Shown here piece by piece: positions 1-64,000 of a stretch of 64,000 nt of DNA. The stretch covers positions 1 through 64,000 of the forward strand of contig JAKPPT010000020.1 in the NCBI GenBank assembly GCA_029547205.1, read 5' to 3'. Both the position numbers and the translations under genes were made by a program. The first letter of the stretch is position 1; every line of letters starts with the position of its first letter. This DNA comes from Spirochaetota bacterium (GTDB lineage Bacteria; Spirochaetota; Spirochaetia; Treponematales; UBA12059). The notes below the pieces were generated by a model. It did not search any database and was not told the DNA's origin. It saw nothing but the letters and a program-made list of their open reading frames with translations.

Positions 1-1
1 C

Positions 2-2011
2 AGCCCTTTACAACTCACCAAACCTGTGGTAGAACAAAATAAAATGGAACAAGTTACAGAAAGTACAAAAAGTAAACAAAAGATACCATTACCGGCAGAA
101 CTCATCGTGCTCTACATCGAGCAGCCCAAACCAAAACGCAAGCGCCGCGATGACGATGACGATGATAGCAGCCTCGCTGATAAAGACGATAATTCCGGTG
201 ATGCAGGTTCCGCAGGCACAGGCGGTATTGTTACTGACAGCTATGGTAACTTCCGTCCCGCTGATGGAAGCAGCCACAGTGATAAATTGAAAGATGTCCA
301 CCACACTAGTAGCAGCCATGCTGATGAGTTGAAAGAAGCCCATCGCGCTAGTAGCAGCCATAGTGATAAATTGAAAGAAGCCCATCGCGCTAGTAGCAGC
401 CATAGCGTTGAATTAAAAGATGCCCGCCATGCTAGTAGCAGCCGCAGTGACGAGTTGCAAGATGCCCGCCACAGTAATACCAGCTACGAACATAAGGACT
501 CACAAAAAGTCACTTTACAAAACCCAAAAGCAGCCCGCATACCGATAGCAGAGAAGCCGGGGGCGGAAGTTCAGGATGTTGGAATAAGAAACTCAAATGG
601 AGGAAGAGAATCCTCCTCAAATGATGTCGGTGCATCAGCACCAAAATCTGGAAGCAGTTCGACCAGTAATAGTACAGACGAGTTGAATAAAGAAAAAAAA
701 GAAATAAAGCAGAATCAAACCAAAGGGACAGGTAATGGAAGTTCCATAGTACAAAAGGTTGATTCGAGCGTTGCTGGTTTAAATACGAGTGGTTGGTCAA
801 AACAAAATAATAACCATGCGACAGCACAGGCTTCAAATGGGAACAGTGCAAACAATGCACAAAAACCTGCCAACAATAATACGCAATCTATCAAACAAGC
901 AACGCAAAGTGCAGATCAGGCCAAAAATCAGGCGAAACAAGGACTGAGCAATAACCCTCAGCAGTGGGGCTACAGCATGCAGGGGAAATCAAACGGAAGC
1001 GGTTGGAGCGATGCAGGCGCTGGAAGACCATCGAGTTCAGCGCAGTCTGTACCTACAAACACAAGCAGAAAAGGAGCAGAGAGAGCAGAGAGGGCAGAAC
1101 AGCAGCAACAGAATAAAAATGTAAAACCTCAAAAGTCTCATGCAGATATGGTTCGAATGGATAGCAATTATAGTACCGGTACACCACACGAAGCGGGGAT
1201 GAACAGTGCAGGGAGGAGTGAGACAGCTCAAAAAATACCGCATCAAAATTCAAGCAGAAACGGTGCGGAGAAAGCGGAATCGCTTGATACAGTAAAACCA
1301 AAAACAAGAGCAAAAATTCTAGCAGACACGTTTACTGCTCCGTTGCGAAGGCAAGAAGGAATAATGCTGACTAACGGTTCTCCCAGCGAAAACTATACAA
1401 TGCTGGAAGGAATTTTGGGATTCGAGATAAAGCAGGAATCGAAAAAGGAAATTACGCCACAGGATTATATTTACAGTAATCAGAGGACGGATATTGATGC
1501 TCCAACAAAACTGTTTTGTGTTTATACTACCGAATGGAATAGTTATAAAAACACTTATCTTGTTGATACTGGAAAGGTTCTAACCAAGGAGCAAGCTGTT
1601 TTGGCAAGGGAAAATGCATTGAAAGACGGTGCAATAGATGAATATGGAACAGTTCTAAATTATACTAATTTGGCAAAATCATTTAACAAGACATTTGGTA
1701 CGAATTATGGATATGAATATACTGAAGCGTATGTGCAAAAAATACCCGATGATATGATTCCGACAATTCAACAGGATACAGCAAAAAAAGTTGTTACACT
1801 GAAATTTCCTCATATACGTTATAAGAATTCAGAATATGCTCATACGACAAATTATTTGGGCGGCCAGCAGGTATTCGATGTATGGTCGGGACAACAAATG
1901 GACATTTCTACTAAGGGTAAAGTTGATAAAACGACTGAGGGTTGGGATGAGCGCTACGGAGAAGAAGGCAGCTATAGAATTGGATACCATACGTGGTACA
2001 TATACCAATAA
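2..2011 (+). CDS. Low-complexity repeat protein with peptidase-like C-terminal domain (5' partial)
   Basis: The reading frame is open back to the window edge, so the first start inside the window (GTG at 26) is probably not the true one. Residues below count from that GTG. The front is low-complexity: a basic/acidic stretch (KPKRKRR followed by six Asp), five 14-residue repeats, then about 300 residues rich in Ser, Asn, Gln and Gly. The last 170 or so residues look globular. They hold Cys near 498 (LFCVYTTEW), His near 606 (EYAHTTNYLGG) and Asp near 618 (VFDVW), the order and rough spacing of a papain/C39-like cysteine peptidase. That fold call is an inference by eye; no family was recognised with certainty. 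A lipoprotein gene follows 12 bp downstream. It could be a secreted effector whose variable C-terminus is the active part. Confidence 0.6.
   Translation, partial: SPLQLTKPVVEQNKMEQVTESTKSKQKIPLPAELIVLYIEQPKPKRKRRDDDDDDSSLADKDDNSGDAGSAGTGGIVTDSYGNFRPADGSSHSDKLKDVHHTSSSHADELKEAHRASSSHSDKLKEAHRASSSHSVELKDARHASSSRSDELQDARHSNTSYEHKDSQKVTLQNPKAARIPIAEKPGAEVQDVGIRNSNGGRESSSNDVGASAPKSGSSSTSNSTDELNKEKKEIKQNQTKGTGNGSSIVQKVDSSVAGLNTSGWSKQNNNHATAQASNGNSANNAQKPANNNTQSIKQATQSADQAKNQAKQGLSNNPQQWGYSMQGKSNGSGWSDAGAGRPSSSAQSVPTNTSRKGAERAERAEQQQQNKNVKPQKSHADMVRMDSNYSTGTPHEAGMNSAGRSETAQKIPHQNSSRNGAEKAESLDTVKPKTRAKILADTFTAPLRRQEGIMLTNGSPSENYTMLEGILGFEIKQESKKEITPQDYIYSNQRTDIDAPTKLFCVYTTEWNSYKNTYLVDTGKVLTKEQAVLARENALKDGAIDEYGTVLNYTNLAKSFNKTFGTNYGYEYTEAYVQKIPDDMIPTIQQDTAKKVVTLKFPHIRYKNSEYAHTTNYLGGQQVFDVWSGQQMDISTKGKVDKTTEGWDERYGEEGSYRIGYHTWYIYQ
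266..475 (+). repeat. Five tandem 42-bp (14-residue) repeats inside a coding region
   Basis: Units start at 266, 308, 350, 392 and 434. The consensus peptide is SSSHSDELKEAHRA, with a degenerate sixth copy after 475. The repeats stay in frame and are hydrophilic, as in a spacer or surface-exposed stalk. Similarity between neighbouring units suggests expansion by slippage or recombination. Confidence 0.85.
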
Positions 2012-2023
2012 AGGGAGTTAAGT

Positions 2024-2794
2024 ATGAAGAGATTAGCAATTATGGTTGTTTTTGCACTAATGATATTTTCATGTGATAAAAGCAATGTTCAAAGTAAAGC
2101 AGTAGAAGATTACAGTACCTATGAAGTTAGGGAAGCGCGTTTTTGTAAAGTTCAAGGTCTAAGAGTGTACAATGACGATGTTGGTTTTTCTTTTATTATG
2201 CCCAAAGGATCTTTGTACAACTTTGGCGATGGGGTTGTGTTGGATAATTATTATGTTGAAGTGGATGTAATTCCACCCGAAGATTTCCCGGATGGAGTTG
2301 AGGAGTTCGAAAGTATTAAAACTGCACTAAAAGAAAAAAAATACCCTAATATTCCCTTCGGAAACCCTAGTGGTACCATAGAATATAAAAAAATCCAAGG
2401 TACTAATGTCGCGATTGATATGTATCGAGGTTTTGATATTTATGATGGAGAGATAGGTAAGCGCTTGGTATTTGAGAGAAATAATAGGATAATTTTAATT
2501 TACTTTACCTATTTTTTTGAAGGGCCAAAGCCTGGTGATTTTTCTGGTCCTGATCGTGATGTTCGGGAAGAAGATTTAAAAAACATTAGTGTTTTAATGC
2601 GTGAAATATATTTAAGTTACCGTCAAAAAATAATAAAACAAAAAAAAGAATTCGGACTAGGTCCTTATGATTCATTCTATTATTATCTTGAACAAGACTT
2701 CAGAAAGGGGAAGTTAAAAAATGTTTTACCAGAAGAAGTGCAAAAACTAATTATAGATTTTGATACGATTATCAATAGTCTTGAATTGAAATAG
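2024..2794 (+). CDS. Predicted lipoprotein, unknown function
   Basis: A protein of 256 residues that starts at ATG behind a strong Shine-Dalgarno (AAGGGAG). The N-terminus MKRLAIMVVFALMIFSCDK is a lipoprotein signal with the lipobox Cys at residue 17. The mature part has no domain I recognise. It is mixed alpha/beta with many aromatic residues and a charged, probably helical tail (RQKIIKQKKEFG). It lies 12 bp after the peptidase-like gene and probably shares its transcript. The placement suits an immunity or partner protein for the upstream product, but that is inference from context only. A perfect 13-bp inverted repeat follows at 2803-2832. Confidence 0.75.
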   Translation: MKRLAIMVVFALMIFSCDKSNVQSKAVEDYSTYEVREARFCKVQGLRVYNDDVGFSFIMPKGSLYNFGDGVVLDNYYVEVDVIPPEDFPDGVEEFESIKTALKEKKYPNIPFGNPSGTIEYKKIQGTNVAIDMYRGFDIYDGEIGKRLVFERNNRIILIYFTYFFEGPKPGDFSGPDRDVREEDLKNISVLMREIYLSYRQKIIKQKKEFGLGPYDSFYYYLEQDFRKGKLKNVLPEEVQKLIIDFDTIINSLELK

Positions 2795-2802
2795 CTGGAT
2801 TA

Positions 2803-2832
2803 ATAATAGGTGATAGTTCTATCACCTATTAT
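2803..2832. other. Perfect 13-bp inverted repeat between cassettes
   Basis: The arms ATAATAGGTGATA (2803-2815) and TATCACCTATTAT (2820-2832) pair perfectly around a GTTC loop. The sequence after it (ACAAAGAG) has no T-tract, so it is not a standard intrinsic terminator. It sits just after the lipoprotein stop, and the upstream GTG of the next frame (2810) lies inside it. It could be an mRNA-stabilising stem, a weak terminator, or a cassette boundary. Confidence 0.6.
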
Positions 2833-2878
2833 ACAAAGAGATTTACAGCTCTTTAGGGCCATAGTACAATCTGAACCA

Positions 2879-4432
2879 ATGGATAAAGTGGAACGTTCAA
2901 ATAGGGGAGCAGCTGCGACACCTCAGGGTATTAAACCCGGAGCCATGACGAATGACTCATTCGATACTGCTGACAGCAATGATGCAGGTGCTGCAAGCCC
3001 AGCAACTGCTCCACAAGACAAACCCGATAACAAACCCATCAAGAGCAAAACCAACAGCAGGGAGCTACTTATAGATGGGGAGGACAGGGTTGAAACCATC
3101 TGTGAACAAACGACCACAAGAATTGCCGCGATCAAGGAAGTCGAAACGCCGGAACAAGCCCCGCACGCAGAAGGTATGAAGATAGCAGATGATGGGACAC
3201 AGGTAGTGTCAGGACAGGCAAATCAAAATCAGGGCAGCAAGAATAAGAAACCAGGTGAAATGCTTATCGATGGAACAGACACAATTGCGAATGTACAAAC
3301 AGGAAATCTTGTACAACCAGATACGACGATAAACTCATATTCAGAGAATTATCAAGAGTTCTGGGAAAGATTACGTGCAGAGGCAAATGCTGCTGGAAAA
3401 GATAGTATTACGTATTACTATGAGTATAAAAAAGAAGAGTTTAGAGCACGAAACGGTAATGAAGCAGCTTTACCAAAAGATATGGTAGATGCAATACAGT
3501 ATACAATGTTAATTTTGGATGTTGCCAATAGAAATGATAAACTAACACAAGAGGAACGTAAAACCTATACTATTACAAAGAATAAAGAAAAAAATATTTC
3601 AATTACTGGGAATAAGGATTTGATTAGCAATTATAATCGTGAATTACTTAATGCTATAGTTCACCAGGCACGTAAAGCAGGAAGTACTGAAAGCCAGATT
3701 CAAGGATTGCTTGCTGCAATGGTAAGAAACCCTGGAAGCTTTAGAATATCAAGTGACTTTACCAAAGCTCAAAAAAAAGTTTATGCTCCTGGTACAGATA
3801 AAAAAGGAATTTACCAGCCACCATACTTTTATGAATGTCTTGCGCATGCTGGAATAGATATAACAGCAATAGATAAAGGAAAAACACAAGCTGATGACTA
3901 TGATTTAGTGAGCATATTCTTTATGGATGTAATAGGAAGCGCCGACTATAGTTTAACCCTTGGAATTATTGGAACTGACGTGCATGTAACAATTATGCAT
4001 CTTGATAAAGAAGATGTAAAAAAAGCTGTAACCCAGGGTTCATTTAAGCCAGGCGATACTATTTCGAAGTATCCAGAAAGAAACAATGGTGCAAGTGGTG
4101 GCATACACTATCACATAGAAGTAACAACTCTAGTAAATGGGAAAAGAAAGTTTGTAAATCCAGTAACACTGGAACGAGCACCAGAAGGTACACGATTTGA
4201 ATATCGGTATGGCAAAATAGAGAGGTTGAATACCCCTATGTCAAATATTATTCCTTCTGCGGATACTACTTCACAGTATGGTTATCATATGGAATATATT
4301 TCAACAGGATATGATTATACAGGGTATTGGTGGATGAACCCAGAATTGAATTCTTTTATTGAGATAAATGATGAAATCTATGAACAATACCATATAAATT
4401 GGTCAAAGTGGTTTAAGGCTATAAAAAATTAA
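2879..4432 (+). CDS. Divergent M23 (LytM-like) peptidase with low-complexity N-terminus
   Basis: The frame is open from 2810, but the GTG there lies inside a hairpin, so I prefer ATG 2879. Neither start has a good ribosome site, and no signal peptide is visible, so the front may be truncated. The first 170 residues are low-complexity and contain a duplicated segment (ELLIDGEDRVETI and EMLIDGTDTIANV). A helical middle region follows. The last 200 residues carry M23-like landmarks: HAGIDI (HxxxD), VTIMHLD (like the usual YxHL), KPGDTIS, then GGIHYHIEV (HxH) and FVNPVTLE. The spacing is looser than in canonical M23. The likely role is cutting peptidoglycan cross-links, probably as an effector or toxin domain. 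Two small exported proteins follow. Confidence 0.6.
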   Translation: MDKVERSNRGAAATPQGIKPGAMTNDSFDTADSNDAGAASPATAPQDKPDNKPIKSKTNSRELLIDGEDRVETICEQTTTRIAAIKEVETPEQAPHAEGMKIADDGTQVVSGQANQNQGSKNKKPGEMLIDGTDTIANVQTGNLVQPDTTINSYSENYQEFWERLRAEANAAGKDSITYYYEYKKEEFRARNGNEAALPKDMVDAIQYTMLILDVANRNDKLTQEERKTYTITKNKEKNISITGNKDLISNYNRELLNAIVHQARKAGSTESQIQGLLAAMVRNPGSFRISSDFTKAQKKVYAPGTDKKGIYQPPYFYECLAHAGIDITAIDKGKTQADDYDLVSIFFMDVIGSADYSLTLGIIGTDVHVTIMHLDKEDVKKAVTQGSFKPGDTISKYPERNNGASGGIHYHIEVTTLVNGKRKFVNPVTLERAPEGTRFEYRYGKIERLNTPMSNIIPSADTTSQYGYHMEYISTGYDYTGYWWMNPELNSFIEINDEIYEQYHINWSKWFKAIKN

Positions 4433-4452
4433 ATTTAAGAGGAGAGAGCAAT

Positions 4453-4884
4453 ATGAAATATTATATTTTGGTATTAGTAAGTTTAATAGCAATTTTTTGT
4501 TTTTCTCAAGATTCTCATTTGTCATGGAATGGAATGTATTTATGTTATAATACATATGAAGGACAATTTTTAAAAGATAAAACAACAGTATTCGATTTTG
4601 AATATTTATATCTTTTTGATCTAATAGATAATCAAAATCCTAATCATTATTTTTTTTATACAAGAGTAAATTATTTCTCTGATAGTAAAAAAAGATTAGG
4701 AGGAGGTGTGTGGGGTAAAATGGTCGTTAAAAATAATGCTATAAATACATATAATTTCTTATCTGAAGTACCCTTAGAATTTACATTCAATAAAGAATAT
4801 GAGAGTTTTAACTTTGAGGACTATACAGGTCCTAATGAAGTAATATTTATTTATACTAAACTATTTCCTTTAGGCATTGAATAG
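4453..4884 (+). CDS. Small exported protein, unknown
   Basis: A protein of 143 residues with a clear Shine-Dalgarno (AGAGGAGAG) before ATG. The N-terminus MKYYILVLVSLIAIFCFSQ is a signal peptide, probably cleaved after Ser-Gln. The mature part is about 125 residues, rich in Tyr, Phe and Asn, and matches no family I know. The gene is conspicuously AT-rich compared with the core genes further right. It is sandwiched between the M23-like gene and a lipoprotein, 20 bp after the former. A periplasmic immunity or accessory role for the M23-like protein is possible but unproven. Confidence 0.65.
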   Translation: MKYYILVLVSLIAIFCFSQDSHLSWNGMYLCYNTYEGQFLKDKTTVFDFEYLYLFDLIDNQNPNHYFFYTRVNYFSDSKKRLGGGVWGKMVVKNNAINTYNFLSEVPLEFTFNKEYESFNFEDYTGPNEVIFIYTKLFPLGIE

Positions 4885-4897
4885 AAGGAGTATAATT

Positions 4898-5476
4898 ATG
4901 AACAAAAAAGTTATTTATATTTTTTTCTTGCCAATATTTTTATTTATTTCATGTATTCAGAAAACAGAAAAAAAGGAAATAGTGGGATCTCAAGCAAGAC
5001 AAAGCTCCGAAGAGATATATCAATCACAACTTGCCATACCACCTGCAGTACCAACAGCTGAAGAAATAGAATATGGTGTGCTATACGATAACGAACTGGA
5101 GGGAGGCTGGCAGTTGATGGGATCAGATAATGAGTTCATACCATTTGGTAGTTCCAAAGCGTTTATTTTTATACAATTTTATAAAAATATTCCTAATAAG
5201 GATGAACGAGAAAAATACCCAAAGTATTATGCTAACACCTGTTTTGTCGTACTCTATTACTGGAATCCTACAATGCAAAGGTGGATTGCAGAGTACAATG
5301 GAGGACAGCAAATTGGAAACACAATTCATGTTGCGCCGCTCGAAGGTGAATTCAGTAAGGGCGAACCATATGATATTGTCCATATCATCGATACCGATGG
5401 GAGACGGTATGTTGAAATACGAAACCACAAGGTACTCAGGCTTGAAGGGAGGAGATTTTATAAAACATTGCCATAA
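4898..5476 (+). CDS. Predicted lipoprotein, unknown function
   Basis: A lipoprotein of 192 residues. I chose ATG 4898 because a strong GAAGGAG lies 7 bases upstream and the peptide then begins MNKKVIYIFFLPIFLFISCIQK, a textbook lipoprotein signal with the lipobox Cys at residue 18. The longer frame from 4877 would bury this signal. The mature part has a charged Glu/Gln-rich linker, then about 140 residues of mixed strand character containing GGWQLMGSDNEFIPFG and a C-terminal GRRYVEIRNHKVLRLEGRRF. No family recognised. It is the last intact gene of the accessory block. Confidence 0.7.
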   Translation: MNKKVIYIFFLPIFLFISCIQKTEKKEIVGSQARQSSEEIYQSQLAIPPAVPTAEEIEYGVLYDNELEGGWQLMGSDNEFIPFGSSKAFIFIQFYKNIPNKDEREKYPKYYANTCFVVLYYWNPTMQRWIAEYNGGQQIGNTIHVAPLEGEFSKGEPYDIVHIIDTDGRRYVEIRNHKVLRLEGRRFYKTLP

Positions 5477-5541
5477 AACATTATTTTAGAAAAAAGTACT
5501 CATTTTAAAGTATGCAAAATAAATTAGTAAGGAGTAAAACT

Positions 5542-5885
5542 ATGAAACGAAAAAGAGTGTTGGTACTGACAGTGTTGCTTGATTGAATGACGGGAGCATG
5601 GGTAGCATTGTAGACCCTGCATCATACGCTGTTCTTGACCGCGATATGCTTGCAGAAGTGACACTGAATTTAATGAAAATAAAAGGCGTTCATATTATGT
5701 TTGGAGAAAAGCCTGAATATCCAACAGCACAACTTGTAGGGTACCTTGGTGAAATAAAAAAGAGTGATGGCTCAATACACTATATTGTGTATAATAGTGA
5801 AAAAAATTTATTATATGATTATCATAGACCTAAACTAACACAAAAAGCTAGAAACTATATCTCGGTCTGGTTATATACGGATTAA
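5542..5885 (+). pseudogene. Broken exported protein: signal start fused out of frame to a peptidase-like C-terminal remnant
   Basis: A good ribosome site (AAGGAG, 5529-5534) precedes ATG 5542, which reads MKRKRVLVLTVLLD, the start of a signal peptide, then hits TGA at 5584. An overlapping frame (from about 5583) runs 100 codons to 5885. It resembles the second half of the domain at the end of the 2-2011 protein: a G-(S/A)-I start, a VL..LA segment, and an HYIVYNSEKNLLYDY stretch comparable to its AHTTNYLGGQQVFDV. The Cys-bearing half is absent. The simplest reading is an internal deletion plus frame change, leaving a dead copy. The similarity was judged by eye. Confidence 0.55.
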
Positions 5886-5931
5886 AAAACATGAAAATTG
5901 GGCTGTAATGTTAAAAATAAATTGATTGCTA

Positions 5932-5958
5932 TACAGGGCTGTCTCTGACAGCCCTGTA
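5932..5958 (+). terminator. Strong hairpin closing the accessory block
   Basis: The 12-bp perfect arms TACAGGGCTGTC and GACAGCCCTGTA enclose a TCT loop. The following CTTTAAG has only a short T-run, so termination may be partial. It lies between the broken 5542-5885 gene and the next promoter-proximal gene and is the likely end of the upstream transcript. Confidence 0.6.
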
Positions 5959-6056
5959 CTTTAAGAAAATCTATACTATAATACTTGTTAAAGGAAAATT
6001 GTTACATTGTAATTAATTTTAACCTTAATTATTATCATAGTAATAGGAGGCTGTCT

Positions 6057-7148
6057 ATGAAAAAAATTCTAGCATTTTTGATGCTTTATATTACTGCTGG
6101 ATTTGTATTCAGCCAATCATACGATGAAGTTTTACGAAAGCTTGTCAATGCTATGTCTTTACAGTATAAAAATAAAGTTCAAGAAGATTTCATAAAGCCA
6201 ACAGTGAGTATTGTTCCTTTTACCAACAATACTGATGAAGCCCGTAAGTACAATATTGGGAATCTCCTGCGTGATAAACTTACTAAACTTCTTTCATTAT
6301 CAACGGTATTTGTTCTTGTTGAGCGGGATAATCTCGATAAGCAACTTGCTGAAATTGAGTTATCACTTTCAGGAATTACAGAAGGGAAGACACCAGTCAA
6401 ACCAGCTATTCTTGATGTACAGTATCTTTTTGCAGGTTCGATAACCGAGGCAGGTGAGTCTTTTGTGCTTACGGTAAGGCTTATACAGGTAACGACATCA
6501 GCAATTATTTTTTCCGATTCTGTAGAACTCTCAAAAGCTGAGCTTATTGCAGAATACGAAACTATACGGAGAAATATCTCACAATACGGTTTAGGTCTGG
6601 AAGAATCTACATGCGTGATCTATTTGCTTTCAGAGCATGAGAAAAAAAATGAAAAAGCATTACCTCAGCCATTAAATTCATTTTTTATAATATATAGACC
6701 GATTTCCTGGATTGTTGTTGGTTTAGGCATGGAATTCAGCTTTGTTCCTATACGGTTTTCTCAGGATGGGAGTGATGCAATGTTTGAGAATTTTTTAGTG
6801 CCAGTGTCTTCTATAAAAAATATGGATACATCATTATGGCCATCTGATGTTACGGCAATCAAATACAAAAAGGAATTTAATTATACATTGTTTGGAGGCA
6901 TGGCAGGTGTAACGCTCATGATTATGCCTGAATTATTTTTCAATATTAGTTCTTATCTTACCGTCGGCGATGTAACTATTACAGATATTTATTTAGATAT
7001 TCCTCATCCAGATAATTCTTCAGTGTTAACTACATTTTCTGTAATACAGAAATCGGATGATCTTTTTATTGTCTCACCGTATGTACGTTTGCAATGGTTC
7101 TTTAGTAAAAGAATTTCACTTAATATAAATTATCTCTACCGTATTTAA
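6057..7148 (+). CDS. CsgG/FlgO-like domain protein with beta-barrel-like C-terminus, cut by an in-frame stop
   Basis: ATG 6057 is preceded by TAGGAGG and gives a signal peptide (MKKILAFLMLYITAGFVFSQ). Residues 40-165 resemble the CsgG/FlgO-type fold: VSIVPFTNNT near the start, then NIGNLLRDKLTKLL, VLVERDNLDKQLAE, YLFAGSITE and VRLIQVTTSAIIFSD. The second half has alternating strands typical of an outer-membrane barrel. The frame stops at TAA 7146-7148 after LYRI, but the same frame then reads 56 more sensible codons ending GLGVYF, a classic barrel terminus. The annotated protein (363 residues) therefore seems to lack its last strands. The longer frame from 5985 has no ribosome site. Confidence 0.7.
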   Translation: MKKILAFLMLYITAGFVFSQSYDEVLRKLVNAMSLQYKNKVQEDFIKPTVSIVPFTNNTDEARKYNIGNLLRDKLTKLLSLSTVFVLVERDNLDKQLAEIELSLSGITEGKTPVKPAILDVQYLFAGSITEAGESFVLTVRLIQVTTSAIIFSDSVELSKAELIAEYETIRRNISQYGLGLEESTCVIYLLSEHEKKNEKALPQPLNSFFIIYRPISWIVVGLGMEFSFVPIRFSQDGSDAMFENFLVPVSSIKNMDTSLWPSDVTAIKYKKEFNYTLFGGMAGVTLMIMPELFFNISSYLTVGDVTITDIYLDIPHPDNSSVLTTFSVIQKSDDLFIVSPYVRLQWFFSKRISLNINYLYRI

Positions 7149-7319
7149 CTTAAAAAAGATATTGAAATTTTGCCTCCAACAGCAGGTGCATATACTGCTC
7201 AAACGAGTACTTTCCCAGACTTCTGGAATCTTAATGCTACTATGACACCATTAGGCGAAAAACACTTTTTTGATTTAACTGGACACTATTGCTTTTTAGG
7301 ATTGGGAGTGTATTTTTAA
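7149..7319 (+). pseudogene. In-frame tail of the preceding CsgG-like/barrel gene, after a nonsense codon
   Basis: These 56 codons plus stop are in the same frame as 6057-7148. They translate to LKKDIEILPPTAGAYT..., then FPDFWNLNATMTPLGEKH, ending GHYCFLGLGVYF. The terminal aromatic residue and alternating pattern fit the last strands of an outer-membrane barrel. There is no start codon or ribosome site of its own, so it is only expressed by readthrough, if at all. Confidence 0.65.
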
Positions 7320-7396
7320 AATGGTGTAAATCCATTTGCTAACCTTTAGCTTTTGAGCTCAGAATCAATAATCATGATTCTAAAGAATATGACCAT

Positions 7397-7425
7397 TTGA
7401 ATTTTTCTTTACAAAACTGTATACT
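7397..7425 (+). promoter_or_regulatory. Sigma-70-type promoter for the 7459 gene
   Basis: A -35 TTGAAT (7397-7402) and a -10 TATACT (7420-7425) are separated by 17 bp. The predicted start near 7432 gives a short leader to ATG 7459. The same hexamer pair recurs upstream of the sensor kinase near 61.5 kb. Confidence 0.6.
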
Positions 7426-7458
7426 TAATACTGTAAGAATTATACAAAAGGGAATTTT

Positions 7459-7869
7459 ATGCAGCCAAAGATTCAAGCATTACTTGTCGCTTCTGGTGCA
7501 ATGCTGTTAGTCGTTGCAGTCGTTGTTATTATCAGTATTTCTCTTAATAGCCGTGGAGCTCATACAGGTTTGCTCTTGCAGTATTTTAAGGCTTATGCTT
7601 CTGGTGACAGTGAAGCAATACAAAGGCTCATCACAAAGGACTTTACATCAGATTTACCAGTTTTGGAAATCAAGCCGAAAACATATGAGCTCTATGATTT
7701 AGGGATAATTGATGGACCTGATTACAAACTGCAGCGGTTTATTTTGGTAACTCCCTCTGATTCAGGAAAGATTGCGCTCGTTGCGGAGATGCGTATTCAA
7801 AAAATATTTTTGGAACTGCGGATACAATCTATACATATGATATATCAGGGTAAGGCCTTAAAACCGTAA
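7459..7869 (+). CDS. Membrane-anchored protein, unknown
   Basis: A protein of 136 residues with one hydrophobic segment at about 7-30 (LLVASGAMLLVVAVVVIISISL) and a soluble domain of about 100 residues outside. The segment QYFKAYASGDSEAIQRLITKDF suggests an NTF2-like or DUF4440-like small alpha+beta fold, which is an inference only. ATG follows AAAGGGAATTTT. It has its own promoter and is monocistronic: the next gene converges on it and the two overlap by 12 bp. Confidence 0.65.
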   Translation: MQPKIQALLVASGAMLLVVAVVVIISISLNSRGAHTGLLLQYFKAYASGDSEAIQRLITKDFTSDLPVLEIKPKTYELYDLGIIDGPDYKLQRFILVTPSDSGKIALVAEMRIQKIFLELRIQSIHMIYQGKALKP

Positions 7870-8436
7870 CTGAGGGTTCTTACAAAATAATAATCGAATT
7901 CGTAAGCCGATATACAGTTTCTTAAAGAGCGTATCGCCTGGTATGCCAGTATCTGGATGTACTAACCACGATAGAGGCAAGAAGCAGGAAACAATCATAT
8001 AGCTGTGCATGCTTGATGATTGATACTCTGTCTCAGTGAATGGAATCATGAGCGCAGTCTGTATATAAAATTGCTGTGTGGTAAAATACCATGCTGCACC
8101 GGTAATGATGTAGCCTATCTCTGCTAAACCAGTCTCTAATCCACCAGTCACTAACCATCCATCAAAAAAATTATATGAACAAGAAAGCATGAGTCCTGTT
8201 TGCAATGTTTTTTTTGTTTTTGTATGTTCTGGTTTCCATGAAACGATTAAGCCAAAATCTGTACTTCCTGTTATAGAGCATAGAGTGCCAGTGATACTAG
8301 CATCTGCGCCTCCCTGTACAGCAAAAAAATAACCTGTTTCAGATTTGCTTTCGGATTTATCCTCTGCATTCGCTAATGTGAAGAACTGCACCAGGAACAA
8401 AATCCCAAAAACATACTGCATGACTCGTCTCCGCAT
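7858..8436 (-). CDS. Outer-membrane-like exported protein, unknown
   Basis: A protein of 192 residues. The N-terminus MRRRVMQYVFGILFLVQFFTLANAED is a signal peptide with an ANA-type cleavage site; MQYVFG at 8421 is an alternative start. The mature part consists of alternating hydrophobic strands (GYFFAVQGGADASITG, LQTGLMLSCSYNFFDG, FYIQTALMIPFTETEY, KLYIGLRIRLLF), as in a small beta-barrel, but it ends LRF rather than in a perfect barrel signature. No family recognised. The next gene in the same direction (tsaD) is upstream of it with an 88-bp gap. Confidence 0.6.
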   Translation of the reverse strand: MRRRVMQYVFGILFLVQFFTLANAEDKSESKSETGYFFAVQGGADASITGTLCSITGSTDFGLIVSWKPEHTKTKKTLQTGLMLSCSYNFFDGWLVTGGLETGLAEIGYIITGAAWYFTTQQFYIQTALMIPFTETEYQSSSMHSYMIVSCFLPLSWLVHPDTGIPGDTLFKKLYIGLRIRLLFCKNPQLRF

Positions 8437-8524
8437 ACTTATCCCCTTTGGAACTGTAGTTTTAAGAAACTTACCAGTATTTATACGCGGAACCAGAGTT
8501 TTTGCATGCAGAGTTTTTAAGTTA

Positions 8525-9541
8525 TTATATGGTAATTCGGCGGAAGGCTTTTACGCGAGGGTTCGCATTGAGTGTCAGGGGAGAGCGGTCTCCGCGAGCA
8601 AGAAGCTTATAGCCCAAGCCAGCTATCATTGCAGCATTGTCACCGCACAGTGAAAGTGGAGGGAAATAAACGGTTAGTTCGCTGTGTGATGCTAAGAGTG
8701 AACTCAGGTAGGTATTTGCTGCTACACCGCCTCCTGCTACTATTGTAGTAATGCCGGTATCTTCTGCTGCATTAAACAGCCGTGAACAGAGAATGTCAAT
8801 TGCAGCTTTTTCAAAGCTTGCAGCCAGGTTTTCATTGGTTCGCTCATAAGCAGGATTCCAGAACTGGTCCAATTGGTAAATAGCTGCAGTCTTGAGACCG
8901 GAGTAGGAAACATCGTAGGTGTGCTCGCCCTTGTATAAGTTAGGAACGGGAAATCGGCATGCGCGGGGATCGCCATTTCTGGCTAGTTTGTCTATAGCAA
9001 CTCCTCCCGGATATCCTAAATTATAGTATTTAGCAACTTTATCAAATGCTTCGCCTACTGCATCATCAATGGTGGTTCCAAGAATAGCAATATCATCATA
9101 GGCATCGACTCGAGCAATAAGCGTGTGTCCTCCCGATACCATGAGGCCAAGGTAGGGATATGGTATATCGTGGTCAAGCTGTGGAGCATAGAGGTGCGCG
9201 AGAATATGGTTTACGCCAACAAATGGTTTCTTTGATGACCAGGCAAGTGCTTTTGCAAAACACAGTCCTACAAGGAGAGAGCCCGCAAGTCCGGGTTCAG
9301 AGGTTACTGCTACACCATCGATGTCGTCAAGTGTACAGTGTGCTTCGCTCAATGCTTGTTGAACGACGTCATAAATCCACTCTGTATGCATGCGCGAAGC
9401 AAGTTCTGGTACTACTCCGTTCCAGGGAGCATGGTAGGCAATTTGTGTTGCAACAATTGATGATCGTATATGTTTGCCGTGCTCTACAACTGCAGCAGCG
9501 CATTCATCGCAGGAAGATTCAATCCCCAATATCAAATTCAT
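8525..9541 (-). CDS. tsaD: tRNA N6-adenosine threonylcarbamoyltransferase TsaD
   Basis: TsaD transfers the threonylcarbamoyl group from TC-AMP to A37 of ANN-decoding tRNAs, working with TsaB and TsaE in the cytoplasm. The ASKHA-fold landmarks are all present: LGIESSCDE at the start, the metal-binding HxxxH in VNHILAHLYAP, VSGGHT, DDAVGEAFDKVAKYY, PGGVAIDKLA, SYSGLKTA, AGGGVAANTYLSS and CGDNAAMIAGLGY. The length, 338 residues from ATG 9541, is normal. The longer frame adds only three residues from a TTG, so I chose the usual MNLILGIES start. It overlaps the 3' end of the upstream deacetylase gene by 23 bp, implying translational coupling. Confidence 0.96.
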   Translation of the reverse strand: MNLILGIESSCDECAAAVVEHGKHIRSSIVATQIAYHAPWNGVVPELASRMHTEWIYDVVQQALSEAHCTLDDIDGVAVTSEPGLAGSLLVGLCFAKALAWSSKKPFVGVNHILAHLYAPQLDHDIPYPYLGLMVSGGHTLIARVDAYDDIAILGTTIDDAVGEAFDKVAKYYNLGYPGGVAIDKLARNGDPRACRFPVPNLYKGEHTYDVSYSGLKTAAIYQLDQFWNPAYERTNENLAASFEKAAIDILCSRLFNAAEDTGITTIVAGGGVAANTYLSSLLASHSELTVYFPPLSLCGDNAAMIAGLGYKLLARGDRSPLTLNANPRVKAFRRITI

Positions 9542-10490
9542 CGTCATCAAATTCCATTAAAAAATCAGATATTGTTGAGAAGTTAAAACCAGATTCAATG
9601 AGATGTGGATAGAGCTCGATAAGTGTTTGGGCGAGTTCATTAGACCAGACATGTCCAATCATGACAGCATAGCCGCGTTTTTCTGCAATATCAGCAGCTT
9701 CGCGGATTTGTTTTTGAATAGATGGCTTATCCGGATTATTATCTAAAAACACTGTTCGCTCCATGATTCTAAAATGCATTGATCTGGCCACTTTTCGGGC
9801 AACTGAATTACCTATCGTAACGGAATCCAGGTAGTATAGTCCGGTCTTGCGGCATTCATCAAGTACCCTTGCCATGATTCGCTCATCTTGAGATATGAGC
9901 GATCCCATGTGGTTATTGACACCGCGTGCTAATGGCAGCTGAGCCAGGTTGTCTGCAATAACACGCTGTATCGTTGCATCATCCATTGTGGATACTATAG
10001 CACCAGGTCCTGCATCGAGGTTACCGATCGCTTCCATAGGTTGATGCAACAGTATCTCTTTACCAGCTTTGTAAATCAATGTCTCTGCTTTTTGAGTATA
10101 ATCAAGACTCGGTAAAATAGCAAATGAGATTGGGCCAGGAAACTGCAAAAAGGGCTCCAGCTGAAAAAGATTGTAGCCTACATCATCGATAATAATAATG
10201 AGAACCTTGTGCGGCTTTTTAGGCTGGTGGCCATTCTCTGTTTGTTTTTTGATTATTGATTTTTGCTCCGTTAGTGTTTCTGGTTTTTCACGCGGAGCGT
10301 TATGGTTTTCAGTCATTGGCACTGGAGCATTCTGTGCTGGATCACTTTGAATGGGGGCACTTTGTAGTGGAGCATTCTGTGCTGGAACATTTTGTGCTTT
10401 TATAGAAATTGTGAACAGTATCAGGATTGAAAAAATGGTCAGCACAGCTGCATAAATACTGATGTCCGATGACTGTTTTGTTCTGCTCAT
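9519..10490 (-). CDS. Divergent polysaccharide deacetylase family protein (YibQ-like)
   Basis: A 323-residue protein with a TM anchor near residues 13-32, then a Pro/Gln/Ala-rich repeat linker (units like QNAPLQSAPIQSDPAQ) reaching to about 90. The rest matches the 'divergent polysaccharide deacetylase' family: VLIIIDDVGYN, FAILPSLDYTQKAE, ILLHQPMEA, GVNNHMGS, YYLDSVT and AVMIGHVWSN. In related carbohydrate esterases these positions bind metal and remove acyl groups. The true substrate of this family is unclear, so the envelope role is an inference. It lies directly upstream of tsaD and overlaps it. Confidence 0.88.
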   Translation of the reverse strand: MSRTKQSSDISIYAAVLTIFSILILFTISIKAQNVPAQNAPLQSAPIQSDPAQNAPVPMTENHNAPREKPETLTEQKSIIKKQTENGHQPKKPHKVLIIIIDDVGYNLFQLEPFLQFPGPISFAILPSLDYTQKAETLIYKAGKEILLHQPMEAIGNLDAGPGAIVSTMDDATIQRVIADNLAQLPLARGVNNHMGSLISQDERIMARVLDECRKTGLYYLDSVTIGNSVARKVARSMHFRIMERTVFLDNNPDKPSIQKQIREAADIAEKRGYAVMIGHVWSNELAQTLIELYPHLIESGFNFSTISDFLMEFDDDEFDIGD

Positions 10491-10536
10491 GGGTTTATAT
10501 AAGCATACTAAAATCTCCGCATGTACTCAAGGCTGG

Positions 10537-11373
10537 TTACATGTAAGCAAGCAGTTCCTGATTAAAGGAACGGAGTTTCCTGAGACCTTTCTTTTCAAGC
10601 TGGCGAATTGTTTCTGGAGAAACAGCAAGTACAGAGCCGAGCTCTTTTAAGGTTTTTTTCTCTGAACCGTTTAGTTCGAACCGTTCCATCAAAACCTGCT
10701 GTTCGCGTTCAGCGAGGAGCGAAAGTATCTGCATCGTTTTTTCCTTGAGCGCCTGTTTTTGCAACTCGGTTTCCGGATTGTAGGTGTTATCTTCGAACGT
10801 TTCGACCAGAGTAAGATCTTCATCGGTTTCAGCACTATCCAGTGATGCAATACTTGCACTGATTTCCATGACCTCCTGGAGCAGTGTTTCATCAACATGG
10901 AGATGATCTGCAAGTTCCTTAATTGTTGGCTCTCGTCCAAGCACCTGCGACAATGTAGCTGACATTTTATACGCATTTCGCAGGAGTTCTTCTTTGCGGT
11001 GGGGAAGACGAATAAATCGACGCGAATTAAACAGCGATCGAGTTATTGTTTGCCGTATCCACCAGGCAGCATACGTAGAAAATCGAACATTTTTTCTGTA
11101 ATCAAATTTTTCTGTAGCCTTTATAAGCCCCATATTACCTTCTTGAATGAGATCTGAAAGCGGAACATTGAAATGGCAGTATAAACGCGCTATTTTTATT
11201 ACAAGACGAAGGTTGGATTCGATGAGCTTATTCCTGGCTTTCTCGTCCCCTTGAGCAATCCGGATAGCAAGCTCGTGTTCCTCTTCGGCACTCAGCAGCG
11301 GAATGTTTTTAAGGTGCTGGTAATAGGCCTTGAGACATTCGCTGCTGTTTTCATTTTTGGTTTTCTGTATCAT
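10537..11373 (-). CDS. RNA polymerase sigma-70 family factor, RpoD/RpoS-like (alternative sigma)
   Basis: A 278-residue sigma factor. ATG 11373 is chosen over the GTG three codons upstream because that GTG is itself part of the ribosome site (GAGGTG). Region 1.2 is YYQHLKNIPLLSAEEEHEL, followed by the NLRLVIKIA segment. Region 2 includes PLSDLIQEGNMGLIKATEKF and RFSTYAAWWIRQTITRSL. Region 3 follows, and region 4 contains LKELGSVLAVSPETIRQLEKKGLRKLR. It lacks region 1.1 and the large non-conserved region, so it is too short for a primary RpoD. The RpoS/RpoH-like size suggests an alternative factor for stress or growth phase. It is transcribed towards the deacetylase and tsaD. Confidence 0.92.
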   Translation of the reverse strand: MIQKTKNENSSECLKAYYQHLKNIPLLSAEEEHELAIRIAQGDEKARNKLIESNLRLVIKIARLYCHFNVPLSDLIQEGNMGLIKATEKFDYRKNVRFSTYAAWWIRQTITRSLFNSRRFIRLPHRKEELLRNAYKMSATLSQVLGREPTIKELADHLHVDETLLQEVMEISASIASLDSAETDEDLTLVETFEDNTYNPETELQKQALKEKTMQILSLLAEREQQVLMERFELNGSEKKTLKELGSVLAVSPETIRQLEKKGLRKLRSFNQELLAYM

Positions 11374-11621
11374 ACTAATCACCTCTGCTAGATATAAAGC
11401 AAGAAGTGTGCCAATTTGTTTTACGTGAAGTGTATCTATTAAATATTTGTATTATAAGGAAATAATATCGGGTGTTTAATAGTGGTATAACGAGCTATAT
11501 GATTTCGTCTAAAATTTTATACAGGCAGGTGTTTTTATTGTACTTTTTTTTATACATACTATGCTTTAAATGATTGAAATATTAAAAAACTGTGTTCTCT
11601 TTGCTCGCTGTAGTGTTCGAC

Positions 11622-11777
11622 TTACTGCATGATAGCAGTGTGTACTATATTTATGTTTGTACTTATACCAGAAGTATCGTTTGAAAGTATTGTATCATCA
11701 GTATCTGCAATAATAGAATTTTGAATAAAAACAAATATGGCAAAAATACCAATAAGAACGATTATTAGTTTACGCAT
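11622..11777 (-). CDS. Small secreted peptide (51 residues)
   Basis: ATG 11777 follows a good GGGAGTAACCCG ribosome site and gives MRKLIIVLIGIFAIFVFIQNSIIADT, a signal peptide, then a mature peptide of about 27 residues (DDTILSNDTSGISTNINIV and so on) rich in Asp, Ser, Thr and Ile. The longer frame from 11816 has no ribosome site. Neither a lipobox nor a second TM is present. It stands alone between the LysM/M23 gene and the sigma-factor gene, all on the minus strand. The roughly 250 bp on its downstream side hold no other gene I can support. Function unknown. Confidence 0.5.
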   Translation of the reverse strand: MRKLIIVLIGIFAIFVFIQNSIIADTDDTILSNDTSGISTNINIVHTAIMQ

Positions 11778-11847
11778 CGGGTTACTCCCTATTTTACTTT
11801 TAATTTGGTAATGCATTATACCGTTTTTTGTCTGGTATGTGCAAGGT

Positions 11848-12999
11848 TTATTTCCCTAGAACAGTTAATGGGTTGATAGCAACTCCGTTTTTGAAAATGC
11901 TAAAGTGCAAATGAGGACCTGTTGTCATTCCCGTATTTCCTGTTAACCCAATTACCGTTGACTGTGAAACTTTTTGTCCTGTTGAAACAAATATTTTGCT
12001 CAAGTGTCCATAGAGCGTTTGATAGCTATTGCTATGCTTGATAATAATGAAATTACCAAAAACGGTGCTGTATCCAGTTTCAGCGACGATGCCATCAATT
12101 GCGCTTTTAACAGCAGTACCTTCATTGGCTTTAATATCGATGCCATTATGAAACTGTCGTATACCTGTAAAAGGGTTTGCTCTATAACCAAAATAAGATG
12201 ATAGTACACCACGGATAGGCCACTGTATGAACGTTCCCAGCGCTCGTTTGAGCGTTTCTGTTGGCAGCCTTGCACCTGGTATAAATAGTGTTTGTTTTGC
12301 CTGTAAGGTGTTGCTCGCAAGATTGTTGACATCTGCAAGTGTTATGACATCGGTTTTGTACTGTTTTGCAATAGATGCAAGCGAATCTCCCTTTTGTACT
12401 GTATGAATGATGCCATCCATATTGGGTATTTTGAGTATGGTGCCTGCTTGCATCTGTTTTACATTTGCAATTTTATTGACACTAATAAGTGTGTCGATGC
12501 GGACATTAAATTTTCTTGCAATTTTTTCAAGTGAGTCGCCTCGCTGAACTCGATAATCGGTCAGTTCGACACTCACCGGAATATCGGGAAGGTTTTCTTG
12601 CTCTTCTGACTGAATGTTTTCATCAATCGAACCGTTTTCTATGAGCAACTGGGTAATATACGGATCTTCCTCGAGTATGATTGCAGGTAATGTTGGTTTT
12701 GAAGCAAAACTTCCGGTTGCCAGCAACACGATGAGTAGAATAGCGAGAAAAAGCCCACTTCCAACTATAAATTGTTTTCTCTTTAAAACTAGCATACAGT
12801 GCTGTACTAAATCTTTGCTTTTAGACAAAATGGTGAAATTGTGGTTTTTCTGCACAGCACCATGATGTGTATGTGGTTGTAAGAGAGGGAATACTCTTTT
12901 TTCTACACGTTGTGTCTTAGGAGTATATACTGTTGTAACTGCCGGTTGGACAATGCGAACTGGCTGTTGATGAAAAAACGAATGATGTTGGCCTTCCAT
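11848..12999 (-). CDS. Membrane-anchored LysM-LysM-M23 peptidoglycan peptidase
   Basis: A 383-residue protein. A cytoplasmic N-terminus (His-rich, about 75 residues) precedes one TM segment (about 77-96, VGSGLFLAILLIVLLATG). Then come two LysM domains (YRVQRGDSLEKIARKFNV at about 149 and HTVQKGDSLASIAKQYKT at about 198) and a C-terminal M23 domain with FHNGIDIKA (HxxxD), TLYGHLSKI and TGPHLHFSI (HxH), so all the zinc ligands are present. It should bind glycan strands and cut peptide cross-links in the periplasm, or activate amidases. It lies divergent from the class B PBP gene across a 164-bp shared promoter region, which suits coordinated wall growth. Confidence 0.93.
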   Translation of the reverse strand: MEGQHHSFFHQQPVRIVQPAVTTVYTPKTQRVEKRVFPLLQPHTHHGAVQKNHNFTILSKSKDLVQHCMLVLKRKQFIVGSGLFLAILLIVLLATGSFASKPTLPAIILEEDPYITQLLIENGSIDENIQSEEQENLPDIPVSVELTDYRVQRGDSLEKIARKFNVRIDTLISVNKIANVKQMQAGTILKIPNMDGIIHTVQKGDSLASIAKQYKTDVITLADVNNLASNTLQAKQTLFIPGARLPTETLKRALGTFIQWPIRGVLSSYFGYRANPFTGIRQFHNGIDIKANEGTAVKSAIDGIVAETGYSTVFGNFIIIKHSNSYQTLYGHLSKIFVSTGQKVSQSTVIGLTGNTGMTTGPHLHFSIFKNGVAINPLTVLGK

Positions 13000-13101
13000 A
13001 CATTGTGTATCGGCTTGCTCGAAAGAGAGTTTTACTGGTTTTAGTTTTTATCCGTTTCAGGTAATTCTCACTATAATAAATATGCAGACAAGCAAATCTA
13101 T

Positions 13102-13131
13102 TTGTCATTGTTTATAGTTTTAGTGTATCAT
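13102..13131 (+). promoter_or_regulatory. Sigma-70-like promoter for the PBP-DUF115 operon
   Basis: TTGTCA (13102-13107) and TATCAT (13126-13131) are spaced by 18 bp. The predicted start near 13138 leaves a leader of about 25 nt to the GTG at 13164. It lies in the divergent region shared with the LysM/M23 gene. Confidence 0.5.
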
Positions 13132-13163
13132 TAAAACTGTATTCGCTCGAGTGCAGGAAAGCA

Positions 13164-15038
13164 GTGGAAAAAAATTTAAAGCGTTTCTATATACTCATTG
13201 GTCTCATCGTAATAAGCATGCTTTTTGTGCTGTATCGGTTTCTTGAACTTTCGCTCATGCCGCCTCCCGAACAGAAGCTGTATTCGCAAACTGCTGCAAT
13301 ACGTGGTGCTATTTTTGACAGAAATGGAAGACTCCTTGCAGGCGATATAGATACCTATGACCTTGCTGTCTGGAAACCCTCAATTAAACAGTCTACGCTG
13401 CAGACTGTACTTGAACAACTTGCAGTGATTTTGCAGGTTGATAGCAAAGAGCTCTCTGCAAGAATACATGAAAAAGATAGCAATTATGTGTATATTGCCC
13501 GATCATTAGATCACGATGTAGCTGAGGCCGTACGAGCATATTTGTCTGAAGGAAAAATTCAGGGATTTTCACTAGAACGAAAGTCACGCCGAGTATATCC
13601 TGAGGGAAGTCTTGCCAGTCATCTTTTGGGGTTTGTAAGCCTCTCCAATGAGGGAATCGCGGGAATTGAAGCCAGCTTAGATAAAGAGCTTACTCCCGGT
13701 AAGCAAAATGCACATGCAGGGTTTGCATTTGGCAATTCTGTGTACTTAACCATTGATAGTACACTGCAGTACAAACTGGAAAAATTATGTAAAGCGGTAC
13801 TGTTAGAAAACAATGCAGAAGGTGTCATGATGGTGGTTATGGAAGCGAAAACGGGTAGAATAGTTTCCTACATTTCCATGCCCGACTATGATCCAAATAC
13901 ACCATTTGATGCTCCGCGTGAAAACTGGTTGGATAGAGTTGCAAACTATGTTTACGAACCTGGTTCGGTAATGAAGGTTTTTACGATGGGTGTCATTCTC
14001 TCGTTAGGAGGCATAACCGATCAGACGACCTTCTACTGTCGCGGTGCGTATGAAAAAGAATATACATCTGGAGAAAAAGTAATAATCCGCTGCAGCACTG
14101 GTGCCCATGGTGCAGTTAATCTGGAAAAAATTCTAGCGTTTTCCTGTAATACAGGTGCAGCGCTTGCATCGGAGACGGTTTCTGTCCGAGATTTTTATGC
14201 AAAACTCCGGGCGTTTGGATTCGGTGAGAAGACAGGAGTGGAAATAAAACTGGAAGATGCGGGACTTATACAGCCGCCAGAGCGATGGTCTGGGAGAACA
14301 AAACCTACTATTGCGATAGGGCAGGAAATACTGGTAACTGCACTCCAGTTAACAACTGCTGCAACAGCAGTAGCAAATGGTGGTTTGCTCATGCGTGCTC
14401 ATGTGCTCGATAAAATTATGACTGTTGATAATCAGCTGGTGTTTCAAGCAGAACCAACACCAATTAAACAGGTGCTTACGCCGGCACAGGCAAAGGCTAT
14501 ACTCAAAGCGATGGAAGCAGCAACATTAGATTTTGGTACCGGAAAACGAGCCAGAATTGAAGATATGCCAATTGCTGTTAAAACTGGAACAGCTCAAATG
14601 CTGGATCCAAAAACAAAGCGGTATTCCGAAACTGACTTTATTGCCAGTACACTTGCGATTTTTCCCTCATCATCGCCACAGTATATTTTATACGCTGCAG
14701 TAATAAAGCCACGTGGCAGTTCCATTTTTGGAGCGCGTGTTGTTGCACCTGTTGTAAAAGATGCTATCCTGACAATTGCTTCGCAGTATGGACTTGAGCG
14801 AGCAAGTGTAGCTACTGTAGAGCACCCAGATACAATAGTTCTACCTCCAGCTGTCACAGTGCAGATTCTGGATACCATGCCAGATTTGCGGGGTGTTGCA
14901 AAAAAATTGCTGTTGCCTCTTCTCAAACGTACTGACATTCATGTTATTATTGAAGGAAATGGTTGGGTTGTCAGACAGGAACCCAATCCGGGAACTCCTG
15001 TTAAACCTGGTATGACGATAAGGTTGTGGCTTGAATGA
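13164..15038 (+). CDS. Class B penicillin-binding protein (FtsI-like) with PASTA domain
   Basis: A 624-residue peptidoglycan transpeptidase. GTG start (VEKNLKRF) behind AGGAAAG. One N-terminal TM (about 8-28) is followed by the PBP dimerisation domain (RGAIFDRNGRLLAGD) and the transpeptidase domain with the catalytic triad motifs: EPGSVMKVF (SxxK), SCNTG (SxN) and VKTGTAQM (KTG). The C-terminal 60 or so residues form one PASTA-like domain (MPDLRGVAKKLLLPLLKR, then EPNPGTPVKPGM). The layout matches FtsI/PBP3 or the Bacillus SpoVD/PbpB type, so a septal role is likely, but no cell-division gene adjoins it to confirm that. It overlaps the next gene by an ATGA, so the two are coupled. Confidence 0.92.
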   Translation: MEKNLKRFYILIGLIVISMLFVLYRFLELSLMPPPEQKLYSQTAAIRGAIFDRNGRLLAGDIDTYDLAVWKPSIKQSTLQTVLEQLAVILQVDSKELSARIHEKDSNYVYIARSLDHDVAEAVRAYLSEGKIQGFSLERKSRRVYPEGSLASHLLGFVSLSNEGIAGIEASLDKELTPGKQNAHAGFAFGNSVYLTIDSTLQYKLEKLCKAVLLENNAEGVMMVVMEAKTGRIVSYISMPDYDPNTPFDAPRENWLDRVANYVYEPGSVMKVFTMGVILSLGGITDQTTFYCRGAYEKEYTSGEKVIIRCSTGAHGAVNLEKILAFSCNTGAALASETVSVRDFYAKLRAFGFGEKTGVEIKLEDAGLIQPPERWSGRTKPTIAIGQEILVTALQLTTAATAVANGGLLMRAHVLDKIMTVDNQLVFQAEPTPIKQVLTPAQAKAILKAMEAATLDFGTGKRARIEDMPIAVKTGTAQMLDPKTKRYSETDFIASTLAIFPSSSPQYILYAAVIKPRGSSIFGARVVAPVVKDAILTIASQYGLERASVATVEHPDTIVLPPAVTVQILDTMPDLRGVAKKLLLPLLKRTDIHVIIEGNGWVVRQEPNPGTPVKPGMTIRLWLE

Positions 15039-16819
15039 CAATTTTTGAAGCTAACTGTGCTGCTCTATATACAAAAAATCCTGAGCTTGTTGATAAGATC
15101 CAATCAAGCGCTGGTGGTTTAGTTTTTCCAAAACGTGCGCGTTCCGGTCAGCTTACAGCTTATATAGAACAATCTGAATCACAGAATATCCGCTGGCTTC
15201 ATTCGAGCTATGATCCAGAAGGTGAGGCTAAGCGTATTGTCCAGGCAAGCTACTCATCTGGAGCGGAAACTGTTGTGGTAATTGGAATGGGTCTTGGTTA
15301 TACGGTGCGGGAGCTTATAAAGGAACAGTGTCAGGTACTTATAGTCGAACCTGATGTAGCTCTCATGCGTTCCTGTTTTGAACTTGTCGATATTCAGGAT
15401 ATTTTAAAAAACCCGCTCGTGTATCTTCTCGCAGAACCAGATTATGAAACACTCATGCTGTTTTTACAGGAACTCGATCCACGTTCTGTGCTTATATTTG
15501 AGAATCCAGCATACATGAATTTGTATCCTGAACAGTGTGCCATGTACACTGGTGTCGTACAGAAATTTAAAGAAAAAGATATAATCAACAAAAATACTAT
15601 TAAGCGTTTTGGAAAACGCTGGGTTCGCAATATTGTAAAAAATCTCCTTGAACTGGAATCATTTATACCACTTAAAGCCTACAGAGGACTTATGGAAGGG
15701 CTTCCTATTTTAGTACTTGCAGCGGGACCCAGTTTGGATAGTATACTTCCATATGTTCACGAGCTTTCACGCCGCTTTGTGCTTGTTGCGGTAGATACTG
15801 CCTGTAAATCATTGAAAACAGTAGATTGTACACCTGATTTTGTTGTAGTAGCAGATCCGCAATACTGGAATGCCCGGCATCTCGATTGGGCAGTCTTTCC
15901 TGAATCACGACTCGTGTCAGAAATTGCTGTGTGGCCATCGGTTTTTCATACAAAATGGAAGCATGTATTACTTGCTGCTTCGCAGTACCCGCTTGGGAAA
16001 TACATCGAATCGTATGTATCCCTGGAACTGGGTCCTATAAGAGCTGGAGGTTCGGTAGCAACATCAGCATGGGATTTTGCACGACAACTCGGAGCGTCAA
16101 CAATCTATATGGCAGGACTTGATCTTGCATACCCCAACTGTAAGAGCCATGCACGTGCCAGCACATTTGAACAGCATGCACTGCATAGTGCAACTAAATT
16201 TAAACCTGCAGAGACAGCGCTTTTTATAGCTGTAAATAGCGCCAATGCTTATTGCACGAGTAATTATTCTGGTAGTACTGTTAAAACAGATAAACGACTC
16301 GCTCTCTATGCATGGTGGTTTAGCAGAATGTGCATGCTCTATCCAGATCCCCCGACCCGAAATCTTTCTTCCGAAGGATTTTTTATTCCCGAAATGGCTC
16401 GCTGCACGATCGAAGACTTGTTAGCACTTCCTGAATGCCGAAATAGTATCAATGAACGTTTATTAACTGTATCGTATGAACGATTGACCATACAGGGAAA
16501 AGAATTGCTCAAGGATCTGCACTCAAAACTTGCTGGACTTATGGCGTTGTTACAGCACGGTATTACAGCAATAGAAGCTGCTATTGAGGGAAAAAACACA
16601 ATGCAATCAGTGCTCAAGCTGTTAGATACAATAGAAGCGAATCTCATGAAGAATGAAACCAAAGATCTCGTGGGTTTTTTGCTCCCTGATATCGATGAAA
16701 AACTTGGACCAAAACCTAAAACACTTGAAGAAAGTCTTCTCGTGACCAAACGGTTATATGAAGACATCACTAAAAGTACAGAGTGGCATATAAAAATTAT
16801 TGAGCACTATCTTTTCTAA
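15035..16819 (+). CDS. DUF115 / motility accessory factor (Maf)-like protein
   Basis: A 594-residue protein with the DUF115 (MptE-like) core. There is a Rossmann-like VVVIGMGLGYTVREL segment and VLIVEPD, then the signature PILVLAAGPSLDS, VDTACKSL, PDFVVVADPQYWN, GGSVATSAWDFA and IYMAGLDLAYP. Proteins of this family are linked in several bacteria to flagellin glycosylation by nonulosonic acids. That is family knowledge, and no flagellar or sugar gene is near here. The C-terminal 130 residues are helical. ATGA overlap with the PBP gene shows co-translation. A strong terminator follows. Confidence 0.85.
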   Translation: MTIFEANCAALYTKNPELVDKIQSSAGGLVFPKRARSGQLTAYIEQSESQNIRWLHSSYDPEGEAKRIVQASYSSGAETVVVIGMGLGYTVRELIKEQCQVLIVEPDVALMRSCFELVDIQDILKNPLVYLLAEPDYETLMLFLQELDPRSVLIFENPAYMNLYPEQCAMYTGVVQKFKEKDIINKNTIKRFGKRWVRNIVKNLLELESFIPLKAYRGLMEGLPILVLAAGPSLDSILPYVHELSRRFVLVAVDTACKSLKTVDCTPDFVVVADPQYWNARHLDWAVFPESRLVSEIAVWPSVFHTKWKHVLLAASQYPLGKYIESYVSLELGPIRAGGSVATSAWDFARQLGASTIYMAGLDLAYPNCKSHARASTFEQHALHSATKFKPAETALFIAVNSANAYCTSNYSGSTVKTDKRLALYAWWFSRMCMLYPDPPTRNLSSEGFFIPEMARCTIEDLLALPECRNSINERLLTVSYERLTIQGKELLKDLHSKLAGLMALLQHGITAIEAAIEGKNTMQSVLKLLDTIEANLMKNETKDLVGFLLPDIDEKLGPKPKTLEESLLVTKRLYEDITKSTEWHIKIIEHYLF

Positions 16820-16881
16820 AGATTAAAGAAAAATTGCTATTGTGTCGATACTAACAGTGAGAGCAAGTGAGCACTCAAGCG

Positions 16882-16924
16882 GAGCGGTATGGTTACGACG
16901 TCCAGACATACCGCTCTTTTTTTT
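16882..16924 (+). terminator. Rho-independent terminator after the PBP-DUF115 operon
   Basis: The 10-bp stem GAGCGGTATG (16882-16891) / CATACCGCTC (16907-16916) is followed directly by eight T residues (16917-16924). It ends the operon 60 bp after the DUF115 stop. Confidence 0.92.
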
Positions 16925-16947
16925 CTAGTGTCACGAATAATGAGAAA

Positions 16948-16977
16948 TTGTTGTTTTTGGTAAAAATGTAGTATAGT
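16948..16977 (+). promoter_or_regulatory. Putative promoter for the 17038-21639 gene group
   Basis: TTGTTG (16948-16953) and TATAGT (16972-16977) are separated by 18 bp. They lie just after the terminator and 60 bp before the next start codon. The match is moderate. Confidence 0.42.
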
Positions 16978-17037
16978 AGTAAATGCCAGCTTGATTATGC
17001 CGATAATAGAAGAGATGCTGTATGACCTGAGGTTGCT

Positions 17038-19767
17038 ATGCGTTTAAGAGCTTTTATTGCTTTAATTCTCGCTTTGCTTATTACTGCTGGTGTAGCTTTT
17101 TTTGCATACAGCGGATTTTTTGGAGTTATTGAACAATCGGTATATAACCCGCGAGTTTCACTCGATATACAGTCAAATCTTGAAAAAATTGCAAAAGCTA
17201 GTGAGCTCTGGCATAAACAAAACATGTTGGAAGCACATGCATATTTCTCTTCTGAAGCTGTAAAGAAAGCTATGCTTCCACAGCAAAATTCACAGGATAT
17301 TTTTGAGCGTGCGCGTTTGTTTGGGCAAATTCAGGAACGGAATACCTATGTGCTTGGTGTGAGAATTATTGCTCAAGATGGCAAGCGTATGCATTTTAGC
17401 ACGTTCCCCGGTGATATTCTCAGGACAGAACAAGAACGTATTGTTTACAGAAACTATGGAGTGGATGCCGATGCGCCTTTTGAAAAGCTCACATCCTATA
17501 TGGAAAAGAAAAAACCATATATTGATACAAATTCTGGCGCAATTGGTTATTGTATCCCGTTTATTGATACATTTAATGTGCAGAGTGGGATAGCCATTTT
17601 ATATGTGAATATCGCAGGCCTTCAGACTGAGCTTGCCCGGCAGAAACTCTTTCCTATGGGTGAAACGATTAAGCCGGTTTCTCAGGGACTCGTTTTTGGA
17701 TTCCCTGTAGCATTAGAAGATGCACGGACACTGCAAACAAAAATTGATTCTTATTGGAATGGTTCTGTCCAACAGGGTATTATGACAATTGGACAGACAG
17801 AAAATTCAGATACTTTCATTCTTGCTTCATTTACCGGTGAAAGCATGTACTATGGAAAAATTGTACCTGCTACATGGTTCAAATTTCCTCAGATACTAAA
17901 AGTATTGTTGATCGGTATCGTGTTTAGTTTAGTTTACCTTATTCTTTTCCTCTTTATAACAGTACGACCTGATCCCGTACAGGTTATTACGCATCAAATA
18001 AAAAAACTTCAGATTGATCTTATTAAAGAGTATATTCTTGAAGGTTTGCCAATAAAAGAGCGGATACGAGAAGAATTTGAGCGAAAACGACCAGAAGTAA
18101 AAAATCGCATCAGAAAAGGTCTTGGAAGGATTCCAAAAAAGCAGAATGAAATAATCGATGCAGTTATCGATAAAGGCTGGGATGAAATCATTGAAGTGTT
18201 CACCCGTTTAAGTGGCGAAACAAGACAAGCAGATCTTTCAGGAATTGAGGCAATGCTCAAAGAAATGCTTGAGCGATGGTCTCACGAACAGCGCAATCTT
18301 ACTGCATATGCTCGAACTATTCCGAGTACATCAAACACAGCAGTTGAAAAAGAACATGAAGCTTCACGCGCAAAAACTCTGAAAAAACAAAAACCCGAGA
18401 CTGTCGCTGCTATTTCAAGCAGCATCGAAACAGGAGAGGCACTCGAGGAAGCTGAGCCCATAGAAGAAGCAGGAGCTATTGAAGAAGCGGAAGCCATAGA
18501 GTCACTCGAGGAAGTGGAAGCTGTAGAGGAAGTGGAAGCTGTAGAGGAAGTTGAAGCTTTAGAGGAGGCCGAACCTGCAGAAGAAGCAGAAGCTGTTGAA
18601 GAAGCTGAAGCGCTCGAAACAGGAGAGGCGCTCGAGGAAGCCAAAGCTGTAGAAGAAGCTGAGCCCATCGAAGAAGCAGAAGCTGTTGAAGAAGCAGAAG
18701 CTATTGAAGAAGCGGAAGCCATAGAGTCACTCGAGGAAGTGGAAGCTGTACAGGAAGCAGAAGCTATCGAAGAAGCCGAACTGCTTAATGCAATGTCAGT
18801 TGAATCAATACAAGAGACATTGCACGATCTTACTCAGAATACTGGCTATATCTTTTTTGAAAATGAAGAAGATGAAATCCCGACTATTCCAGAAAACATT
18901 GGTTTAGAGATTCTTGAAGAACTTAACAAAGAGTATATTGAGCAGTTTTCTATTCCAGAAACTGAACTTGAGGTAGAGGAACTTGCGCCTTATGAAGAAG
19001 ATGGTTTAATTATAGAAGAACCAGATCAAAACGATGAAGCTGTGTCACACATTGATGACACCAATAAAACAATTACAACACAAATAGAAGATTTAACTCC
19101 CAAAGATTTTGGAGCAACAGGAAAGGCTGATTTTGAAAGGTTAGAGATTACCAGTCCTTTTGAAAATCTTGAAGATAATGTATTGAATGATAGAGAACTG
19201 AGAAAAAAGATAAACAAAAAATCACCAGAACAGGAAAAAGTAAAACATGAAATTGATGAACTTTTAGGTGAAGTTGAGTTTGATCTTTTCCTTGATTCAT
19301 TTGATTTTTCTCAGTTAGCAAATTATAATGACGAAGAAGGTTTCCTTGAAATCGATGAACATGAAATTCGTTCAATCCTTGAAGATTCAGGTATTGAAAT
19401 TGTAGAGGCTGAAAGCACCGGCACTCTGCATGAAATATCTATGCTTTCAGATGAAGAGCGAGAAAAACTGGAAGAATTGCAGTTAGCCGATCTTCCGGAT
19501 AGTGATCCTGTCAATGCAGAGCCTATTGATTACATAGAGCAATATATAAGGCGCTGTTTGCCTGGTTATACTATAGCCGATTGTGTGGAAGGAGAATTGG
19601 AAGTAGTCGATGATGAATTTTCTGATATAAAAAATAATAATAAAATTTCACATGTAATTACAGAAAAAGATGGAGTTTATACACTTAATCGTAGTGCTAT
19701 TTCTGTTGATATTAAGCTGGATGATTCACTAAAAAAACTTGCAGATGATGTGCTTGGGAAAAAATAA
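17038..19767 (+). CDS. Two-TM membrane protein with long Glu-rich repeat tail, unknown
   Basis: A 909-residue protein. TM1 is at about 6-26 and TM2 at about 288-308 (KVLLIGIVFSLVYLILFLF). The roughly 260 residues between them would be outside the membrane and resemble a sensor-type domain by pattern only. After TM2 comes a charged helical region, then about 120 residues of six-residue EEAEAV/I repeats (18.43-18.78 kb), then an acidic tail with EIDELLGEVEFDLFLDSFDF and ILEDSGIEIVEAE. No known family recognised. ATG follows TGAGG. The next gene overlaps its 3' end by about 20 bp. The topology suits a scaffold linking the envelope to a cytoplasmic partner. Confidence 0.75.
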   Translation: MRLRAFIALILALLITAGVAFFAYSGFFGVIEQSVYNPRVSLDIQSNLEKIAKASELWHKQNMLEAHAYFSSEAVKKAMLPQQNSQDIFERARLFGQIQERNTYVLGVRIIAQDGKRMHFSTFPGDILRTEQERIVYRNYGVDADAPFEKLTSYMEKKKPYIDTNSGAIGYCIPFIDTFNVQSGIAILYVNIAGLQTELARQKLFPMGETIKPVSQGLVFGFPVALEDARTLQTKIDSYWNGSVQQGIMTIGQTENSDTFILASFTGESMYYGKIVPATWFKFPQILKVLLIGIVFSLVYLILFLFITVRPDPVQVITHQIKKLQIDLIKEYILEGLPIKERIREEFERKRPEVKNRIRKGLGRIPKKQNEIIDAVIDKGWDEIIEVFTRLSGETRQADLSGIEAMLKEMLERWSHEQRNLTAYARTIPSTSNTAVEKEHEASRAKTLKKQKPETVAAISSSIETGEALEEAEPIEEAGAIEEAEAIESLEEVEAVEEVEAVEEVEALEEAEPAEEAEAVEEAEALETGEALEEAKAVEEAEPIEEAEAVEEAEAIEEAEAIESLEEVEAVQEAEAIEEAELLNAMSVESIQETLHDLTQNTGYIFFENEEDEIPTIPENIGLEILEELNKEYIEQFSIPETELEVEELAPYEEDGLIIEEPDQNDEAVSHIDDTNKTITTQIEDLTPKDFGATGKADFERLEITSPFENLEDNVLNDRELRKKINKKSPEQEKVKHEIDELLGEVEFDLFLDSFDFSQLANYNDEEGFLEIDEHEIRSILEDSGIEIVEAESTGTLHEISMLSDEEREKLEELQLADLPDSDPVNAEPIDYIEQYIRRCLPGYTIADCVEGELEVVDDEFSDIKNNNKISHVITEKDGVYTLNRSAISVDIKLDDSLKKLADDVLGKK
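18430..18780 (+). repeat. Glu/Ala-rich 18-bp tandem repeats with a 225-bp internal duplication
   Basis: Each unit encodes EEAEA(V/I). A 51-base stretch at 18475-18525 recurs exactly at 18700-18750, and the ETGEALEEA marker also occurs twice. This shows recent segmental duplication within the coding repeat. The opposite strand reads as a Ser/Ala-rich frame, which is only a shadow. Confidence 0.85.
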
Positions 19768-20665
19768 ATTAATCATTTTTTTTGTTTTAACAGTTTCTCT
19801 GTTTGAATTATATGCACAAACAGAGACATATCCAGTAATGCATGATTTAGAAATCAATGATATTGTTTTCAATCAGCTTGTAAGTGCTGTTGAATACAAT
19901 ATTTCATTAATTCAAAACGGTCAAAAACCAGAAGAACTTTTTATTATACAATATACAGTAAAAAAAAATGATACTTTGTTTACAATAGCATCACGTTGTC
20001 TTATACCATATGATGCTATTGTTTCCCTCAATGGATTCAGGGACACAGTATCCTTAACTCCTGGTATGCTGATTCTTATACCATCAAGTCCAGGGATATT
20101 TTTGCCTCATGATATCAATAGAAATGATTTGGATATATTATTACATGCAAGATTGATATCTAAACAAGCTCAAAAGGTAACTATTAGAAATCAAAACAAA
20201 AAAATTGCTTTTGACTTTTTCCCTGGTGAAAGGTTTACGAGTACAGAGCGTGTATTTTTCTTAAAACCCGATTTTGTGCTGCCTGTAGAAAAGGCAAAAC
20301 TAACGAGTCCATTTGGTATGAGAAAAGATCCATTTTCTGGTGAACTGCATCACCACAATGGTGTGGATTTAGCAGCGCCAGAGGGCACCCCAGTACGTTC
20401 TGCTCGTACGGGAACAATAAAATATATTGGCTTTGATACAGTGTTAGGTAATTACATTATCATTTCACATGATAATTCTATAGAAACAGTATACGGTCAC
20501 CTTAAGTCAATAAAGGTTAGGTTGAATCAAAAAGTAAATTCGGGTACAATAATAGCTACAGTTGGGACAACTGGCCGCTCTACTGGACCGCATCTTCATT
20601 TTGAAATACGGATTTTAAGTACAGCGAAAAATCCTGCATTGTTTTTGCAAGGGCTTTCACAATGA
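19748..20665 (+). CDS. Secreted LysM-M23 peptidase
   Basis: About 305 residues. The start is uncertain (ATG 19745, ATG 19748 or TTG 19754); all lie inside the previous gene and none has a strong ribosome site, so it is probably translationally coupled. A signal peptide (KLIIFFVLTVSLFELYAQ) is followed by one LysM-like domain (YTVKKNDTLFTIASRCLI) and a C-terminal M23 domain with HHHNGVDLAAP (HxxxD), TVYGHLKS and STGPHLHFEI (HxH). The active site is intact. It is the second canonical M23 protein in the window and, like the first, should act on periplasmic peptidoglycan. Confidence 0.9.
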   Translation: MCLGKNKLIIFFVLTVSLFELYAQTETYPVMHDLEINDIVFNQLVSAVEYNISLIQNGQKPEELFIIQYTVKKNDTLFTIASRCLIPYDAIVSLNGFRDTVSLTPGMLILIPSSPGIFLPHDINRNDLDILLHARLISKQAQKVTIRNQNKKIAFDFFPGERFTSTERVFFLKPDFVLPVEKAKLTSPFGMRKDPFSGELHHHNGVDLAAPEGTPVRSARTGTIKYIGFDTVLGNYIIISHDNSIETVYGHLKSIKVRLNQKVNSGTIIATVGTTGRSTGPHLHFEIRILSTAKNPALFLQGLSQ

Positions 20666-21639
20666 TAAAACGATTTGCTGTTTCTATACTTGGAATTATC
20701 CTTTTTTCATGGATACATGCAGAAGATATTCGTGTGTCCGTTCCCTATGCTGTGACCGTATCATCACTGAACCCATCTGGAGAAACTGTCAAGTTAAAGT
20801 ATAATGAAGCTGTTGGCATCCAAATAGCAGCAAATGATTTATTTCTCCAGGGAATTGAAATTGAAATAAAAATTACTAAAGAAATGCTTCCATATATTGG
20901 TGGTATTGGTTGGACTATTTACGGCAAAGTCTCTCCTGCTTTTTCAAAGACAAGATATGATTATCAGGGGACACAGTTGTTTTTTCAGCCTTTACCAGAA
21001 AGAATTTCCCTTGTACTCCAGATTCCAGTTGATAAGAATCATACATTAAAAACAAGTTCATTTGCGACTGTGCTACCGTTCCTTGCAACTCCTGATAAAT
21101 TTCCGCTTTTGTTTGGTTTTTTCATGATGGGAAAGGGTGTCAATAAAGTTCTTGATGAAAATTATTTTAATATAACAATAAAACCTTTGATTAAAAACGA
21201 AGGTTCGATTGTTTTTTCTTTTTCGCCGCCCAATATTGATCTTAAGAATATAACAGTATTTGTAGATGATATCAAATATTCACTTACCGATCGTATTATT
21301 TTCCTTAAAAAAGGCACATACACAGTACGTGTAGCTGCTGAAGGATATAGAGAAGAAGTATATACAGTTACTGTTATGCCAGCACAGTCAACTGCTATTC
21401 AAGTATCATTTACATCAGCTGTACCAATTCTTGAGTTTTCACTACCTGATAATGCTATAGTACTTATAAATGGAAAGCAAATAGATTGGTCTAAAAATGG
21501 ATTTGAGCTTGATCCTGGTGAATATCTGTTAACAATAAAAATAGGTGACTATGTGATTTCAAGAAAGATTACCGTTGTTGCTGGTAAAAAATATCTAGTA
21601 TCACTTGAGATGAATCTTGTAATTGAAGAAAATCCATAG
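20662..21639 (+). CDS. Exported protein with PEGA-like repeats
   Basis: A 325-residue protein with a signal peptide (MIKRFAVSILGIILFSWIHAED). The C-terminal 120 residues hold two PEGA-like modules: ITVFVDDIKYSLTDRIIFLK with KKGTYTVRVAAEGYREE, and NAIVLINGKQIDWS with LDPGEYLLTIKIGDYV. PEGA domains are small beta-sandwiches found on many bacterial surfaces. The N-terminal 190 residues are not recognised. It overlaps the LysM/M23 gene by ATGA, so the two products are likely made together and may interact at the wall. Confidence 0.75.
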   Translation: MIKRFAVSILGIILFSWIHAEDIRVSVPYAVTVSSLNPSGETVKLKYNEAVGIQIAANDLFLQGIEIEIKITKEMLPYIGGIGWTIYGKVSPAFSKTRYDYQGTQLFFQPLPERISLVLQIPVDKNHTLKTSSFATVLPFLATPDKFPLLFGFFMMGKGVNKVLDENYFNITIKPLIKNEGSIVFSFSPPNIDLKNITVFVDDIKYSLTDRIIFLKKGTYTVRVAAEGYREEVYTVTVMPAQSTAIQVSFTSAVPILEFSLPDNAIVLINGKQIDWSKNGFELDPGEYLLTIKIGDYVISRKITVVAGKKYLVSLEMNLVIEENP

Positions 21640-21652
21640 AAAGAGATGATTG

Positions 21653-22444
21653 ATGTCAGAAATGATAACTATAAATTCATGGAATGTAAACGGCATACGT
21701 GCGGTATATACAAAGGGTTTTCTTGACTGGATTACAAAAGAAAATGCTGATATTGTCTGCATCCAGGAAACAAAAGCTCGGTATGAACAATTGCCTCCCG
21801 AGCTAAAAACTATATGTGATGCACAGAATAAACCATATTATCAATACTATGCAGAAGCAAAGCGTCCGGGATATTCCGGTACAGCATTATTTTCAAAAGA
21901 AAAACCTCTGTCTGTATCATTGTTGGGAATAAGCGAATTTGATGATGAAGGACGATACATAGAAGCCGATTTTGGAAAATATATCGTTATAAGTGCCTAT
22001 TTCCCCAACTCTCAAGAAGGTGGAGCAAGGCTCGATTACAAGCTACGGTTTTGTGAATCGGTTCTTAAGCGCGTGCAGAGACTCGTTTCAAACGGAAAAC
22101 ATATTATTCTTGCCGGGGATTATAATATAGCGCACACGCCTATCGATTTATTCTATCCAAAGGAAAATGAAGGAAATCCTGGATATCTTCCAGAAGAACG
22201 AGCATTTATGACGCATTTTTTATCACAGGGATTTATTGATGTCTTTAGGCATTTTCATCCCGGTGAACCAGGACACTATACCTGGTGGAGTTATCGTGCG
22301 CGAGCCAGAGAAAAGGACATTGGGTGGAGAATCGATTATCATTGTATCAATAAAGATTTTTTGCCAAACATCGTTAAAACTTCAATTCAAAAACAGGTTA
22401 TGGGCTCAGATCATTGTCCAATTCAGCTCTGTATTTCTATTTAA
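21653..22444 (+). CDS. xth: Exodeoxyribonuclease III (AP endonuclease, ExoA/Xth family)
   Basis: A 263-residue Mg-dependent AP endonuclease / 3'-5' exonuclease for base-excision repair. The EEP-fold signature residues are present: ITINSWNVNGIRAV, DIVCIQETKA, YSGTALFSK, GRYIEADFGKYIVISAYFPN, ILAGDYNIAHTPID, GWRIDYHCIN and the C-terminal GSDHCPI. I chose ATG 21653 over the TTG one codon earlier. It sits 13 bp after the PEGA-like gene and 62 bp before lysS, in the same direction. Confidence 0.95.
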   Translation: MSEMITINSWNVNGIRAVYTKGFLDWITKENADIVCIQETKARYEQLPPELKTICDAQNKPYYQYYAEAKRPGYSGTALFSKEKPLSVSLLGISEFDDEGRYIEADFGKYIVISAYFPNSQEGGARLDYKLRFCESVLKRVQRLVSNGKHIILAGDYNIAHTPIDLFYPKENEGNPGYLPEERAFMTHFLSQGFIDVFRHFHPGEPGHYTWWSYRARAREKDIGWRIDYHCINKDFLPNIVKTSIQKQVMGSDHCPIQLCISI

Positions 22445-22506
22445 TTGCTCGCGTCATACTCGGCAAAAAACTGAAAATAGTGTAAGATTACTACGAGGAG
22501 AAAGTA

Positions 22507-24030
22507 ATGTGCGAACAACAAGATCTTGAGTATTCGGAAAATTTAAGTGAACAACAGCTTATACGACGACAGAAACTGGAAAAACTCAAAAAAGCCGGAA
22601 AAAATCCATTTAAGCAACTCGTCTGGAACCAGACACATCATTCAAAAGAAATAAAGGAAAATTTTGAAGCACTGGAGAATAAGACTGTATCTGTAGCAGG
22701 AAGAATGATGAGCTTCCGTGATATTGGCAAGGCTTCATTTATCGATCTGCAGGATAGAGATGGAAGAATTCAGCTCTATGTCAGTGCCGATGGAGTCGGT
22801 CAGGAAGCATATTCAGAAATAAAAACCTGGGATATCGGAGATATTGTCGGCGTTGAAGGGTATGTCTTCAAAACTAAACGCGGTGAGATTTCGATACATG
22901 TTCAAAAAATGGAACTCCTCACAAAAGCTCTTGAACCACTACCTGAAAAATTTCATGGTCTTAAAGATCCTGAATTGCGCTATCGGAGGCGATACCTTGA
23001 CATGGTAATGAACCAGCAGGTTATGGAAACCTTTAGAAAGCGGGCAATTATTATAAAAAGTATCCGAGAATTTCTCGATAAGCGGAATTACATCGAAGTT
23101 GAAACTCCAATACTATCAACAATTGCTTCTGGTGCTGCAGCCAGGCCATTCATAACACATAGCAATGCTCTCAACATTGATTTGTATTTGCGTATTGCTA
23201 CGGAACTATACCTCAAGCGCTGTATAGTTGGCGGAATGGAACGTGTCTATGATATGGGCAAAAATTTCCGCAACGAAGGTATTGATATACGGCATAATCC
23301 AGAATTTACCATGATCGAGCTCTATGAAGCGTATGCTGATTATAAAACTATGATGCAGCTCTGCGAAGAACTGTGCGCTTATTGTGCAGTACAGGCAACT
23401 GGCAGCACAAAAGTCGTATATCAGGGAACCGAGCTTGATTTTGCACCGCCGTGGAGAAGAATTACAATGATAGATGCAGTTAAGGAATATGGCGGCATTG
23501 ATTTTACAACAATTAAGACAGATCAAGAAGCTCGAGCGCTGGCAAAAGAACACCATCTTGATGAATTCTTAAAAAAGAAACTTGAATACTGTACAAAGGG
23601 TGATATTTTAAATGCAGCATTTGAAAAGTATGCAGAGAAGCAGCTCATTCAGCCTACATTTGTTTGCGATTATCCTGCTGAAATTTCACCATTAACTAAA
23701 GAAAAACCTGATGATCCTTCTATGACAGAACGATTCGAAGCTTTTGTCTATGGCAGAGAGCTTGCAAATGCATACAGTGAGCTTAATGATCCCATAGTTC
23801 AACTTGAACGCTTTCAGCAACAGGCACGCGAGCGTGAACTTGGTGATGATGAAGCATACGCACTGGATGAAGATTTTATTTCCAGTCTCGAAATTGGTAT
23901 GCCTCCTACGGGTGGTATGGGAATTGGTATTGATAGGTTAATTATGTTTTTAACTGATGCATACAGCATTCGTGATGTTATTCTATTCCCGACAATGAAG
24001 CCAGCAGCACAGGAGAATAAAAAAACTTAA
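22507..24030 (+). CDS. lysS: Lysyl-tRNA synthetase, class II
   Basis: A 507-residue enzyme that charges tRNA-Lys. ATG follows GAGGAG. It has an N-terminal OB-fold anticodon-binding domain (about 60-165, [22 protein letters not shown] split around a conserved core) and the class II catalytic core: motif 1 in IEVETPILS, motif 2 in [18 protein letters not shown], and motif 3 in [14 protein letters not shown](T/S)K (SPLTKEKP) is also present. The length is normal. Treponema pallidum and Borrelia instead use the unrelated class I LysRS, so this copy is notable if the host is a spirochaete. Confidence 0.97.
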
Positions 24031-24043
24031 AATAGGATAATAC

Positions 24044-25054
24044 ATGAAGCCAATTTCATTGCCATATTCGGACAGAGTAACTCATTTATTATCATCGGCC
24101 TTTTTTACAAGGCTTTTACCTGATGATCTCTATTGGCTTGCAACTAAGACTGGGTGCTATAATTATAGAAAGAACGAGATTCTTTTTAGAGCAGGAGAAC
24201 GCGCTACCCATTTCTTTGTTATTGTAAAAGGTTCTATAGCTGTTTATAGCAAAGAAAACAATTTAGAAACAATTAGAGCTAAGTTTGTTGAGGGAGACGT
24301 ACTTGGTGATTTTGATTTTGCTCATCAGGGAGCATACGATGCTACTGCAAAAGTATGTGAAGACTCAGAAATTCTTGTGTTTCCAGATTATCCAGTAACA
24401 AAGGAACAGCTTGTCAACGAGCGACCGGATGTTAGCGCACGGTTGTTGCTCAGATCTGTTGCCATGATAAGTGCCCGGATACGCTCGACGCAAAACCTTA
24501 TCTCTGAGAATGCTCCATGGATTAGAGTACTGCGGAATCAGATGTACACTGATAAAGCAACTGGTTTATGGGTAAAAAGTTATTTTGATGAAGAGATAGC
24601 TAGAAAGGTTCAAAAAAGACAGCCAGTTGCTATTATATGCATAAAGCCTGATGCTTTTAAAAATTTGTGTGATAGTTATGGACATAAAGCAGGAGATGCT
24701 GCCATGTATGAGATTGCTCAAGTGCTTCTTGACATTGCATATACCAATAATGGCTGGGCGCTGAGAATAAAGAGCAATGAAACTGCATTAGTAATTCCTG
24801 AATGTACTGAAAAACAGTTACTATCAATTTGCAATGAAATTGCTGCAGCATATCCTAAAATAACCGTACCTGGATTTACCGGCAATACAGCTATCATGCT
24901 TACTGCAAGTATTGCATATTCACTTTGGCCTGAAGATGGAACTTTACTGAAAAAATTATTTGAAAGAACCTATAGTGGAATGATGTATGTCTGGCAAAAT
25001 GGAGGAAACAGAGCAGAACATATAACAATGCATAATAGGAACAATAATGAATAG
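24044..25054 (+). CDS. cNMP-binding-like plus degenerate GGDEF-like protein
   Basis: A 336-residue protein. Residues 15-130 resemble a cyclic-nucleotide-binding domain (FRAGERATHFFVIVKGSIAV), but the phosphate-binding cassette reads LGDFDFAHQGAYDATA: the usual FGE becomes LGD and the Arg is missing. Residues 165-330 resemble a GGDEF domain (AIICIKPDAFKNLCDSYGHK, AGDAAMYEIAQVL), but the signature is RIKSNETALVIP, with no GGDEF, and the metal-binding Asp is Lys. It is therefore likely non-catalytic and may not bind cNMP. It overlaps the next gene (same architecture, intact) by 8 bp (ATGAATAG), suggesting a regulatory partner or heterodimer. Confidence 0.85.
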   Translation: MKPISLPYSDRVTHLLSSAFFTRLLPDDLYWLATKTGCYNYRKNEILFRAGERATHFFVIVKGSIAVYSKENNLETIRAKFVEGDVLGDFDFAHQGAYDATAKVCEDSEILVFPDYPVTKEQLVNERPDVSARLLLRSVAMISARIRSTQNLISENAPWIRVLRNQMYTDKATGLWVKSYFDEEIARKVQKRQPVAIICIKPDAFKNLCDSYGHKAGDAAMYEIAQVLLDIAYTNNGWALRIKSNETALVIPECTEKQLLSICNEIAAAYPKITVPGFTGNTAIMLTASIAYSLWPEDGTLLKKLFERTYSGMMYVWQNGGNRAEHITMHNRNNNE

Positions 25055-26066
25055 TATGGATAAAGAAAGTATTATTAAAGCGCTTCTCCACTGTCAACTT
25101 TTTTCAAAATTAACTCACGATGAATTGAATATTGTTGCTGATTTAGTTAGACCAATATCTGTAAATGCTGGTGCTATTTTATTTAAACAGGGCGATACAT
25201 GCGATTGTATGTATATTGTCGTAAAAGGTCATGTAGTCTCAATAACAAAGGATGAAGATGGAATTGAAAGACAAATATACGAATTTGGCACAGGTGCATT
25301 CTTTGGAGAAATGTCAATAATTGATCATGAAAAGCGTTCTGCAACCTGTGAAGCATCAGAAGATTCCCTTCTCCTTGCGCTCGATGCAATAGATTTTTAT
25401 AGAATTATCTGGGAATGTGCTGATATCGGTGTAAAAATATTAACTGCAATGACATCAACAATGACAGAGTGGCTCAACGAAGCCTCCTCGTTTTTAAATG
25501 ACATTGTTCGATGGGGAGAAACCGCTAGAAAGCGTGCAATTACAGATGATATGTCTGGTTTGTTCAATCGAAGATTCTTAGAAGAGAGTATGATAGGATG
25601 GTTTTCAAAACTATCAGATTCACATGCAAGTACAAATATGAAGTGTGCCCTCTTGATGCTGGATATTGATCGGTTTCATATTGTAAATGAGACCTTCGGT
25701 CAGGAAGCGGGAGATGCTGTAATTGCAACAGCTGGAGCTGCGTTTTCTCGATGTGTTACGGATGGTGTAATTGCGTCACGCTTATCAGGAGATGAATTTG
25801 CATTTTTTATGCCAGGCGCAGATTTACAAGATGCTGTTGCATTAGCTGAACATATTCGAAAAGAAAGCGAGTTACTCTATCTTGAGTTTAGAAAAGGTAA
25901 AGAATCAAACCCAAAAAATATACAAATAAAAGTTTCGTTAGGGGTTGCTGTTTTCCCGGATCATGCAAAAACAAAAGATGAACTGTATCAAAAAGCCGAT
26001 AAAGCTCTTTTTATTGCAAAAGAAACAGGAAGAAACAAAGTTGTAGTTTTTTCGCATACAACGTAA
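25047..26066 (+). CDS. cNMP-binding domain plus GGDEF (SGDEF) diguanylate cyclase-like protein
   Basis: A 339-residue protein. The N-terminal cNMP-binding domain keeps the phosphate cassette FGEMSIIDHEKRSATCEA with Glu and Arg in place. The C-terminal GGDEF domain has LDIDRFHIVNETFG, EAGDAVIATA and RLSGDEFAFFMP; SGDEF replaces GGDEF, and the RxxD inhibitory site five residues upstream is absent. A cAMP- or cGMP-gated c-di-GMP synthase is plausible, and a class III adenylate cyclase is encoded 8 kb away. Activity with Ser in the first position is possible but not certain. Its start overlaps the degenerate twin upstream. Confidence 0.88.
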   Translation: MNSMDKESIIKALLHCQLFSKLTHDELNIVADLVRPISVNAGAILFKQGDTCDCMYIVVKGHVVSITKDEDGIERQIYEFGTGAFFGEMSIIDHEKRSATCEASEDSLLLALDAIDFYRIIWECADIGVKILTAMTSTMTEWLNEASSFLNDIVRWGETARKRAITDDMSGLFNRRFLEESMIGWFSKLSDSHASTNMKCALLMLDIDRFHIVNETFGQEAGDAVIATAGAAFSRCVTDGVIASRLSGDEFAFFMPGADLQDAVALAEHIRKESELLYLEFRKGKESNPKNIQIKVSLGVAVFPDHAKTKDELYQKADKALFIAKETGRNKVVVFSHTT

Positions 26067-26083
26067 ACATAACAAGGCTGTAT

Positions 26084-26767
26084 ATGGTAGAACAAATAAT
26101 TTTAGAAACAGAAGAACAAATAAAAGCATTTACACATCCCTATAGACTTAAGATATTACAGGCTTTACGAGACTATCGCGAACCAGCAACTGCAACAGAT
26201 ATAGCCAGGGTTTTAGGAGACGGTCCTGGTAAAGTACATTATCATGTTAAAATTTTAGAACAAGCAGGTATTGTGCGTCTTGTAGATACGTTGATGATAA
26301 ATGGAATTCTTGCCAGAAAGTATGAGCCTTCTGCAGAACACTACATTATAAAACCAGAAACAGTCCATTCTGAACAAAAAAATGATTTATATAAAATGAT
26401 CAGTAAACGCTTTAAGGATGGTTTTAAGCAATTTTTTGATTCAAGTTTTGATAATCAAATTGAACAGTCAGGCGGAAGACCAAGAAGTTTCTTATATGAA
26501 TTCGTTGTATATTGTGATGATGACGAATGGATTTCTATTCAGCAACTACTAAATGAGCTCAGCAAAACCTATGCTCATGCAGGTAAAAATCGAAAAAAAA
26601 GAAGAATTTTTATTGCAGGAGCTACTGAATCTGCAGAGCATAATAGGACAGAATCAGAAACATCATCACAGATCAATGAACAAGAAATAGGATTAATCTG
26701 GACTTTTGGTTTTACTGGTATGAGCCAAAAATTACGAACAAAACCGTTCATTCCTCATGATGAGTAA
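26084..26767 (+). CDS. ArsR-type winged-helix transcriptional regulator
   Basis: A 227-residue protein. Residues 10-90 form a winged helix: FTHPYRLKILQALRDYREPA, TATDIARVLGDGPGKVHYHV and KILEQAGIVRLVDT, of the helix_turn_helix ArsR/HTH_20 type. There is no metal-binding Cys motif. The C-terminal 130 residues resemble nothing I know, but similar HTH plus long tail proteins are common. It closes the plus-strand run behind the two cNMP/GGDEF genes, 17 bp after the second, and may regulate them. Its 3' end overlaps the convergent histidine kinase gene by 20 bp. Confidence 0.8.
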   Translation: MVEQIILETEEQIKAFTHPYRLKILQALRDYREPATATDIARVLGDGPGKVHYHVKILEQAGIVRLVDTLMINGILARKYEPSAEHYIIKPETVHSEQKNDLYKMISKRFKDGFKQFFDSSFDNQIEQSGGRPRSFLYEFVVYCDDDEWISIQQLLNELSKTYAHAGKNRKKRRIFIAGATESAEHNRTESETSSQINEQEIGLIWTFGFTGMSQKLRTKPFIPHDE

Positions 26768-29408
26768 GCTCCCATTGTGCTTCAAAAAGTTCCTTGCCAA
26801 GTTCCGTAATAGTAAATGAATAGGAAATTACTTTAATTATTCTCGAGCGATCATTAAGCCATTGTGAAAGTTTATTATCAGGAGGAGGATTCCCCAATAA
26901 CAGAAGGGGGGTTTTCTTTATCAGTGAACTTAATCTGTCAATTACTTCTTGTGATGAATTAGAAAACATTATAGGATTGATAATAAACGCACTGACAGGT
27001 GAAAAAATGCTAAGCGTTTCCTCAATTTGCTCAATAGAAGATGCAATGACAGATGAATAGTTTAGATACACAAGTAAATTTTCCAGTCGTTGTGTTATAT
27101 TGCTTTCATGATCAACGATAAAGATATAACCCCTGTTCTGTTTGGCTTGAATTTCGTTTGCTTGATGTGAGTGATTGACTGGAATATAAATTGAGAATTC
27201 AGTCCATTCACCTTCCGAAGATTTGACTTCAATAGTACCGTCATGTTGCTTTACAATTCCGTAAGCCATAGTTAAGCCTAGCCCTGAGTTAGATTCATTT
27301 TCTTTAGTTGTAAAGAATGGTTCAAAAATAAGCTTTAAGTTTTCATCAGAAATTCCAATGCCATTGTCTCTTATGGTTATACGAATAAAAGTAGGCTTTT
27401 GTGAACTGTAACTGTACACTGAGAGTTTATCTGAATTTTCAATTTGACTAGTAATAGTTATTTCCCCATTATAGTCTGTACCTTTTTTCTCTATTGCATA
27501 TTCAGCATTGCTAATAAGATTGAGTAATGCTTGCTCTATTTGATGCTGATCTCCAAAGACAAGAATATTGTCATCTATTTTTATTTCTAAATTAATAGTT
27601 ATGTTTGGTTTAGCATTAAGTTTAGCAAAGTCAAAAACATTTTTTATAGCAGTTTTAATAGAAAATAATTTAAATTCATCTTCTTTTTTTGTAAATGAAG
27701 CTAGTTTTCGAGTTAAAGCAAGTGAACGCTGGGATGCTAATGAGAGAATGTGTAATTCTTGCTGGAGTTCATCACATGTTATTGAATCATGTGATTTGAG
27801 CTTATCCTGTATCAATGCAATTGCTAGCGAAATACCTGTTAAATTGTTATTAAAATCATGTGCTAGTCCTTTACTTAATGTGCTTATCGCCTCAACATTT
27901 TTAAGTGTATACATTTTCTGAAGCTGTTCAAAGAAATTTTCATTCGCAATTTTTTCTTTGGTGATATCTCGAACAATACTACCAAAGTACTGTGTGCTTG
28001 GTACTGGTATAGCAAAACTTGTTGTTTGGAGAATTCTATGTATTCCATCCTGTCGTTCTATTTCGTGCTCCTCGTAGAATTTTCCAGTATTTGCTTCTCC
28101 TAGTAATACCGTAATAAATTGTTTTTTGTATTTTAACTGATCGTGAGTACTTTTTTGTTCACGAGGTACAAGTTGAGATTGTATATCCCATATTTTTTTA
28201 CCTACAGCAATTCGGTTATTGATTCCTGTAATAATTTCCATTGCAACATTCCAGTAAATTATCGTTCCATCTGCATCTGCTAATATAATGCCATCCATTG
28301 AAAAAGTTATAAAATGTTCTAATACCAGTCTCTGGATTTGTGCATCCTGCTCTGCTTTTTCCTTTGCCTGAACATCACTAATATCATTTGCGACAATAAG
28401 AGCACCAGAAGGATGTTGGAAGTTGTAAAGAGCTAATACTCTAATTTCAACAGGGATTTTTTTTATACCAAGATAACACTTTTCATAGTAAGAATGTACT
28501 TGTCCCGAAGCGACTTTTTTAATTGCCTCAAGATTAATATTAATAAAAATAGAAGATAGAGAACTTTCTCTTAATGCAAGCATGTTACGGCAATTTGCTG
28601 CTTGAAGCATTTGATCATTACCCCAGAGAATATGGAGTTGTGCGTCACATACCATGACATGATCTCTTACCGCATTGAGCAGGTTTTTCTGTATTGGAAA
28701 TCTACTCATGAATCCATAACGGCTTATTGCATAATAAAAACCAAGAGAAAGAATCAGTATCCATAGAATAGCTAGATTGGGGAAATCCACTTTATAGATG
28801 ATAAAAAGAAAATCGGTAACAATGCTAAATACAAGTGGGAGCAAAGCTGTGAAAATAAAAATGGTATAAGCAGATTTTTCCACAGGATTTTTGGTACGTA
28901 GCAGTCGTATAAAGAGCACTATCATTCCTGCTATAATGTAAGTAATATAATGGAAGGAAAACAGTAAATAATGGATACCAGGCTTTACACCAACCATCCA
29001 ATATCCACCCTGGAATACAGGTTCACCTAATATTTTGTTACGGGTGAAAAAAATAAAGTAAAGCGCAGGAATATAGAGTAATAGCAATAGTGGAGTTCTA
29101 TATTTTGTGTATGAGCTGCTGTATGGAAACCCAATTTCAAGAAAAAAATGTAGTGTTATGGGTGGGAAAATGCACCAGCACCAAAAAAAAGTTCGGTATA
29201 ATTCGAGTGCTATGGCTTTAGTTGGAGCATCATACCAGAATACTGCGCCGATAGCCCAAATAGCAAAAATAAGATTATAAAAAAAAGCAACTACATTGGC
29301 TGCACCTTTAGGGTTAATGCTCAGTACTTTAATTGCGGTATAAAAATATAAAACAACAGCAATTGCTGATAGGCGAGATAATATAAATCCTGTTGATAAT
29401 GCATACAT
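26748..29408 (-). CDS. Membrane hybrid histidine kinase with 7-TM sensor, PAS domains and a degenerate receiver
   Basis: About 886 residues from ATG 29408, chosen for the AGAGGAG 10 bases upstream; the frame extends to 29495 without such a site. The first 240 residues form about seven TM helices, as in 7TM sensor kinases. Two PAS-like segments follow (about 260-360 and 375-500, e.g. GIILADADGTIIYWN). The HisKA H-box is GLAHDFNNNLTG. The HATPase domain has NLISNAEYAIEK (N-box), DNGIGISDENL (G1), FFTTKENESNSGLGL and AYGIVKQHDGTI. The last 120 residues resemble a receiver, but IFIVDHES replaces the acidic pair and AFIINPIMF has Asn at the phospho-acceptor site, so it cannot be phosphorylated normally. 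Confidence 0.88.
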   Translation of the reverse strand: MYALSTGFILSRLSAIAVVLYFYTAIKVLSINPKGAANVVAFFYNLIFAIWAIGAVFWYDAPTKAIALELYRTFFWCWCIFPPITLHFFLEIGFPYSSSYTKYRTPLLLLLYIPALYFIFFTRNKILGEPVFQGGYWMVGVKPGIHYLLFSFHYITYIIAGMIVLFIRLLRTKNPVEKSAYTIFIFTALLPLVFSIVTDFLFIIYKVDFPNLAILWILILSLGFYYAISRYGFMSRFPIQKNLLNAVRDHVMVCDAQLHILWGNDQMLQAANCRNMLALRESSLSSIFININLEAIKKVASGQVHSYYEKCYLGIKKIPVEIRVLALYNFQHPSGALIVANDISDVQAKEKAEQDAQIQRLVLEHFITFSMDGIILADADGTIIYWNVAMEIITGINNRIAVGKKIWDIQSQLVPREQKSTHDQLKYKKQFITVLLGEANTGKFYEEHEIERQDGIHRILQTTSFAIPVPSTQYFGSIVRDITKEKIANENFFEQLQKMYTLKNVEAISTLSKGLAHDFNNNLTGISLAIALIQDKLKSHDSITCDELQQELHILSLASQRSLALTRKLASFTKKEDEFKLFSIKTAIKNVFDFAKLNAKPNITINLEIKIDDNILVFGDQHQIEQALLNLISNAEYAIEKKGTDYNGEITITSQIENSDKLSVYSYSSQKPTFIRITIRDNGIGISDENLKLIFEPFFTTKENESNSGLGLTMAYGIVKQHDGTIEVKSSEGEWTEFSIYIPVNHSHQANEIQAKQNRGYIFIVDHESNITQRLENLLVYLNYSSVIASSIEQIEETLSIFSPVSAFIINPIMFSNSSQEVIDRLSSLIKKTPLLLLGNPPPDNKLSQWLNDRSRIIKVISYSFTITELGKELFEAQWELTHHEE

Positions 29409-29467
29409 AAACGAGAGGCTCCTCTTATATAAATTATAGAGTATGTTTTGGAAAAGTAAACTGGCTA

Positions 29468-29496
29468 TTGAAAAAATTGAAAGAGTACAGTACACT
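29468..29496 (+). promoter_or_regulatory. Promoter of tRNA-Leu(CAG)
   Basis: TTGAAA (29468-29473), a 17-bp spacer, and TACACT (29491-29496). The predicted start near 29503 lies just before the mature tRNA 5' end at 29507. Confidence 0.62.
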
Positions 29497-29506
29497 GCTT
29501 ATGCCT

Positions 29507-29588
29507 GCCCAGATGGTGGAATTGGCAGACACGCTAGTTTCAGGTACTAGTGCTGAAAGGCATGGGGGTTCAAGTCCCCCTCTGGGCA
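29507..29588 (+). tRNA. tRNA-Leu (anticodon CAG)
   Basis: A class II tRNA of 82 nt. The acceptor stem GCCCAGA/TCTGGGC pairs fully with A as discriminator. The D-arm has GGCAGAC, the anticodon arm is CTAGT-TTCAGGT-ACTAG giving CAG, a short variable arm follows, and the T-arm is GGGGGTTCAAGTCCCCC. CCA is not encoded (the 3' end reads A then AATA). Confidence 0.95.
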
Positions 29589-29719
29589 AATAATAAAAAA
29601 CACGGAACATGATTTAGAACATTGTAAACGCTTTTATAAATAACTCCAATTTTTTGTTGTAAAAATTCCTTGATAGTTTTTTCATTCCAAAAGCAATGTA
29701 CAATAGCTGCAATAGCGGT

Positions 29720-30121
29720 TTATATATGATTTTCCATAATTTGTTCTTGTTTGGTTTGTTTGTGTTCTTGAGTACATGCACACACATGCTGATAGCAAGA
29801 GCAATTGATTTTAGGTTTTCTGAGGTTGTCAATCATTGAAAACAAATGGTCGATTTGTTCCTGATTGATTGAATAGTATACCCATGTGCCTCGTTTTGAG
29901 GATGTTACAAGCTGCGAATTAATAAGAATTTTCATATGGTGAGACAGCGTTGGCTGAGTAATCGAAAGTCCTTCTAACAAACTGCATGCACAAAGATCCA
30001 TACAGGAAAGCATATCGATAATCTGGAGCCTGACAGGATCTGCAAGTGCTTTAAGCTGTGTTGTGATCAATGAGAAGTCGTTCAATGCGATCTGCTCCTG
30101 TAAAGGTATAAAATTAAGCAA
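29720..30121 (-). CDS. ArsR/SmtB family metalloregulator
   Basis: A 133-residue winged-helix repressor: LKALADPVRLQIIDMLS, then the metal-sensing DLCACSLLEGL (two Cys as CxC, in the same helix as the arsenic-sensing ELCVCDL of ArsR), then ITQPTLSHHMKILINSQLV and GTWVYYSI. A further Cys cluster (CSCYQHVCAC) lies near the C-terminus. It should bind As(III), Sb(III) or a similar thiophilic metal and release DNA. No arsenate reductase, efflux pump or other ars gene is next to it. It transcribes towards tRNA-Leu; about 130 bp on that side hold no gene I can support. Confidence 0.88.
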   Translation of the reverse strand: MLNFIPLQEQIALNDFSLITTQLKALADPVRLQIIDMLSCMDLCACSLLEGLSITQPTLSHHMKILINSQLVTSSKRGTWVYYSINQEQIDHLFSMIDNLRKPKINCSCYQHVCACTQEHKQTKQEQIMENHI

Positions 30122-30233
30122 CTCTAAAGTAATTTATATTTGTTTTATTGTCAATGTTCAAAACAATGAATGGTCTATTTTTATATTCTTAAATGAACAA
30201 TGTAATAATATGTGTCAAAATTTAAAATTTTTA

Positions 30234-30261
30234 TTGAAGTATTCATAAAGTAGTATATCAT
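30234..30261 (+). promoter_or_regulatory. Predicted promoter for the clostripain-like lipoprotein
   Basis: TTGAAG (30234-30239), a 16-bp spacer, and TATCAT (30256-30261). A start near 30268 falls just before the first hairpin of a three-stem leader. The divergent ArsR gene begins about 110 bp to the left. Confidence 0.5.
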
Positions 30262-30267
30262 AATTTT

Positions 30268-30375
30268 CATATTCAGCTATTCGTGTAATAGACTGAAAGG
30301 TGCAAGGCAGCAATGCTAGCTCTGTTGCCTCCCGTCGTCCGAACTGCTACCGCAGGAGCAGTTCATAGCTTTTTA
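30268..30375 (+). promoter_or_regulatory. Structured 5' leader with three stem-loops, last one terminator-like
   Basis: Stem 1 is TTCAGCTATT (30272-30281) with AATAGACTGAA (30287-30297), ten pairs with one bulged A. Stem 2 is AGGCAGCA (30305-30312) with TGTTGCCT (30323-30330). Stem 3 is GAACTGCT (30341-30348) with AGCAGTTC (30357-30364), then CATAGCTTTTT, like an intrinsic terminator. The three stems fill the stretch between the predicted transcript start and the ribosome site of the 30394 gene. I could not match it to c-di-GMP, TPP, cobalamin, SAM, ZTP or fluoride riboswitches. A regulatory role is inferred from the layout. Confidence 0.5.
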
Positions 30376-30393
30376 CATTGTAAGGAAGTACTA

Positions 30394-31983
30394 ATGAAAA
30401 AGTTGCTTACTATCCTTATTGCGGCTCTTGTCGTTCTCGCCGCATGCTCCAACCCCTTAAACACCCAAGCAGACGGCACATTTGCACCAAAGGCAGAAGT
30501 TTATCGCGATCCAGTACGAGCAATTAATATGACTTCTCCTGATGCATACGAACAGGATGATTCACAGACTGCAGCAAAAACCATTACCACCAATGGTGCT
30601 GTTCAGGAACACAATTTTTATGACGATGCAACTGATTGGCTTAAGTTCAGTGCCACAGCTGGAAAAACCTATGTTATTGAAACATGGGTAGTAGGTGTTG
30701 CTGATACCTATCTCTATGTTTATGATGGCAGCACGCTTAAAGCATCCAATGATGACAAAGCATCAGGCGATTATGGTTCAAAAATAACATTTACTGCTGC
30801 ATCTACAAAAACATACTATATTAAGTCTTATTCGTATGGTGGGAAAACAGGTACTAACCGTGGATATACCATATCGGTGACAACATCCGGTAGCAGTGGT
30901 GGTGGTGGAATCACTCTGCCACAGCCTCAAAAGTCCTGGACCATTATGGTATACCTCGATGCTGACAATAACCTGTCTTCATATGGCACAAAAGATATAC
31001 AGGAAATGCAGCAGGTTGGATCTGATTCCAATATTAACATTGTAGTATTGTGGGATAACTCATCGTCAACACATGGGTACTACTATGTACAGAATGGTTC
31101 ATCGGTATTGCTTCAGGATGTCGGTGAAGTAAATATGGGTGATCCACAGACTGCAAAGAATTTCATTGCATATGCAAAACAAAATTTCCCGGCAGACAAG
31201 TATGGGTTTGTATACTGGAACCATGGTGGAGCTGTCGATAGAGCTCCCCGCGGTGTAGCATGGGATGATACTAATGGCGGTGATCATCTTTCAGAAGTAG
31301 AGCAATCACAAATAATGAACTATGCGCTTTCTCTGCTTGGTAAGAAATTTGAATTTGTCGGCTTTGATGCGTGCCTCATGGCAACAGCAGAAATTTATTA
31401 CCAGTATCGCAATTTTGGAAAATATATGGCAGCTAGTGAGCAAACAGAACCTGGTGATGGCTGGGACTGGACCTGGCTTGCTACACTCAAATCAAATCCA
31501 GCAGGTGATGGGTCGGTTGCAGTAAAAGCTATATTTGATAAATATAAGGCATGGTATGCTTCTACTTCTGATGTAACTTTCTCAACAGCAAATCTTTCTT
31601 ATGCAGCACAGCTCGGTACTGCAATTAATGATTTTGCGACTGCTGCAATTAATTCTGGTATTAGTGGTTCTGTATTCAAAACGCTTGCTGGAAATCTTTC
31701 TAATTTCTCAGGTTACACGAAAGACTTAGTTGGTTTTATGAATGCTGTTATTGCAAGCACTTCTGTCACCCAAGCAGTAAAAGACAAAGCTACTGCAGTA
31801 AAGAACCTTTGTACACAGAGTCTCATAACAAACAATTGGAGCGGTTCGACCTGGACAAATAAGGCGTTTGGTACTTCAATTACCATGAAATCAGCAACTA
31901 CAGTGTATAACCAGCTTGACCTGTGCGTTGATACTCAATGGAATGAATTCTGTACCTTTGCAGGTTTTCCTAGTTCGTATTAA
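30394..31983 (+). CDS. Clostripain-family (C11) cysteine protease lipoprotein with PPC domain
   Basis: A 529-residue protein from ATG 30394, which has AAGGAAG upstream and gives the lipoprotein signal MKKLLTILIAALVVLAACSN (lipobox LAAC). The frame itself begins 27 codons earlier, inside the structured leader. Residues 50-170 form a bacterial pre-peptidase (PPC) domain (DAYEQDDSQTAAKTI and DWLKFSATAGKTYVIET). A Gly/Ser linker leads to the C11 domain: SWTIMVYLDADNNLSSYG, the catalytic His in FVYWNHGGAV and the catalytic Cys in FVGFDACLMATAEIYY. C11 enzymes cleave after basic residues. It should be surface-exposed or periplasmic. A terminator follows 24 bp after the stop. Confidence 0.93.
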   Translation: MKKLLTILIAALVVLAACSNPLNTQADGTFAPKAEVYRDPVRAINMTSPDAYEQDDSQTAAKTITTNGAVQEHNFYDDATDWLKFSATAGKTYVIETWVVGVADTYLYVYDGSTLKASNDDKASGDYGSKITFTAASTKTYYIKSYSYGGKTGTNRGYTISVTTSGSSGGGGITLPQPQKSWTIMVYLDADNNLSSYGTKDIQEMQQVGSDSNINIVVLWDNSSSTHGYYYVQNGSSVLLQDVGEVNMGDPQTAKNFIAYAKQNFPADKYGFVYWNHGGAVDRAPRGVAWDDTNGGDHLSEVEQSQIMNYALSLLGKKFEFVGFDACLMATAEIYYQYRNFGKYMAASEQTEPGDGWDWTWLATLKSNPAGDGSVAVKAIFDKYKAWYASTSDVTFSTANLSYAAQLGTAINDFATAAINSGISGSVFKTLAGNLSNFSGYTKDLVGFMNAVIASTSVTQAVKDKATAVKNLCTQSLITNNWSGSTWTNKAFGTSITMKSATTVYNQLDLCVDTQWNEFCTFAGFPSSY

Positions 31984-32006
31984 AGTATAGCAGCTTACTA
32001 GCATAC

Positions 32007-32047
32007 AAGCAGGAGTGCGAGTATAAGGCATTCCTGCTTTTTGTTTT
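32007..32047 (+). terminator. Rho-independent terminator after the clostripain gene
   Basis: Stem AAGCAGGA (32007-32014) / TCCTGCTT (32032-32039) with a 17-base loop, followed by TTTGTTTTT. Confidence 0.82.
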
Positions 32048-32111
32048 TACTACGGATATTTTTCTTGTATAAATTATAGAAAAATACGGTCAAATACGTT
32101 ATGATAGAACT

Positions 32112-33380
32112 ATGAAAGTTCTATCGAAATGCCTAATTATTGTCTTTGTACTGATACTGTCGGCATGCATTACATTTGGTCCTGATACGGTTCTTGTTCA
32201 GGAAGTTCCCGATGAATATAAGAGTCAGACACTTACTAACTATGGGGTTGAGCTCTATAAGACAGAGCTTATTAAAAATAATAATTATGCGGAACTTGAA
32301 CGGATAAGAACAATATTTCAAGCAGCAGTAGACCTTAATCCGGCAAATACAACAGCAAAGCAATATCTTCTGCTCATTGATGACTATAAAAACAAGCATT
32401 TTGAAAATTTTGTGCTACAAGCTCAAAACTTACAAAAAAAGGCAAAACGAACTGATGATGAAACCTATGCAATGCTCTTTGCGATAGAGCAAGCTCGTAC
32501 ATTTGATGCAAAAGACAAACGTGTTCAAGAGCTCTTGAAACAAACCGCTGAAATAAAGAAAGATTATATCGCGACAAGTCTTTTAAAAATTAATGAACTG
32601 CGGGAAACTGCAAAAAACACAAAAAAAGATTCAGAGCGGGAAACTGCTATTATCAAAGCATTCACGCTTGTAGAGCGAGTAACCAATATCGATAGTTCAA
32701 ATTTTGATGCCAATCGAGCATATCAGGAGCTAAAATCTGAAATTGAAAAAATCGTTAAAGCTAAATTGGATCAAGCAAAAGCTTTACGTATTGCGCAAAA
32801 ATTTGATCAAGCGGTTGCTTTTCTTTCTGCCGCTAAAGATCTCAATACAAAAATGGACAATGCATTCACAGTCCAAATAAAAGACGAAGAGTATAACCTC
32901 TATTATGCATGGGCACGCTATCATGAGCAGAGAAAAGAATGGCAGCTTGCAGCGCAACGAATCAGCAAGGCGCTTACAATTAAAAAAACTGCTGATGCAC
33001 AAAACTTACAAAAACGTGTCGCAGAGGCTCAGGGAGAGCAAATTCGCAGTGCGGATTTTACCGCAGCGTTGCAAGCAATAGATAACGCACTCAATAAAGG
33101 TGATCTGGTTAACGCATTTACGCTTATTATTACTCGCCTTAAGATTACAACCGATACAACTGAGCGCAGTACTCTTGAGGAACGGAAAAAACGAATCTAT
33201 GACAGTCTTAAAACATACTATGAACGAGGTGTTCAGGCTTACAGAGAAGAGCGATTCAAAGATGCAATTGCGGCTCTTACCATAGTTGTTTCCATAGATC
33301 CAGATTATCTTGATGCTGCTGATTATCTGGAAAAAGCAAAACAAAAACAGGCGTTACTCGAACAATATGGTGGAAGTTGA
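32112..33380 (+). CDS. TPR-containing lipoprotein
   Basis: A 422-residue protein with a signal ending ILSACITFGP (lipobox LSAC, Cys at about 19). The mature part is almost entirely helical, with TPR-like repeats: LERIRTIFQAAVDLNPANTT, YAWARYHEQRKEWQLAAQ and YREERFKDAIAALTIVVSID. It probably acts as a periplasmic or membrane-tethered protein-interaction platform. Its stop overlaps the start of the adenylate cyclase gene by 4 bp (33377-33380), so the two are co-translated, and a sensory partnership is a reasonable inference. Confidence 0.82.
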   Translation: MKVLSKCLIIVFVLILSACITFGPDTVLVQEVPDEYKSQTLTNYGVELYKTELIKNNNYAELERIRTIFQAAVDLNPANTTAKQYLLLIDDYKNKHFENFVLQAQNLQKKAKRTDDETYAMLFAIEQARTFDAKDKRVQELLKQTAEIKKDYIATSLLKINELRETAKNTKKDSERETAIIKAFTLVERVTNIDSSNFDANRAYQELKSEIEKIVKAKLDQAKALRIAQKFDQAVAFLSAAKDLNTKMDNAFTVQIKDEEYNLYYAWARYHEQRKEWQLAAQRISKALTIKKTADAQNLQKRVAEAQGEQIRSADFTAALQAIDNALNKGDLVNAFTLIITRLKITTDTTERSTLEERKKRIYDSLKTYYERGVQAYREERFKDAIAALTIVVSIDPDYLDAADYLEKAKQKQALLEQYGGS

Positions 33381-35548
33381 TTATGAAGCTTAATAAAACA
33401 AAACTAAAGAAAGTTCTCCAAATCATAGTGCTAGGTTTTCTCTATATAGTTACAATTGGAATATCCACTGCATGGATACTTGTTCCGCTATTTGTTAATT
33501 TAGGAAGCCCAGCATTATTCCCGCAAGCATGGTTTTTGCCAGTACTGCTTAATAGTGTCGAAGCCAGTAAACTGTTTATAATTATTAGTTATATTTGTAT
33601 CTGGTTACATGCACCAATAGTACTTTGGAAACTAATCGCTCCATTTTTGCATAAGAAACTTAATCCATCTTTGCAGTTCAATGGTGTTTTTGTCATTATT
33701 GGTGATATCATAGCTTCTACTTCAATTGTTATTGTTTATTTTCTTCATATTATCACATTTGCAGATAAGGAAGTATATTTTCAGAATTATCCGTGGTTTT
33801 CATGGATTTATTTGGCAATAACTATAATTTGGAATGCAGTTTCTCTTTCACGGTTGCTTTCCTGGTTTGCTCTTATGAACCCTGATTATAGACGGTACAG
33901 GGAATTCAGAGAACGAGTAGAACAAGAGAGCTGGAAATTTCGTGCATTTTTGAGGCGATGGGGAATACAACGTCGTCTCACCTTTGTTTTTTCTGTTGTG
34001 CTCATTTTTATCATCACCGTGCTTGTCGTGATTTTATTACGAGATTTTTCAAGAACGCTTACAATATCTCTTGAAGATACAGCATTTTCACAAGCTGAAC
34101 AGACGGCAAATACGGTTCGAACTATTATCACCGATAAAATAGCATTAGATGATTATTTTTCTATACAGCGAATTCAAAACGATCGAAAAAAAACATTTAA
34201 ATTTGATTCACTCACATTTTATCAGCGCACCGGGCAAACTAATAGTTTTAAGGTCGTTAGCAGTACTGATGGGGCACTAATAGGAAGCGAGCGACAAGTT
34301 GAGACAGTACAAAAAGATAAATGGGGAAGGGTAAAGCTTGATGCCAACAAACAAATTGAGTTTCGGAGTGATGTTATTCTTGCTGGAAAACAAATTGGAT
34401 ACATAGCGCTTGTATACAATTATGATAGCATTTATGGACAATTTTATAAAACGCGTGCCAAAGTTATTACTATTGCGCTAATTTTTATTTATTTTTCAAT
34501 TTTTGCTATTTACTGGTTTGGTCGAACAATTGTCTATCCTATTTTATTTTTGCGTGTAGGTGTCTATGAGATTGCTTCTAAACTTACCATGATGATAAAG
34601 GGAACAGAGCGCATCGGCATTGAAGATTTGCGGTATGAAGACAGAATAACGACTCGAGATGAAATTAAAAACCTATCAACAGAAATTAGCAATATGACCA
34701 ATGTGATTCGTGGCATCATTCCGTACATATCGACATCAACATTAAAAGCTTCGGAAAAAGGTAGTCCCAGTACCGAAAGAAAAGATTTAGCATTTCTTTT
34801 TACTGATATACGCGGTTTTACCAGCTTGTGTGAAGGTCGAAATCCTGAAGATGTTGTTAATTTGCTCAATCATTACCTCTCATTACAGACTGATATTATT
34901 ATCAAACATGGTGGTGATATCGATAAGTTTGTGGGTGATGAGCTTATGGCTTTTTTTGAGGGTCAGGATAAAGAAAAGAGAGCCTGCCTTGCAGCACTGG
35001 CATTAAAAGAAGCAATGGCACAAGAAGCACAAAAAGCGATAGAAGAATCAAAAACGCCAATTGCAATTGGTATTGGTATCAATTCGGGTACGGTTACGTT
35101 TGGATCTGTCGGTGCTAGAAACCGAATGGATTTTACCAGTATTGGTGATACGGTAAATCTTGCTGCAAGACTTGAGGGTACGAACAAGCTTTATGGTACT
35201 GCTATTCTCATTTCAGAAATGACCTATAAAGCTGTGCTGGACTATTTTTTATGCAGAGAGATAGACTTGATTACTGTTAAGGGCAAAACAATACCAGTAA
35301 GGATTTATGAAGTGTTGGCTACTGTTGAACAAGCAACAAAAGCGCAGCTAGCCTTAAAAAAGTATTTTGAGCTTGGCATAAAAAAATATTATAGTCGGGA
35401 TTGGGATGGTGCACTTGAAATATTTACAAAGCTTTATGATCAAACTTCCGATGAGCCAAGTGCAGTATTTATTGACCGCATCAGGCTCTATAAGAAAAAC
35501 CCGCCACCACAGAGCTGGGATGGTGTTTTTAATATTAAAGTAAAATAA
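33377..35548 (+). CDS. Membrane class III adenylate cyclase
   Basis: A 723-residue protein. Four TM helices lie in the first 170 residues, a fifth near 212-232, then a periplasmic sensor region of about 130 residues, a TM near 365-385, a HAMP-like linker and a C-terminal cyclase domain (about 465-650). Catalytic residues are visible: FTDIRGFTSLCE (first metal Asp), GGDIDKFVGDELMAFF (adenine-selecting Lys and second metal Asp), and DFTSIGDTVNLAARLE (adenine-selecting Asp plus the Asn/Arg transition-state pair). ATP to cAMP is therefore the likely reaction. The coupled TPR lipoprotein upstream may feed it a signal. Confidence 0.92.
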   Translation: MIMKLNKTKLKKVLQIIVLGFLYIVTIGISTAWILVPLFVNLGSPALFPQAWFLPVLLNSVEASKLFIIISYICIWLHAPIVLWKLIAPFLHKKLNPSLQFNGVFVIIGDIIASTSIVIVYFLHIITFADKEVYFQNYPWFSWIYLAITIIWNAVSLSRLLSWFALMNPDYRRYREFRERVEQESWKFRAFLRRWGIQRRLTFVFSVVLIFIITVLVVILLRDFSRTLTISLEDTAFSQAEQTANTVRTIITDKIALDDYFSIQRIQNDRKKTFKFDSLTFYQRTGQTNSFKVVSSTDGALIGSERQVETVQKDKWGRVKLDANKQIEFRSDVILAGKQIGYIALVYNYDSIYGQFYKTRAKVITIALIFIYFSIFAIYWFGRTIVYPILFLRVGVYEIASKLTMMIKGTERIGIEDLRYEDRITTRDEIKNLSTEISNMTNVIRGIIPYISTSTLKASEKGSPSTERKDLAFLFTDIRGFTSLCEGRNPEDVVNLLNHYLSLQTDIIIKHGGDIDKFVGDELMAFFEGQDKEKRACLAALALKEAMAQEAQKAIEESKTPIAIGIGINSGTVTFGSVGARNRMDFTSIGDTVNLAARLEGTNKLYGTAILISEMTYKAVLDYFLCREIDLITVKGKTIPVRIYEVLATVEQATKAQLALKKYFELGIKKYYSRDWDGALEIFTKLYDQTSDEPSAVFIDRIRLYKKNPPPQSWDGVFNIKVK

Positions 35549-35552
35549 AAAC

Positions 35553-35637
35553 TGCCGGGGACGAGACTTGAACTCGCACACCGCTTGCGCAGTAAGGGAT
35601 TTTAAGTCCCTGGTGTCTACCATTCCACCACCCCGGC
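35553..35637 (-). tRNA. tRNA-Leu (anticodon TAA)
   Basis: A class II tRNA of 85 nt. Read on the minus strand, the acceptor stem GCCGGGG pairs with CCCCGGC, the anticodon arm AGGGA-CTTAAAA-TCCCT gives TAA, a long variable arm follows (CTGCGCAAGCGGTG), and the T-arm has GAGTTCAAGTCTC. Discriminator A; no encoded CCA. Confidence 0.95.
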
Positions 35638-35646
35638 ATTGCTTGC

Positions 35647-35675
35647 ATTGTATAAAAAAAATGCTTGCAGGTCAA
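35647..35675 (-). promoter_or_regulatory. Strong promoter of tRNA-Leu(UAA)
   Basis: On the minus strand, TTGACC (35675-35670) and TACAAT (35652-35647) are spaced by exactly 17 bp. The start is expected a few bases before the tRNA 5' end at 35637. Confidence 0.75.
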
Positions 35676-35809
35676 CATAAGTAAGTGGTAAAATCGTTAT
35701 AAATTGTAGAAAATTATTTTTAGGACATTAAAATAAAAGTCTGGGTTGGAAAAGTGAAACAGTACTATGAGATGCTGCTTACTGTTGAGCAATTTGTAAA
35801 GGGGAACCT

Positions 35810-36187
35810 ATGGCTAATGTGCTGCTAGTGGATGATGAATGGAGTATACGCGAATTATGTACTCTCATGCTGCAAAAGCTTGGACATACTACAATAAGTG
35901 CTGGAAGTGCTGATGAATGTATTGAAGTACTTGAAACAGTAAAACCTGACCTCTGTCTCATTGATGTGGTGCTTCCAGACAGGAGTGGAATGGAGCTAGC
36001 TATTGATATTAATAGCCGATTCTCTGGTATTCCAATTATCCTCATGTCTGGAAGAGTTTCAACAGAAGCTGATTCTGTACGAAGTCTTGTTGGCCATTTT
36101 GGAGTATACTGTACATTGGCAAAGCCATTTACTATTGAGGAGTTTGAAACGGTTATAAAACAGGCACTGGGCGGTGCCTGTTCGTAA
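35810..36187 (+). CDS. Stand-alone response-regulator receiver
   Basis: A 125-residue CheY-like receiver with the full phosphorylation set: acidic pair in LLVDDEWS, phospho-acceptor Asp in LCLIDVVLPDRSG, Ser in ILMSGR and Lys in LAKPFTIEEF. There is no output domain. ATG lies behind AAAGGGGAACCT. No kinase gene is adjacent, so its partner is elsewhere. It converges on the immunophilin gene, whose stop is 5 bp away. Confidence 0.92.
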   Translation: MANVLLVDDEWSIRELCTLMLQKLGHTTISAGSADECIEVLETVKPDLCLIDVVLPDRSGMELAIDINSRFSGIPIILMSGRVSTEADSVRSLVGHFGVYCTLAKPFTIEEFETVIKQALGGACS

Positions 36188-36192
36188 AGAGT

Positions 36193-37206
36193 TTACCATT
36201 CAATATCTTTTACTTCAATTTCCAGCACAATAAAAGAATTGGGCGGAATTATTTTTTTATAGCCCTGTGAACCATATGCTAGTTCCGGTGGTATGGCAAT
36301 TATGCGTTTCTCGCCTTTTTTCATACCAATCATAGCAAGGTCCCATCCGGGAATAACCTGGCCAGATCCGACTTCAAATACAAAATCTGGACCATTCAAT
36401 TCTGATCGATCAAATACAGTGCCATTGGGGAGCATCGCTTTATATGCAATATGAGCAAGAACCCCGCGATAAATCGGATTTCCTGTTCCTTCTTTGATAA
36501 GTGCAGAATATATACCGTGGTCATTTTCGGTTAGATTTGGCCATCGTTTTTTCATCTGCTCAAGTGCTGCCTGTCGTTCTTCTGCGCTTTTTTGTCGCAA
36601 TTTTGCGACTGCCATGCCATAAAGGTCATCCCAGTATTCCTGTGTTGCTTTGTATGCTTTTGCCTTTGCTCCAATTCGTTTTATTGTAACAGTTTTTATT
36701 GTGTCACCTTTTTCAATTTTTTTAACGATATCCATGCCTCTTACAACTTTTCCAAAAATTGTGTAGTAGCCATCAAGCGGAGGGAGTGCTGCAAGCGTGA
36801 TATAAAATTGAGAACTATTTGTGTTAGGTCCGCTGTTTGCCATTGCAACTATTCCGGGTGCGTCATGTTTTAAATCGGGAACAATTTCATCGGGGAATAG
36901 ATAGCCAGCACTGCCTGTGCCATCAGCACGGGGATCCCCTCCCTGTATCACAAACCCTGGTTCAACGCGGTGAAATGTTAAACCATCATAAAAGTGAACA
37001 CCTTCCGTAGCCTGCAGTGTGCCTTCAGCAAGTCCAACGAAATTAGCAACAGTAAGTGGTGTTTTTTCATATTCAAGCTGAATGGTTATGGTTCCTTTGT
37101 TGGTATTTAACTCAGCATAGAGTCCATCGCTGAGGCCTGCAGTATGACAGGATATACTCAAAATTATTGCAATTGAAATACTAAAAGCCTGTACGAGTCG
37201 TTTCAT
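36193..37206 (-). CDS. Dual-family immunophilin lipoprotein: cyclophilin plus FKBP
   Basis: A 337-residue peptidyl-prolyl isomerase lipoprotein. ATG 37206 has AGGAG 10 bases upstream and gives a lipoprotein signal ending ILSISCHT; the frame starts 20 codons earlier. Residues 30-180 are a cyclophilin (GTITIQLEYEKTPLTVANFV, FHRVEPGFVIQGGDP, NSSQFYITLAALPPLDGYYT). A charged helical linker follows, then an FKBP domain (FEVGSGQVIPGWDLAMIGMK, GEKRIIAIPPELAYGSQG). Fusion of the two unrelated PPIase families in this order is known as CFBP and has been described in Treponema denticola and a flavobacterium. It should catalyse proline isomerisation in the periplasm. Confidence 0.94.
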   Translation of the reverse strand: MKRLVQAFSISIAIILSISCHTAGLSDGLYAELNTNKGTITIQLEYEKTPLTVANFVGLAEGTLQATEGVHFYDGLTFHRVEPGFVIQGGDPRADGTGSAGYLFPDEIVPDLKHDAPGIVAMANSGPNTNSSQFYITLAALPPLDGYYTIFGKVVRGMDIVKKIEKGDTIKTVTIKRIGAKAKAYKATQEYWDDLYGMAVAKLRQKSAEERQAALEQMKKRWPNLTENDHGIYSALIKEGTGNPIYRGVLAHIAYKAMLPNGTVFDRSELNGPDFVFEVGSGQVIPGWDLAMIGMKKGEKRIIAIPPELAYGSQGYKKIIPPNSFIVLEIEVKDIEW

Positions 37207-37296
37207 AAGCCGAAAACTCCTATTGTCTGGAAAATCATTGATTAAAAATCGGTATAAGGTTATCATAGAACATCATTTTAGTACAAGGATGATATA

Positions 37297-37788
37297 ATGC
37301 CAGAAGAAACCTATAAACGTCCATCCTGGGATGAATACTTTATGGAAGTTTGCATGGCAATAGCAAAACGTGCAACCTGTGATAGGGGGCGCTCCGGTTG
37401 TGTGATTGCAAAAGATAACCAGATACTCGCAACTGGATATGTCGGTGCGCCTTCTGGTCTGCCTCACTGCGATGAAGTTGGGCATCAGCTAAAAAAAATG
37501 GTGCATGAAGATGGTTCAGTAAGTACTCATTGTGTTAGAACGGTACATGCTGAGCAAAATGCCATCTGTCAGGCAGCACGGAAAGGTGTTGCGATTGAAG
37601 GTTCAACGCTGTATTGTAAAATGACTCCCTGCAGAACCTGTGCTATGATGATTATCAATTGTGGTATTAAACGAGTGGTCTGCTATAGCAAATACCATCA
37701 AGGTGCTGAAAGTGAGGCTATGTTTAAAGAGGCTGGGGTTACACTCGAATATGTTCACGATGAAATTGAACAATATAAAAATCAATAG
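37297..37788 (+). CDS. Deoxycytidylate (dCMP) deaminase, ComEB-like
   Basis: A 163-residue zinc-dependent deaminase that turns dCMP to dUMP for thymidylate synthesis. Active-site motifs: CVRTVHAEQNAICQAA (zinc His and proton-shuttling Glu) and KMTPCRTCAMMI (the two zinc Cys). The upstream insertion GAPSGLPHCDEVGHQ is typical of dCMP deaminases rather than cytidine deaminases. ATG follows CAAGGATG. It is divergent from the immunophilin gene. Three 24-bp repeats lie directly after its stop. Confidence 0.92.
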   Translation: MPEETYKRPSWDEYFMEVCMAIAKRATCDRGRSGCVIAKDNQILATGYVGAPSGLPHCDEVGHQLKKMVHEDGSVSTHCVRTVHAEQNAICQAARKGVAIEGSTLYCKMTPCRTCAMMIINCGIKRVVCYSKYHQGAESEAMFKEAGVTLEYVHDEIEQYKNQ

Positions 37789-37798
37789 TGCTGAGCAA

Positions 37799-37870
37799 GT
37801 AGAAACAGAATGGTTTGACCATGTGGAAACAGAATTGTTTAACCAGGTAAAAACAGAATGGTTTGTCTCC
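37799..37870. repeat. Three tandem 24-bp repeats in an intergenic region
   Basis: Units begin at 37799, 37823 and 37847, each a variant of GTAGAAACAGAATGGTTTGA plus four more bases. The unit is a multiple of three. The plus strand would read VETEWFDH, VETELFNQ and VKTEWFVS; the minus strand would also be open. No ribosome site precedes either frame. The rest of the 187-bp gap (37789-37975) holds no other gene. Confidence 0.8.
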
Positions 37871-37975
37871 ATGTGTGGTTTGAAATAGAGCACAGTGCGA
37901 GATCAGGAAAGGATGTAGGTTGATTTGTTCAAATACAAGTAAGCCCTCTTCAGGCAGAAAAGATGGCCATAGTTT

Positions 37976-38779
37976 ATGTCTATAAAAATACTATGGGTAG
38001 GAGAGCCTGTTGGTTCTCCTGGAGTTTTTACACTCCGATATATGCTTAAAGATGTTATAAAAAATTACTCGATTGATTTTACAGTTGTGCAGGCTGATAG
38101 CTGTACTAATGGGCAGGGGCTTGGTAAGACTCATGCTTTTTATCTTCATAAGCTTGGCGTAGATGTGTTGTGTCTTGGGGAGCATGCCTTTCGACAATTG
38201 GATATTGTGCCGGTGTTAAAAAAGAGCAATTGGATTTTAAGACCAGCAAATGTTTCAGGTGATGGCCCCGGCAGAGGCTGGATAGTCAAGGAAATTGGAA
38301 AATCAAAGCTTAAAGTTGCTGTTGTAAATTTGATAGGGCAGCGTGGTTTTAGCAGGTTTCATGCAGACAGTCCTTATACTGCATTTGATAATATTTATCA
38401 GGAACTCAAGGATTGTGTGATTTTGATTGATTTTCATGCAGCGATGACAGCAGAAAAACTTTCTTTTGCTCACTATGTCGATGGAAAGGCAGCATTGCTC
38501 GCTGGTTCTCACACAAAAGTACTTACTGGTGATGAAAAAATATCTTCTCAAGGCACAGCATACATAAGCTGTTGTGGCCGAACAGGAAGCAGTACTGGTG
38601 TGCTGGGAACTAATCCGCACATTGCGATAAAAAATTTCAGGTTTGGAATTCCAGTAATTCATAAAAGCTGGCACAATGATTTAGAATTACAGGGAATTAT
38701 ACTTGAATTGAGCGATTCTGGTAAACCATTGCATATTGAACGAATACGGTTACAATGTAAGGAGGAATTTCATGCGTGA
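37976..38779 (+). CDS. YmdB-like (TIGR00282) metallophosphoesterase homologue with eroded active site
   Basis: A 267-residue protein with the whole-length pattern of the YmdB family: ILWVGEPVGSPG, LRPANVSGDGPGRG, VNLIGQRG, VILIDFHAAMTAEKLSFAHY, AALLAGSHTKVLTGDEKI and GTAYISCCGRTGSSTGVLGT. The family hydrolyses 2',3'-cyclic nucleotides with two metals. Here several ligand positions differ: GD becomes GE near the start, the usual NGEN becomes ADSC, GNH becomes GEH, and THTH becomes SHTK. His in DFHAA and in GSH remains. It may be inactive or work differently. The next gene overlaps its last 8 bp. Confidence 0.82.
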   Translation: MSIKILWVGEPVGSPGVFTLRYMLKDVIKNYSIDFTVVQADSCTNGQGLGKTHAFYLHKLGVDVLCLGEHAFRQLDIVPVLKKSNWILRPANVSGDGPGRGWIVKEIGKSKLKVAVVNLIGQRGFSRFHADSPYTAFDNIYQELKDCVILIDFHAAMTAEKLSFAHYVDGKAALLAGSHTKVLTGDEKISSQGTAYISCCGRTGSSTGVLGTNPHIAIKNFRFGIPVIHKSWHNDLELQGIILELSDSGKPLHIERIRLQCKEEFHA

Positions 38780-39179
38780 AACTGGTACGATAATAAAAAT
38801 TAATTCAGACACAGTCGATATAAGTATAACGATGAATGAAGGCTGCCATAATTGCGGCAATAAAGACAATTGTGGATCTCTCGGTAAAATAATTACAGCA
38901 CTAAAGAATAGCCATAACTGTTCTTTAGGCGATACAGCGGTAATTGAAATTCCTAATGCTTCGCTGTGGGTGTTGGTTGTATTTATGATAATTCCACTTG
39001 GATTGCTTTTCGCAGGGTACTTTGCTGGTAAATCTCTTTTTAACAATGAAATGGCAGGAAACCTGCTAGGTGTTTCTGGTTTGTTAGTAGGTTTTGCCAT
39101 AGTTTTTTTATTAGGTAAAGCAAGTATATTTAAGTCCAAACCATATGTAGTGGAAATTTGTGAAAAAAACAATAGCTAA
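38772..39179 (+). CDS. RseC/MucC-like membrane protein
   Basis: A 135-residue protein from ATG 38772, chosen for AAGGAGG 9 bases upstream; it overlaps the YmdB-like gene by 8 bp. It has the RseC layout: an N-terminal beta domain with a Cys cluster (EGCHNCGNKDNCGSLG), then two TM helices (VLVVFMIIPLGLLFAGYFAG and LGVSGLLVGFAIVFLLG) and a short tail. RseC-type proteins sit with Rnf complexes and help reduce SoxR or tune sigma-E in proteobacteria. No rnf gene is visible here, so its role in this organism is open. Confidence 0.82.
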   Translation: MRETGTIIKINSDTVDISITMNEGCHNCGNKDNCGSLGKIITALKNSHNCSLGDTAVIEIPNASLWVLVVFMIIPLGLLFAGYFAGKSLFNNEMAGNLLGVSGLLVGFAIVFLLGKASIFKSKPYVVEICEKNNS

Positions 39180-39199
39180 TAAAGATCAACGTATATGTT

Positions 39200-39220
39200 G
39201 CACTACAAGAATTGTAGTGC
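39200..39220. terminator. Perfect 9-bp hairpin between convergent genes
   Basis: GCACTACAA (39200-39208) and TTGTAGTGC (39212-39220) with a three-base loop, midway between the RseC-like stop and the DJ-1 stop. No T-tract follows on either strand, so it may be a weak bidirectional terminator or a 3' stabiliser. Confidence 0.45.
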
Positions 39221-39238
39221 TCGGTGCAGCAAGCTGTT

Positions 39239-39796
39239 TCAAAAATCTATGGTAAGCAACGTTGCATTTGCTATTTCCAGAGCTTTTTCATTACCAGCTA
39301 GAGCTTTAATTATTGCTAGAGCAAATTGTGCAGCAGATCCCGGTCCCTGTGCTGTAATGCAGTTGCCATCTTGAACGACTTGCATCTTGTTATAGTTCCC
39401 ACATCCAGCTTCGCGCTCGAGACCCGGATAGCAAGTGAAATTTTTATTTCCAAGAATCTTTAATGTTTTTCCTAATATTATTGCTGGAGCTGCACATATT
39501 GCTGCAAGCAGTTTATTTTTTTGATAGTGTTTAAGGATAAAATTACACGCACGATCGGATTCTGCAATTGTCCATGCTCCTCTCCCGCCAGGCAATATAA
39601 CAGCATCAAAATATTGATTTTCAATTTCCTCTAGCGTTACATCTGTAAGCAAGCTGACTCCTCGAGCGCTTGTTAATGTGCGTTCTGTAAGTCCAGCAAT
39701 GGTAACACGTATGCCAGCTCTCCGGAGAAAATCAATGGGAGTTATTGCTTCTACTTCTTCAAATTGTGGTGCTAGAATTATTACTGTTTCGTTCAT
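39239..39796 (-). CDS. DJ-1/PfpI family protein (YajL-like)
   Basis: A 185-residue protein of the DJ-1 superfamily. The start is behind GAGGGAGG. MNETVIILAPQFEEVEAITP supplies the conserved acidic Glu, VILPGGRGAW the Gly-rich turn, LLAAICAAPAIIL the nucleophile-elbow Cys, and NCITAQGPGSAAQFALAII the C-terminal signature. Family members act as chaperones, glyoxalases or deglycases protecting against oxidative and carbonyl stress; which of these applies cannot be told from sequence. It is single, convergent with the RseC-like gene. Confidence 0.9.
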   Translation of the reverse strand: MNETVIILAPQFEEVEAITPIDFLRRAGIRVTIAGLTERTLTSARGVSLLTDVTLEEIENQYFDAVILPGGRGAWTIAESDRACNFILKHYQKNKLLAAICAAPAIILGKTLKILGNKNFTCYPGLEREAGCGNYNKMQVVQDGNCITAQGPGSAAQFALAIIKALAGNEKALEIANATLLTIDF

Positions 39797-39910
39797 TTTT
39801 TGATCCTCCCTCTATACAGCAAGTGTTCCTTGAATACTAGTACAGTGTATACTGTCTAAAATATAATGAGCAACAAGAAAGTGCAAGTGAAGAGTTCCCG
39901 TGTTATATGC

Positions 39911-39938
39911 TTGTCTTTTATTGTGAAAAGTATATACT
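39911..39938 (+). promoter_or_regulatory. Predicted promoter for the beta-helix/AOR gene group
   Basis: TTGTCT (39911-39916) and TATACT (39933-39938) with a 16-bp spacer. The transcript start near 39945 lies about 30 bp before ATG 39976. Confidence 0.5.
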
Positions 39939-39975
39939 AGATAGTTAGAATGGCTTAATAAGTCGGGAGAAAGTT

Positions 39976-41283
39976 ATGAAGAAACATAGTATTGTTTTTA
40001 TCGGTATGCTTGTATTATTTCAAATTGTGTGGGCACAGCAGACCATTACAGTTTCAACGGTCAAAGACTTTATTAAGGCAATAGGACCAAACAGAGTTAT
40101 TGAGCTTAAAACTGGAACTTATAATCTTGAGGAAGGATATAAAACTACTAACCAGTATATTGCGTGGGAAACTAAAGGCAATGCACGTGAACTTGTTATT
40201 CAAAATGTAAAAAATCTTAAAATAATTGGCAACAATGCAGTAATTGCAGCCAATTCAGCATATTGCGAAGTGATAAAAATAAAAAAATCTAGTAATATCA
40301 TTATACAGGATGTAACCATGGTCCATACGGTTACAAGTCCATGTATGGCTGGTGTATTGTTTCTTGACGAAGTACAGGAATTGACCCTGAATAATTGCAA
40401 TTTTGAGGGTTCTGGCGCAGTAGGAATTACCGTAAAGAATTCTCAGAGTATATATGTTACAGAGGGATATATAGCACATTGTACCGATGGACTTATTCAG
40501 GTTTTAAATTCAAGCGACTGTGGTTTTTATATGGTTTCTTTTTATGAAAACTATGATCTTGGTACTGCGTTATATGCAGAAGATATTGAAAGTTTGTTTT
40601 TTGACTCATGTCAATTTTATGACAACAGCGGTGCTAGTTTTATTACAATGACAGGAGAAGATATCAATTTTATTGCCTGTGATTTTTCAGAGAATAGCTT
40701 TGATTATTTTATAGATGGAGAAACAGAACCGCTTTTTTCAGAATGTTACGGTGAAGGAAACTCATTCGATGAAGAACTTTATGCTATTACGCAGTTTTCT
40801 AATTATAACCCATTTATATATTATGAACTGGAAGCAGCAGGTTTGTCGTTATATTATCCTAATTGGTACGAGGAAGAACAGCGCAGTGATGGGATAATGC
40901 ATCTATTTAGTTCTCTGGATGGAATAGATTTATATGCTTTTGAAGTATATACACTTCTGCAAGGTGAAAATGCAGATACTCAATTTGAGGCACTTGTAAA
41001 AAAGGCTATAAAAAATATTGTTGCTGCTTCAGGAAAATTAAAAATAACAAAATTTGCAGTAAATCAGGAATTGGAATTAAATACCGAAGCGCATCCATAT
41101 TATTATTACATAACAGCTAACATTGTAATCAATGGGAAGCCAAAAAAGGCTTTTGTAAAAATTGTTTACAATGATAATCAAAAGATGTGGGCATTTTTAT
41201 TGGTATGCGATAATCTTGCAGAAGTTGAAGATTCTGCTGATATCGTTTTTATAACCAGCATTGATTTTATAGTAGGAGAATAA
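39976..41283 (+). CDS. Secreted right-handed beta-helix protein
   Basis: A 435-residue protein. The signal peptide is MKKHSIVFIGMLVLFQIVWAQ, behind GGGAGAAAG. Residues 25-280 show the ladder of a right-handed parallel beta-helix: VIELKTGTYNL, ELVIQNVKNLKIIGNNAVIA, NIIIQDVTM, ELTLNNCNFEGSGAVGITV, SIYVTEGYIAHCTDG, SLFFDSCQFYDNSGA and INFIACDFSENSF. The C-terminal 150 residues form a separate alpha+beta domain (LSLYYPNWYEEEQRSDGIMH). Such helices often bind or cut polysaccharide, but no catalytic motif is evident. It is followed 5 bp later by the AOR gene. Confidence 0.82.
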   Translation: MKKHSIVFIGMLVLFQIVWAQQTITVSTVKDFIKAIGPNRVIELKTGTYNLEEGYKTTNQYIAWETKGNARELVIQNVKNLKIIGNNAVIAANSAYCEVIKIKKSSNIIIQDVTMVHTVTSPCMAGVLFLDEVQELTLNNCNFEGSGAVGITVKNSQSIYVTEGYIAHCTDGLIQVLNSSDCGFYMVSFYENYDLGTALYAEDIESLFFDSCQFYDNSGASFITMTGEDINFIACDFSENSFDYFIDGETEPLFSECYGEGNSFDEELYAITQFSNYNPFIYYELEAAGLSLYYPNWYEEEQRSDGIMHLFSSLDGIDLYAFEVYTLLQGENADTQFEALVKKAIKNIVAASGKLKITKFAVNQELELNTEAHPYYYYITANIVINGKPKKAFVKIVYNDNQKMWAFLLVCDNLAEVEDSADIVFITSIDFIVGE

Positions 41284-41288
41284 ATACC

Positions 41289-43043
41289 ATGTATGCAGTA
41301 ATGGGTAAGGTGTTAATTGTCGATCTTGCAAAAAAAACATTTCAAGAAGAAACAGTGGATTCTCATGTATATGAAACATATATCGGTGGCGTTGGACTTG
41401 CAGCGTATCTTCTTAATACAATGATACCACCGGGTGCTGATCCTTTAGGACCAGAAAATGTACTTGCATTTATGAGCGGTGCATTGACTGCAACAGGTTC
41501 ACTTATGACAGGGCGCTGGATGGTCTGTACAAAATCACCACTTACAGGAGGATGGGGAGATGCCAACTGTGGAGGGAATCTTTCTCCAGCTATAAAGCAA
41601 TGTGGGTGGGATGGAATCTTTTTCAAAGGTATAGCAGAGGAACCTGTTGTATTTATTGCAGATGAAAATGGTCCAAGATTGGAGCCTGCAGGAAATCTCT
41701 GGGGTCTCGATGCAATAGAAACAGAAAAAACAATTCTTGCTTCATGGAAAGGAAAGAAACTGCCAGCAGTTGCAGTAATTGGTCCTGCTGCAGAACATGT
41801 ATCACTCATCTCAGGAATTTCAAATGATGGTGGAAGATATGCTGCGCGCTCAGGCGTTGGAGCGGTCATGGGTTCTAAAAAGCTCAAAGCAATCGTTCTG
41901 AGCGGCAACAAAAAGGTTGAAACAGCTAATCCTGAAAAAGTTAAAACGCTTTCAAAACAATATGCTGAGTTTATTAATAAAGCACAGTGGCCTAAAATTG
42001 CAACAGGCAAGTTCTTGAAAAACATGGGTAAAGCATTGGGGCTCCCTGTTGTTGTTCCTGTGCCCGGTTCTGCAACAGCTATGGTTTTAAAGAAATGGGG
42101 TACTTCTTATAATAATACTGTTGGCGTTGTTAATGGAGATTCACCAATAAAAAATTGGACTGGCTCTGTTAAAGATTTTGGTCCGGAAAAATTTGAAAAA
42201 CTCAATCCTGATAGAATTATTGCACGTGAAACAAAAAAATACCGCTGCTATTCCTGTGTCATTGGTTGTGGCGGCATTTGTGATATTACAGGATTAAATC
42301 TCCAGGGCGACCATAGCCATAAGCCAGAATATGAGACATGCTGTGCTTTTGGTCCACTCCTTATGAATGATGACCTTGATACAATTTTTATATGCAACGA
42401 ACTCTGCAATAGAGCAGGACTTGATACTATCTCTGCTGGTTCTGTTATTGCGTTTGCAATAGAATGTTATGAAAACGGTATTATAACCAAAGAAGATACC
42501 GATGGTCTTGAATTGACATGGGGTAATAGTGCTGCAATTATTGCCTTGCTTAAGAAGATTATAGCTCGGGATGGTTTTGGTGCTTTACTTGCCGATGGCT
42601 CTCGCAAGGCTGCAGAACGAATAGGAAAAGGTTCAGAAAAATTTGCAGTCCATGCAGGTGGACAGGAGCCGGGCATGCACGATGGACGGTATGACCCACT
42701 AATGGGTGTTGCATACATGGCAGACCCTACTCCGGGAAGACATACCATTGCAGCTTCTGTGTATTACAATGTCTCGAAACTCTGGGATTTTGTTCCCTGG
42801 GCACCACCCATACATGGACCGTACAGCAAAAAATCGGAATACGAAGATTCAGAACGCGAAGCTCTAAAAGCTTTGGCATTTTCTCTACTTAAGCAGGTGC
42901 TTGATGCGGCAGGAGGGTGTCTGTTTGCTGTGACTACTGGTCTCAAGCATTGGCCAATTTTTGAATGGCTCAATGCTGCAACAGGATTAGAAAAGAGTCC
43001 CGAGGAGTGGCTCGAGGCCGGAAGATCAATTCAGTCTATGTGA
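41289..43043 (+). CDS. Aldehyde:ferredoxin oxidoreductase (tungsten) family protein, C-terminally cut
   Basis: A 584-residue protein with the N-terminal AFOR domain (VLIVDLAKKTFQEE, YIGGVGLAAYLLN), the pterin-site segment TGRWMVCTKSPLTGGWGDAN, GGRYAARSGVGAVMGSKKLK, and the Fe4S4 motif YRCYSCVIGCGGIC (CxxxxxC spacing close to family) with a distant Cys in DAAGGCLFAVTTG. Family members oxidise aldehydes with a W-bispyranopterin cofactor and reduce ferredoxin. The frame ends at TGA 43041-43043, but the next 54 in-frame codons still look like the family's C-terminal tail, so the gene appears to carry a nonsense codon. The beta-helix gene is 5 bp upstream. Confidence 0.92.
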   Translation: MYAVMGKVLIVDLAKKTFQEETVDSHVYETYIGGVGLAAYLLNTMIPPGADPLGPENVLAFMSGALTATGSLMTGRWMVCTKSPLTGGWGDANCGGNLSPAIKQCGWDGIFFKGIAEEPVVFIADENGPRLEPAGNLWGLDAIETEKTILASWKGKKLPAVAVIGPAAEHVSLISGISNDGGRYAARSGVGAVMGSKKLKAIVLSGNKKVETANPEKVKTLSKQYAEFINKAQWPKIATGKFLKNMGKALGLPVVVPVPGSATAMVLKKWGTSYNNTVGVVNGDSPIKNWTGSVKDFGPEKFEKLNPDRIIARETKKYRCYSCVIGCGGICDITGLNLQGDHSHKPEYETCCAFGPLLMNDDLDTIFICNELCNRAGLDTISAGSVIAFAIECYENGIITKEDTDGLELTWGNSAAIIALLKKIIARDGFGALLADGSRKAAERIGKGSEKFAVHAGGQEPGMHDGRYDPLMGVAYMADPTPGRHTIAASVYYNVSKLWDFVPWAPPIHGPYSKKSEYEDSEREALKALAFSLLKQVLDAAGGCLFAVTTGLKHWPIFEWLNAATGLEKSPEEWLEAGRSIQSM

Positions 43044-43208
43044 ATAGCGTTTAATGAAAAACAAGGAATTGAAACAGGTCAGGTATATGTTCACCCGAGA
43101 ATTTATGGTAAAGAGCCGCTTGTGTCAGGACCGCTAAAAGGAAGAAACGTTCCAATACAAGGTCTGGTTAGCAAAATCCTAAATAAATTAAGTGTTTCCA
43201 AGGAATAA
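43044..43208 (+). pseudogene. In-frame C-terminal tail of the AOR gene beyond a premature TGA
   Basis: 54 codons in frame with 41289-43043 read IAFNEKQGIETGQVYVHPRI, then YGKEPLVSGPLKGRNVPIQ, and end at TAA 43206-43208. In AOR relatives the tail reads roughly RIQTLRQAFNVREGI and then EPL..GP.KG..V. That places the stop at an Arg position (CGA to TGA is one C-to-T change). The DUF362 gene starts 5 bp later, and its AAGGAA ribosome site uses these last codons. Confidence 0.75.
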
Positions 43209-43213
43209 ACACT

Positions 43214-45238
43214 ATGAGCCACAATGCAGTAGTAATCGAAAGGCTGCCAGAACATAACTACTTTGAGTCGTGTGTCACACTTCCACGCGATTATGGAGCG
43301 CAAGCATGGAATAATCGGAAAGAGGTACAGGCAATACAGCACGCAGTCTTTACAGCAATGGATACGCTTGCAAACGAAACGGATATTATGCAAAAACTTG
43401 CAAACCGTCCAGTTGTTGTCAAGCCAAATCTTGTGCTCGTTTATAATGATATAGGTACCAAAGAAAAATATTATCCTGAAACAACCGATCCTCGTGTCCT
43501 TGATGCTCTGATTGTATGGCTTAAGGAAAAGGCTCACAGCGCATCAGTTATCATCGCCGAATCATCGGGAAGAGGTGCTCCAACACGTGCAAACTTTACA
43601 CTTGCAGGCGTAGATAGAATAGCTCGATATCGAAATTGTAGTCTTATTGCTCTCGAAGAACAACCTGCAGTACGCTATGTGTTACCCCATGCAGAGGTTC
43701 AAAAAGAAATATTGATTCCAGAGCTTTTTGATCATGTTGTGAAAGGTGAATACGCCTATATATCGGTACCAAAATTAAAAACAAATTTATATACCGGTGT
43801 TACATTGGGTTTTAAAAATGCTATGGGTGTTATTCCATACAATCTAAGACAACGTGCACATAATCACAATATCGATAGAAAATTGGTTGAGATGTTATAT
43901 CTTTTTAAGCCCGATGTAGTCTTAATAGATGGGGTTGTAGGTGGAGAAGGAGAATGCCCTGGACCTGTATATCCTGTAGATTCACGAATGATAGTGGCAG
44001 GAAATCATGCTGTAGAAACAGATAGAGTAGCAACAAAACTAATGGGCTTTGAACCTCAATCAATTAAATTGATAACGATTGCCGATGAACTTGGTTTTGG
44101 ATCAAGCAATGTAAAAATAATAGGCGATAGCACACCTGTTCATTTCAGGGAAGCTGATGCAAGTCTCATTTCAGAAAGAGTACAAAAAATCGCCCCGGGA
44201 ATTACCGTTCTCTATGGTCTTGGAAACCATTTCTCACAGGATGTTCTGGAAACAATCGATAGAGAAATCAAGCAGCATGGAGTAATTGAGCCTCAGTATG
44301 TACGTGCAATGGAGCGCTTTTGCAGGGGAGGTTGTGTCGCATCGACGCGTCTTGGTTTTGCAATGCTTGAGGCAGAAGGATACCAGATTGAACGGGCGGG
44401 AGTTATCATACTGGGCGGGGGGATCCTCTTATCTGGAGTTCGGTGGTGGTTTGATAAAAATGGTAAAGCATATACACTGGAATCTATACAAAAATTACCG
44501 GGGAAAAAGGCTGTTATTGGGAGTTGCTCTAAACCAGCTTGTAAAGCAGGAAATTGGTATGTTGACGGATGTATGCCGCTCGCAAATGCTCCGCACGCAA
44601 TTTTACACAAAGTGAGCAGAACTCACTGTAAAATATTGTCAGTGCAAAATAAGAGGCTTTGGCTTCTTGTAAAATCGATAGTAGAACAGCGTCATGCACG
44701 AGTCTCGGTATTAAAACAGGGAAAGCGCCTCGATATAGATTTCCCATTTACTGAAAAACCGGATGCCATACCAGAAGCTTTAGGTTCAAAAAACGAATCG
44801 TTTGTAGCATGGCCGCTTCCTCCAATTGATACTAAAAAGGAACAAAAAAAACTTATCGCAAATGAGGATGCAATGGCTTTAGCATCGGTAATTGGTATAA
44901 TTGTTCCCTGTCTCATGGAAAAAATAAGCTGGTTTCTTAAAGGAGTCTTTACTGGCATAGTTACCTGGGGTTTCCTTGCTGCGAGTATTGTTTATGCTGC
45001 AAATAATACTGCTCAATTGTTAAGTAGAATTAGCTTAGTAGTATTTTTTATATTAGAAAGTTTACATATTGCTGAGCTTCCTATTGCTATAAGCATGTAT
45101 AATCGTTCAGTTGAGCGCGGAGAAATAAAAAAATCTATGAAACGATTGCTTGTTCTTATTTTGGGAACTCTTATTTGTGGTTTCCCAGCATGGATGCCAT
45201 ACAAACTTGGCATAGAACGTGATATTGATATAATATAG
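43214..45238 (+). CDS. DUF362 domain protein with C-terminal membrane region
   Basis: A 674-residue protein. Residues 65-300 match DUF362: VVVKPNLVLVYND, VIIAESSGRGAPTRANF, YISVPKLKTN, TLGFKNAMGVIPYNLR, VVLIDGVVGGEGECPGPVY and HAVETDRVATKLMG. A Cys-containing middle region (FCRGGCVAST, GSCSKPACKAGNWYVDGCMP) follows. The last 120 residues form about three TM helices. DUF362 proteins are often tied to Fe-S or redox enzymes, which suits its place behind AOR, but its reaction is unknown. The TM tail is unusual for the family. Start ATG 43214. Confidence 0.82.
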   Translation: MSHNAVVIERLPEHNYFESCVTLPRDYGAQAWNNRKEVQAIQHAVFTAMDTLANETDIMQKLANRPVVVKPNLVLVYNDIGTKEKYYPETTDPRVLDALIVWLKEKAHSASVIIAESSGRGAPTRANFTLAGVDRIARYRNCSLIALEEQPAVRYVLPHAEVQKEILIPELFDHVVKGEYAYISVPKLKTNLYTGVTLGFKNAMGVIPYNLRQRAHNHNIDRKLVEMLYLFKPDVVLIDGVVGGEGECPGPVYPVDSRMIVAGNHAVETDRVATKLMGFEPQSIKLITIADELGFGSSNVKIIGDSTPVHFREADASLISERVQKIAPGITVLYGLGNHFSQDVLETIDREIKQHGVIEPQYVRAMERFCRGGCVASTRLGFAMLEAEGYQIERAGVIILGGGILLSGVRWWFDKNGKAYTLESIQKLPGKKAVIGSCSKPACKAGNWYVDGCMPLANAPHAILHKVSRTHCKILSVQNKRLWLLVKSIVEQRHARVSVLKQGKRLDIDFPFTEKPDAIPEALGSKNESFVAWPLPPIDTKKEQKKLIANEDAMALASVIGIIVPCLMEKISWFLKGVFTGIVTWGFLAASIVYAANNTAQLLSRISLVVFFILESLHIAELPIAISMYNRSVERGEIKKSMKRLLVLILGTLICGFPAWMPYKLGIERDIDII

Positions 45239-45259
45239 CCTTTATAAAAGGGCAAAAGT

Positions 45260-46015
45260 ATGTCATGTGTATATTTGCAACAAATTAATCGTTCCATTTT
45301 TTTCATTTTGTTGATAATAGTTTTAACTATGACCTTATCCTGTAAAACGCTGCAGGAACAGAGTGAAATAACACAATTTCAGTCCCAATCGGAAATTGTG
45401 GAAACACCTCAGAATGTAATTTCTTTTGTCGAAGAGCGAAATAAAATTATTACATCAGCTAAAAACCTTATGGGAATAAAATATAATACTCAGGGCATTG
45501 AAGTTAATGGGAAAAAATTTACAATAGACTGTATTGGGACTATCCGTGCAGCTTTTTGGGGGGCTGGTATCGACATTGCACAGGATTTTTATAAATATAC
45601 CGGGAACGGAGTAGCTTTACTTTACTTTAGTCTTAAGGAAAGGGATGCGCTAAAAAAAGATAAAGTCCCGGCCGTCGGTGATGTGATTTTTTGGGACAAT
45701 ACTTGGGACAAAAATGGAGATGGGGTTTTTGGAAATGATGCTCTCACGCATGCAGGAATTGTCCTGGAAATCGATAATGATGGAACAATCAAATATCTTC
45801 ATGCAAGTGTTAGTAAAGGAGTAACGATTGGGGTAATGAATTTGCATACACCATCGCTCTGGCAAAATGAAACTGGAAAAATTATCAATTCTGGCATGTA
45901 TCTTGGGTCATACTATGGTAATCCTCAAAACCCTCCACAATGGACATCGGGAGATTTATTTCGAGCATTTGGAGACTGTACAAAGATAATTGAAATATAT
46001 AAAAATAAAATTTAA
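45260..46015 (+). CDS. NlpC/P60-like lipoprotein
   Basis: A 251-residue protein. The signal region ends TMTLSCKTLQ (lipobox LSC, Cys at about 31), so it is a lipoprotein with a longer n-region. The C-terminal 170 residues have the NlpC/P60 layout: a nucleophile Cys in FTIDCIGTIRAAFWGAG, VGDVIFWDNTWD, a His in ALTHAGIVLEID, and IKYLHASVSKGV. That suggests a gamma-D-glutamyl-diaminoacid endopeptidase acting on peptidoglycan peptides in the periplasm. It sits 21 bp after the DUF362 gene and converges on the SdhB-like gene. Confidence 0.82.
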   Translation: MSCVYLQQINRSIFFILLIIVLTMTLSCKTLQEQSEITQFQSQSEIVETPQNVISFVEERNKIITSAKNLMGIKYNTQGIEVNGKKFTIDCIGTIRAAFWGAGIDIAQDFYKYTGNGVALLYFSLKERDALKKDKVPAVGDVIFWDNTWDKNGDGVFGNDALTHAGIVLEIDNDGTIKYLHASVSKGVTIGVMNLHTPSLWQNETGKIINSGMYLGSYYGNPQNPPQWTSGDLFRAFGDCTKIIEIYKNKI

Positions 46016-46020
46016 GTTAA

Positions 46021-46824
46021 TCAAGTATTACTATTTTTGCTGTCAATAGCCCGCAATTCCTGTATGCGTCTACCAGGAGCAACACCTTGAGGACACACAC
46101 GGGAGCAGGCAAAATGGCGTTTACATTGTGCAATACCATCTTCTGCATATGCGAGTGCAAGCAAATTGCTGTATGTACTTGTTTCTGGTTTGTTTTTTGC
46201 AAGTGCAGTATGTATAGCTGCAAGTCCGGCTGGACCTCTAAACTCTTCAGGGCATGCTGACAGACAGAGACCACATTCAATACAGAGTTCAAGTTTGTTT
46301 CGTATGAGACTGTTTTTCATAAAAACATGTTTGTCAGGAACCGGTTCCTGTGTTTGTGCAGCGTCGGAACAGATTTGTTTGTAGAGCTCATCATATGAGC
46401 TATCCGGTTCAAGCTGGCTTGCATTGGCTCGTTCTATAGAACGCTTATATGAAGCTGTTTCTGGAATGCTTTCAAACAGTTGAGCTGGATATACTGCGAT
46501 ATCAGCAATATATGCAGCTTTTTTCAGTGGTTCAAGGTTAATAATGAGTTTCCCGTTTTCATACTGTGGAGCTACCGTATCTTTTCCCGAGGTAGTTTTT
46601 CTTTCGTGCATGAGATCACTGATCTTTGTCAGGCACATGAGCCCTTCAATACAATTGATTATAGCTCCACAGGTACCACAGGAACCATGATGACAGGAAT
46701 GTCGGTAGTGGAGTGATAGTTTTTTTTCTTTTCGTATGCTCTCAAGCACATCAAGCACTGTGTTGGATTCAGAACACTCTACTGTATAGCGGCGATTGTT
46801 AATAATAATTATAGCATTAATCAT
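46021..46824 (-). CDS. SdhB/FrdB-like iron-sulfur subunit
   Basis: A 267-residue protein with the two Fe-S modules of succinate dehydrogenase/fumarate reductase Fe-S subunits. There is an N-terminal 2Fe-2S ferredoxin fold (HSCHHGSCGTCGAII, then GLMCLT) and a C-terminal double cluster domain (CIECGLCLSACPEEF and CKRHFACSRVCPQGV). It relays electrons from a flavoprotein to quinone or another carrier. Here the neighbour 3 bp upstream is a GlpA-like FAD protein rather than SdhA, and no membrane anchor subunit follows. Confidence 0.9.
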   Translation of the reverse strand: MINAIIIINNRRYTVECSESNTVLDVLESIRKEKKLSLHYRHSCHHGSCGTCGAIINCIEGLMCLTKISDLMHERKTTSGKDTVAPQYENGKLIINLEPLKKAAYIADIAVYPAQLFESIPETASYKRSIERANASQLEPDSSYDELYKQICSDAAQTQEPVPDKHVFMKNSLIRNKLELCIECGLCLSACPEEFRGPAGLAAIHTALAKNKPETSTYSNLLALAYAEDGIAQCKRHFACSRVCPQGVAPGRRIQELRAIDSKNSNT

Positions 46825-46827
46825 AAT

Positions 46828-48021
46828 CTAGTCCTTATACGTATAATAGTTTCTCCATGAAGGAGGAACAATTGTGCGAGTCTCACAATATGTTTGTTCA
46901 CCAAGTTTTTCTGAAGCATAATCTGCTGCCTTCTCTGCCATTGCTCGCAGTATCGTTGCTTTGCCGCCGATGAGGCTGATAAAATTGGTAATGCCTGCAT
47001 CGCTATGATCAACTATCATAAAATCCCTGCTGAGCGAACGTCCGCTTCCTGTAAGTCCCTCTCCTGCAAGTGGACGTGCTGCTGACCATGCTGCATGGAT
47101 AGGCGCATTTGAAAATGCTGGAATGAGTTCTGTTGCCCTTTTAAGCAAAAATGATATTTCTTCGGGAAGCGGTAAAAGTCCTTCTGGGTTATCCGTAACC
47201 CGTTGCGTGCTCCCAATAATAGAAAGTTCACGCTGCGGAACAATGATGTCTCCATCACCGGGAGGAGCAAGCCTGCTGATAACTTTATCGGTAAAACGAT
47301 TTTTTACTGCAACCATGGTTCCCGGCGCAGGCGTAACTGGAACGTGAACTTTTGCAAGGGCAGCAATCTGTTTAGCCCATGCACCACCTGCGTTAATAAC
47401 AAAATCAGCTGCAAATGATTGTTGCTTTCCCTCTGGTGTAGTAACTATCAATGAAATAATTTTGTTTCCAACAGTATCGAGCTGCACTACTTCATGAAAG
47501 GAATAGAACGCTGCACCGAGCATCCGTGCGCCTGCTGCAAAAGAAAGCGGTACACGAAACGCATCAAAGGTACCATCTGGAACTGTTACACATCGTTTAC
47601 AGTGAGGATTGATGAGCGGTTCAAACTGTAGCGCTTTTTCAATACTGATTTCTTGAGCAGGAATACCTGCTTCATGACAGGCTTCAATAAATGTATCGGT
47701 ATAATCTGCTTCTTCATCAGTAAGCGCTAGAAAGATACCTCCATTAAATTCTACAGCTTCAGGAACAAGCTTTCTGAGCAGAATGCTTTCTTCCATACAC
47801 TCACGGGCAATATTTTTATCACCAACAGCATATCGAGCACCTGAGTGAATTTGACCATGATGACGCCCTGTTGTTCCTGAAGTGAGTTCACCTTTTTCAA
47901 AAACTAATACAGAAAAGCCCCGCAATGACAGATCCCATGCTAGAGCACATCCTGTACCGCCACCTCCAATGATTGCAATGGTTTTGTTTAATTTTTTACG
48001 TGATGGTAAATTATTTTTCAT
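46828..48021 (-). CDS. GlpA-like FAD-dependent oxidoreductase (DAO family)
   Basis: A 397-residue protein. The FAD-binding motif IAIIGGGGTGCALAWDLSLR and SGTTGRHHGQIHSGARYAVG, ARECMEESILLRKLVPEAVE and FNGGIFLAL closely follow the anaerobic glycerol-3-phosphate dehydrogenase subunit A pattern. LIGGKATILRAMAEKAADY is near the C-terminus. GlpA is about 540 residues with a C-terminal Bfd-like 2Fe-2S domain; this protein is shorter and lacks it. With the downstream SdhB-like protein it probably forms a two-subunit dehydrogenase. The substrate (glycerol-3-P or a 2-hydroxyacid) is not settled. It overlaps dus by 11 bp. Confidence 0.86.
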   Translation of the reverse strand: MKNNLPSRKKLNKTIAIIGGGGTGCALAWDLSLRGFSVLVFEKGELTSGTTGRHHGQIHSGARYAVGDKNIARECMEESILLRKLVPEAVEFNGGIFLALTDEEADYTDTFIEACHEAGIPAQEISIEKALQFEPLINPHCKRCVTVPDGTFDAFRVPLSFAAGARMLGAAFYSFHEVVQLDTVGNKIISLIVTTPEGKQQSFAADFVINAGGAWAKQIAALAKVHVPVTPAPGTMVAVKNRFTDKVISRLAPPGDGDIIVPQRELSIIGSTQRVTDNPEGLLPLPEEISFLLKRATELIPAFSNAPIHAAWSAARPLAGEGLTGSGRSLSRDFMIVDHSDAGITNFISLIGGKATILRAMAEKAADYASEKLGEQTYCETRTIVPPSWRNYYTYKD

Positions 48022-49009
48022 ATTTTATCCTTTCTTCAGGAACTTCACAAAAATAACTTTTAATATGTTCCTGAATAGATTCTATTGATTGTGCATTCTG
48101 TATAGCATATCGGAGGTGATGACCAAATTTAAGGTTATCACAGAAGTAGAAGAAAAATCGTTTTATTCTTGAAAGATGAAATGCTGCGGGTAAGAATTTT
48201 TGCACATAGGAAATATAGGTAAGCGCGGCAGTTTCTAGCTCAATGTCCATTGAAAAATTGCTGTTGGTACTTTTATTCTTTATTAAATAAAATATCCAGG
48301 GACGTCGTACTGCTTCTCTGCCAATCATGATACTGTGGAGTTTATATGTGGAAAAGGCAAGGTGAGCTTTTTCAAAAGACGTTATATCGCCATTGCCAAT
48401 AATTGGAATTTTTATTGCCGCTGTTATTGTATGAAGAATATCCCAGTGATTTCGGAGCTTAAATTTTTCGTGCTTAAATCGTGGATGGAGAATAATAGCA
48501 TCTAAACCGGCTTCTGCTAATGCAATACAAAAATCTACGAGATTTTCAAAGTCTTCCTCATATCCAAGACGCAGTTTAGCAGTAAGCTGGATATCTGGAA
48601 GTGCTGACCGCAGTTCACGAAGCATTGTTATAGCAGCCTCTGGTTTTTTCATCCAGGTAATGCCGCCACCAGATCGTTCAATATGCGGGGCAGAGCATGC
48701 AAAATTGATATCATAACCAGCACAGACCTGACCGTTTGCAACGCTTGTTTCATAGTGTTGTGTTACAGCCTCTATCATGTCAGGCATATTGGTTGAATAC
48801 CACTGAATTATAGTCTTTTGCGGGTGTGGCAGTGTATCAAGATAGAACGATTCAAATGGTGCATGAGCTAAAAAGCTCTTTGTACTTGCCATTTCTGTCC
48901 AGTAGAAATCTGCACCAGGCCAGTGAGCTTCTATGAATTCTCGCAACGCTCGGTGAGTGAGTTCAACCATAGGAGCAAGTATAATCGAACCTTGAGGTAT
49001 TCTAAGCAT
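48011..49009 (-). CDS. tRNA-dihydrouridine synthase (Dus family)
   Basis: A 332-residue FMN enzyme that reduces uridines in tRNA D-loops. ATG 49009 gives MLRIPQGSIILAPMVELT; the frame extends to 49045 only through a TTG. The TIM-barrel landmarks are LAPMVELTHRALREF, YDINFACSAPHI (Cys kept, but the usual NxGCP reads NFACS), ITWMKKPE, LTAKLRLGYEEDF, ILHPRFKHEK, IIGNGDI and IMIGREAVRRPWIF. A TATAAT sits only 6 bp before the ATG, so the mRNA may be leaderless. The C-terminal helical domain is present. Confidence 0.9.
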   Translation of the reverse strand: MLRIPQGSIILAPMVELTHRALREFIEAHWPGADFYWTEMASTKSFLAHAPFESFYLDTLPHPQKTIIQWYSTNMPDMIEAVTQHYETSVANGQVCAGYDINFACSAPHIERSGGGITWMKKPEAAITMLRELRSALPDIQLTAKLRLGYEEDFENLVDFCIALAEAGLDAIILHPRFKHEKFKLRNHWDILHTITAAIKIPIIGNGDITSFEKAHLAFSTYKLHSIMIGREAVRRPWIFYLIKNKSTNSNFSMDIELETAALTYISYVQKFLPAAFHLSRIKRFFFYFCDNLKFGHHLRYAIQNAQSIESIQEHIKSYFCEVPEERIKYEK

Positions 49010-49111
49010 TATAAAATTATACTGTGCCTGTACACTATGCGACAAGTATTATAGCTAAAAGTCTATGTTAGTTTATTATGTACTTTTTGTTTGTGTTAAA
49101 GGCTTTTTTCA

Positions 49112-51166
49112 TTAAGCTCGTGCTGTAAGAGATTCTATGAAAGGATTTGCTTTTGCAAGTACAGTTTTCACAAGTGATCCTGCTTTACCCGTAAGCTCAG
49201 GATCACCGGCAAGAAGCTCGCTGGCATCTTCTCGAGCCCATTCCAGTAACCGGGTATTATGAATAGGATCTGCAAAATTAAACTGTAAAAGTCCGGATTG
49301 TGCTGTTCCCGTTATGTCACCAGGCCCTCTGATTGCAAGATCTTCTTCAGCAATAACAAAACCATCTATTGTATTTTTCATTACTGTCAGTCTTTTTTTT
49401 GCTTCTTCGGTGAGCGGTTCTGACCACACAAGGAAACAGTACGATTCATCATTGCCACGGCCAATTCGTCCGCGGAGCTGATGCAAGGCTGCAAGACCAA
49501 AACGTTCAGCATGTTCAATTACCATGCATGTTGCATTGGGAACATCAACCCCAACTTCTACAATGCTCGTAGAAACAAGAAAGCTCAACCTGTTTTGCCG
49601 AAAAGCTTCCATAGTATTCTGGGTGCTAGTTTCATCCATTTTTGAATGAATGAGTCCACCTTTAAGTGGCGCAAAAAATTTACTTAATGTGCTATACATT
49701 TGTGTTGCATTTTTAAGTGAAACAGTTTCGCTTTCTTCAATAAGCGGATAGATAAAATAAGCCTGTTTTCCTATAAGTAATTGTTTTTTTACAAATTCAT
49801 ATGCCTTTAGCTCATTTCCGGTTTTAACGAGATGTGTTTTAATTGGTTTTCTGCCTGGCGGCATGGTTGTGATAGAAGAAACTGCAAGGTCACCATAGAC
49901 AGTCAGTGCAAGTGTTCGAGGAATTGGGGTTGCACTCATTAATAAAATGTCAGGTTTTTCTCCTTTGCTCGAGAGTGCAAGTCTTTGCAGAACTCCAAAG
50001 CGATGCTGTTCATCGATAATAATAAGCGAAAGTTTACGGTAGAATACATTATCTGAAAAGAGTGCATGTGTCCCAATAACTATATCAATTTCACCATTAG
50101 AAAGTGCATCCAGGAGCAGCTTTCTGGCTTTTATATCAATAGAGCTCGTGAATAATGCCAGTCGCACACCGAGCGGTTCCAGCAAATGTGCTGCAGTTTC
50201 TGCATGTTGTTTTGCAAGCAGCTCAGTGGGGCAAAGGAGGGCAGCCTGTTCTCCTCGCTCTACGGCAAAGAGCATTGCAAAAAAGGATACAAGAGTCTTT
50301 CCCGATCCGACATCGCCCTGCAAGAGGCGCATCATTGGCCATGGTTTTTCTAAATCCTGTTTTATTTCTTTAATAGCATTAAGCTGATCAGCAGTTAAAG
50401 AAAATGGCAGACGTTTTGTAAGCTCTCGTGTTAATATTTCCTGTAAAGGTTGTCTTTCTTTAGTAACATCCTTTATAAGGAGAGAACGTCTCAGCACAAG
50501 GAGCTCAAAGTAAAACAGTTCTTCATAACCGAGCCGCTCAATTGCTTGTGCTCTTGCTTCTGGTGATACAGGTTGATGCAGGTTTTTAATTGCCTGTGTC
50601 TTGTCAGGGAAATTTCGCTTTGTACGAATAGCTTCTGGAATCTCATCATCAAATGGAGAATACTGTTCAAGTACTTTTAAGACAGTTTTATAAATTCGAT
50701 CATTTGAAAGACCTGCGGTTAAAGGATATATTGGCACAATACATTTGGGCGGCAACGTATCAATTGTTTTCAATTTAAAATTTGAACTTTGCAGTATCCC
50801 ATATTTCCAGGAGAAATCTCCATACAGCCATGCATGACTTCCTTGAGGGAACTGTTTTGCGAGAAAATCACGGTTAAAACATAAAAGTTCTGCTTTTGTA
50901 CCACTTGTATCCTGAATAATGAGTTTTAATATTTTTTTACCTGATCTACCAAACCAGAGATGGCTGATAATAACTATTTCACAGTAGACTTTTCCGTTTG
51001 CAAAATCTTTAAGTAATCGTTCATTGCGTAAATCTTCATATGCGCGTGGTTTATATAAGCAAAGATCTGAAAGCGAATATATGCCAAGCCGATGAAATTT
51101 TTTTACTGTTTCAGTGCTTATCCCTTTAAGAGTATTGATACCAGTTGTTAGCTCTCGAATAAACAT
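49112..51166 (-). CDS. recG: ATP-dependent DNA helicase RecG
   Basis: A 684-residue branch-migration helicase that remodels stalled forks and Holliday junctions. The N-terminal wedge/OB domain (about 10-160) is followed by helicase motifs: LLQGDVGSGKT (Walker A), IIIDEQHRFGVLQR (Walker B), LLMSATPIPRTLAL (III), STSIVEVGVDVPNATCMVIE (V) and QLRGRIGRGNDESYC (VI). The C-terminal RecG tail (LTGKAGSLVKTVL) is present and the length is typical. It abuts the lipoprotein gene upstream (stop codon one base from its start) and probably shares a transcript. Confidence 0.97.
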   Translation of the reverse strand: MFIRELTTGINTLKGISTETVKKFHRLGIYSLSDLCLYKPRAYEDLRNERLLKDFANGKVYCEIVIISHLWFGRSGKKILKLIIQDTSGTKAELLCFNRDFLAKQFPQGSHAWLYGDFSWKYGILQSSNFKLKTIDTLPPKCIVPIYPLTAGLSNDRIYKTVLKVLEQYSPFDDEIPEAIRTKRNFPDKTQAIKNLHQPVSPEARAQAIERLGYEELFYFELLVLRRSLLIKDVTKERQPLQEILTRELTKRLPFSLTADQLNAIKEIKQDLEKPWPMMRLLQGDVGSGKTLVSFFAMLFAVERGEQAALLCPTELLAKQHAETAAHLLEPLGVRLALFTSSIDIKARKLLLDALSNGEIDIVIGTHALFSDNVFYRKLSLIIIDEQHRFGVLQRLALSSKGEKPDILLMSATPIPRTLALTVYGDLAVSSITTMPPGRKPIKTHLVKTGNELKAYEFVKKQLLIGKQAYFIYPLIEESETVSLKNATQMYSTLSKFFAPLKGGLIHSKMDETSTQNTMEAFRQNRLSFLVSTSIVEVGVDVPNATCMVIEHAERFGLAALHQLRGRIGRGNDESYCFLVWSEPLTEEAKKRLTVMKNTIDGFVIAEEDLAIRGPGDITGTAQSGLLQFNFADPIHNTRLLEWAREDASELLAGDPELTGKAGSLVKTVLAKANPFIESLTARA

Positions 51167-51167
51167 A

Positions 51168-52232
51168 CTACAGGGAATTAATTACTAATTGAAGAGCTTT
51201 TCTGAACTCAATTTCTGTCATCACGACATCTGGTTCAAAAAATTTCCCATCCTTAAGTTTTAATATATCTTCTTCGACAATGCCCAAAACTGCGTTAAAC
51301 CAGGGAGAATCGTAAGGGATATCTTCAATTGGGCTCTTCATTTGCAGTTTATATTTTTCTGTATATTTATAAAGTTTTCTTGAGTCTCCTTTTGTCAGAA
51401 TATACCAGAAGAAAAGAGCAGCATCTTTTCGGCGAACGGGAGCATCTGGATTAAGTGGATTGTCCGGGAACCATCCGGAACCCTTCATCCGTTCAAATAG
51501 AACTCCTACATCGTTTCGTTCTAAACCTGTAAACCATACAAGAAGTGTAGTTTCGGATTGCGTTATGAGAATCATTTTTTCAATTGTAAATTGTTCTGAA
51601 ATTATCTGGTTTGGTTTAACTCCTGCCTGCAGGTATTCATGAGTTTTATTGCGAAATGGCAGGTATAGGTTGGCAAGTGATTCTGGCAAAAATGGAATAG
51701 CTGAATCAAATTGTGCAAGCGCGCCTGCATAATCACCGGAATTAAAAAGCAATATTCCTAATTCACACCTGAGCCGCTGAGATGTATCGGCTCTGGTAAT
51801 TCCTTGGTTTATGATAGTAATCTTTTCAGCAGTATCTTTTTGTAATAGCATTTCTAAAATAAAACTATCTTCGCAACCTGGATTATATGCACGGGACTGT
51901 TTTAAGCTGAATTCTGCACTTTTTGTGTCACCAGCTATGGATTGCATTTGTCCCAATAGTGCATATAGACTTGCAAGTAAAACCGATTCGCTCTGTGAGT
52001 TTTTTATAGCTTTTTGTATTTCTTTTTGAATTTGTGTTGCAGCTTTAATGTCGGCTTTAAGGCGAATCGTGGAAGCCTGTGCTATTAGTTCTTGAAGGTT
52101 TGCGTATTGACTACTCAATTCGGTTGTAAACTGAACATCAGAAGGAAGTGTTGAACATCCTGAAAAAAATGTGATGAGTGTAACTAAAATTATAAATATA
52201 CTGAATGGTATATGGTTAGTATGAGTACGCAT
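51168..52232 (-). CDS. Helical (TPR-like) lipoprotein, unknown
   Basis: A 354-residue protein. ATG 52232 is chosen because the M four codons upstream overlaps the ribosome site GGAGG. The signal ends LITFFSGCSTLP (lipobox SGC). Residues 35-190 are helical with TPR-like pairs (LASLYALLGQMQSIAGDTKS and LFNSGDYAGALAQFDSAI). The C-terminal 150 residues include a WFPDNPLNPDAP segment and end in a region like an S-layer-homology-type helix (DVVMTEIEFRKALQLVI); that last comparison is weak. It is packed between the beta-propeller gene and recG. Confidence 0.7.
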   Translation of the reverse strand: MRTHTNHIPFSIFIILVTLITFFSGCSTLPSDVQFTTELSSQYANLQELIAQASTIRLKADIKAATQIQKEIQKAIKNSQSESVLLASLYALLGQMQSIAGDTKSAEFSLKQSRAYNPGCEDSFILEMLLQKDTAEKITIINQGITRADTSQRLRCELGILLFNSGDYAGALAQFDSAIPFLPESLANLYLPFRNKTHEYLQAGVKPNQIISEQFTIEKMILITQSETTLLVWFTGLERNDVGVLFERMKGSGWFPDNPLNPDAPVRRKDAALFFWYILTKGDSRKLYKYTEKYKLQMKSPIEDIPYDSPWFNAVLGIVEEDILKLKDGKFFEPDVVMTEIEFRKALQLVINSL

Positions 52233-54927
52233 GGATACCTCCATTGGTGCCTATAGTAATAATATCTATGCTGCCATTGCCATCAGCGTCAAATAATAAT
52301 ACCTTGCTATAACCGGATATAGGAAAACCAGGGACAGAAAATAATGAGTTGTCATAGGCATAGACCGCATTACCTGTTGTGGTAACAAGTATTTCAGAAG
52401 AGTTTTTCTTGTCAATGTTGAGCACAAATATGTCAGCAGGTTTCCCAGTTTGAATTGTCAGTTGTGTTGAACTGATAATCGATCCAGAAAGGTTTATTTT
52501 CCAGAGCACATTATCATCGGTTATAACAGTATACACATTCCAATCAGGTATCCAGCGCGGACCTGCAATTACCTTTCCTGTTAATGTTACTGGATAACCG
52601 CTCATTAGTTCTCCGTTGGCATCGATGCAATAAATTGCTTTGGTTTCAGTACACGCAAGTACATAGTTGCTTCCATTGCTGTCAATGATATATGGAGAAC
52701 AAGCCGGTAATGCATTAGTAATAAAAGGATAACCGTTAGCAATAGTGCCATTGTAATTAAAAAGATATATTTCACCCTCAAACGTTCGCGGTGCAACTGC
52801 AATCCAATCTTGTGATACTGCTGGTAAATTTTTTATTTTTCCGGGAAGCTCCGGAAATAAAGATTGACTACCATCTGGTTCTACTGCAATTAAATTTGAA
52901 CTTGCTGGAATAAATAATTTTTTACCAGCATGGAATGGGTTTACAGATATGGTACTGTTTGTAGTAAGAGCAAATTCCGCCTGTTTTTCAAGTTTTTCGT
53001 TAAATTGATATATTGTTCCATTGTCAGTTATAGCCCAAATAGTTTTAATGGTTGTTCCTGATTTTTCTACAGTTATATAAACAGTCCTTCCTGCATTGAA
53101 CGTGTATTGTTCTTTTGTTAGCAGGTTTATGCTTACTATGGTAGTGTCACTCGTCCAGATAAGAAATGGTTTGCCGCGATTGTTTAAGCCTCCATCGATT
53201 GAATTTTCTGGATTTTTACCCGTCTCTATAGGAAAGCCCTCAAGTTCAGCGAGTCCTTCCTGCTGAATAGGTATTGCTGATATAGCACACTGTAATGCAA
53301 TACCAGAAGATGAAATTTTCATGGTGCCCAGGCGATACAATTTAAGAATACTTTGAATAACAGGTGGGAAAGAACGAAACAGCGCTGGAGTTGTATAATT
53401 CAAATTATAAAAAACAAAAATCATACTATCGCTGTTACCCAGTGGGAGCATGTTCCAGCTTTCACTTTTAGTCAGCGTAGTATTATTGTTGTGTTTTGTT
53501 ATAATTTTAGCTAACGTTTCAGCAGAAGATGAAAGCAAAAGATAATTATTGTATACTACAAAATATGGTTCAATAAGAGTAACCTTAAACTGTTCAAGTA
53601 AAGCCCGTAGATAGTCAGGGAATTCTATTCGAGTCATACGAATTCCATCTATCATGATATTACTTTTTTCATCGATAAAAAAATTGCTAAATACTTTTTC
53701 AAATACATTTTTACGCTTTTTCTCATCAGCAATTTTTATAAAAAATACATGATCAACAGATTCTGCCAGAGAAAACATTCCAAATTCATTGCCAGTCCAC
53801 GAGAATAAGAGTTCATCGCTATTAAATCCTAATAGCAGAGACATAGCAGTATCTGCTTTTTGTTTTGAATTTATAATAGCTGGTGAAAGTAAATCAGCAG
53901 CAGCTTGCCAGAGTTCCTGCGGTGTTCCAGCTGAAAAAACTGTACTGTATACACATGTATCAGGGAGATAGTTTAAAAATCCAGGCACTTTTGAGTGTCT
54001 GTATAAAATAGGCTTCATGCTTCCTTGAGCATCTTTATTGAAGGGAATATTTGTACTAATATAGAGGCCTTCATTATTCAAGTTAAAATTAATTGTTATT
54101 ATATCAGAAAATGAAGTGTAATCAAAAATTTTTTCAAGTATTGGGTCATTGGATGCAGAGATCATGCTTGAGAGTTCATTTGCTCTAACAGAAATGCTAA
54201 ATAAACCAAAGGGTTTATTGGCAATAATATTTTTTACTAATTCCGAATTGTGATTATTTAAGACAGCGGTTTTGAGAAGCTTTTTACTGTTAGAGCCTAT
54301 AATTAAATTTTTATCAAAATAGAAAAATATTGGATTGGTATTTGATTCAAAAACAAAGTATGAAATATTTTCTTCATCTATTTTCTTTAGTTCTGGTATT
54401 TTATTTTGCACGAGTGGCAGGAATAATGGAATAAGCCTTGTAAATCCAGAGCGGATTCCTAAATCTGCAACAATAAGGAATGAATTATCTGCATAGACCG
54501 ATGCATAAACAGGAAAATTTGCGAGCATCTTAAAATATTTTGAGTGAATAAATGGCTGCTTTTTAAGATCCTGCAGTGCACTTCTTATAGTGCCTAACGA
54601 CGCACCTGCAAGAATCATGTCAACAGCCTTTGTGTCGAGAGAAGTCTGAATCAGCTTGTAGACATTATCAACATAGACATGCATAGAAAAATTATCAGGA
54701 GTAACTGCTGCGATAGGTTTTTTATCAATAATACCAATGAGCATCAATATGCCTATACAGAGTATAAGTAGTGAAAATAAAAGTATTACTGTTACGAAAA
54801 GCCTATGAAGGAATCCTTTTTTCTTTTTTTTATCATTTATATTGCGATTATCAGTATTTGCTGGTTGTAGTGTTTCGGTTTTGTTATTTACTCCATTTTC
54901 ATCTTGATAGTTTGAAAAATACTGCAT
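52216..54927 (-). CDS. Large membrane-anchored protein with C-terminal beta-propeller, unknown
   Basis: A 903-residue protein. ATG 54927 follows AAGGAG; the frame starts six codons earlier. A charged cytoplasmic tail (KKKKKG at about 40) precedes one TM (about 48-70, LFSLLILCIGILMLIGII). Residues 75-570 are mixed alpha/beta, with segments like PVYASVYADNSFLIVADLG and FFYFDKNLIIGSNSKKLLKT resembling DUF3352-type proteins. Residues 600-900 hold PQQ/FG-GAP-like repeats: SNLIAVEPDGSQSLFPEL, IYCIDANGELMSGYPVTL, VYAYDNSLFSVPGFPISGY and LLFDADGNGSIDIITIG. An extracytoplasmic scaffold or binding role is likely. Confidence 0.7.
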   Translation of the reverse strand: MQYFSNYQDENGVNNKTETLQPANTDNRNINDKKKKKGFLHRLFVTVILLFSLLILCIGILMLIGIIDKKPIAAVTPDNFSMHVYVDNVYKLIQTSLDTKAVDMILAGASLGTIRSALQDLKKQPFIHSKYFKMLANFPVYASVYADNSFLIVADLGIRSGFTRLIPLFLPLVQNKIPELKKIDEENISYFVFESNTNPIFFYFDKNLIIGSNSKKLLKTAVLNNHNSELVKNIIANKPFGLFSISVRANELSSMISASNDPILEKIFDYTSFSDIITINFNLNNEGLYISTNIPFNKDAQGSMKPILYRHSKVPGFLNYLPDTCVYSTVFSAGTPQELWQAAADLLSPAIINSKQKADTAMSLLLGFNSDELLFSWTGNEFGMFSLAESVDHVFFIKIADEKKRKNVFEKVFSNFFIDEKSNIMIDGIRMTRIEFPDYLRALLEQFKVTLIEPYFVVYNNYLLLSSSAETLAKIITKHNNNTTLTKSESWNMLPLGNSDSMIFVFYNLNYTTPALFRSFPPVIQSILKLYRLGTMKISSSGIALQCAISAIPIQQEGLAELEGFPIETGKNPENSIDGGLNNRGKPFLIWTSDTTIVSINLLTKEQYTFNAGRTVYITVEKSGTTIKTIWAITDNGTIYQFNEKLEKQAEFALTTNSTISVNPFHAGKKLFIPASSNLIAVEPDGSQSLFPELPGKIKNLPAVSQDWIAVAPRTFEGEIYLFNYNGTIANGYPFITNALPACSPYIIDSNGSNYVLACTETKAIYCIDANGELMSGYPVTLTGKVIAGPRWIPDWNVYTVITDDNVLWKINLSGSIISSTQLTIQTGKPADIFVLNIDKKNSSEILVTTTGNAVYAYDNSLFSVPGFPISGYSKVLLFDADGNGSIDIITIGTNGGIHAYSY

Positions 54928-54944
54928 GGTTACTCCTTGATACA

Positions 54945-56117
54945 TTATCTTTCTTTTATTGCTTGTTTTAACTGATGAAGTGCTTTATCTAATACCTGTC
55001 TTGGGCATCCTATGTTCATTCTCATGAAGCCGGTACCACCGGTTCCAAAACGTGAACCCGCATCCAACCAGAGGCCTGCCTTATGTATGAGAAAGTCATG
55101 TAAATTTTCAGTAATATTTAATGCCCGGAAATCAAGCCAGGCTAAATAGGTACCCTGAGCAGGGCTTACAGTAATTTCTGGTATGTGTTGAGCAAGATAG
55201 GAACGCACGTATTCATGGTTTGCTTTTAAAAATTCGAGGAGTGTATCAAGCCAGCTCGAGCCGTGTTCATATGCTGCAGCTGCAGCATCGGGACCAAAGC
55301 AGTTAGGAACACCTAATCCTGAAGCTTCTAGTTCTTCCCTGTACATTTCCATAAAATATTTATCGGGTATAATAATGTATGATGTTTGCAAACCAGGGAT
55401 ATTAAAGGTTTTGCTAGGCGCCCAGCATGATATCGTTCTGTCCATAAACCGAGCATCTGCTTTAAACAGTGGGATTTGCTTATTCGGTGAAAAAACAATA
55501 TCGCCATGAATTTCATCAGATACCACAATGAGATCATGACTACAGGCAATATCTGCAATGGATTTGAGCTCAAGTTCTGTCCACACTCTACCTACAGGAT
55601 TATGTGGTGAGCATAGTATTATGATACGTGCTCCTTTTGAAACTTGTTCCAGTTTGTCAAAATCAATTGTGTAAGAGCCATTGGTATTTATGAGAGGAGC
55701 TTCCCGTACCGTTCTGCCGTTTTTTTCAATAACCATTTTAAATGGATGGTACACTGGAGGCATAATAACAATACCATCATCGGGATGAGAAAATTTCCTG
55801 ATTATGTTAGAAAGTGCAGGTACGATCCCGGGCGAAAACGCAATCCATTCCTTTTGAACTATTGTCTGATGCCTGTTTTTCATCCACCGTATAAATGATG
55901 AGTAATAGTATTCAGGAAGTCCGGCATATCCGTAAATTGGATGTTGTGCACGCCTGATGATTGCATTAAAAATATTTTCATGTACTGGAAGATCAAGGTC
56001 TGCTATCCACATTGGAAGAATCGACTCACTGCTGTCACCACAGGAATCAAGGTAGCTCCATTTGATGCTGTTAAAAGGTTTCCTGTCAATAATTTCATCA
56101 AACATACTATTCCTCAT
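54945..56117 (-). CDS. MalY/PatB-type pyridoxal-phosphate C-S lyase (cystathionine beta-lyase-like)
   Basis: A 390-residue fold-type I PLP enzyme. MWIADLDLPVHENI and PIYGYAGLPEYYYSSFIRWM are the MalY/PatB entry motifs. FSPGIVPALSNII, CSPHNPVGRVW, VVSDEIHGDIVF and the Schiff-base Lys in APSKTFNIPGLQTSY complete the active site. FMRMNIGCPRQVL carries the carboxylate-binding Arg. Relatives cleave cystathionine or cysteine to pyruvate, ammonia and a thiol; the Treponema denticola cystalysin is in this group. It overlaps ridA by an ATGA. Confidence 0.92.
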   Translation of the reverse strand: MRNSMFDEIIDRKPFNSIKWSYLDSCGDSSESILPMWIADLDLPVHENIFNAIIRRAQHPIYGYAGLPEYYYSSFIRWMKNRHQTIVQKEWIAFSPGIVPALSNIIRKFSHPDDGIVIMPPVYHPFKMVIEKNGRTVREAPLINTNGSYTIDFDKLEQVSKGARIIILCSPHNPVGRVWTELELKSIADIACSHDLIVVSDEIHGDIVFSPNKQIPLFKADARFMDRTISCWAPSKTFNIPGLQTSYIIIPDKYFMEMYREELEASGLGVPNCFGPDAAAAAYEHGSSWLDTLLEFLKANHEYVRSYLAQHIPEITVSPAQGTYLAWLDFRALNITENLHDFLIHKAGLWLDAGSRFGTGGTGFMRMNIGCPRQVLDKALHQLKQAIKER

Positions 56118-56494
56118 GGACAGAGTATAACTGCTTCAATTTCTACTAATCCTTGTTTCGGAAGCGCTGAAACTGCAATAGTAGAACGAGCTGGTTTGTT
56201 GTGAGGGAAATATGTAGCATAGACTTCATTGACTTTGGGAAAGTCATTCATATCAGTAAGAAAAATAGTTGTTTTTACAGCCTGTTCGAGTGATGTTCCG
56301 GCAGCTGCTGCAATTGCTTTAAGGTTTTCGAGAGCTTGTTTCGCCTGTGCCACGACATCGCCTTCAATAATCCCAGTCATAGGATTTATGCCCAGCTGTC
56401 CTGAACAAAAGAGGAGGTTTCCTGCTTTAATTTTAATAGCCTGTGAGTACGGTCCAATGGCTGCTGGTGCAGTGTTTGTGTTAATGATTTCCAT
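56114..56494 (-). CDS. ridA: RidA family enamine/imine deaminase
   Basis: A 126-residue protein. The family core is complete: APAAIGPYSQAIKIKAGNLL, FCSGQLGINPMTG, AKQALENLKAIAAAAG, KTTIFLTDMNDFPKVNEVY, PARSTIAVSALPKQGLVEIE and the substrate Arg in PARST. RidA hydrolyses 2-aminoacrylate and related enamines released by PLP enzymes. Its ATGA overlap with the downstream MalY-type lyase, which makes just such an intermediate, is strong functional context. ATG lies behind AGGAGTATC. Confidence 0.95.
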   Translation of the reverse strand: MEIINTNTAPAAIGPYSQAIKIKAGNLLFCSGQLGINPMTGIIEGDVVAQAKQALENLKAIAAAAGTSLEQAVKTTIFLTDMNDFPKVNEVYATYFPHNKPARSTIAVSALPKQGLVEIEAVILCP

Positions 56495-56584
56495 AAGTTA
56501 AGATACTCCTTTTATTGAATTTTAAATAGTATTGCCTATAAAACTATTATCTGTCAAATACTGAATTTAGCACGATTCATACCT

Positions 56585-56613
56585 TTGACTTTTTTAATTT
56601 TTCATCATATAAT
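56585..56613 (+). promoter_or_regulatory. Near-consensus promoter of the CarD gene
   Basis: TTGACT (56585-56590), a 17-bp spacer, and TATAAT (56608-56613). Only nine bases separate the -10 from ATG 56623, so transcription should begin about 2-4 bases before the start codon. Confidence 0.8.
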
Positions 56614-56622
56614 GGTGCTACA

Positions 56623-57123
56623 ATGAGTAAAGCACGGAATTGCAAGTATAAAATCAATGAACAAATCGTATATCCAAGCCAGGGTGTAGGCAAGATAACT
56701 GATATCGTTGAGAAGGAATTCAGAGAAAATAAATTCCTTTACTATGTGATTTATCTCCATTTTTCTGATATGACTGTGCTTGTACCGGTTGATAAGGCCG
56801 ATGAATTAGGTATTCGTCCGATTGTAAGCAAGCAGGATGCAGAAAAAGCACTGCAGTATATAACAGAGCAGCATACAACAGCTCCAACAGACTGGAAACT
56901 CCGTTATCAAATGAATCTTGACCTTTTGAAAAAGGGATCGATATTCGATATAAGCACTGTTGTTCGTTCGTTATATTTTCGTTCTAAAGTTAAAGAGCTT
57001 CCAATCCTTGAGCGAAAACTGTATGAAGCGGCACTCAATCTATTGCAGGATGAGATTGCTTGTGCTTTAGGAAAACCTAAAGAAGAAATTGCAGCAGTAA
57101 TACGCGAAAAACTAAGCGATTAA
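56623..57123 (+). CDS. CarD family transcription regulator
   Basis: A 166-residue protein. The N-terminal RNAP-interacting Tudor-like domain is clear: YKINEQIVYPSQGVGKITDI, YYVIYLHFSDMTVLVPVDKA and LGIRPIVSK. The C-terminal 90 residues form the helical DNA-contacting domain (DWKLRYQMNLDLLKKGSIFD, VVRSLYFRSKVKELPILERK). CarD stabilises RNA-polymerase open complexes, mainly at rRNA-type promoters in mycobacteria, and is widespread in spirochaetes. There is no Shine-Dalgarno before ATG; its promoter's -10 ends 9 bases upstream, pointing to a leaderless or nearly leaderless message. It is divergent from ridA-malY. Confidence 0.93.
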   Translation: MSKARNCKYKINEQIVYPSQGVGKITDIVEKEFRENKFLYYVIYLHFSDMTVLVPVDKADELGIRPIVSKQDAEKALQYITEQHTTAPTDWKLRYQMNLDLLKKGSIFDISTVVRSLYFRSKVKELPILERKLYEAALNLLQDEIACALGKPKEEIAAVIREKLSD

Positions 57124-57198
57124 TTCAATAATAAAACTCTTATATAGATATGAATGGTTTATTATTCTTGTTAAAAATAGTTAACTAGTAGTATTTAT

Positions 57199-58017
57199 TT
57201 ACGTCTTTTTAAACTGAATAAGAATGATGCACAATATAATTCCAGCAAATGCAGTTGTTTGTAAAGGAATAAATTGCGTTTTAAAACTAATATATGATAT
57301 TATTACCGGATAGAGAATTTGCATAGCCCATAGTACTGGACCCGTTCTTGTCATGCGTCCATGAGAATATGCAACTTGCATAAACATAATAAGCGAAACG
57401 CTGGCTAGAATATAGAAATATAAGTATGGGGAACTAAAGTACAAAAGCGGATTACTGCCTTTACTTGCCTGAAGCGCTTTAATAAGTATAATAATAAATC
57501 CTTCAAGTGATCCTGCAGATGCTGCAAAAAGAATGGCATAGAGTTCACCTTTAATAATTGCTGTTTTTTTTAGCAATTGTGCAAGTGTAGTTATACAAAA
57601 TGGTAATATAAAAAAAAGATAAATTTCAAATGCAGCTGGGACAGCAGTTGTCGTTTCTTCAGCGCTTGTCAGGTTTGCTAGTGCAATAAAGAAGACCAGT
57701 ATTAGTGAGAGGGTTATAATAGTTTTTGACAGGTGTTCCTTTAGGATTAACCTGGAAAATAGAGCGCTAAAAATAATATTTAAACCCATCATAGCGCCTA
57801 CAACAGAAGCACTCAAGCCTTTGAGTGCAAAATAATAGAATATAGAAAGCAAGTTATTAAGTACAAAGCCGATGAACCATATATTTCTTAATAGTTTATA
57901 TTCTGCAGAATTTTTGTTTGTATGCCTGAACCATGCAACTCCTCGTTTCTGAAGGACAAGACCAAGTGAAATTATCAAAGAGCCTATTACTGCCATTGCG
58001 GTGGAAAATAATTTCAT
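57199..58017 (-). CDS. DMT-superfamily (EamA/NIPA-like) membrane transporter
   Basis: About 272 residues with nine to ten hydrophobic helices in two related halves, as in EamA-type drug/metabolite transporters. It opens MKLFSTAMAVIGSLIISLGL, and VLQKRGVAWF and the second-helix segment with GLSASVVGAMMGLNIIFSAL-type packing recall NIPA/DMT proteins. The substrate cannot be told. ATG 58017 (third Met-bearing codon) has no clear ribosome site; ATG 58023 is the alternative. It shares direction with the GH31-like gene upstream (20-bp gap). Confidence 0.75.
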   Translation of the reverse strand: MKLFSTAMAVIGSLIISLGLVLQKRGVAWFRHTNKNSAEYKLLRNIWFIGFVLNNLLSIFYYFALKGLSASVVGAMMGLNIIFSALFSRLILKEHLSKTIITLSLILVFFIALANLTSAEETTTAVPAAFEIYLFFILPFCITTLAQLLKKTAIIKGELYAILFAASAGSLEGFIIILIKALQASKGSNPLLYFSSPYLYFYILASVSLIMFMQVAYSHGRMTRTGPVLWAMQILYPVIISYISFKTQFIPLQTTAFAGIILCIILIQFKKT

Positions 58018-58037
58018 GTACATAAATCTACTATGTT

Positions 58038-59657
58038 TTAGATTTCTTTTCCAGTTCTTCTAATAGAATCAAATAAATCGGCAAATTTACTTTCTGGCTT
58101 ATAAAATATTGCTGGATACCCCGGAGGAACATTTATTACTACAGAGCCACTCTCGTATTGCAGTCCTGTCCAGAAATGTATCCATGTACCTTCAGGAAGT
58201 TTTAACATTAGTTGCTTTTGATGACTGGTGGAACGGAGCCCAATGAGCAAATCAGGACCATACATGAATGTATTTGTAAAGTAATCCTGTTTTTTTATGT
58301 ATTGTGGAAAATAGTGAACCGGAGCTTGATGAGTTATTAAGTTTTGTAAACAGAAATTGTGATATGGTTTTAGTTGTGTGTATAATTCAAGCATTGTTTG
58401 TAAGATTTTACCTTGCTGTTGAGTCATAAAAGGAATTGTTCTTTCCGATGTAGTATCAATATCAAGAACCAGTATAGGAGAAAAAACAGCAAATTCGAGA
58501 GCCATCATAAATGCAGAACAATCATTCCATATATTCATAGCAAGTTTTATAGTTGGAGCAATAATTGAAAAAGCACCATATGAAGCCCTCCACAGCATTG
58601 TAATTCGCTGAATTGATGTTTGTGATGGGGTGAGGTAATATAATTGATAGGTGTGTCGTATTGGGAGTGTTTCAGCGTAGCTGAAACTAACTGGGAAATT
58701 ATTCTGGGTTGCATTTTTCATAGCATATTCTGCTAATTCTTTAAGTGAGAAGTATGGCATTGATGAACGCGAATGTAAACCTAATAATGCAATGCCTGTA
58801 TTTTTTAGCGTTTTGAATATTTCTTGTGAGTAATGAATAGTTGTCTGTTTATTTGCCAGTTCTAGATCTATTGGCAGTAATGCACCTGGTATCATACCCG
58901 ACTGAGCATAACAGTACGTTTCTCCTTTGAGATCGGGATAACGCGATAACCCTGCAGATTGAGTGAGCGATGAATCAGGAAAAAGGTCTGCAAATATAAC
59001 ACCCTGAGCGGGTATATGTGCATCAAGTAATGTTTGAACCTTACATGATAAAGCAATATCGCCCCCGCCGCCAAGAAAATAAATTCCAACTGGAGGTAAA
59101 TTGTTTGCTGTGTGCTTACACATCAAGCTATGAATGGTAGATGCCGATTGATAAAAGTTTTCATCACAGGCTACAGCAAATCCTTCTGGAGGTGTTTTAA
59201 GTGTGAGATGTTTAGCTGTTTTTTTTATTTTTATTGTGCCTTTTTGTACACTTGCAATGAATGTGCCTGTGCTATACATGTAAGGTCCTGGAATTTCGCG
59301 GGAGAATTTTCGTTTTACAGTAAATTTTTTATGCTTCCAGATATCAATAATATAAAAATTTTTGTTGGTTATGCAGGTAACAAAAACAGCTTCCGTATCT
59401 GCTGGCAGTACTGGATATGTTATGAGCAGCGCGTCTTGTTTTTCCTGGATTACAACTTCAATCAATCCTGCACAGGTTAGTGTAATGCTACGAATATCAG
59501 TTTGTGCTGCTGTAATATGACGTATTGGAATAAAGTAGCGTTTTTCATTCCTGGCTGCAAGAATCTTGAGTGCCGGTTTCCAGGGTGTATGTACGAAGAA
59601 TGTGCAATTATTATAAACAATTTTAATGTGGTTCGTTTCCTGAACTAGCTGTAACAT
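58038..59657 (-). CDS. Divergent glycoside-hydrolase-31-like protein
   Basis: A 539-residue protein. No signal peptide. Residues 185-230 resemble the start of a GH31 barrel (LPPVGIYFLGGGGDI, then AHIPAQGVIFADLFPDSS). The C-terminal 110 residues resemble the GH31 proximal domain (YGPDLLIGLRSTSHQKQLML, KLPEGTWIHFWTGLQYESG, VPPGYPAIFYKP). I do not see the usual catalytic Asp motifs, and the protein is shorter than typical alpha-glucosidases (650-800). It may be a divergent hydrolase or a non-catalytic relative. The upstream gap to the divergent sugar-isomerase gene is 116 bp. Confidence 0.55.
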   Translation of the reverse strand: MLQLVQETNHIKIVYNNCTFFVHTPWKPALKILAARNEKRYFIPIRHITAAQTDIRSITLTCAGLIEVVIQEKQDALLITYPVLPADTEAVFVTCITNKNFYIIDIWKHKKFTVKRKFSREIPGPYMYSTGTFIASVQKGTIKIKKTAKHLTLKTPPEGFAVACDENFYQSASTIHSLMCKHTANNLPPVGIYFLGGGGDIALSCKVQTLLDAHIPAQGVIFADLFPDSSLTQSAGLSRYPDLKGETYCYAQSGMIPGALLPIDLELANKQTTIHYSQEIFKTLKNTGIALLGLHSRSSMPYFSLKELAEYAMKNATQNNFPVSFSYAETLPIRHTYQLYYLTPSQTSIQRITMLWRASYGAFSIIAPTIKLAMNIWNDCSAFMMALEFAVFSPILVLDIDTTSERTIPFMTQQQGKILQTMLELYTQLKPYHNFCLQNLITHQAPVHYFPQYIKKQDYFTNTFMYGPDLLIGLRSTSHQKQLMLKLPEGTWIHFWTGLQYESGSVVINVPPGYPAIFYKPESKFADLFDSIRRTGKEI

Positions 59658-59773
59658 GTCAGCTTTAGTATAACCTTACCTGGCAGAGAAGTAAAAGGAT
59701 TTTTCAATAAATATTTGTAGATTTTCGTAATTCATGATATTGTTATATAGATAGTAGACAATCAGGAAAGGGC

Positions 59774-60565
59774 ATGATTCATACTGCATTATCATCGTCA
59801 TCATTTATAGATTATAGTCCCGATGAAATTCTGAAGCTTGCACAAAGGCTTCAGGTTGATGCAATTGAATGGACGTCAGATGGTTTTATTGATGAGGGTG
59901 ATACTGAAAAAGCCAGTGAATACATGAAAGCAACACTCTATTCTGGTTTTTCCGTTGCAAGCTATGGCACGCTTTTTAGAGTTTGTCAGCATGACGAAAC
60001 GATTTTTAAAAAAATTCTTGAAACAGCAACAGCTTTAGGAACGTCTACAATTCGAGTCTGGGCTCCTCAGGAAACTCACAATATTGCAAAAGAAGAGACC
60101 CTGTTTATTAAGACCAGTCAACGGTTAGGTAACCTAGCAGGTGATAAAGGAATTTGTCTCTGTTACAATCTCGATGCAGCATCAATGTTAAATACTTACA
60201 GTCGTGCTTCATATCTCATCAAAGAAATAGGTCATGAGTTTGTAAAACTAGCATGGGAACCTCTATTCACGATGCCTTTTGATGTAATTATGAATATTTT
60301 TACCGAACTCAAAGGTTACATTGGCATACTAACTTCTCGGTTTATTACTCCACAGGGGGAACCACGCAGTCTTTGTACCTATGAGGAAGAATGGAGTCAG
60401 TATCTCGATGCTTTTGATGAACAGTTCGACAGTCCAGATATGGCACGCTATGTAATTATCCGCCCATATCCTGGACTTCCTATGGATAAGCTTCAAAAAG
60501 ATATAAACATTATTAAAAAATATGCTGTTGCTTTAAGAAAATATAGGCGCCGTCGTATATATTAA
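59774..60565 (+). CDS. Sugar phosphate isomerase/epimerase-like TIM-barrel protein
   Basis: A 263-residue protein of the AP-endonuclease-2/xylose-isomerase-like superfamily. LAQRLQVDAIEWTSDGFID, LGTSTIRVWAPQETH and GICLCYNLDAASM follow the barrel strands, with HEFVKLAWEPLF and a basic tail (LRKYRRRRIY). Metal-binding Glu and His positions are only partly evident. The exact substrate is unknown, though its neighbour (a GH31-like gene, divergent) hints at sugar handling. ATG is behind AGGAAAGG. Its 3' end overlaps mazG by 4 bp (convergent). Confidence 0.78.
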   Translation: MIHTALSSSSFIDYSPDEILKLAQRLQVDAIEWTSDGFIDEGDTEKASEYMKATLYSGFSVASYGTLFRVCQHDETIFKKILETATALGTSTIRVWAPQETHNIAKEETLFIKTSQRLGNLAGDKGICLCYNLDAASMLNTYSRASYLIKEIGHEFVKLAWEPLFTMPFDVIMNIFTELKGYIGILTSRFITPQGEPRSLCTYEEEWSQYLDAFDEQFDSPDMARYVIIRPYPGLPMDKLQKDINIIKKYAVALRKYRRRRIY

Positions 60566-61383
60566 TGTTTAGCTTCTTCCCAAAATTGGTCCATTATATG
60601 TAGGTTACTTTGCTCCATAAGAATACCTTTTTCTTTCATTCGTTGCTCGACATAGTGGAAACGATATGAAAATTTGTCTATCGTTCGCTGTAATGCAAGC
60701 GATGGGTCAACATGGTGTTTCCGGGCAACATTGATGAGAGAAAACAGCAAATCACCCAATTCCTCTTCTAGTTGAGCCTGATTATTTTCATTACCGTTTT
60801 TTGTATCACATTCCAGCTTGATGCATGCCTCGCGAGCTTCGGATAGTTCTTCGAACATTTTTTCCCATGCGCCATCAGCACTTTGCCAGTCAAAACCTGC
60901 TTTAGCTGCAGCTTGCTGAATTTTATATGCCCGTTCCAGTGGTGGAAGCCCTCGCTTTACTGTATCAAGCATGGATGTTTTTTCTCGTTTTCCTTCTTGA
61001 GATACTTTTATTGCATTCCACTGTTTGACAACTTCATCGGGAGTGTTGGCTTCTGCGTCGCCAAATACATGAGGGTGCCGCCTGATAATTTTTTCTGTAA
61101 TGCCATTGAGAACTTGAGTGGTTTGAATAGCTCCCTCTTCATCATACATTACAGCAAACATTACCGGTAAAAGAAACATATCGCCAAGCTCTTCCTGGAT
61201 ATGTTCTGGATTTCCTTCATTGATGGCTTCTACGAGCTCATATGCTTCTTCAATAAGGTTGCCTCTAATAGTTTCAGGTGTCTGTTCTCTGTCCCAGGGG
61301 CAACCATCTGGAGCTCTGAGTTTTTGTACAATACTGTAAAGTTTTCCAAATGCTTGTTCGATAGCTGCTATGTTTGAATTCAT
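60562..61383 (-). CDS. mazG: Nucleoside triphosphate pyrophosphohydrolase MazG
   Basis: A 273-residue protein with two MazG repeats. The first has GCPWDREQTPETIRGNLIEE (split around the entry motif), EEAYELVEAI and EELGDMFLLPVMF, the EExx(12-28)ExxD metal site. The second has EELSEAREACI and EEELGDLLFSLIN, then FSYRFHYVEQRMKEKG and an MDQFWEEAK tail. MazG cleaves non-canonical and excess NTPs to NMP and PPi and can lower ppGpp indirectly. ATG follows GATGGGAG. A 23-bp palindrome lies 20 bp upstream of its start, a position fit for a repressor. Confidence 0.93.
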   Translation of the reverse strand: MNSNIAAIEQAFGKLYSIVQKLRAPDGCPWDREQTPETIRGNLIEEAYELVEAINEGNPEHIQEELGDMFLLPVMFAVMYDEEGAIQTTQVLNGITEKIIRRHPHVFGDAEANTPDEVVKQWNAIKVSQEGKREKTSMLDTVKRGLPPLERAYKIQQAAAKAGFDWQSADGAWEKMFEELSEAREACIKLECDTKNGNENNQAQLEEELGDLLFSLINVARKHHVDPSLALQRTIDKFSYRFHYVEQRMKEKGILMEQSNLHIMDQFWEEAKH

Positions 61384-61402
61384 TGCAATGCTCCCATCTG
61401 TT

Positions 61403-61425
61403 TCAGAACAATATGATTGTTCTGA
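61403..61425. promoter_or_regulatory. 23-bp perfect palindrome (operator-like) upstream of mazG
   Basis: The arms TCAGAACAAT (61403-61412) and ATTGTTCTGA (61416-61425) flank the spacer ATG. It lies 20 bp before the mazG start and about 70 bp before the promoter of the divergent sensor-kinase gene. Dyads of this size with a short spacer suit a dimeric regulator. As RNA it could also form a hairpin in the mazG leader. Confidence 0.55.
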
Positions 61426-61496
61426 CTATTGAGATAAGTATAACCATTATTTGCAATTATAGATAGTAGAAGGATTAGGAAACAAGCTCATGGTTG

Positions 61497-61524
61497 TTGA
61501 ATTTAAAAATGTGTGCATTATACT
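61497..61524 (+). promoter_or_regulatory. Sigma-70-type promoter of the sensor-kinase operon
   Basis: TTGAAT (61497-61502) and TATACT (61519-61524), spacer 16 bp, the same hexamers as the promoter at 7397. A start near 61531 would give a leader of about 68 nt to the ATG at 61599. Confidence 0.55.
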
Positions 61525-61561
61525 TAAATATGTATCAGATTCAAGCAGACTTAATTAAAAT

Positions 61562-63163
61562 GTGGGCAGATTGCATAGTCTCAGGGAGAAATCTGCTGAT
61601 GAAAAAAAAGGTTTACTTTGTATTTTTCTAGCTATCTTCACGTTAATAAGTTCTGAAAACAGTATATATGCTGATGATGTAAACAATATCATTGTTGGTG
61701 TCTATAAAAACCCGCCCAAAATAAATGTTTCTTATACTGGTGAACCCGAAGGAATTTTTATTGATATTTTACAGGCAATAGCAAAAAAGAATCGATGGAA
61801 TCTCATGTATGTATATGGCACATGGAATGAGCTTTTAGATAAGTTGGAAAGAGGAATTATTGATATCCTTCCCGATGTAGCATATTCCCATGAACGTGAG
61901 AATTTTCTTGATTTTATGCACATCCCGGTATTACTGTCGTGGATTCAGGTAGCTGTAAAGCCAGGTACCATCTATAATGATTTAAAAGATCTGGAGGGGA
62001 AAAAACTTGCGGTGTTAAAAGGATCTATCCAGGAAGAACTATGCAAAGACATACAGACAAAACTGGGAGTATCAATAGAACTATTGAGCTATGGAACGTA
62101 TGATGACCTTATTAGTGCAGTAGATAACGGTGATGCTGATGGTGCTGTAGTGAGTAGATTTTATGGATATACACAAAACAATAAAAAACTTGCAATAACA
62201 CCTATTATTATTGAAACAACGACTTTGCATTTTGCTGTTAAAAAAAATACAAATAAAGAGTTACTCACAGTAATAGATGGAGAACTGACTCGAATGTTCA
62301 ATGATCCTCGTTCAGAATATTATAAATCACTGTCATGGTGGCTTCATGAGAGACCGATTTCTTATATTCCTCGCTATTTAATCATTCTCATTCCAATTGT
62401 TGTAGCTTTAATGATTGCTTTTTTACTTTTTTCACTTTTATTAAAACAGCAGGTAAATAGAAAGACCAGTGCATTGCTCAATGCAAATAATAATTTAAAT
62501 GAGGCACTTGCATTAGTTAAAAACACTGAATCTGCTCTGGATAAAAATAAAATATATTTGTATGAGCTCCTGCATAGATCAAGAAATAATATGGCTGTAA
62601 TTTCCTCGTTACTGTATATTAACGCATGGAATACAAAAAATGATGCCGTGTTGCAGTATGCAGAAAATATTGATGCCCATATCGCAATAATGTCGCTTGT
62701 TTTTGGATTGGTTGAAAATTCTGAAGATTTTTCTTCAATAAGAATTAGTGAATTTATTAATGGTTTTATTGACCTATTTGTACAGCATAATACAAAGCGA
62801 AAATTTTATTTGACCTGTCCTCATATCATCGAAGATAAGCTGCTATTTGATATTGCGTTGCCATTGGGTTTTGTACTTTATGAGATGATAATCAGTATGA
62901 TAAATTTTCCAAAAAAAACCTTTAATGAAGAATATCTTAGAATAGAAATAGAATATAAAAAAATCAGCAATGAAGTTGGTTTATTCACAATTACTTGTTG
63001 TGGGGGTGGTAATAAATTAGAAAGCAAGGATTTCTTTAATGGTGATAGAATGAAACTAATTATTGATCTTCTAGAAAAACAGTTAATTGGCAAAGCTTCT
63101 ATTATTAATGGCACTACTGTCCAGATAGAATTTGCTCTTATACGGTACTCATTACGGGTATAA
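61562..63163 (+). CDS. Sensor kinase with periplasmic solute-binding domain and HisKA_2-type kinase core
   Basis: About 520-533 residues. The signal segment (LLCIFLAIFTLISSENSIYA) is followed by an SBP_bac_3-type domain (VGVYKNPPKINVSYTGEPEG, IFIDILQAIAKKNRWNL, LEGKKLAVLKGSIQEEL), one TM (about 275-297), a coiled region and a HisKA_2 box (LLHRSRNNMAVISSLLYIN, the phospho-accepting His as in HHRVKNN). A short ATPase-like part follows (LGFVLYEMIISMIN, later CCGGGNKLES). The open frame begins at GTG 61562, which has no ribosome site. ATG 61599, behind AGGGAG, gives MKKK but is one base out of frame through an eight-A tract. The receiver gene follows after 8 bp. Confidence 0.85.
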   Translation: MGRLHSLREKSADEKKGLLCIFLAIFTLISSENSIYADDVNNIIVGVYKNPPKINVSYTGEPEGIFIDILQAIAKKNRWNLMYVYGTWNELLDKLERGIIDILPDVAYSHERENFLDFMHIPVLLSWIQVAVKPGTIYNDLKDLEGKKLAVLKGSIQEELCKDIQTKLGVSIELLSYGTYDDLISAVDNGDADGAVVSRFYGYTQNNKKLAITPIIIETTTLHFAVKKNTNKELLTVIDGELTRMFNDPRSEYYKSLSWWLHERPISYIPRYLIILIPIVVALMIAFLLFSLLLKQQVNRKTSALLNANNNLNEALALVKNTESALDKNKIYLYELLHRSRNNMAVISSLLYINAWNTKNDAVLQYAENIDAHIAIMSLVFGLVENSEDFSSIRISEFINGFIDLFVQHNTKRKFYLTCPHIIEDKLLFDIALPLGFVLYEMIISMINFPKKTFNEEYLRIEIEYKKISNEVGLFTITCCGGGNKLESKDFFNGDRMKLIIDLLEKQLIGKASIINGTTVQIEFALIRYSLRV

Positions 63164-63171
63164 GGTGTAAT

Positions 63172-63537
63172 ATGACATTTGTTATTATAGAAGATGAGTA
63201 TTTAATTGCTTTACATATGCAGCGGTGTTTGGAATCTGCAGGCCACATCTGTCTTGGGATTGAAGCTGAAGGTGATAAAGGCATTCGTTTAGTACAAGAA
63301 AAAGAGCCTGAAATTATTATTCTTGATATTTTACTTGCAGGAATGATGAGTGGCATTGATGTTGCAAAAGAGATAAGAAAATTTTCAAAAGCAATGATAG
63401 TTTTTACAACAGGTTATACTTCGTGCGAAATGCTTAGCAAACTTGAGTCCATCTCAGAAAGTGTAGTGTTTCCTAAACCGGTTTCACTTAATAAGCTTAT
63501 AAATTACATTGAAAAATTGAAACAAAATAATAATTAG
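63172..63537 (+). CDS. Response-regulator receiver, cognate to the sensor kinase
   Basis: A 121-residue receiver: acidic pair in FVIIEDEYLIALHMQR, phospho-acceptor in IIILDILLAGMMSGIDVA, Thr in VFTTGYTS and Lys in VVFPKPVSLNKLI. There is no output domain. It starts 8 bp after the kinase stop. Receivers partnered with HisKA_2 kinases often have this short single-domain form. Its output is unknown; no further regulator is visible before the window ends. Confidence 0.92.
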   Translation: MTFVIIEDEYLIALHMQRCLESAGHICLGIEAEGDKGIRLVQEKEPEIIILDILLAGMMSGIDVAKEIRKFSKAMIVFTTGYTSCEMLSKLESISESVVFPKPVSLNKLINYIEKLKQNNN

Positions 63538-63574
63538 ATTTGACAGGCTACATGTACTATTCTATATTTGAAAC

Positions 63575-64000
63575 ATGTCTCGAATAACAAATTTTCTTTC
63601 AAAGATGCTTATCCCGTCTCTGCTCATGCTAATTATTTTTGTGATTATTGCTTCTTTTAGCTGGAAGCTTGCTTTTAATGAGCCTGTTCCTGAGTTTGCT
63701 GCGTTTGATACTAATCTTTATTACAGTCCTGATTCTGTTTTAGAAAAATATCAGTGGTATAGCCCCGAACAGAGAAAATTATATGTTAGCAATGCGTTTA
63801 CATTCGACCTTGCATTTCCCATTTTATATGTATTGCTTTTGCTTACAGTATGCGCATTTTTTATTAAAAGACTTAAACAACCAAAATGGCTCATGGTTAT
63901 TTATATACTGCCTTTGTTGACAGGCATTTTAGATATAGCAGAGAATATCACTGTATCGTACATAATGTTGCAAGGGGTTGGTAAAACGAGTGCTTTGCTT
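63575..64000 (+). CDS. Multi-TM membrane protein (3' partial)
   Basis: ATG 63575 opens a frame of 142 codons that runs off the window end. MSRITNFLSKMLIPSLLMLI and FVIIASFSW form TM1. An outside loop follows (DTNLYYSPDSVLEKYQWYSP), then TM2 (FPILYVLLLLTVCAFFI) and TM3 (WLMVIYILPLLTGILDIAEN). No family identified. It starts 38 bp after the receiver stop and may be part of the same unit. Confidence 0.6.
   Translation, partial: MSRITNFLSKMLIPSLLMLIIFVIIASFSWKLAFNEPVPEFAAFDTNLYYSPDSVLEKYQWYSPEQRKLYVSNAFTFDLAFPILYVLLLLTVCAFFIKRLKQPKWLMVIYILPLLTGILDIAENITVSYIMLQGVGKTSALL

What the first reader, a model, noticed from the sequence alone, without database searches (positions are those of the whole stretch)
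61595..61640. Poly-A tract at the start of a sensor kinase: likely phase-variable or slippage-corrected start
ATG 61599 has a good ribosome site and would encode MKKK then the signal peptide GLLCIFLAIFTLISS if the tract had nine A instead of eight. With eight A the frame hits TAG after ten codons. The annotated frame can otherwise start only at GTG 61562 without a ribosome site. Slipped-strand mispairing or transcriptional slippage could switch this two-component system on and off.
Basis: partly seen in the sequence, partly recalled or inferred. Interest (0 to 1): 0.62.

Follow-up and report, generated by a model that had tools for sequence, protein, structure and literature searches.

The report
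Out-of-frame poly-A start, degenerate sensor kinase
A bacterial sensor gene has its best start signal one A out of frame in a run of eight As. This is most likely a slippage-type indel at its original start, a familiar kind of event, and one assembled genome cannot show whether it works as an on/off switch.

Summary
SD AGGGAG, ATG 61599 and an A8 tract (61602-61609) give MKKKVYFVFF-stop. The kinase frame lies at -1, and nine As would give MKKK-GLLCIFLAIFTLISS. ATG 61599 was very probably the original start: its SD energy (-8.2) is reached by about 1.4% of window ATGs, the in-frame alternatives (GTG 61562, TTG 61571) have no SD, and this is the only one of 44 long window ORFs without an ATG in its first 60 codons. 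No other long ORF body in the window is visibly broken at its 8-9-nt A/T runs (19 tracts). Among about 108 SD-ATG-A(>=8) sites in the order, 90 keep the ATG frame open and at most one resembles this case, so it is a singleton, not a conserved recoding device. No same-genus relative is held (closest homologues ~28% identical), so tract length could not be compared. New here: the 'kinase' has no recognisable HATPase_c domain (N-box Asn and G-box Asp replaced), while homologues keep it. Best reading: a one-A loss at the original start of an already degenerate sensor. Phase variation, slippage rescue and consensus error remain open. Precedents: swrA, inlA, vaa. Low interest.

The parts
61497..61524 (+). 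sigma-70-like promoter TTGAAT-16-TATACT
   Evidence: 9 of 12 matches, and fewer promoter-like sites in the region than in shuffles, so weak
61583..61588 (+). Shine-Dalgarno AGGGAG, 10 nt before ATG 61599
   Evidence: duplex energy -8.2 kcal/mol with an assumed 16S tail; 1.4% of window ATGs reach -8
61599..61631 (+). short frame from the SD-preceded ATG: MKKKVYFVFF then TAG
61602..61609 (+). A8 tract; with 61610 it holds the heptamer A AAA AAG (61604-61610) in the ATG frame
61559..63163 (+). long open frame (-1 relative to ATG 61599); in-frame starts only GTG 61562 and TTG 61571 before an ATG at codon index 82
61610..61672 (+). signal-peptide-like stretch GLLCIFLAIFTLISSENSIYA
   Evidence: read from the translation; no signal-peptide predictor was available
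61688..61960 (+). SBP_bac_3 sensor domain
   Evidence: E 2e-16
62564..62773 (+). HisKA_2 domain; His and HRxxNN motif present
   Evidence: E 7.8e-10
62830..63160 (+). degenerate remnant of the HATPase_c region: no N-box Asn, no DxGxG Asp (approximate bounds)
63172..63537 (+). response regulator receiver-only protein, 8 nt downstream of the sensor
   Evidence: E 1.8e-14; homologous receiver next to the sensor in L007 and L009

Best explanation
ATG 61599 with its SD is the original start of an SBP_bac_3/HisKA_2 membrane sensor. The assembled genome carries an allele with one A fewer than needed at a slippage-prone tract directly after the start codon. In this allele, normal translation stops after ten residues, so the sensor is off or made only at a low level through transcript or ribosome slippage at the A tract. 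Shown: the sequence, the frames, the SD, and the missing ATPase signature. Inferred: that the allele is real, that nine As was the ancestral state, and that it can revert as other A8/A9 tracts do. Loss of the catalytic ATPase residues suggests relaxed constraint on the kinase function, so a tolerated or recent loss allele is at least as likely as a selected switch.
For: SD energy -8.2 at ATG 61599, against -1.6 (GTG 61562) and -2.4 (TTG 61571); only ORF of 44 without an ATG in the first 60 codons. SD-ATG-A8/A9 is a standard in-frame start in this order (90 of about 108 sites) and in this genome (for example L055, L068, L076). The 13 codons between GTG 61562 and the tract score like intergenic DNA (7.6th percentile of coding segments). 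The body of the gene has ordinary codon statistics and no stop. HATPase_c is absent here but present above cut-off in three homologues. No other long ORF body in the window is visibly broken at an 8-9-nt tract, so a generally error-prone consensus is unlikely. Literature: 5' poly(A) tracts at swrA, inlA and vaa gain or lose one A reversibly (PMC2831843).
Against: There is a single assembled allele and no reads. An isolated consensus error at this tract cannot be excluded. Homologues have n-regions of roughly 10-15 residues and one (L007) has no in-frame ATG near its start, so a GTG or TTG start is not absurd. The coding score of 13 codons is weak evidence; the signal-peptide stretch also scores low.
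Confidence: 0.5

Rival explanations
1. True phase variation: the population holds a mixture of A8 and A9 cells, switching the sensor off and on by slipped-strand mispairing.
For: Tract length and position match known switches; swrA A9 to A8 about 1e-4 and A8 to A9 about 1e-5; vaa A8/A7 (PMC2831843).
Against: A8 tracts are common here (29 A/T runs of 8 or more in 64 kb), so the tract is not exceptional. No allele data. The product lacks a recognisable ATPase domain.
Confidence: 0.15
2. Slippage rescue: RNA polymerase adds an A, or ribosomes shift -1 at A AAA AAG, giving MKKKGLLCIF from the A8 gene.
For: A -1 shift at the heptamer gives exactly the expected N-terminus. Slippage on runs of eight As is suggested for some insertion-sequence genes (PMC1088944).
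Against: No downstream structure (z -0.02). The same ATG AAA AAA AAG start is used in frame elsewhere, e.g. L055 in this genome. The arrangement does not recur in relatives.
Confidence: 0.1
3. Consensus or assembly error: the real genome has nine As and the gene is intact at its start.
For: Draft genome in 151 contigs. A single-base homopolymer change restores an ideal start. Singleton frameshifts are often sequencing errors or recent indels (PMC3711429).
Against: No comparable break at the other coding A/T runs of 8-9 in the window.
Confidence: 0.2
4. Translation really starts at GTG 61562 or TTG 61571 and the tract is ordinary Asp-Glu-Lys-Lys coding sequence; the SD-ATG is a decoy or leader.
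For: The frame is open from 61559. GATGAAAAAAAA as D-E-K-K occurs inside several ordinary genes of this genome. Some window genes have weak SDs.
Against: Non-ATG start, no SD, intergenic-like codons, and an unlikely coincidence with a strong SD-ATG-lysine start.
Confidence: 0.17

Closest known systems
swrA of Bacillus subtilis (5' poly-A, 8/9 A switch; PMC2831843)
   Same: A8/A9 run at the 5' end of a gene; one A decides the reading frame
   Different: Switching was measured there; here there is one assembled allele and an unrelated gene
inlA 5' poly-A tract of Listeria monocytogenes (A7 in frame, A6 stops after residue 8; PMC2831843)
   Same: Frameshift at the very 5' end leaving a product of about ten residues
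   Different: Shorter tract, different gene; allele frequencies and reversion known
vaa of Mycoplasma hominis (A8 on, A7 off; PMC2831843)
   Same: 5' poly-A indel controls one protein
   Different: Surface adhesin; switching demonstrated
Transcriptional slippage at A8-A9 runs (Thermus dnaX, insertion-sequence genes; PMC1088944)
   Same: A run at which an added A can change or restore a frame
   Different: Those are internal and experimentally or comparatively supported; here no conservation
SBP_bac_3/HisKA_2/HATPase_c sensor kinases of the same order (L007-L010)
   Same: Domain order and length; adjacent receiver protein in L007 and L009
   Different: The window protein has no recognisable HATPase_c and lacks N-box and G-box residues

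Membership tests
Phase-variable gene by poly-A slippage | Homopolymer whose length sets the frame, near the 5' end | tested here: met
   A8 after ATG 61599; nine As join the start to the long frame
Phase-variable gene by poly-A slippage | More than one tract length in one population or among strains | not testable with these tools
   No reads; no other same-genus genome; pattern absent from genome contigs and viral contigs, where own records may be left out
Programmed -1 frameshift (dnaX type) | Slippery heptamer in the zero frame | tested here: met
   A AAA AAG at 61604-61610
Programmed -1 frameshift (dnaX type) | Downstream stimulatory structure | tested here: not met
   Fold energy equals shuffles, z -0.02
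Programmed -1 frameshift (dnaX type) | Frame transition conserved in relatives | tested here: not met
   Nearest homologues show no such tract at their starts; the arrangement recurs in at most one of about 108 sites
Histidine kinase (HisKA_2 class) | Phospho-acceptor His domain | tested here: met
   HisKA_2 E 7.8e-10
Histidine kinase (HisKA_2 class) | HATPase_c with N-box Asn and DxGxG | tested here: not met
   No HATPase_c hit; not among the 29 places in the genome; motifs replaced in the alignment

The most novel reading that the evidence does not exclude
A start-codon-proximal A tract acts as a real switch or leaky slippage gate for a sensor that has lost its ATPase residues, so that a non-catalytic sensor is made in only a fraction of cells.
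Probability: 0.1. Interest if true: 0.45.

Novelty: new member of a known kind. Interest (0 to 1): 0.2.

Why it matters
If the tract varies in nature, it would add a two-component sensor in a poorly known lineage to the list of genes switched at 5' poly-A tracts. Otherwise it is a caution: gene callers will pick GTG 61562 and hide a frameshifted start, and the protein should not be annotated as a working kinase.

Tried and rejected
Searches for the protein in genome contigs and viral contigs, and for the exact tract region with variable length, found nothing. A search of the genus returned only the window's own genome. RNA structure as a frameshift stimulator was rejected. A recurrent out-of-phase start class was rejected (two -1-frame cases; I read L094 as an ordinary overlapping start, L160 remains unclear). 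A structure prediction was not run, because a single sequence would give a poor model of the degenerate domain.

Full report
Observation. The sequence at 61580-61640 is as described: AGGGAG, ten bases, ATG 61599, eight A, then GG. The ATG frame reads MKKKVYFVFF and stops at TAG. The long frame, open from 61559 to 63163, is the -1 frame; with one more A the start would run into GLLCIFLAIFTLISSENSIYADD.

Which start. I scored anti-SD pairing (assumed 16S tail CACCUCCUUA) for candidate starts of 44 long ORFs in the window. ATG 61599 scores -8.2 kcal/mol; about 1.4% of all ATG triplets reach -8. GTG 61562 scores -1.6 and TTG 61571 -2.4. The gene is the only one of the 44 with no ATG in its first 60 codons; its first in-frame ATG is at codon index 82. 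The 13 codons from GTG to the tract score like intergenic DNA (7.6th percentile of coding segments; 54% of open intergenic segments score at least as high), though 13 codons are few. ATG+A8 occurs 31 times in the 2.65-Mb genome; in several of these it is a normal in-frame start of an apparently exported or membrane protein (L055, L068, L073, L076), and in many others it is internal Asp-Glu-Lys-Lys coding sequence.

Is it an error-prone assembly? There are 29 A/T runs of 8 or more in the window; 21 lie in the bodies of long ORFs, 19 of them outside this gene, and all those ORFs run on unbroken. That selection is of ORFs that are already long, so it is a limited test, and one isolated error stays possible.

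Is it a device? In 394 genomes of the order, SD-ATG-A(>=8) is widespread, with few matches for the reversed control pattern. I read the frames at about 108 distinct sites (30 returned loci and 80 fetched stretches): 90 keep the ATG frame open; 4 are internal codons; 12 have neither frame open for 60 codons; 2 have the -1 frame open, of which L094 looks like an ordinary overlapping start (my reading) and L160 is unclear. The arrangement is therefore not a recurrent programmed class. Downstream RNA folding is no better than shuffles. The same lysine-codon start, ATG AAA AAA AAG, is used in frame at L055.

Strain comparison. No other genome of the genus is held. The closest homologues in the order are about 28% identical, and scans of genome contigs and viral contigs found nothing (own records may be left out there). 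So tract length among strains could not be tested.

What the gene is. Pfam gives SBP_bac_3 (E 2e-16) and HisKA_2 (E 7.8e-10), with a receiver-only response regulator 8 nt downstream. A homologous receiver lies beside the sensor in L007 and L009. The window protein has no HATPase_c hit even at E 10 and is not among the 29 HATPase_c places found in its genome, whereas L007, L008 and L009 pass the cut-off. In the alignment the homologues read NELVTNS or similar and D-D/N-G-x-G, while the window protein reads YEMIISM and CCGGG. It is therefore unlikely to be a conventional autophosphorylating kinase.

Interpretation. The simplest account is a one-A indel at the original start of a sensor whose kinase function is already degenerate. 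Poly-A indels near the 5' end of genes are well known: swrA 9/8 A, inlA A7/A6 and vaa A8/A7 (PMC2831843), and transcriptional slippage on runs of eight or nine As is documented or suggested (PMC1088944). Singleton frameshifts are mostly indels or errors (PMC3711429). Reads would settle between fixed allele, switch and error.

Noticed in passing
62830-63160: The sensor lacks N-box and G-box residues and any HATPase_c hit, unlike its homologues; a likely pseudokinase.
   Followed up: partly
61530-61631: The ATG 61599 frame is open 40 codons upstream and contains ATG 61530 and ATG 61560, giving a possible 33-residue leader MYQIQADLIKMWADCIVSGRNLLMKKKVYFVFF.
   Followed up: no
63540-63568: Strong sigma-70-like site TTGACA-17-TATATT (11 of 12) just before the next gene at 63575.
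   Followed up: no
59774-60565: A 263-residue protein without any Pfam hit at E 0.001.
   Followed up: no
L160, around base 620 (minus-strand site): SD-ATG-A8 in another genome of the order with a short ATG frame and a 101-codon -1 frame; a possible second out-of-phase start.
   Followed up: partly
L197, around base 618: SD-ATG-A8 lipoprotein-like start MKKKHGVFFGMTIFIPAAVFTLAGC that stops at once after the lipobox cysteine.
   Followed up: no
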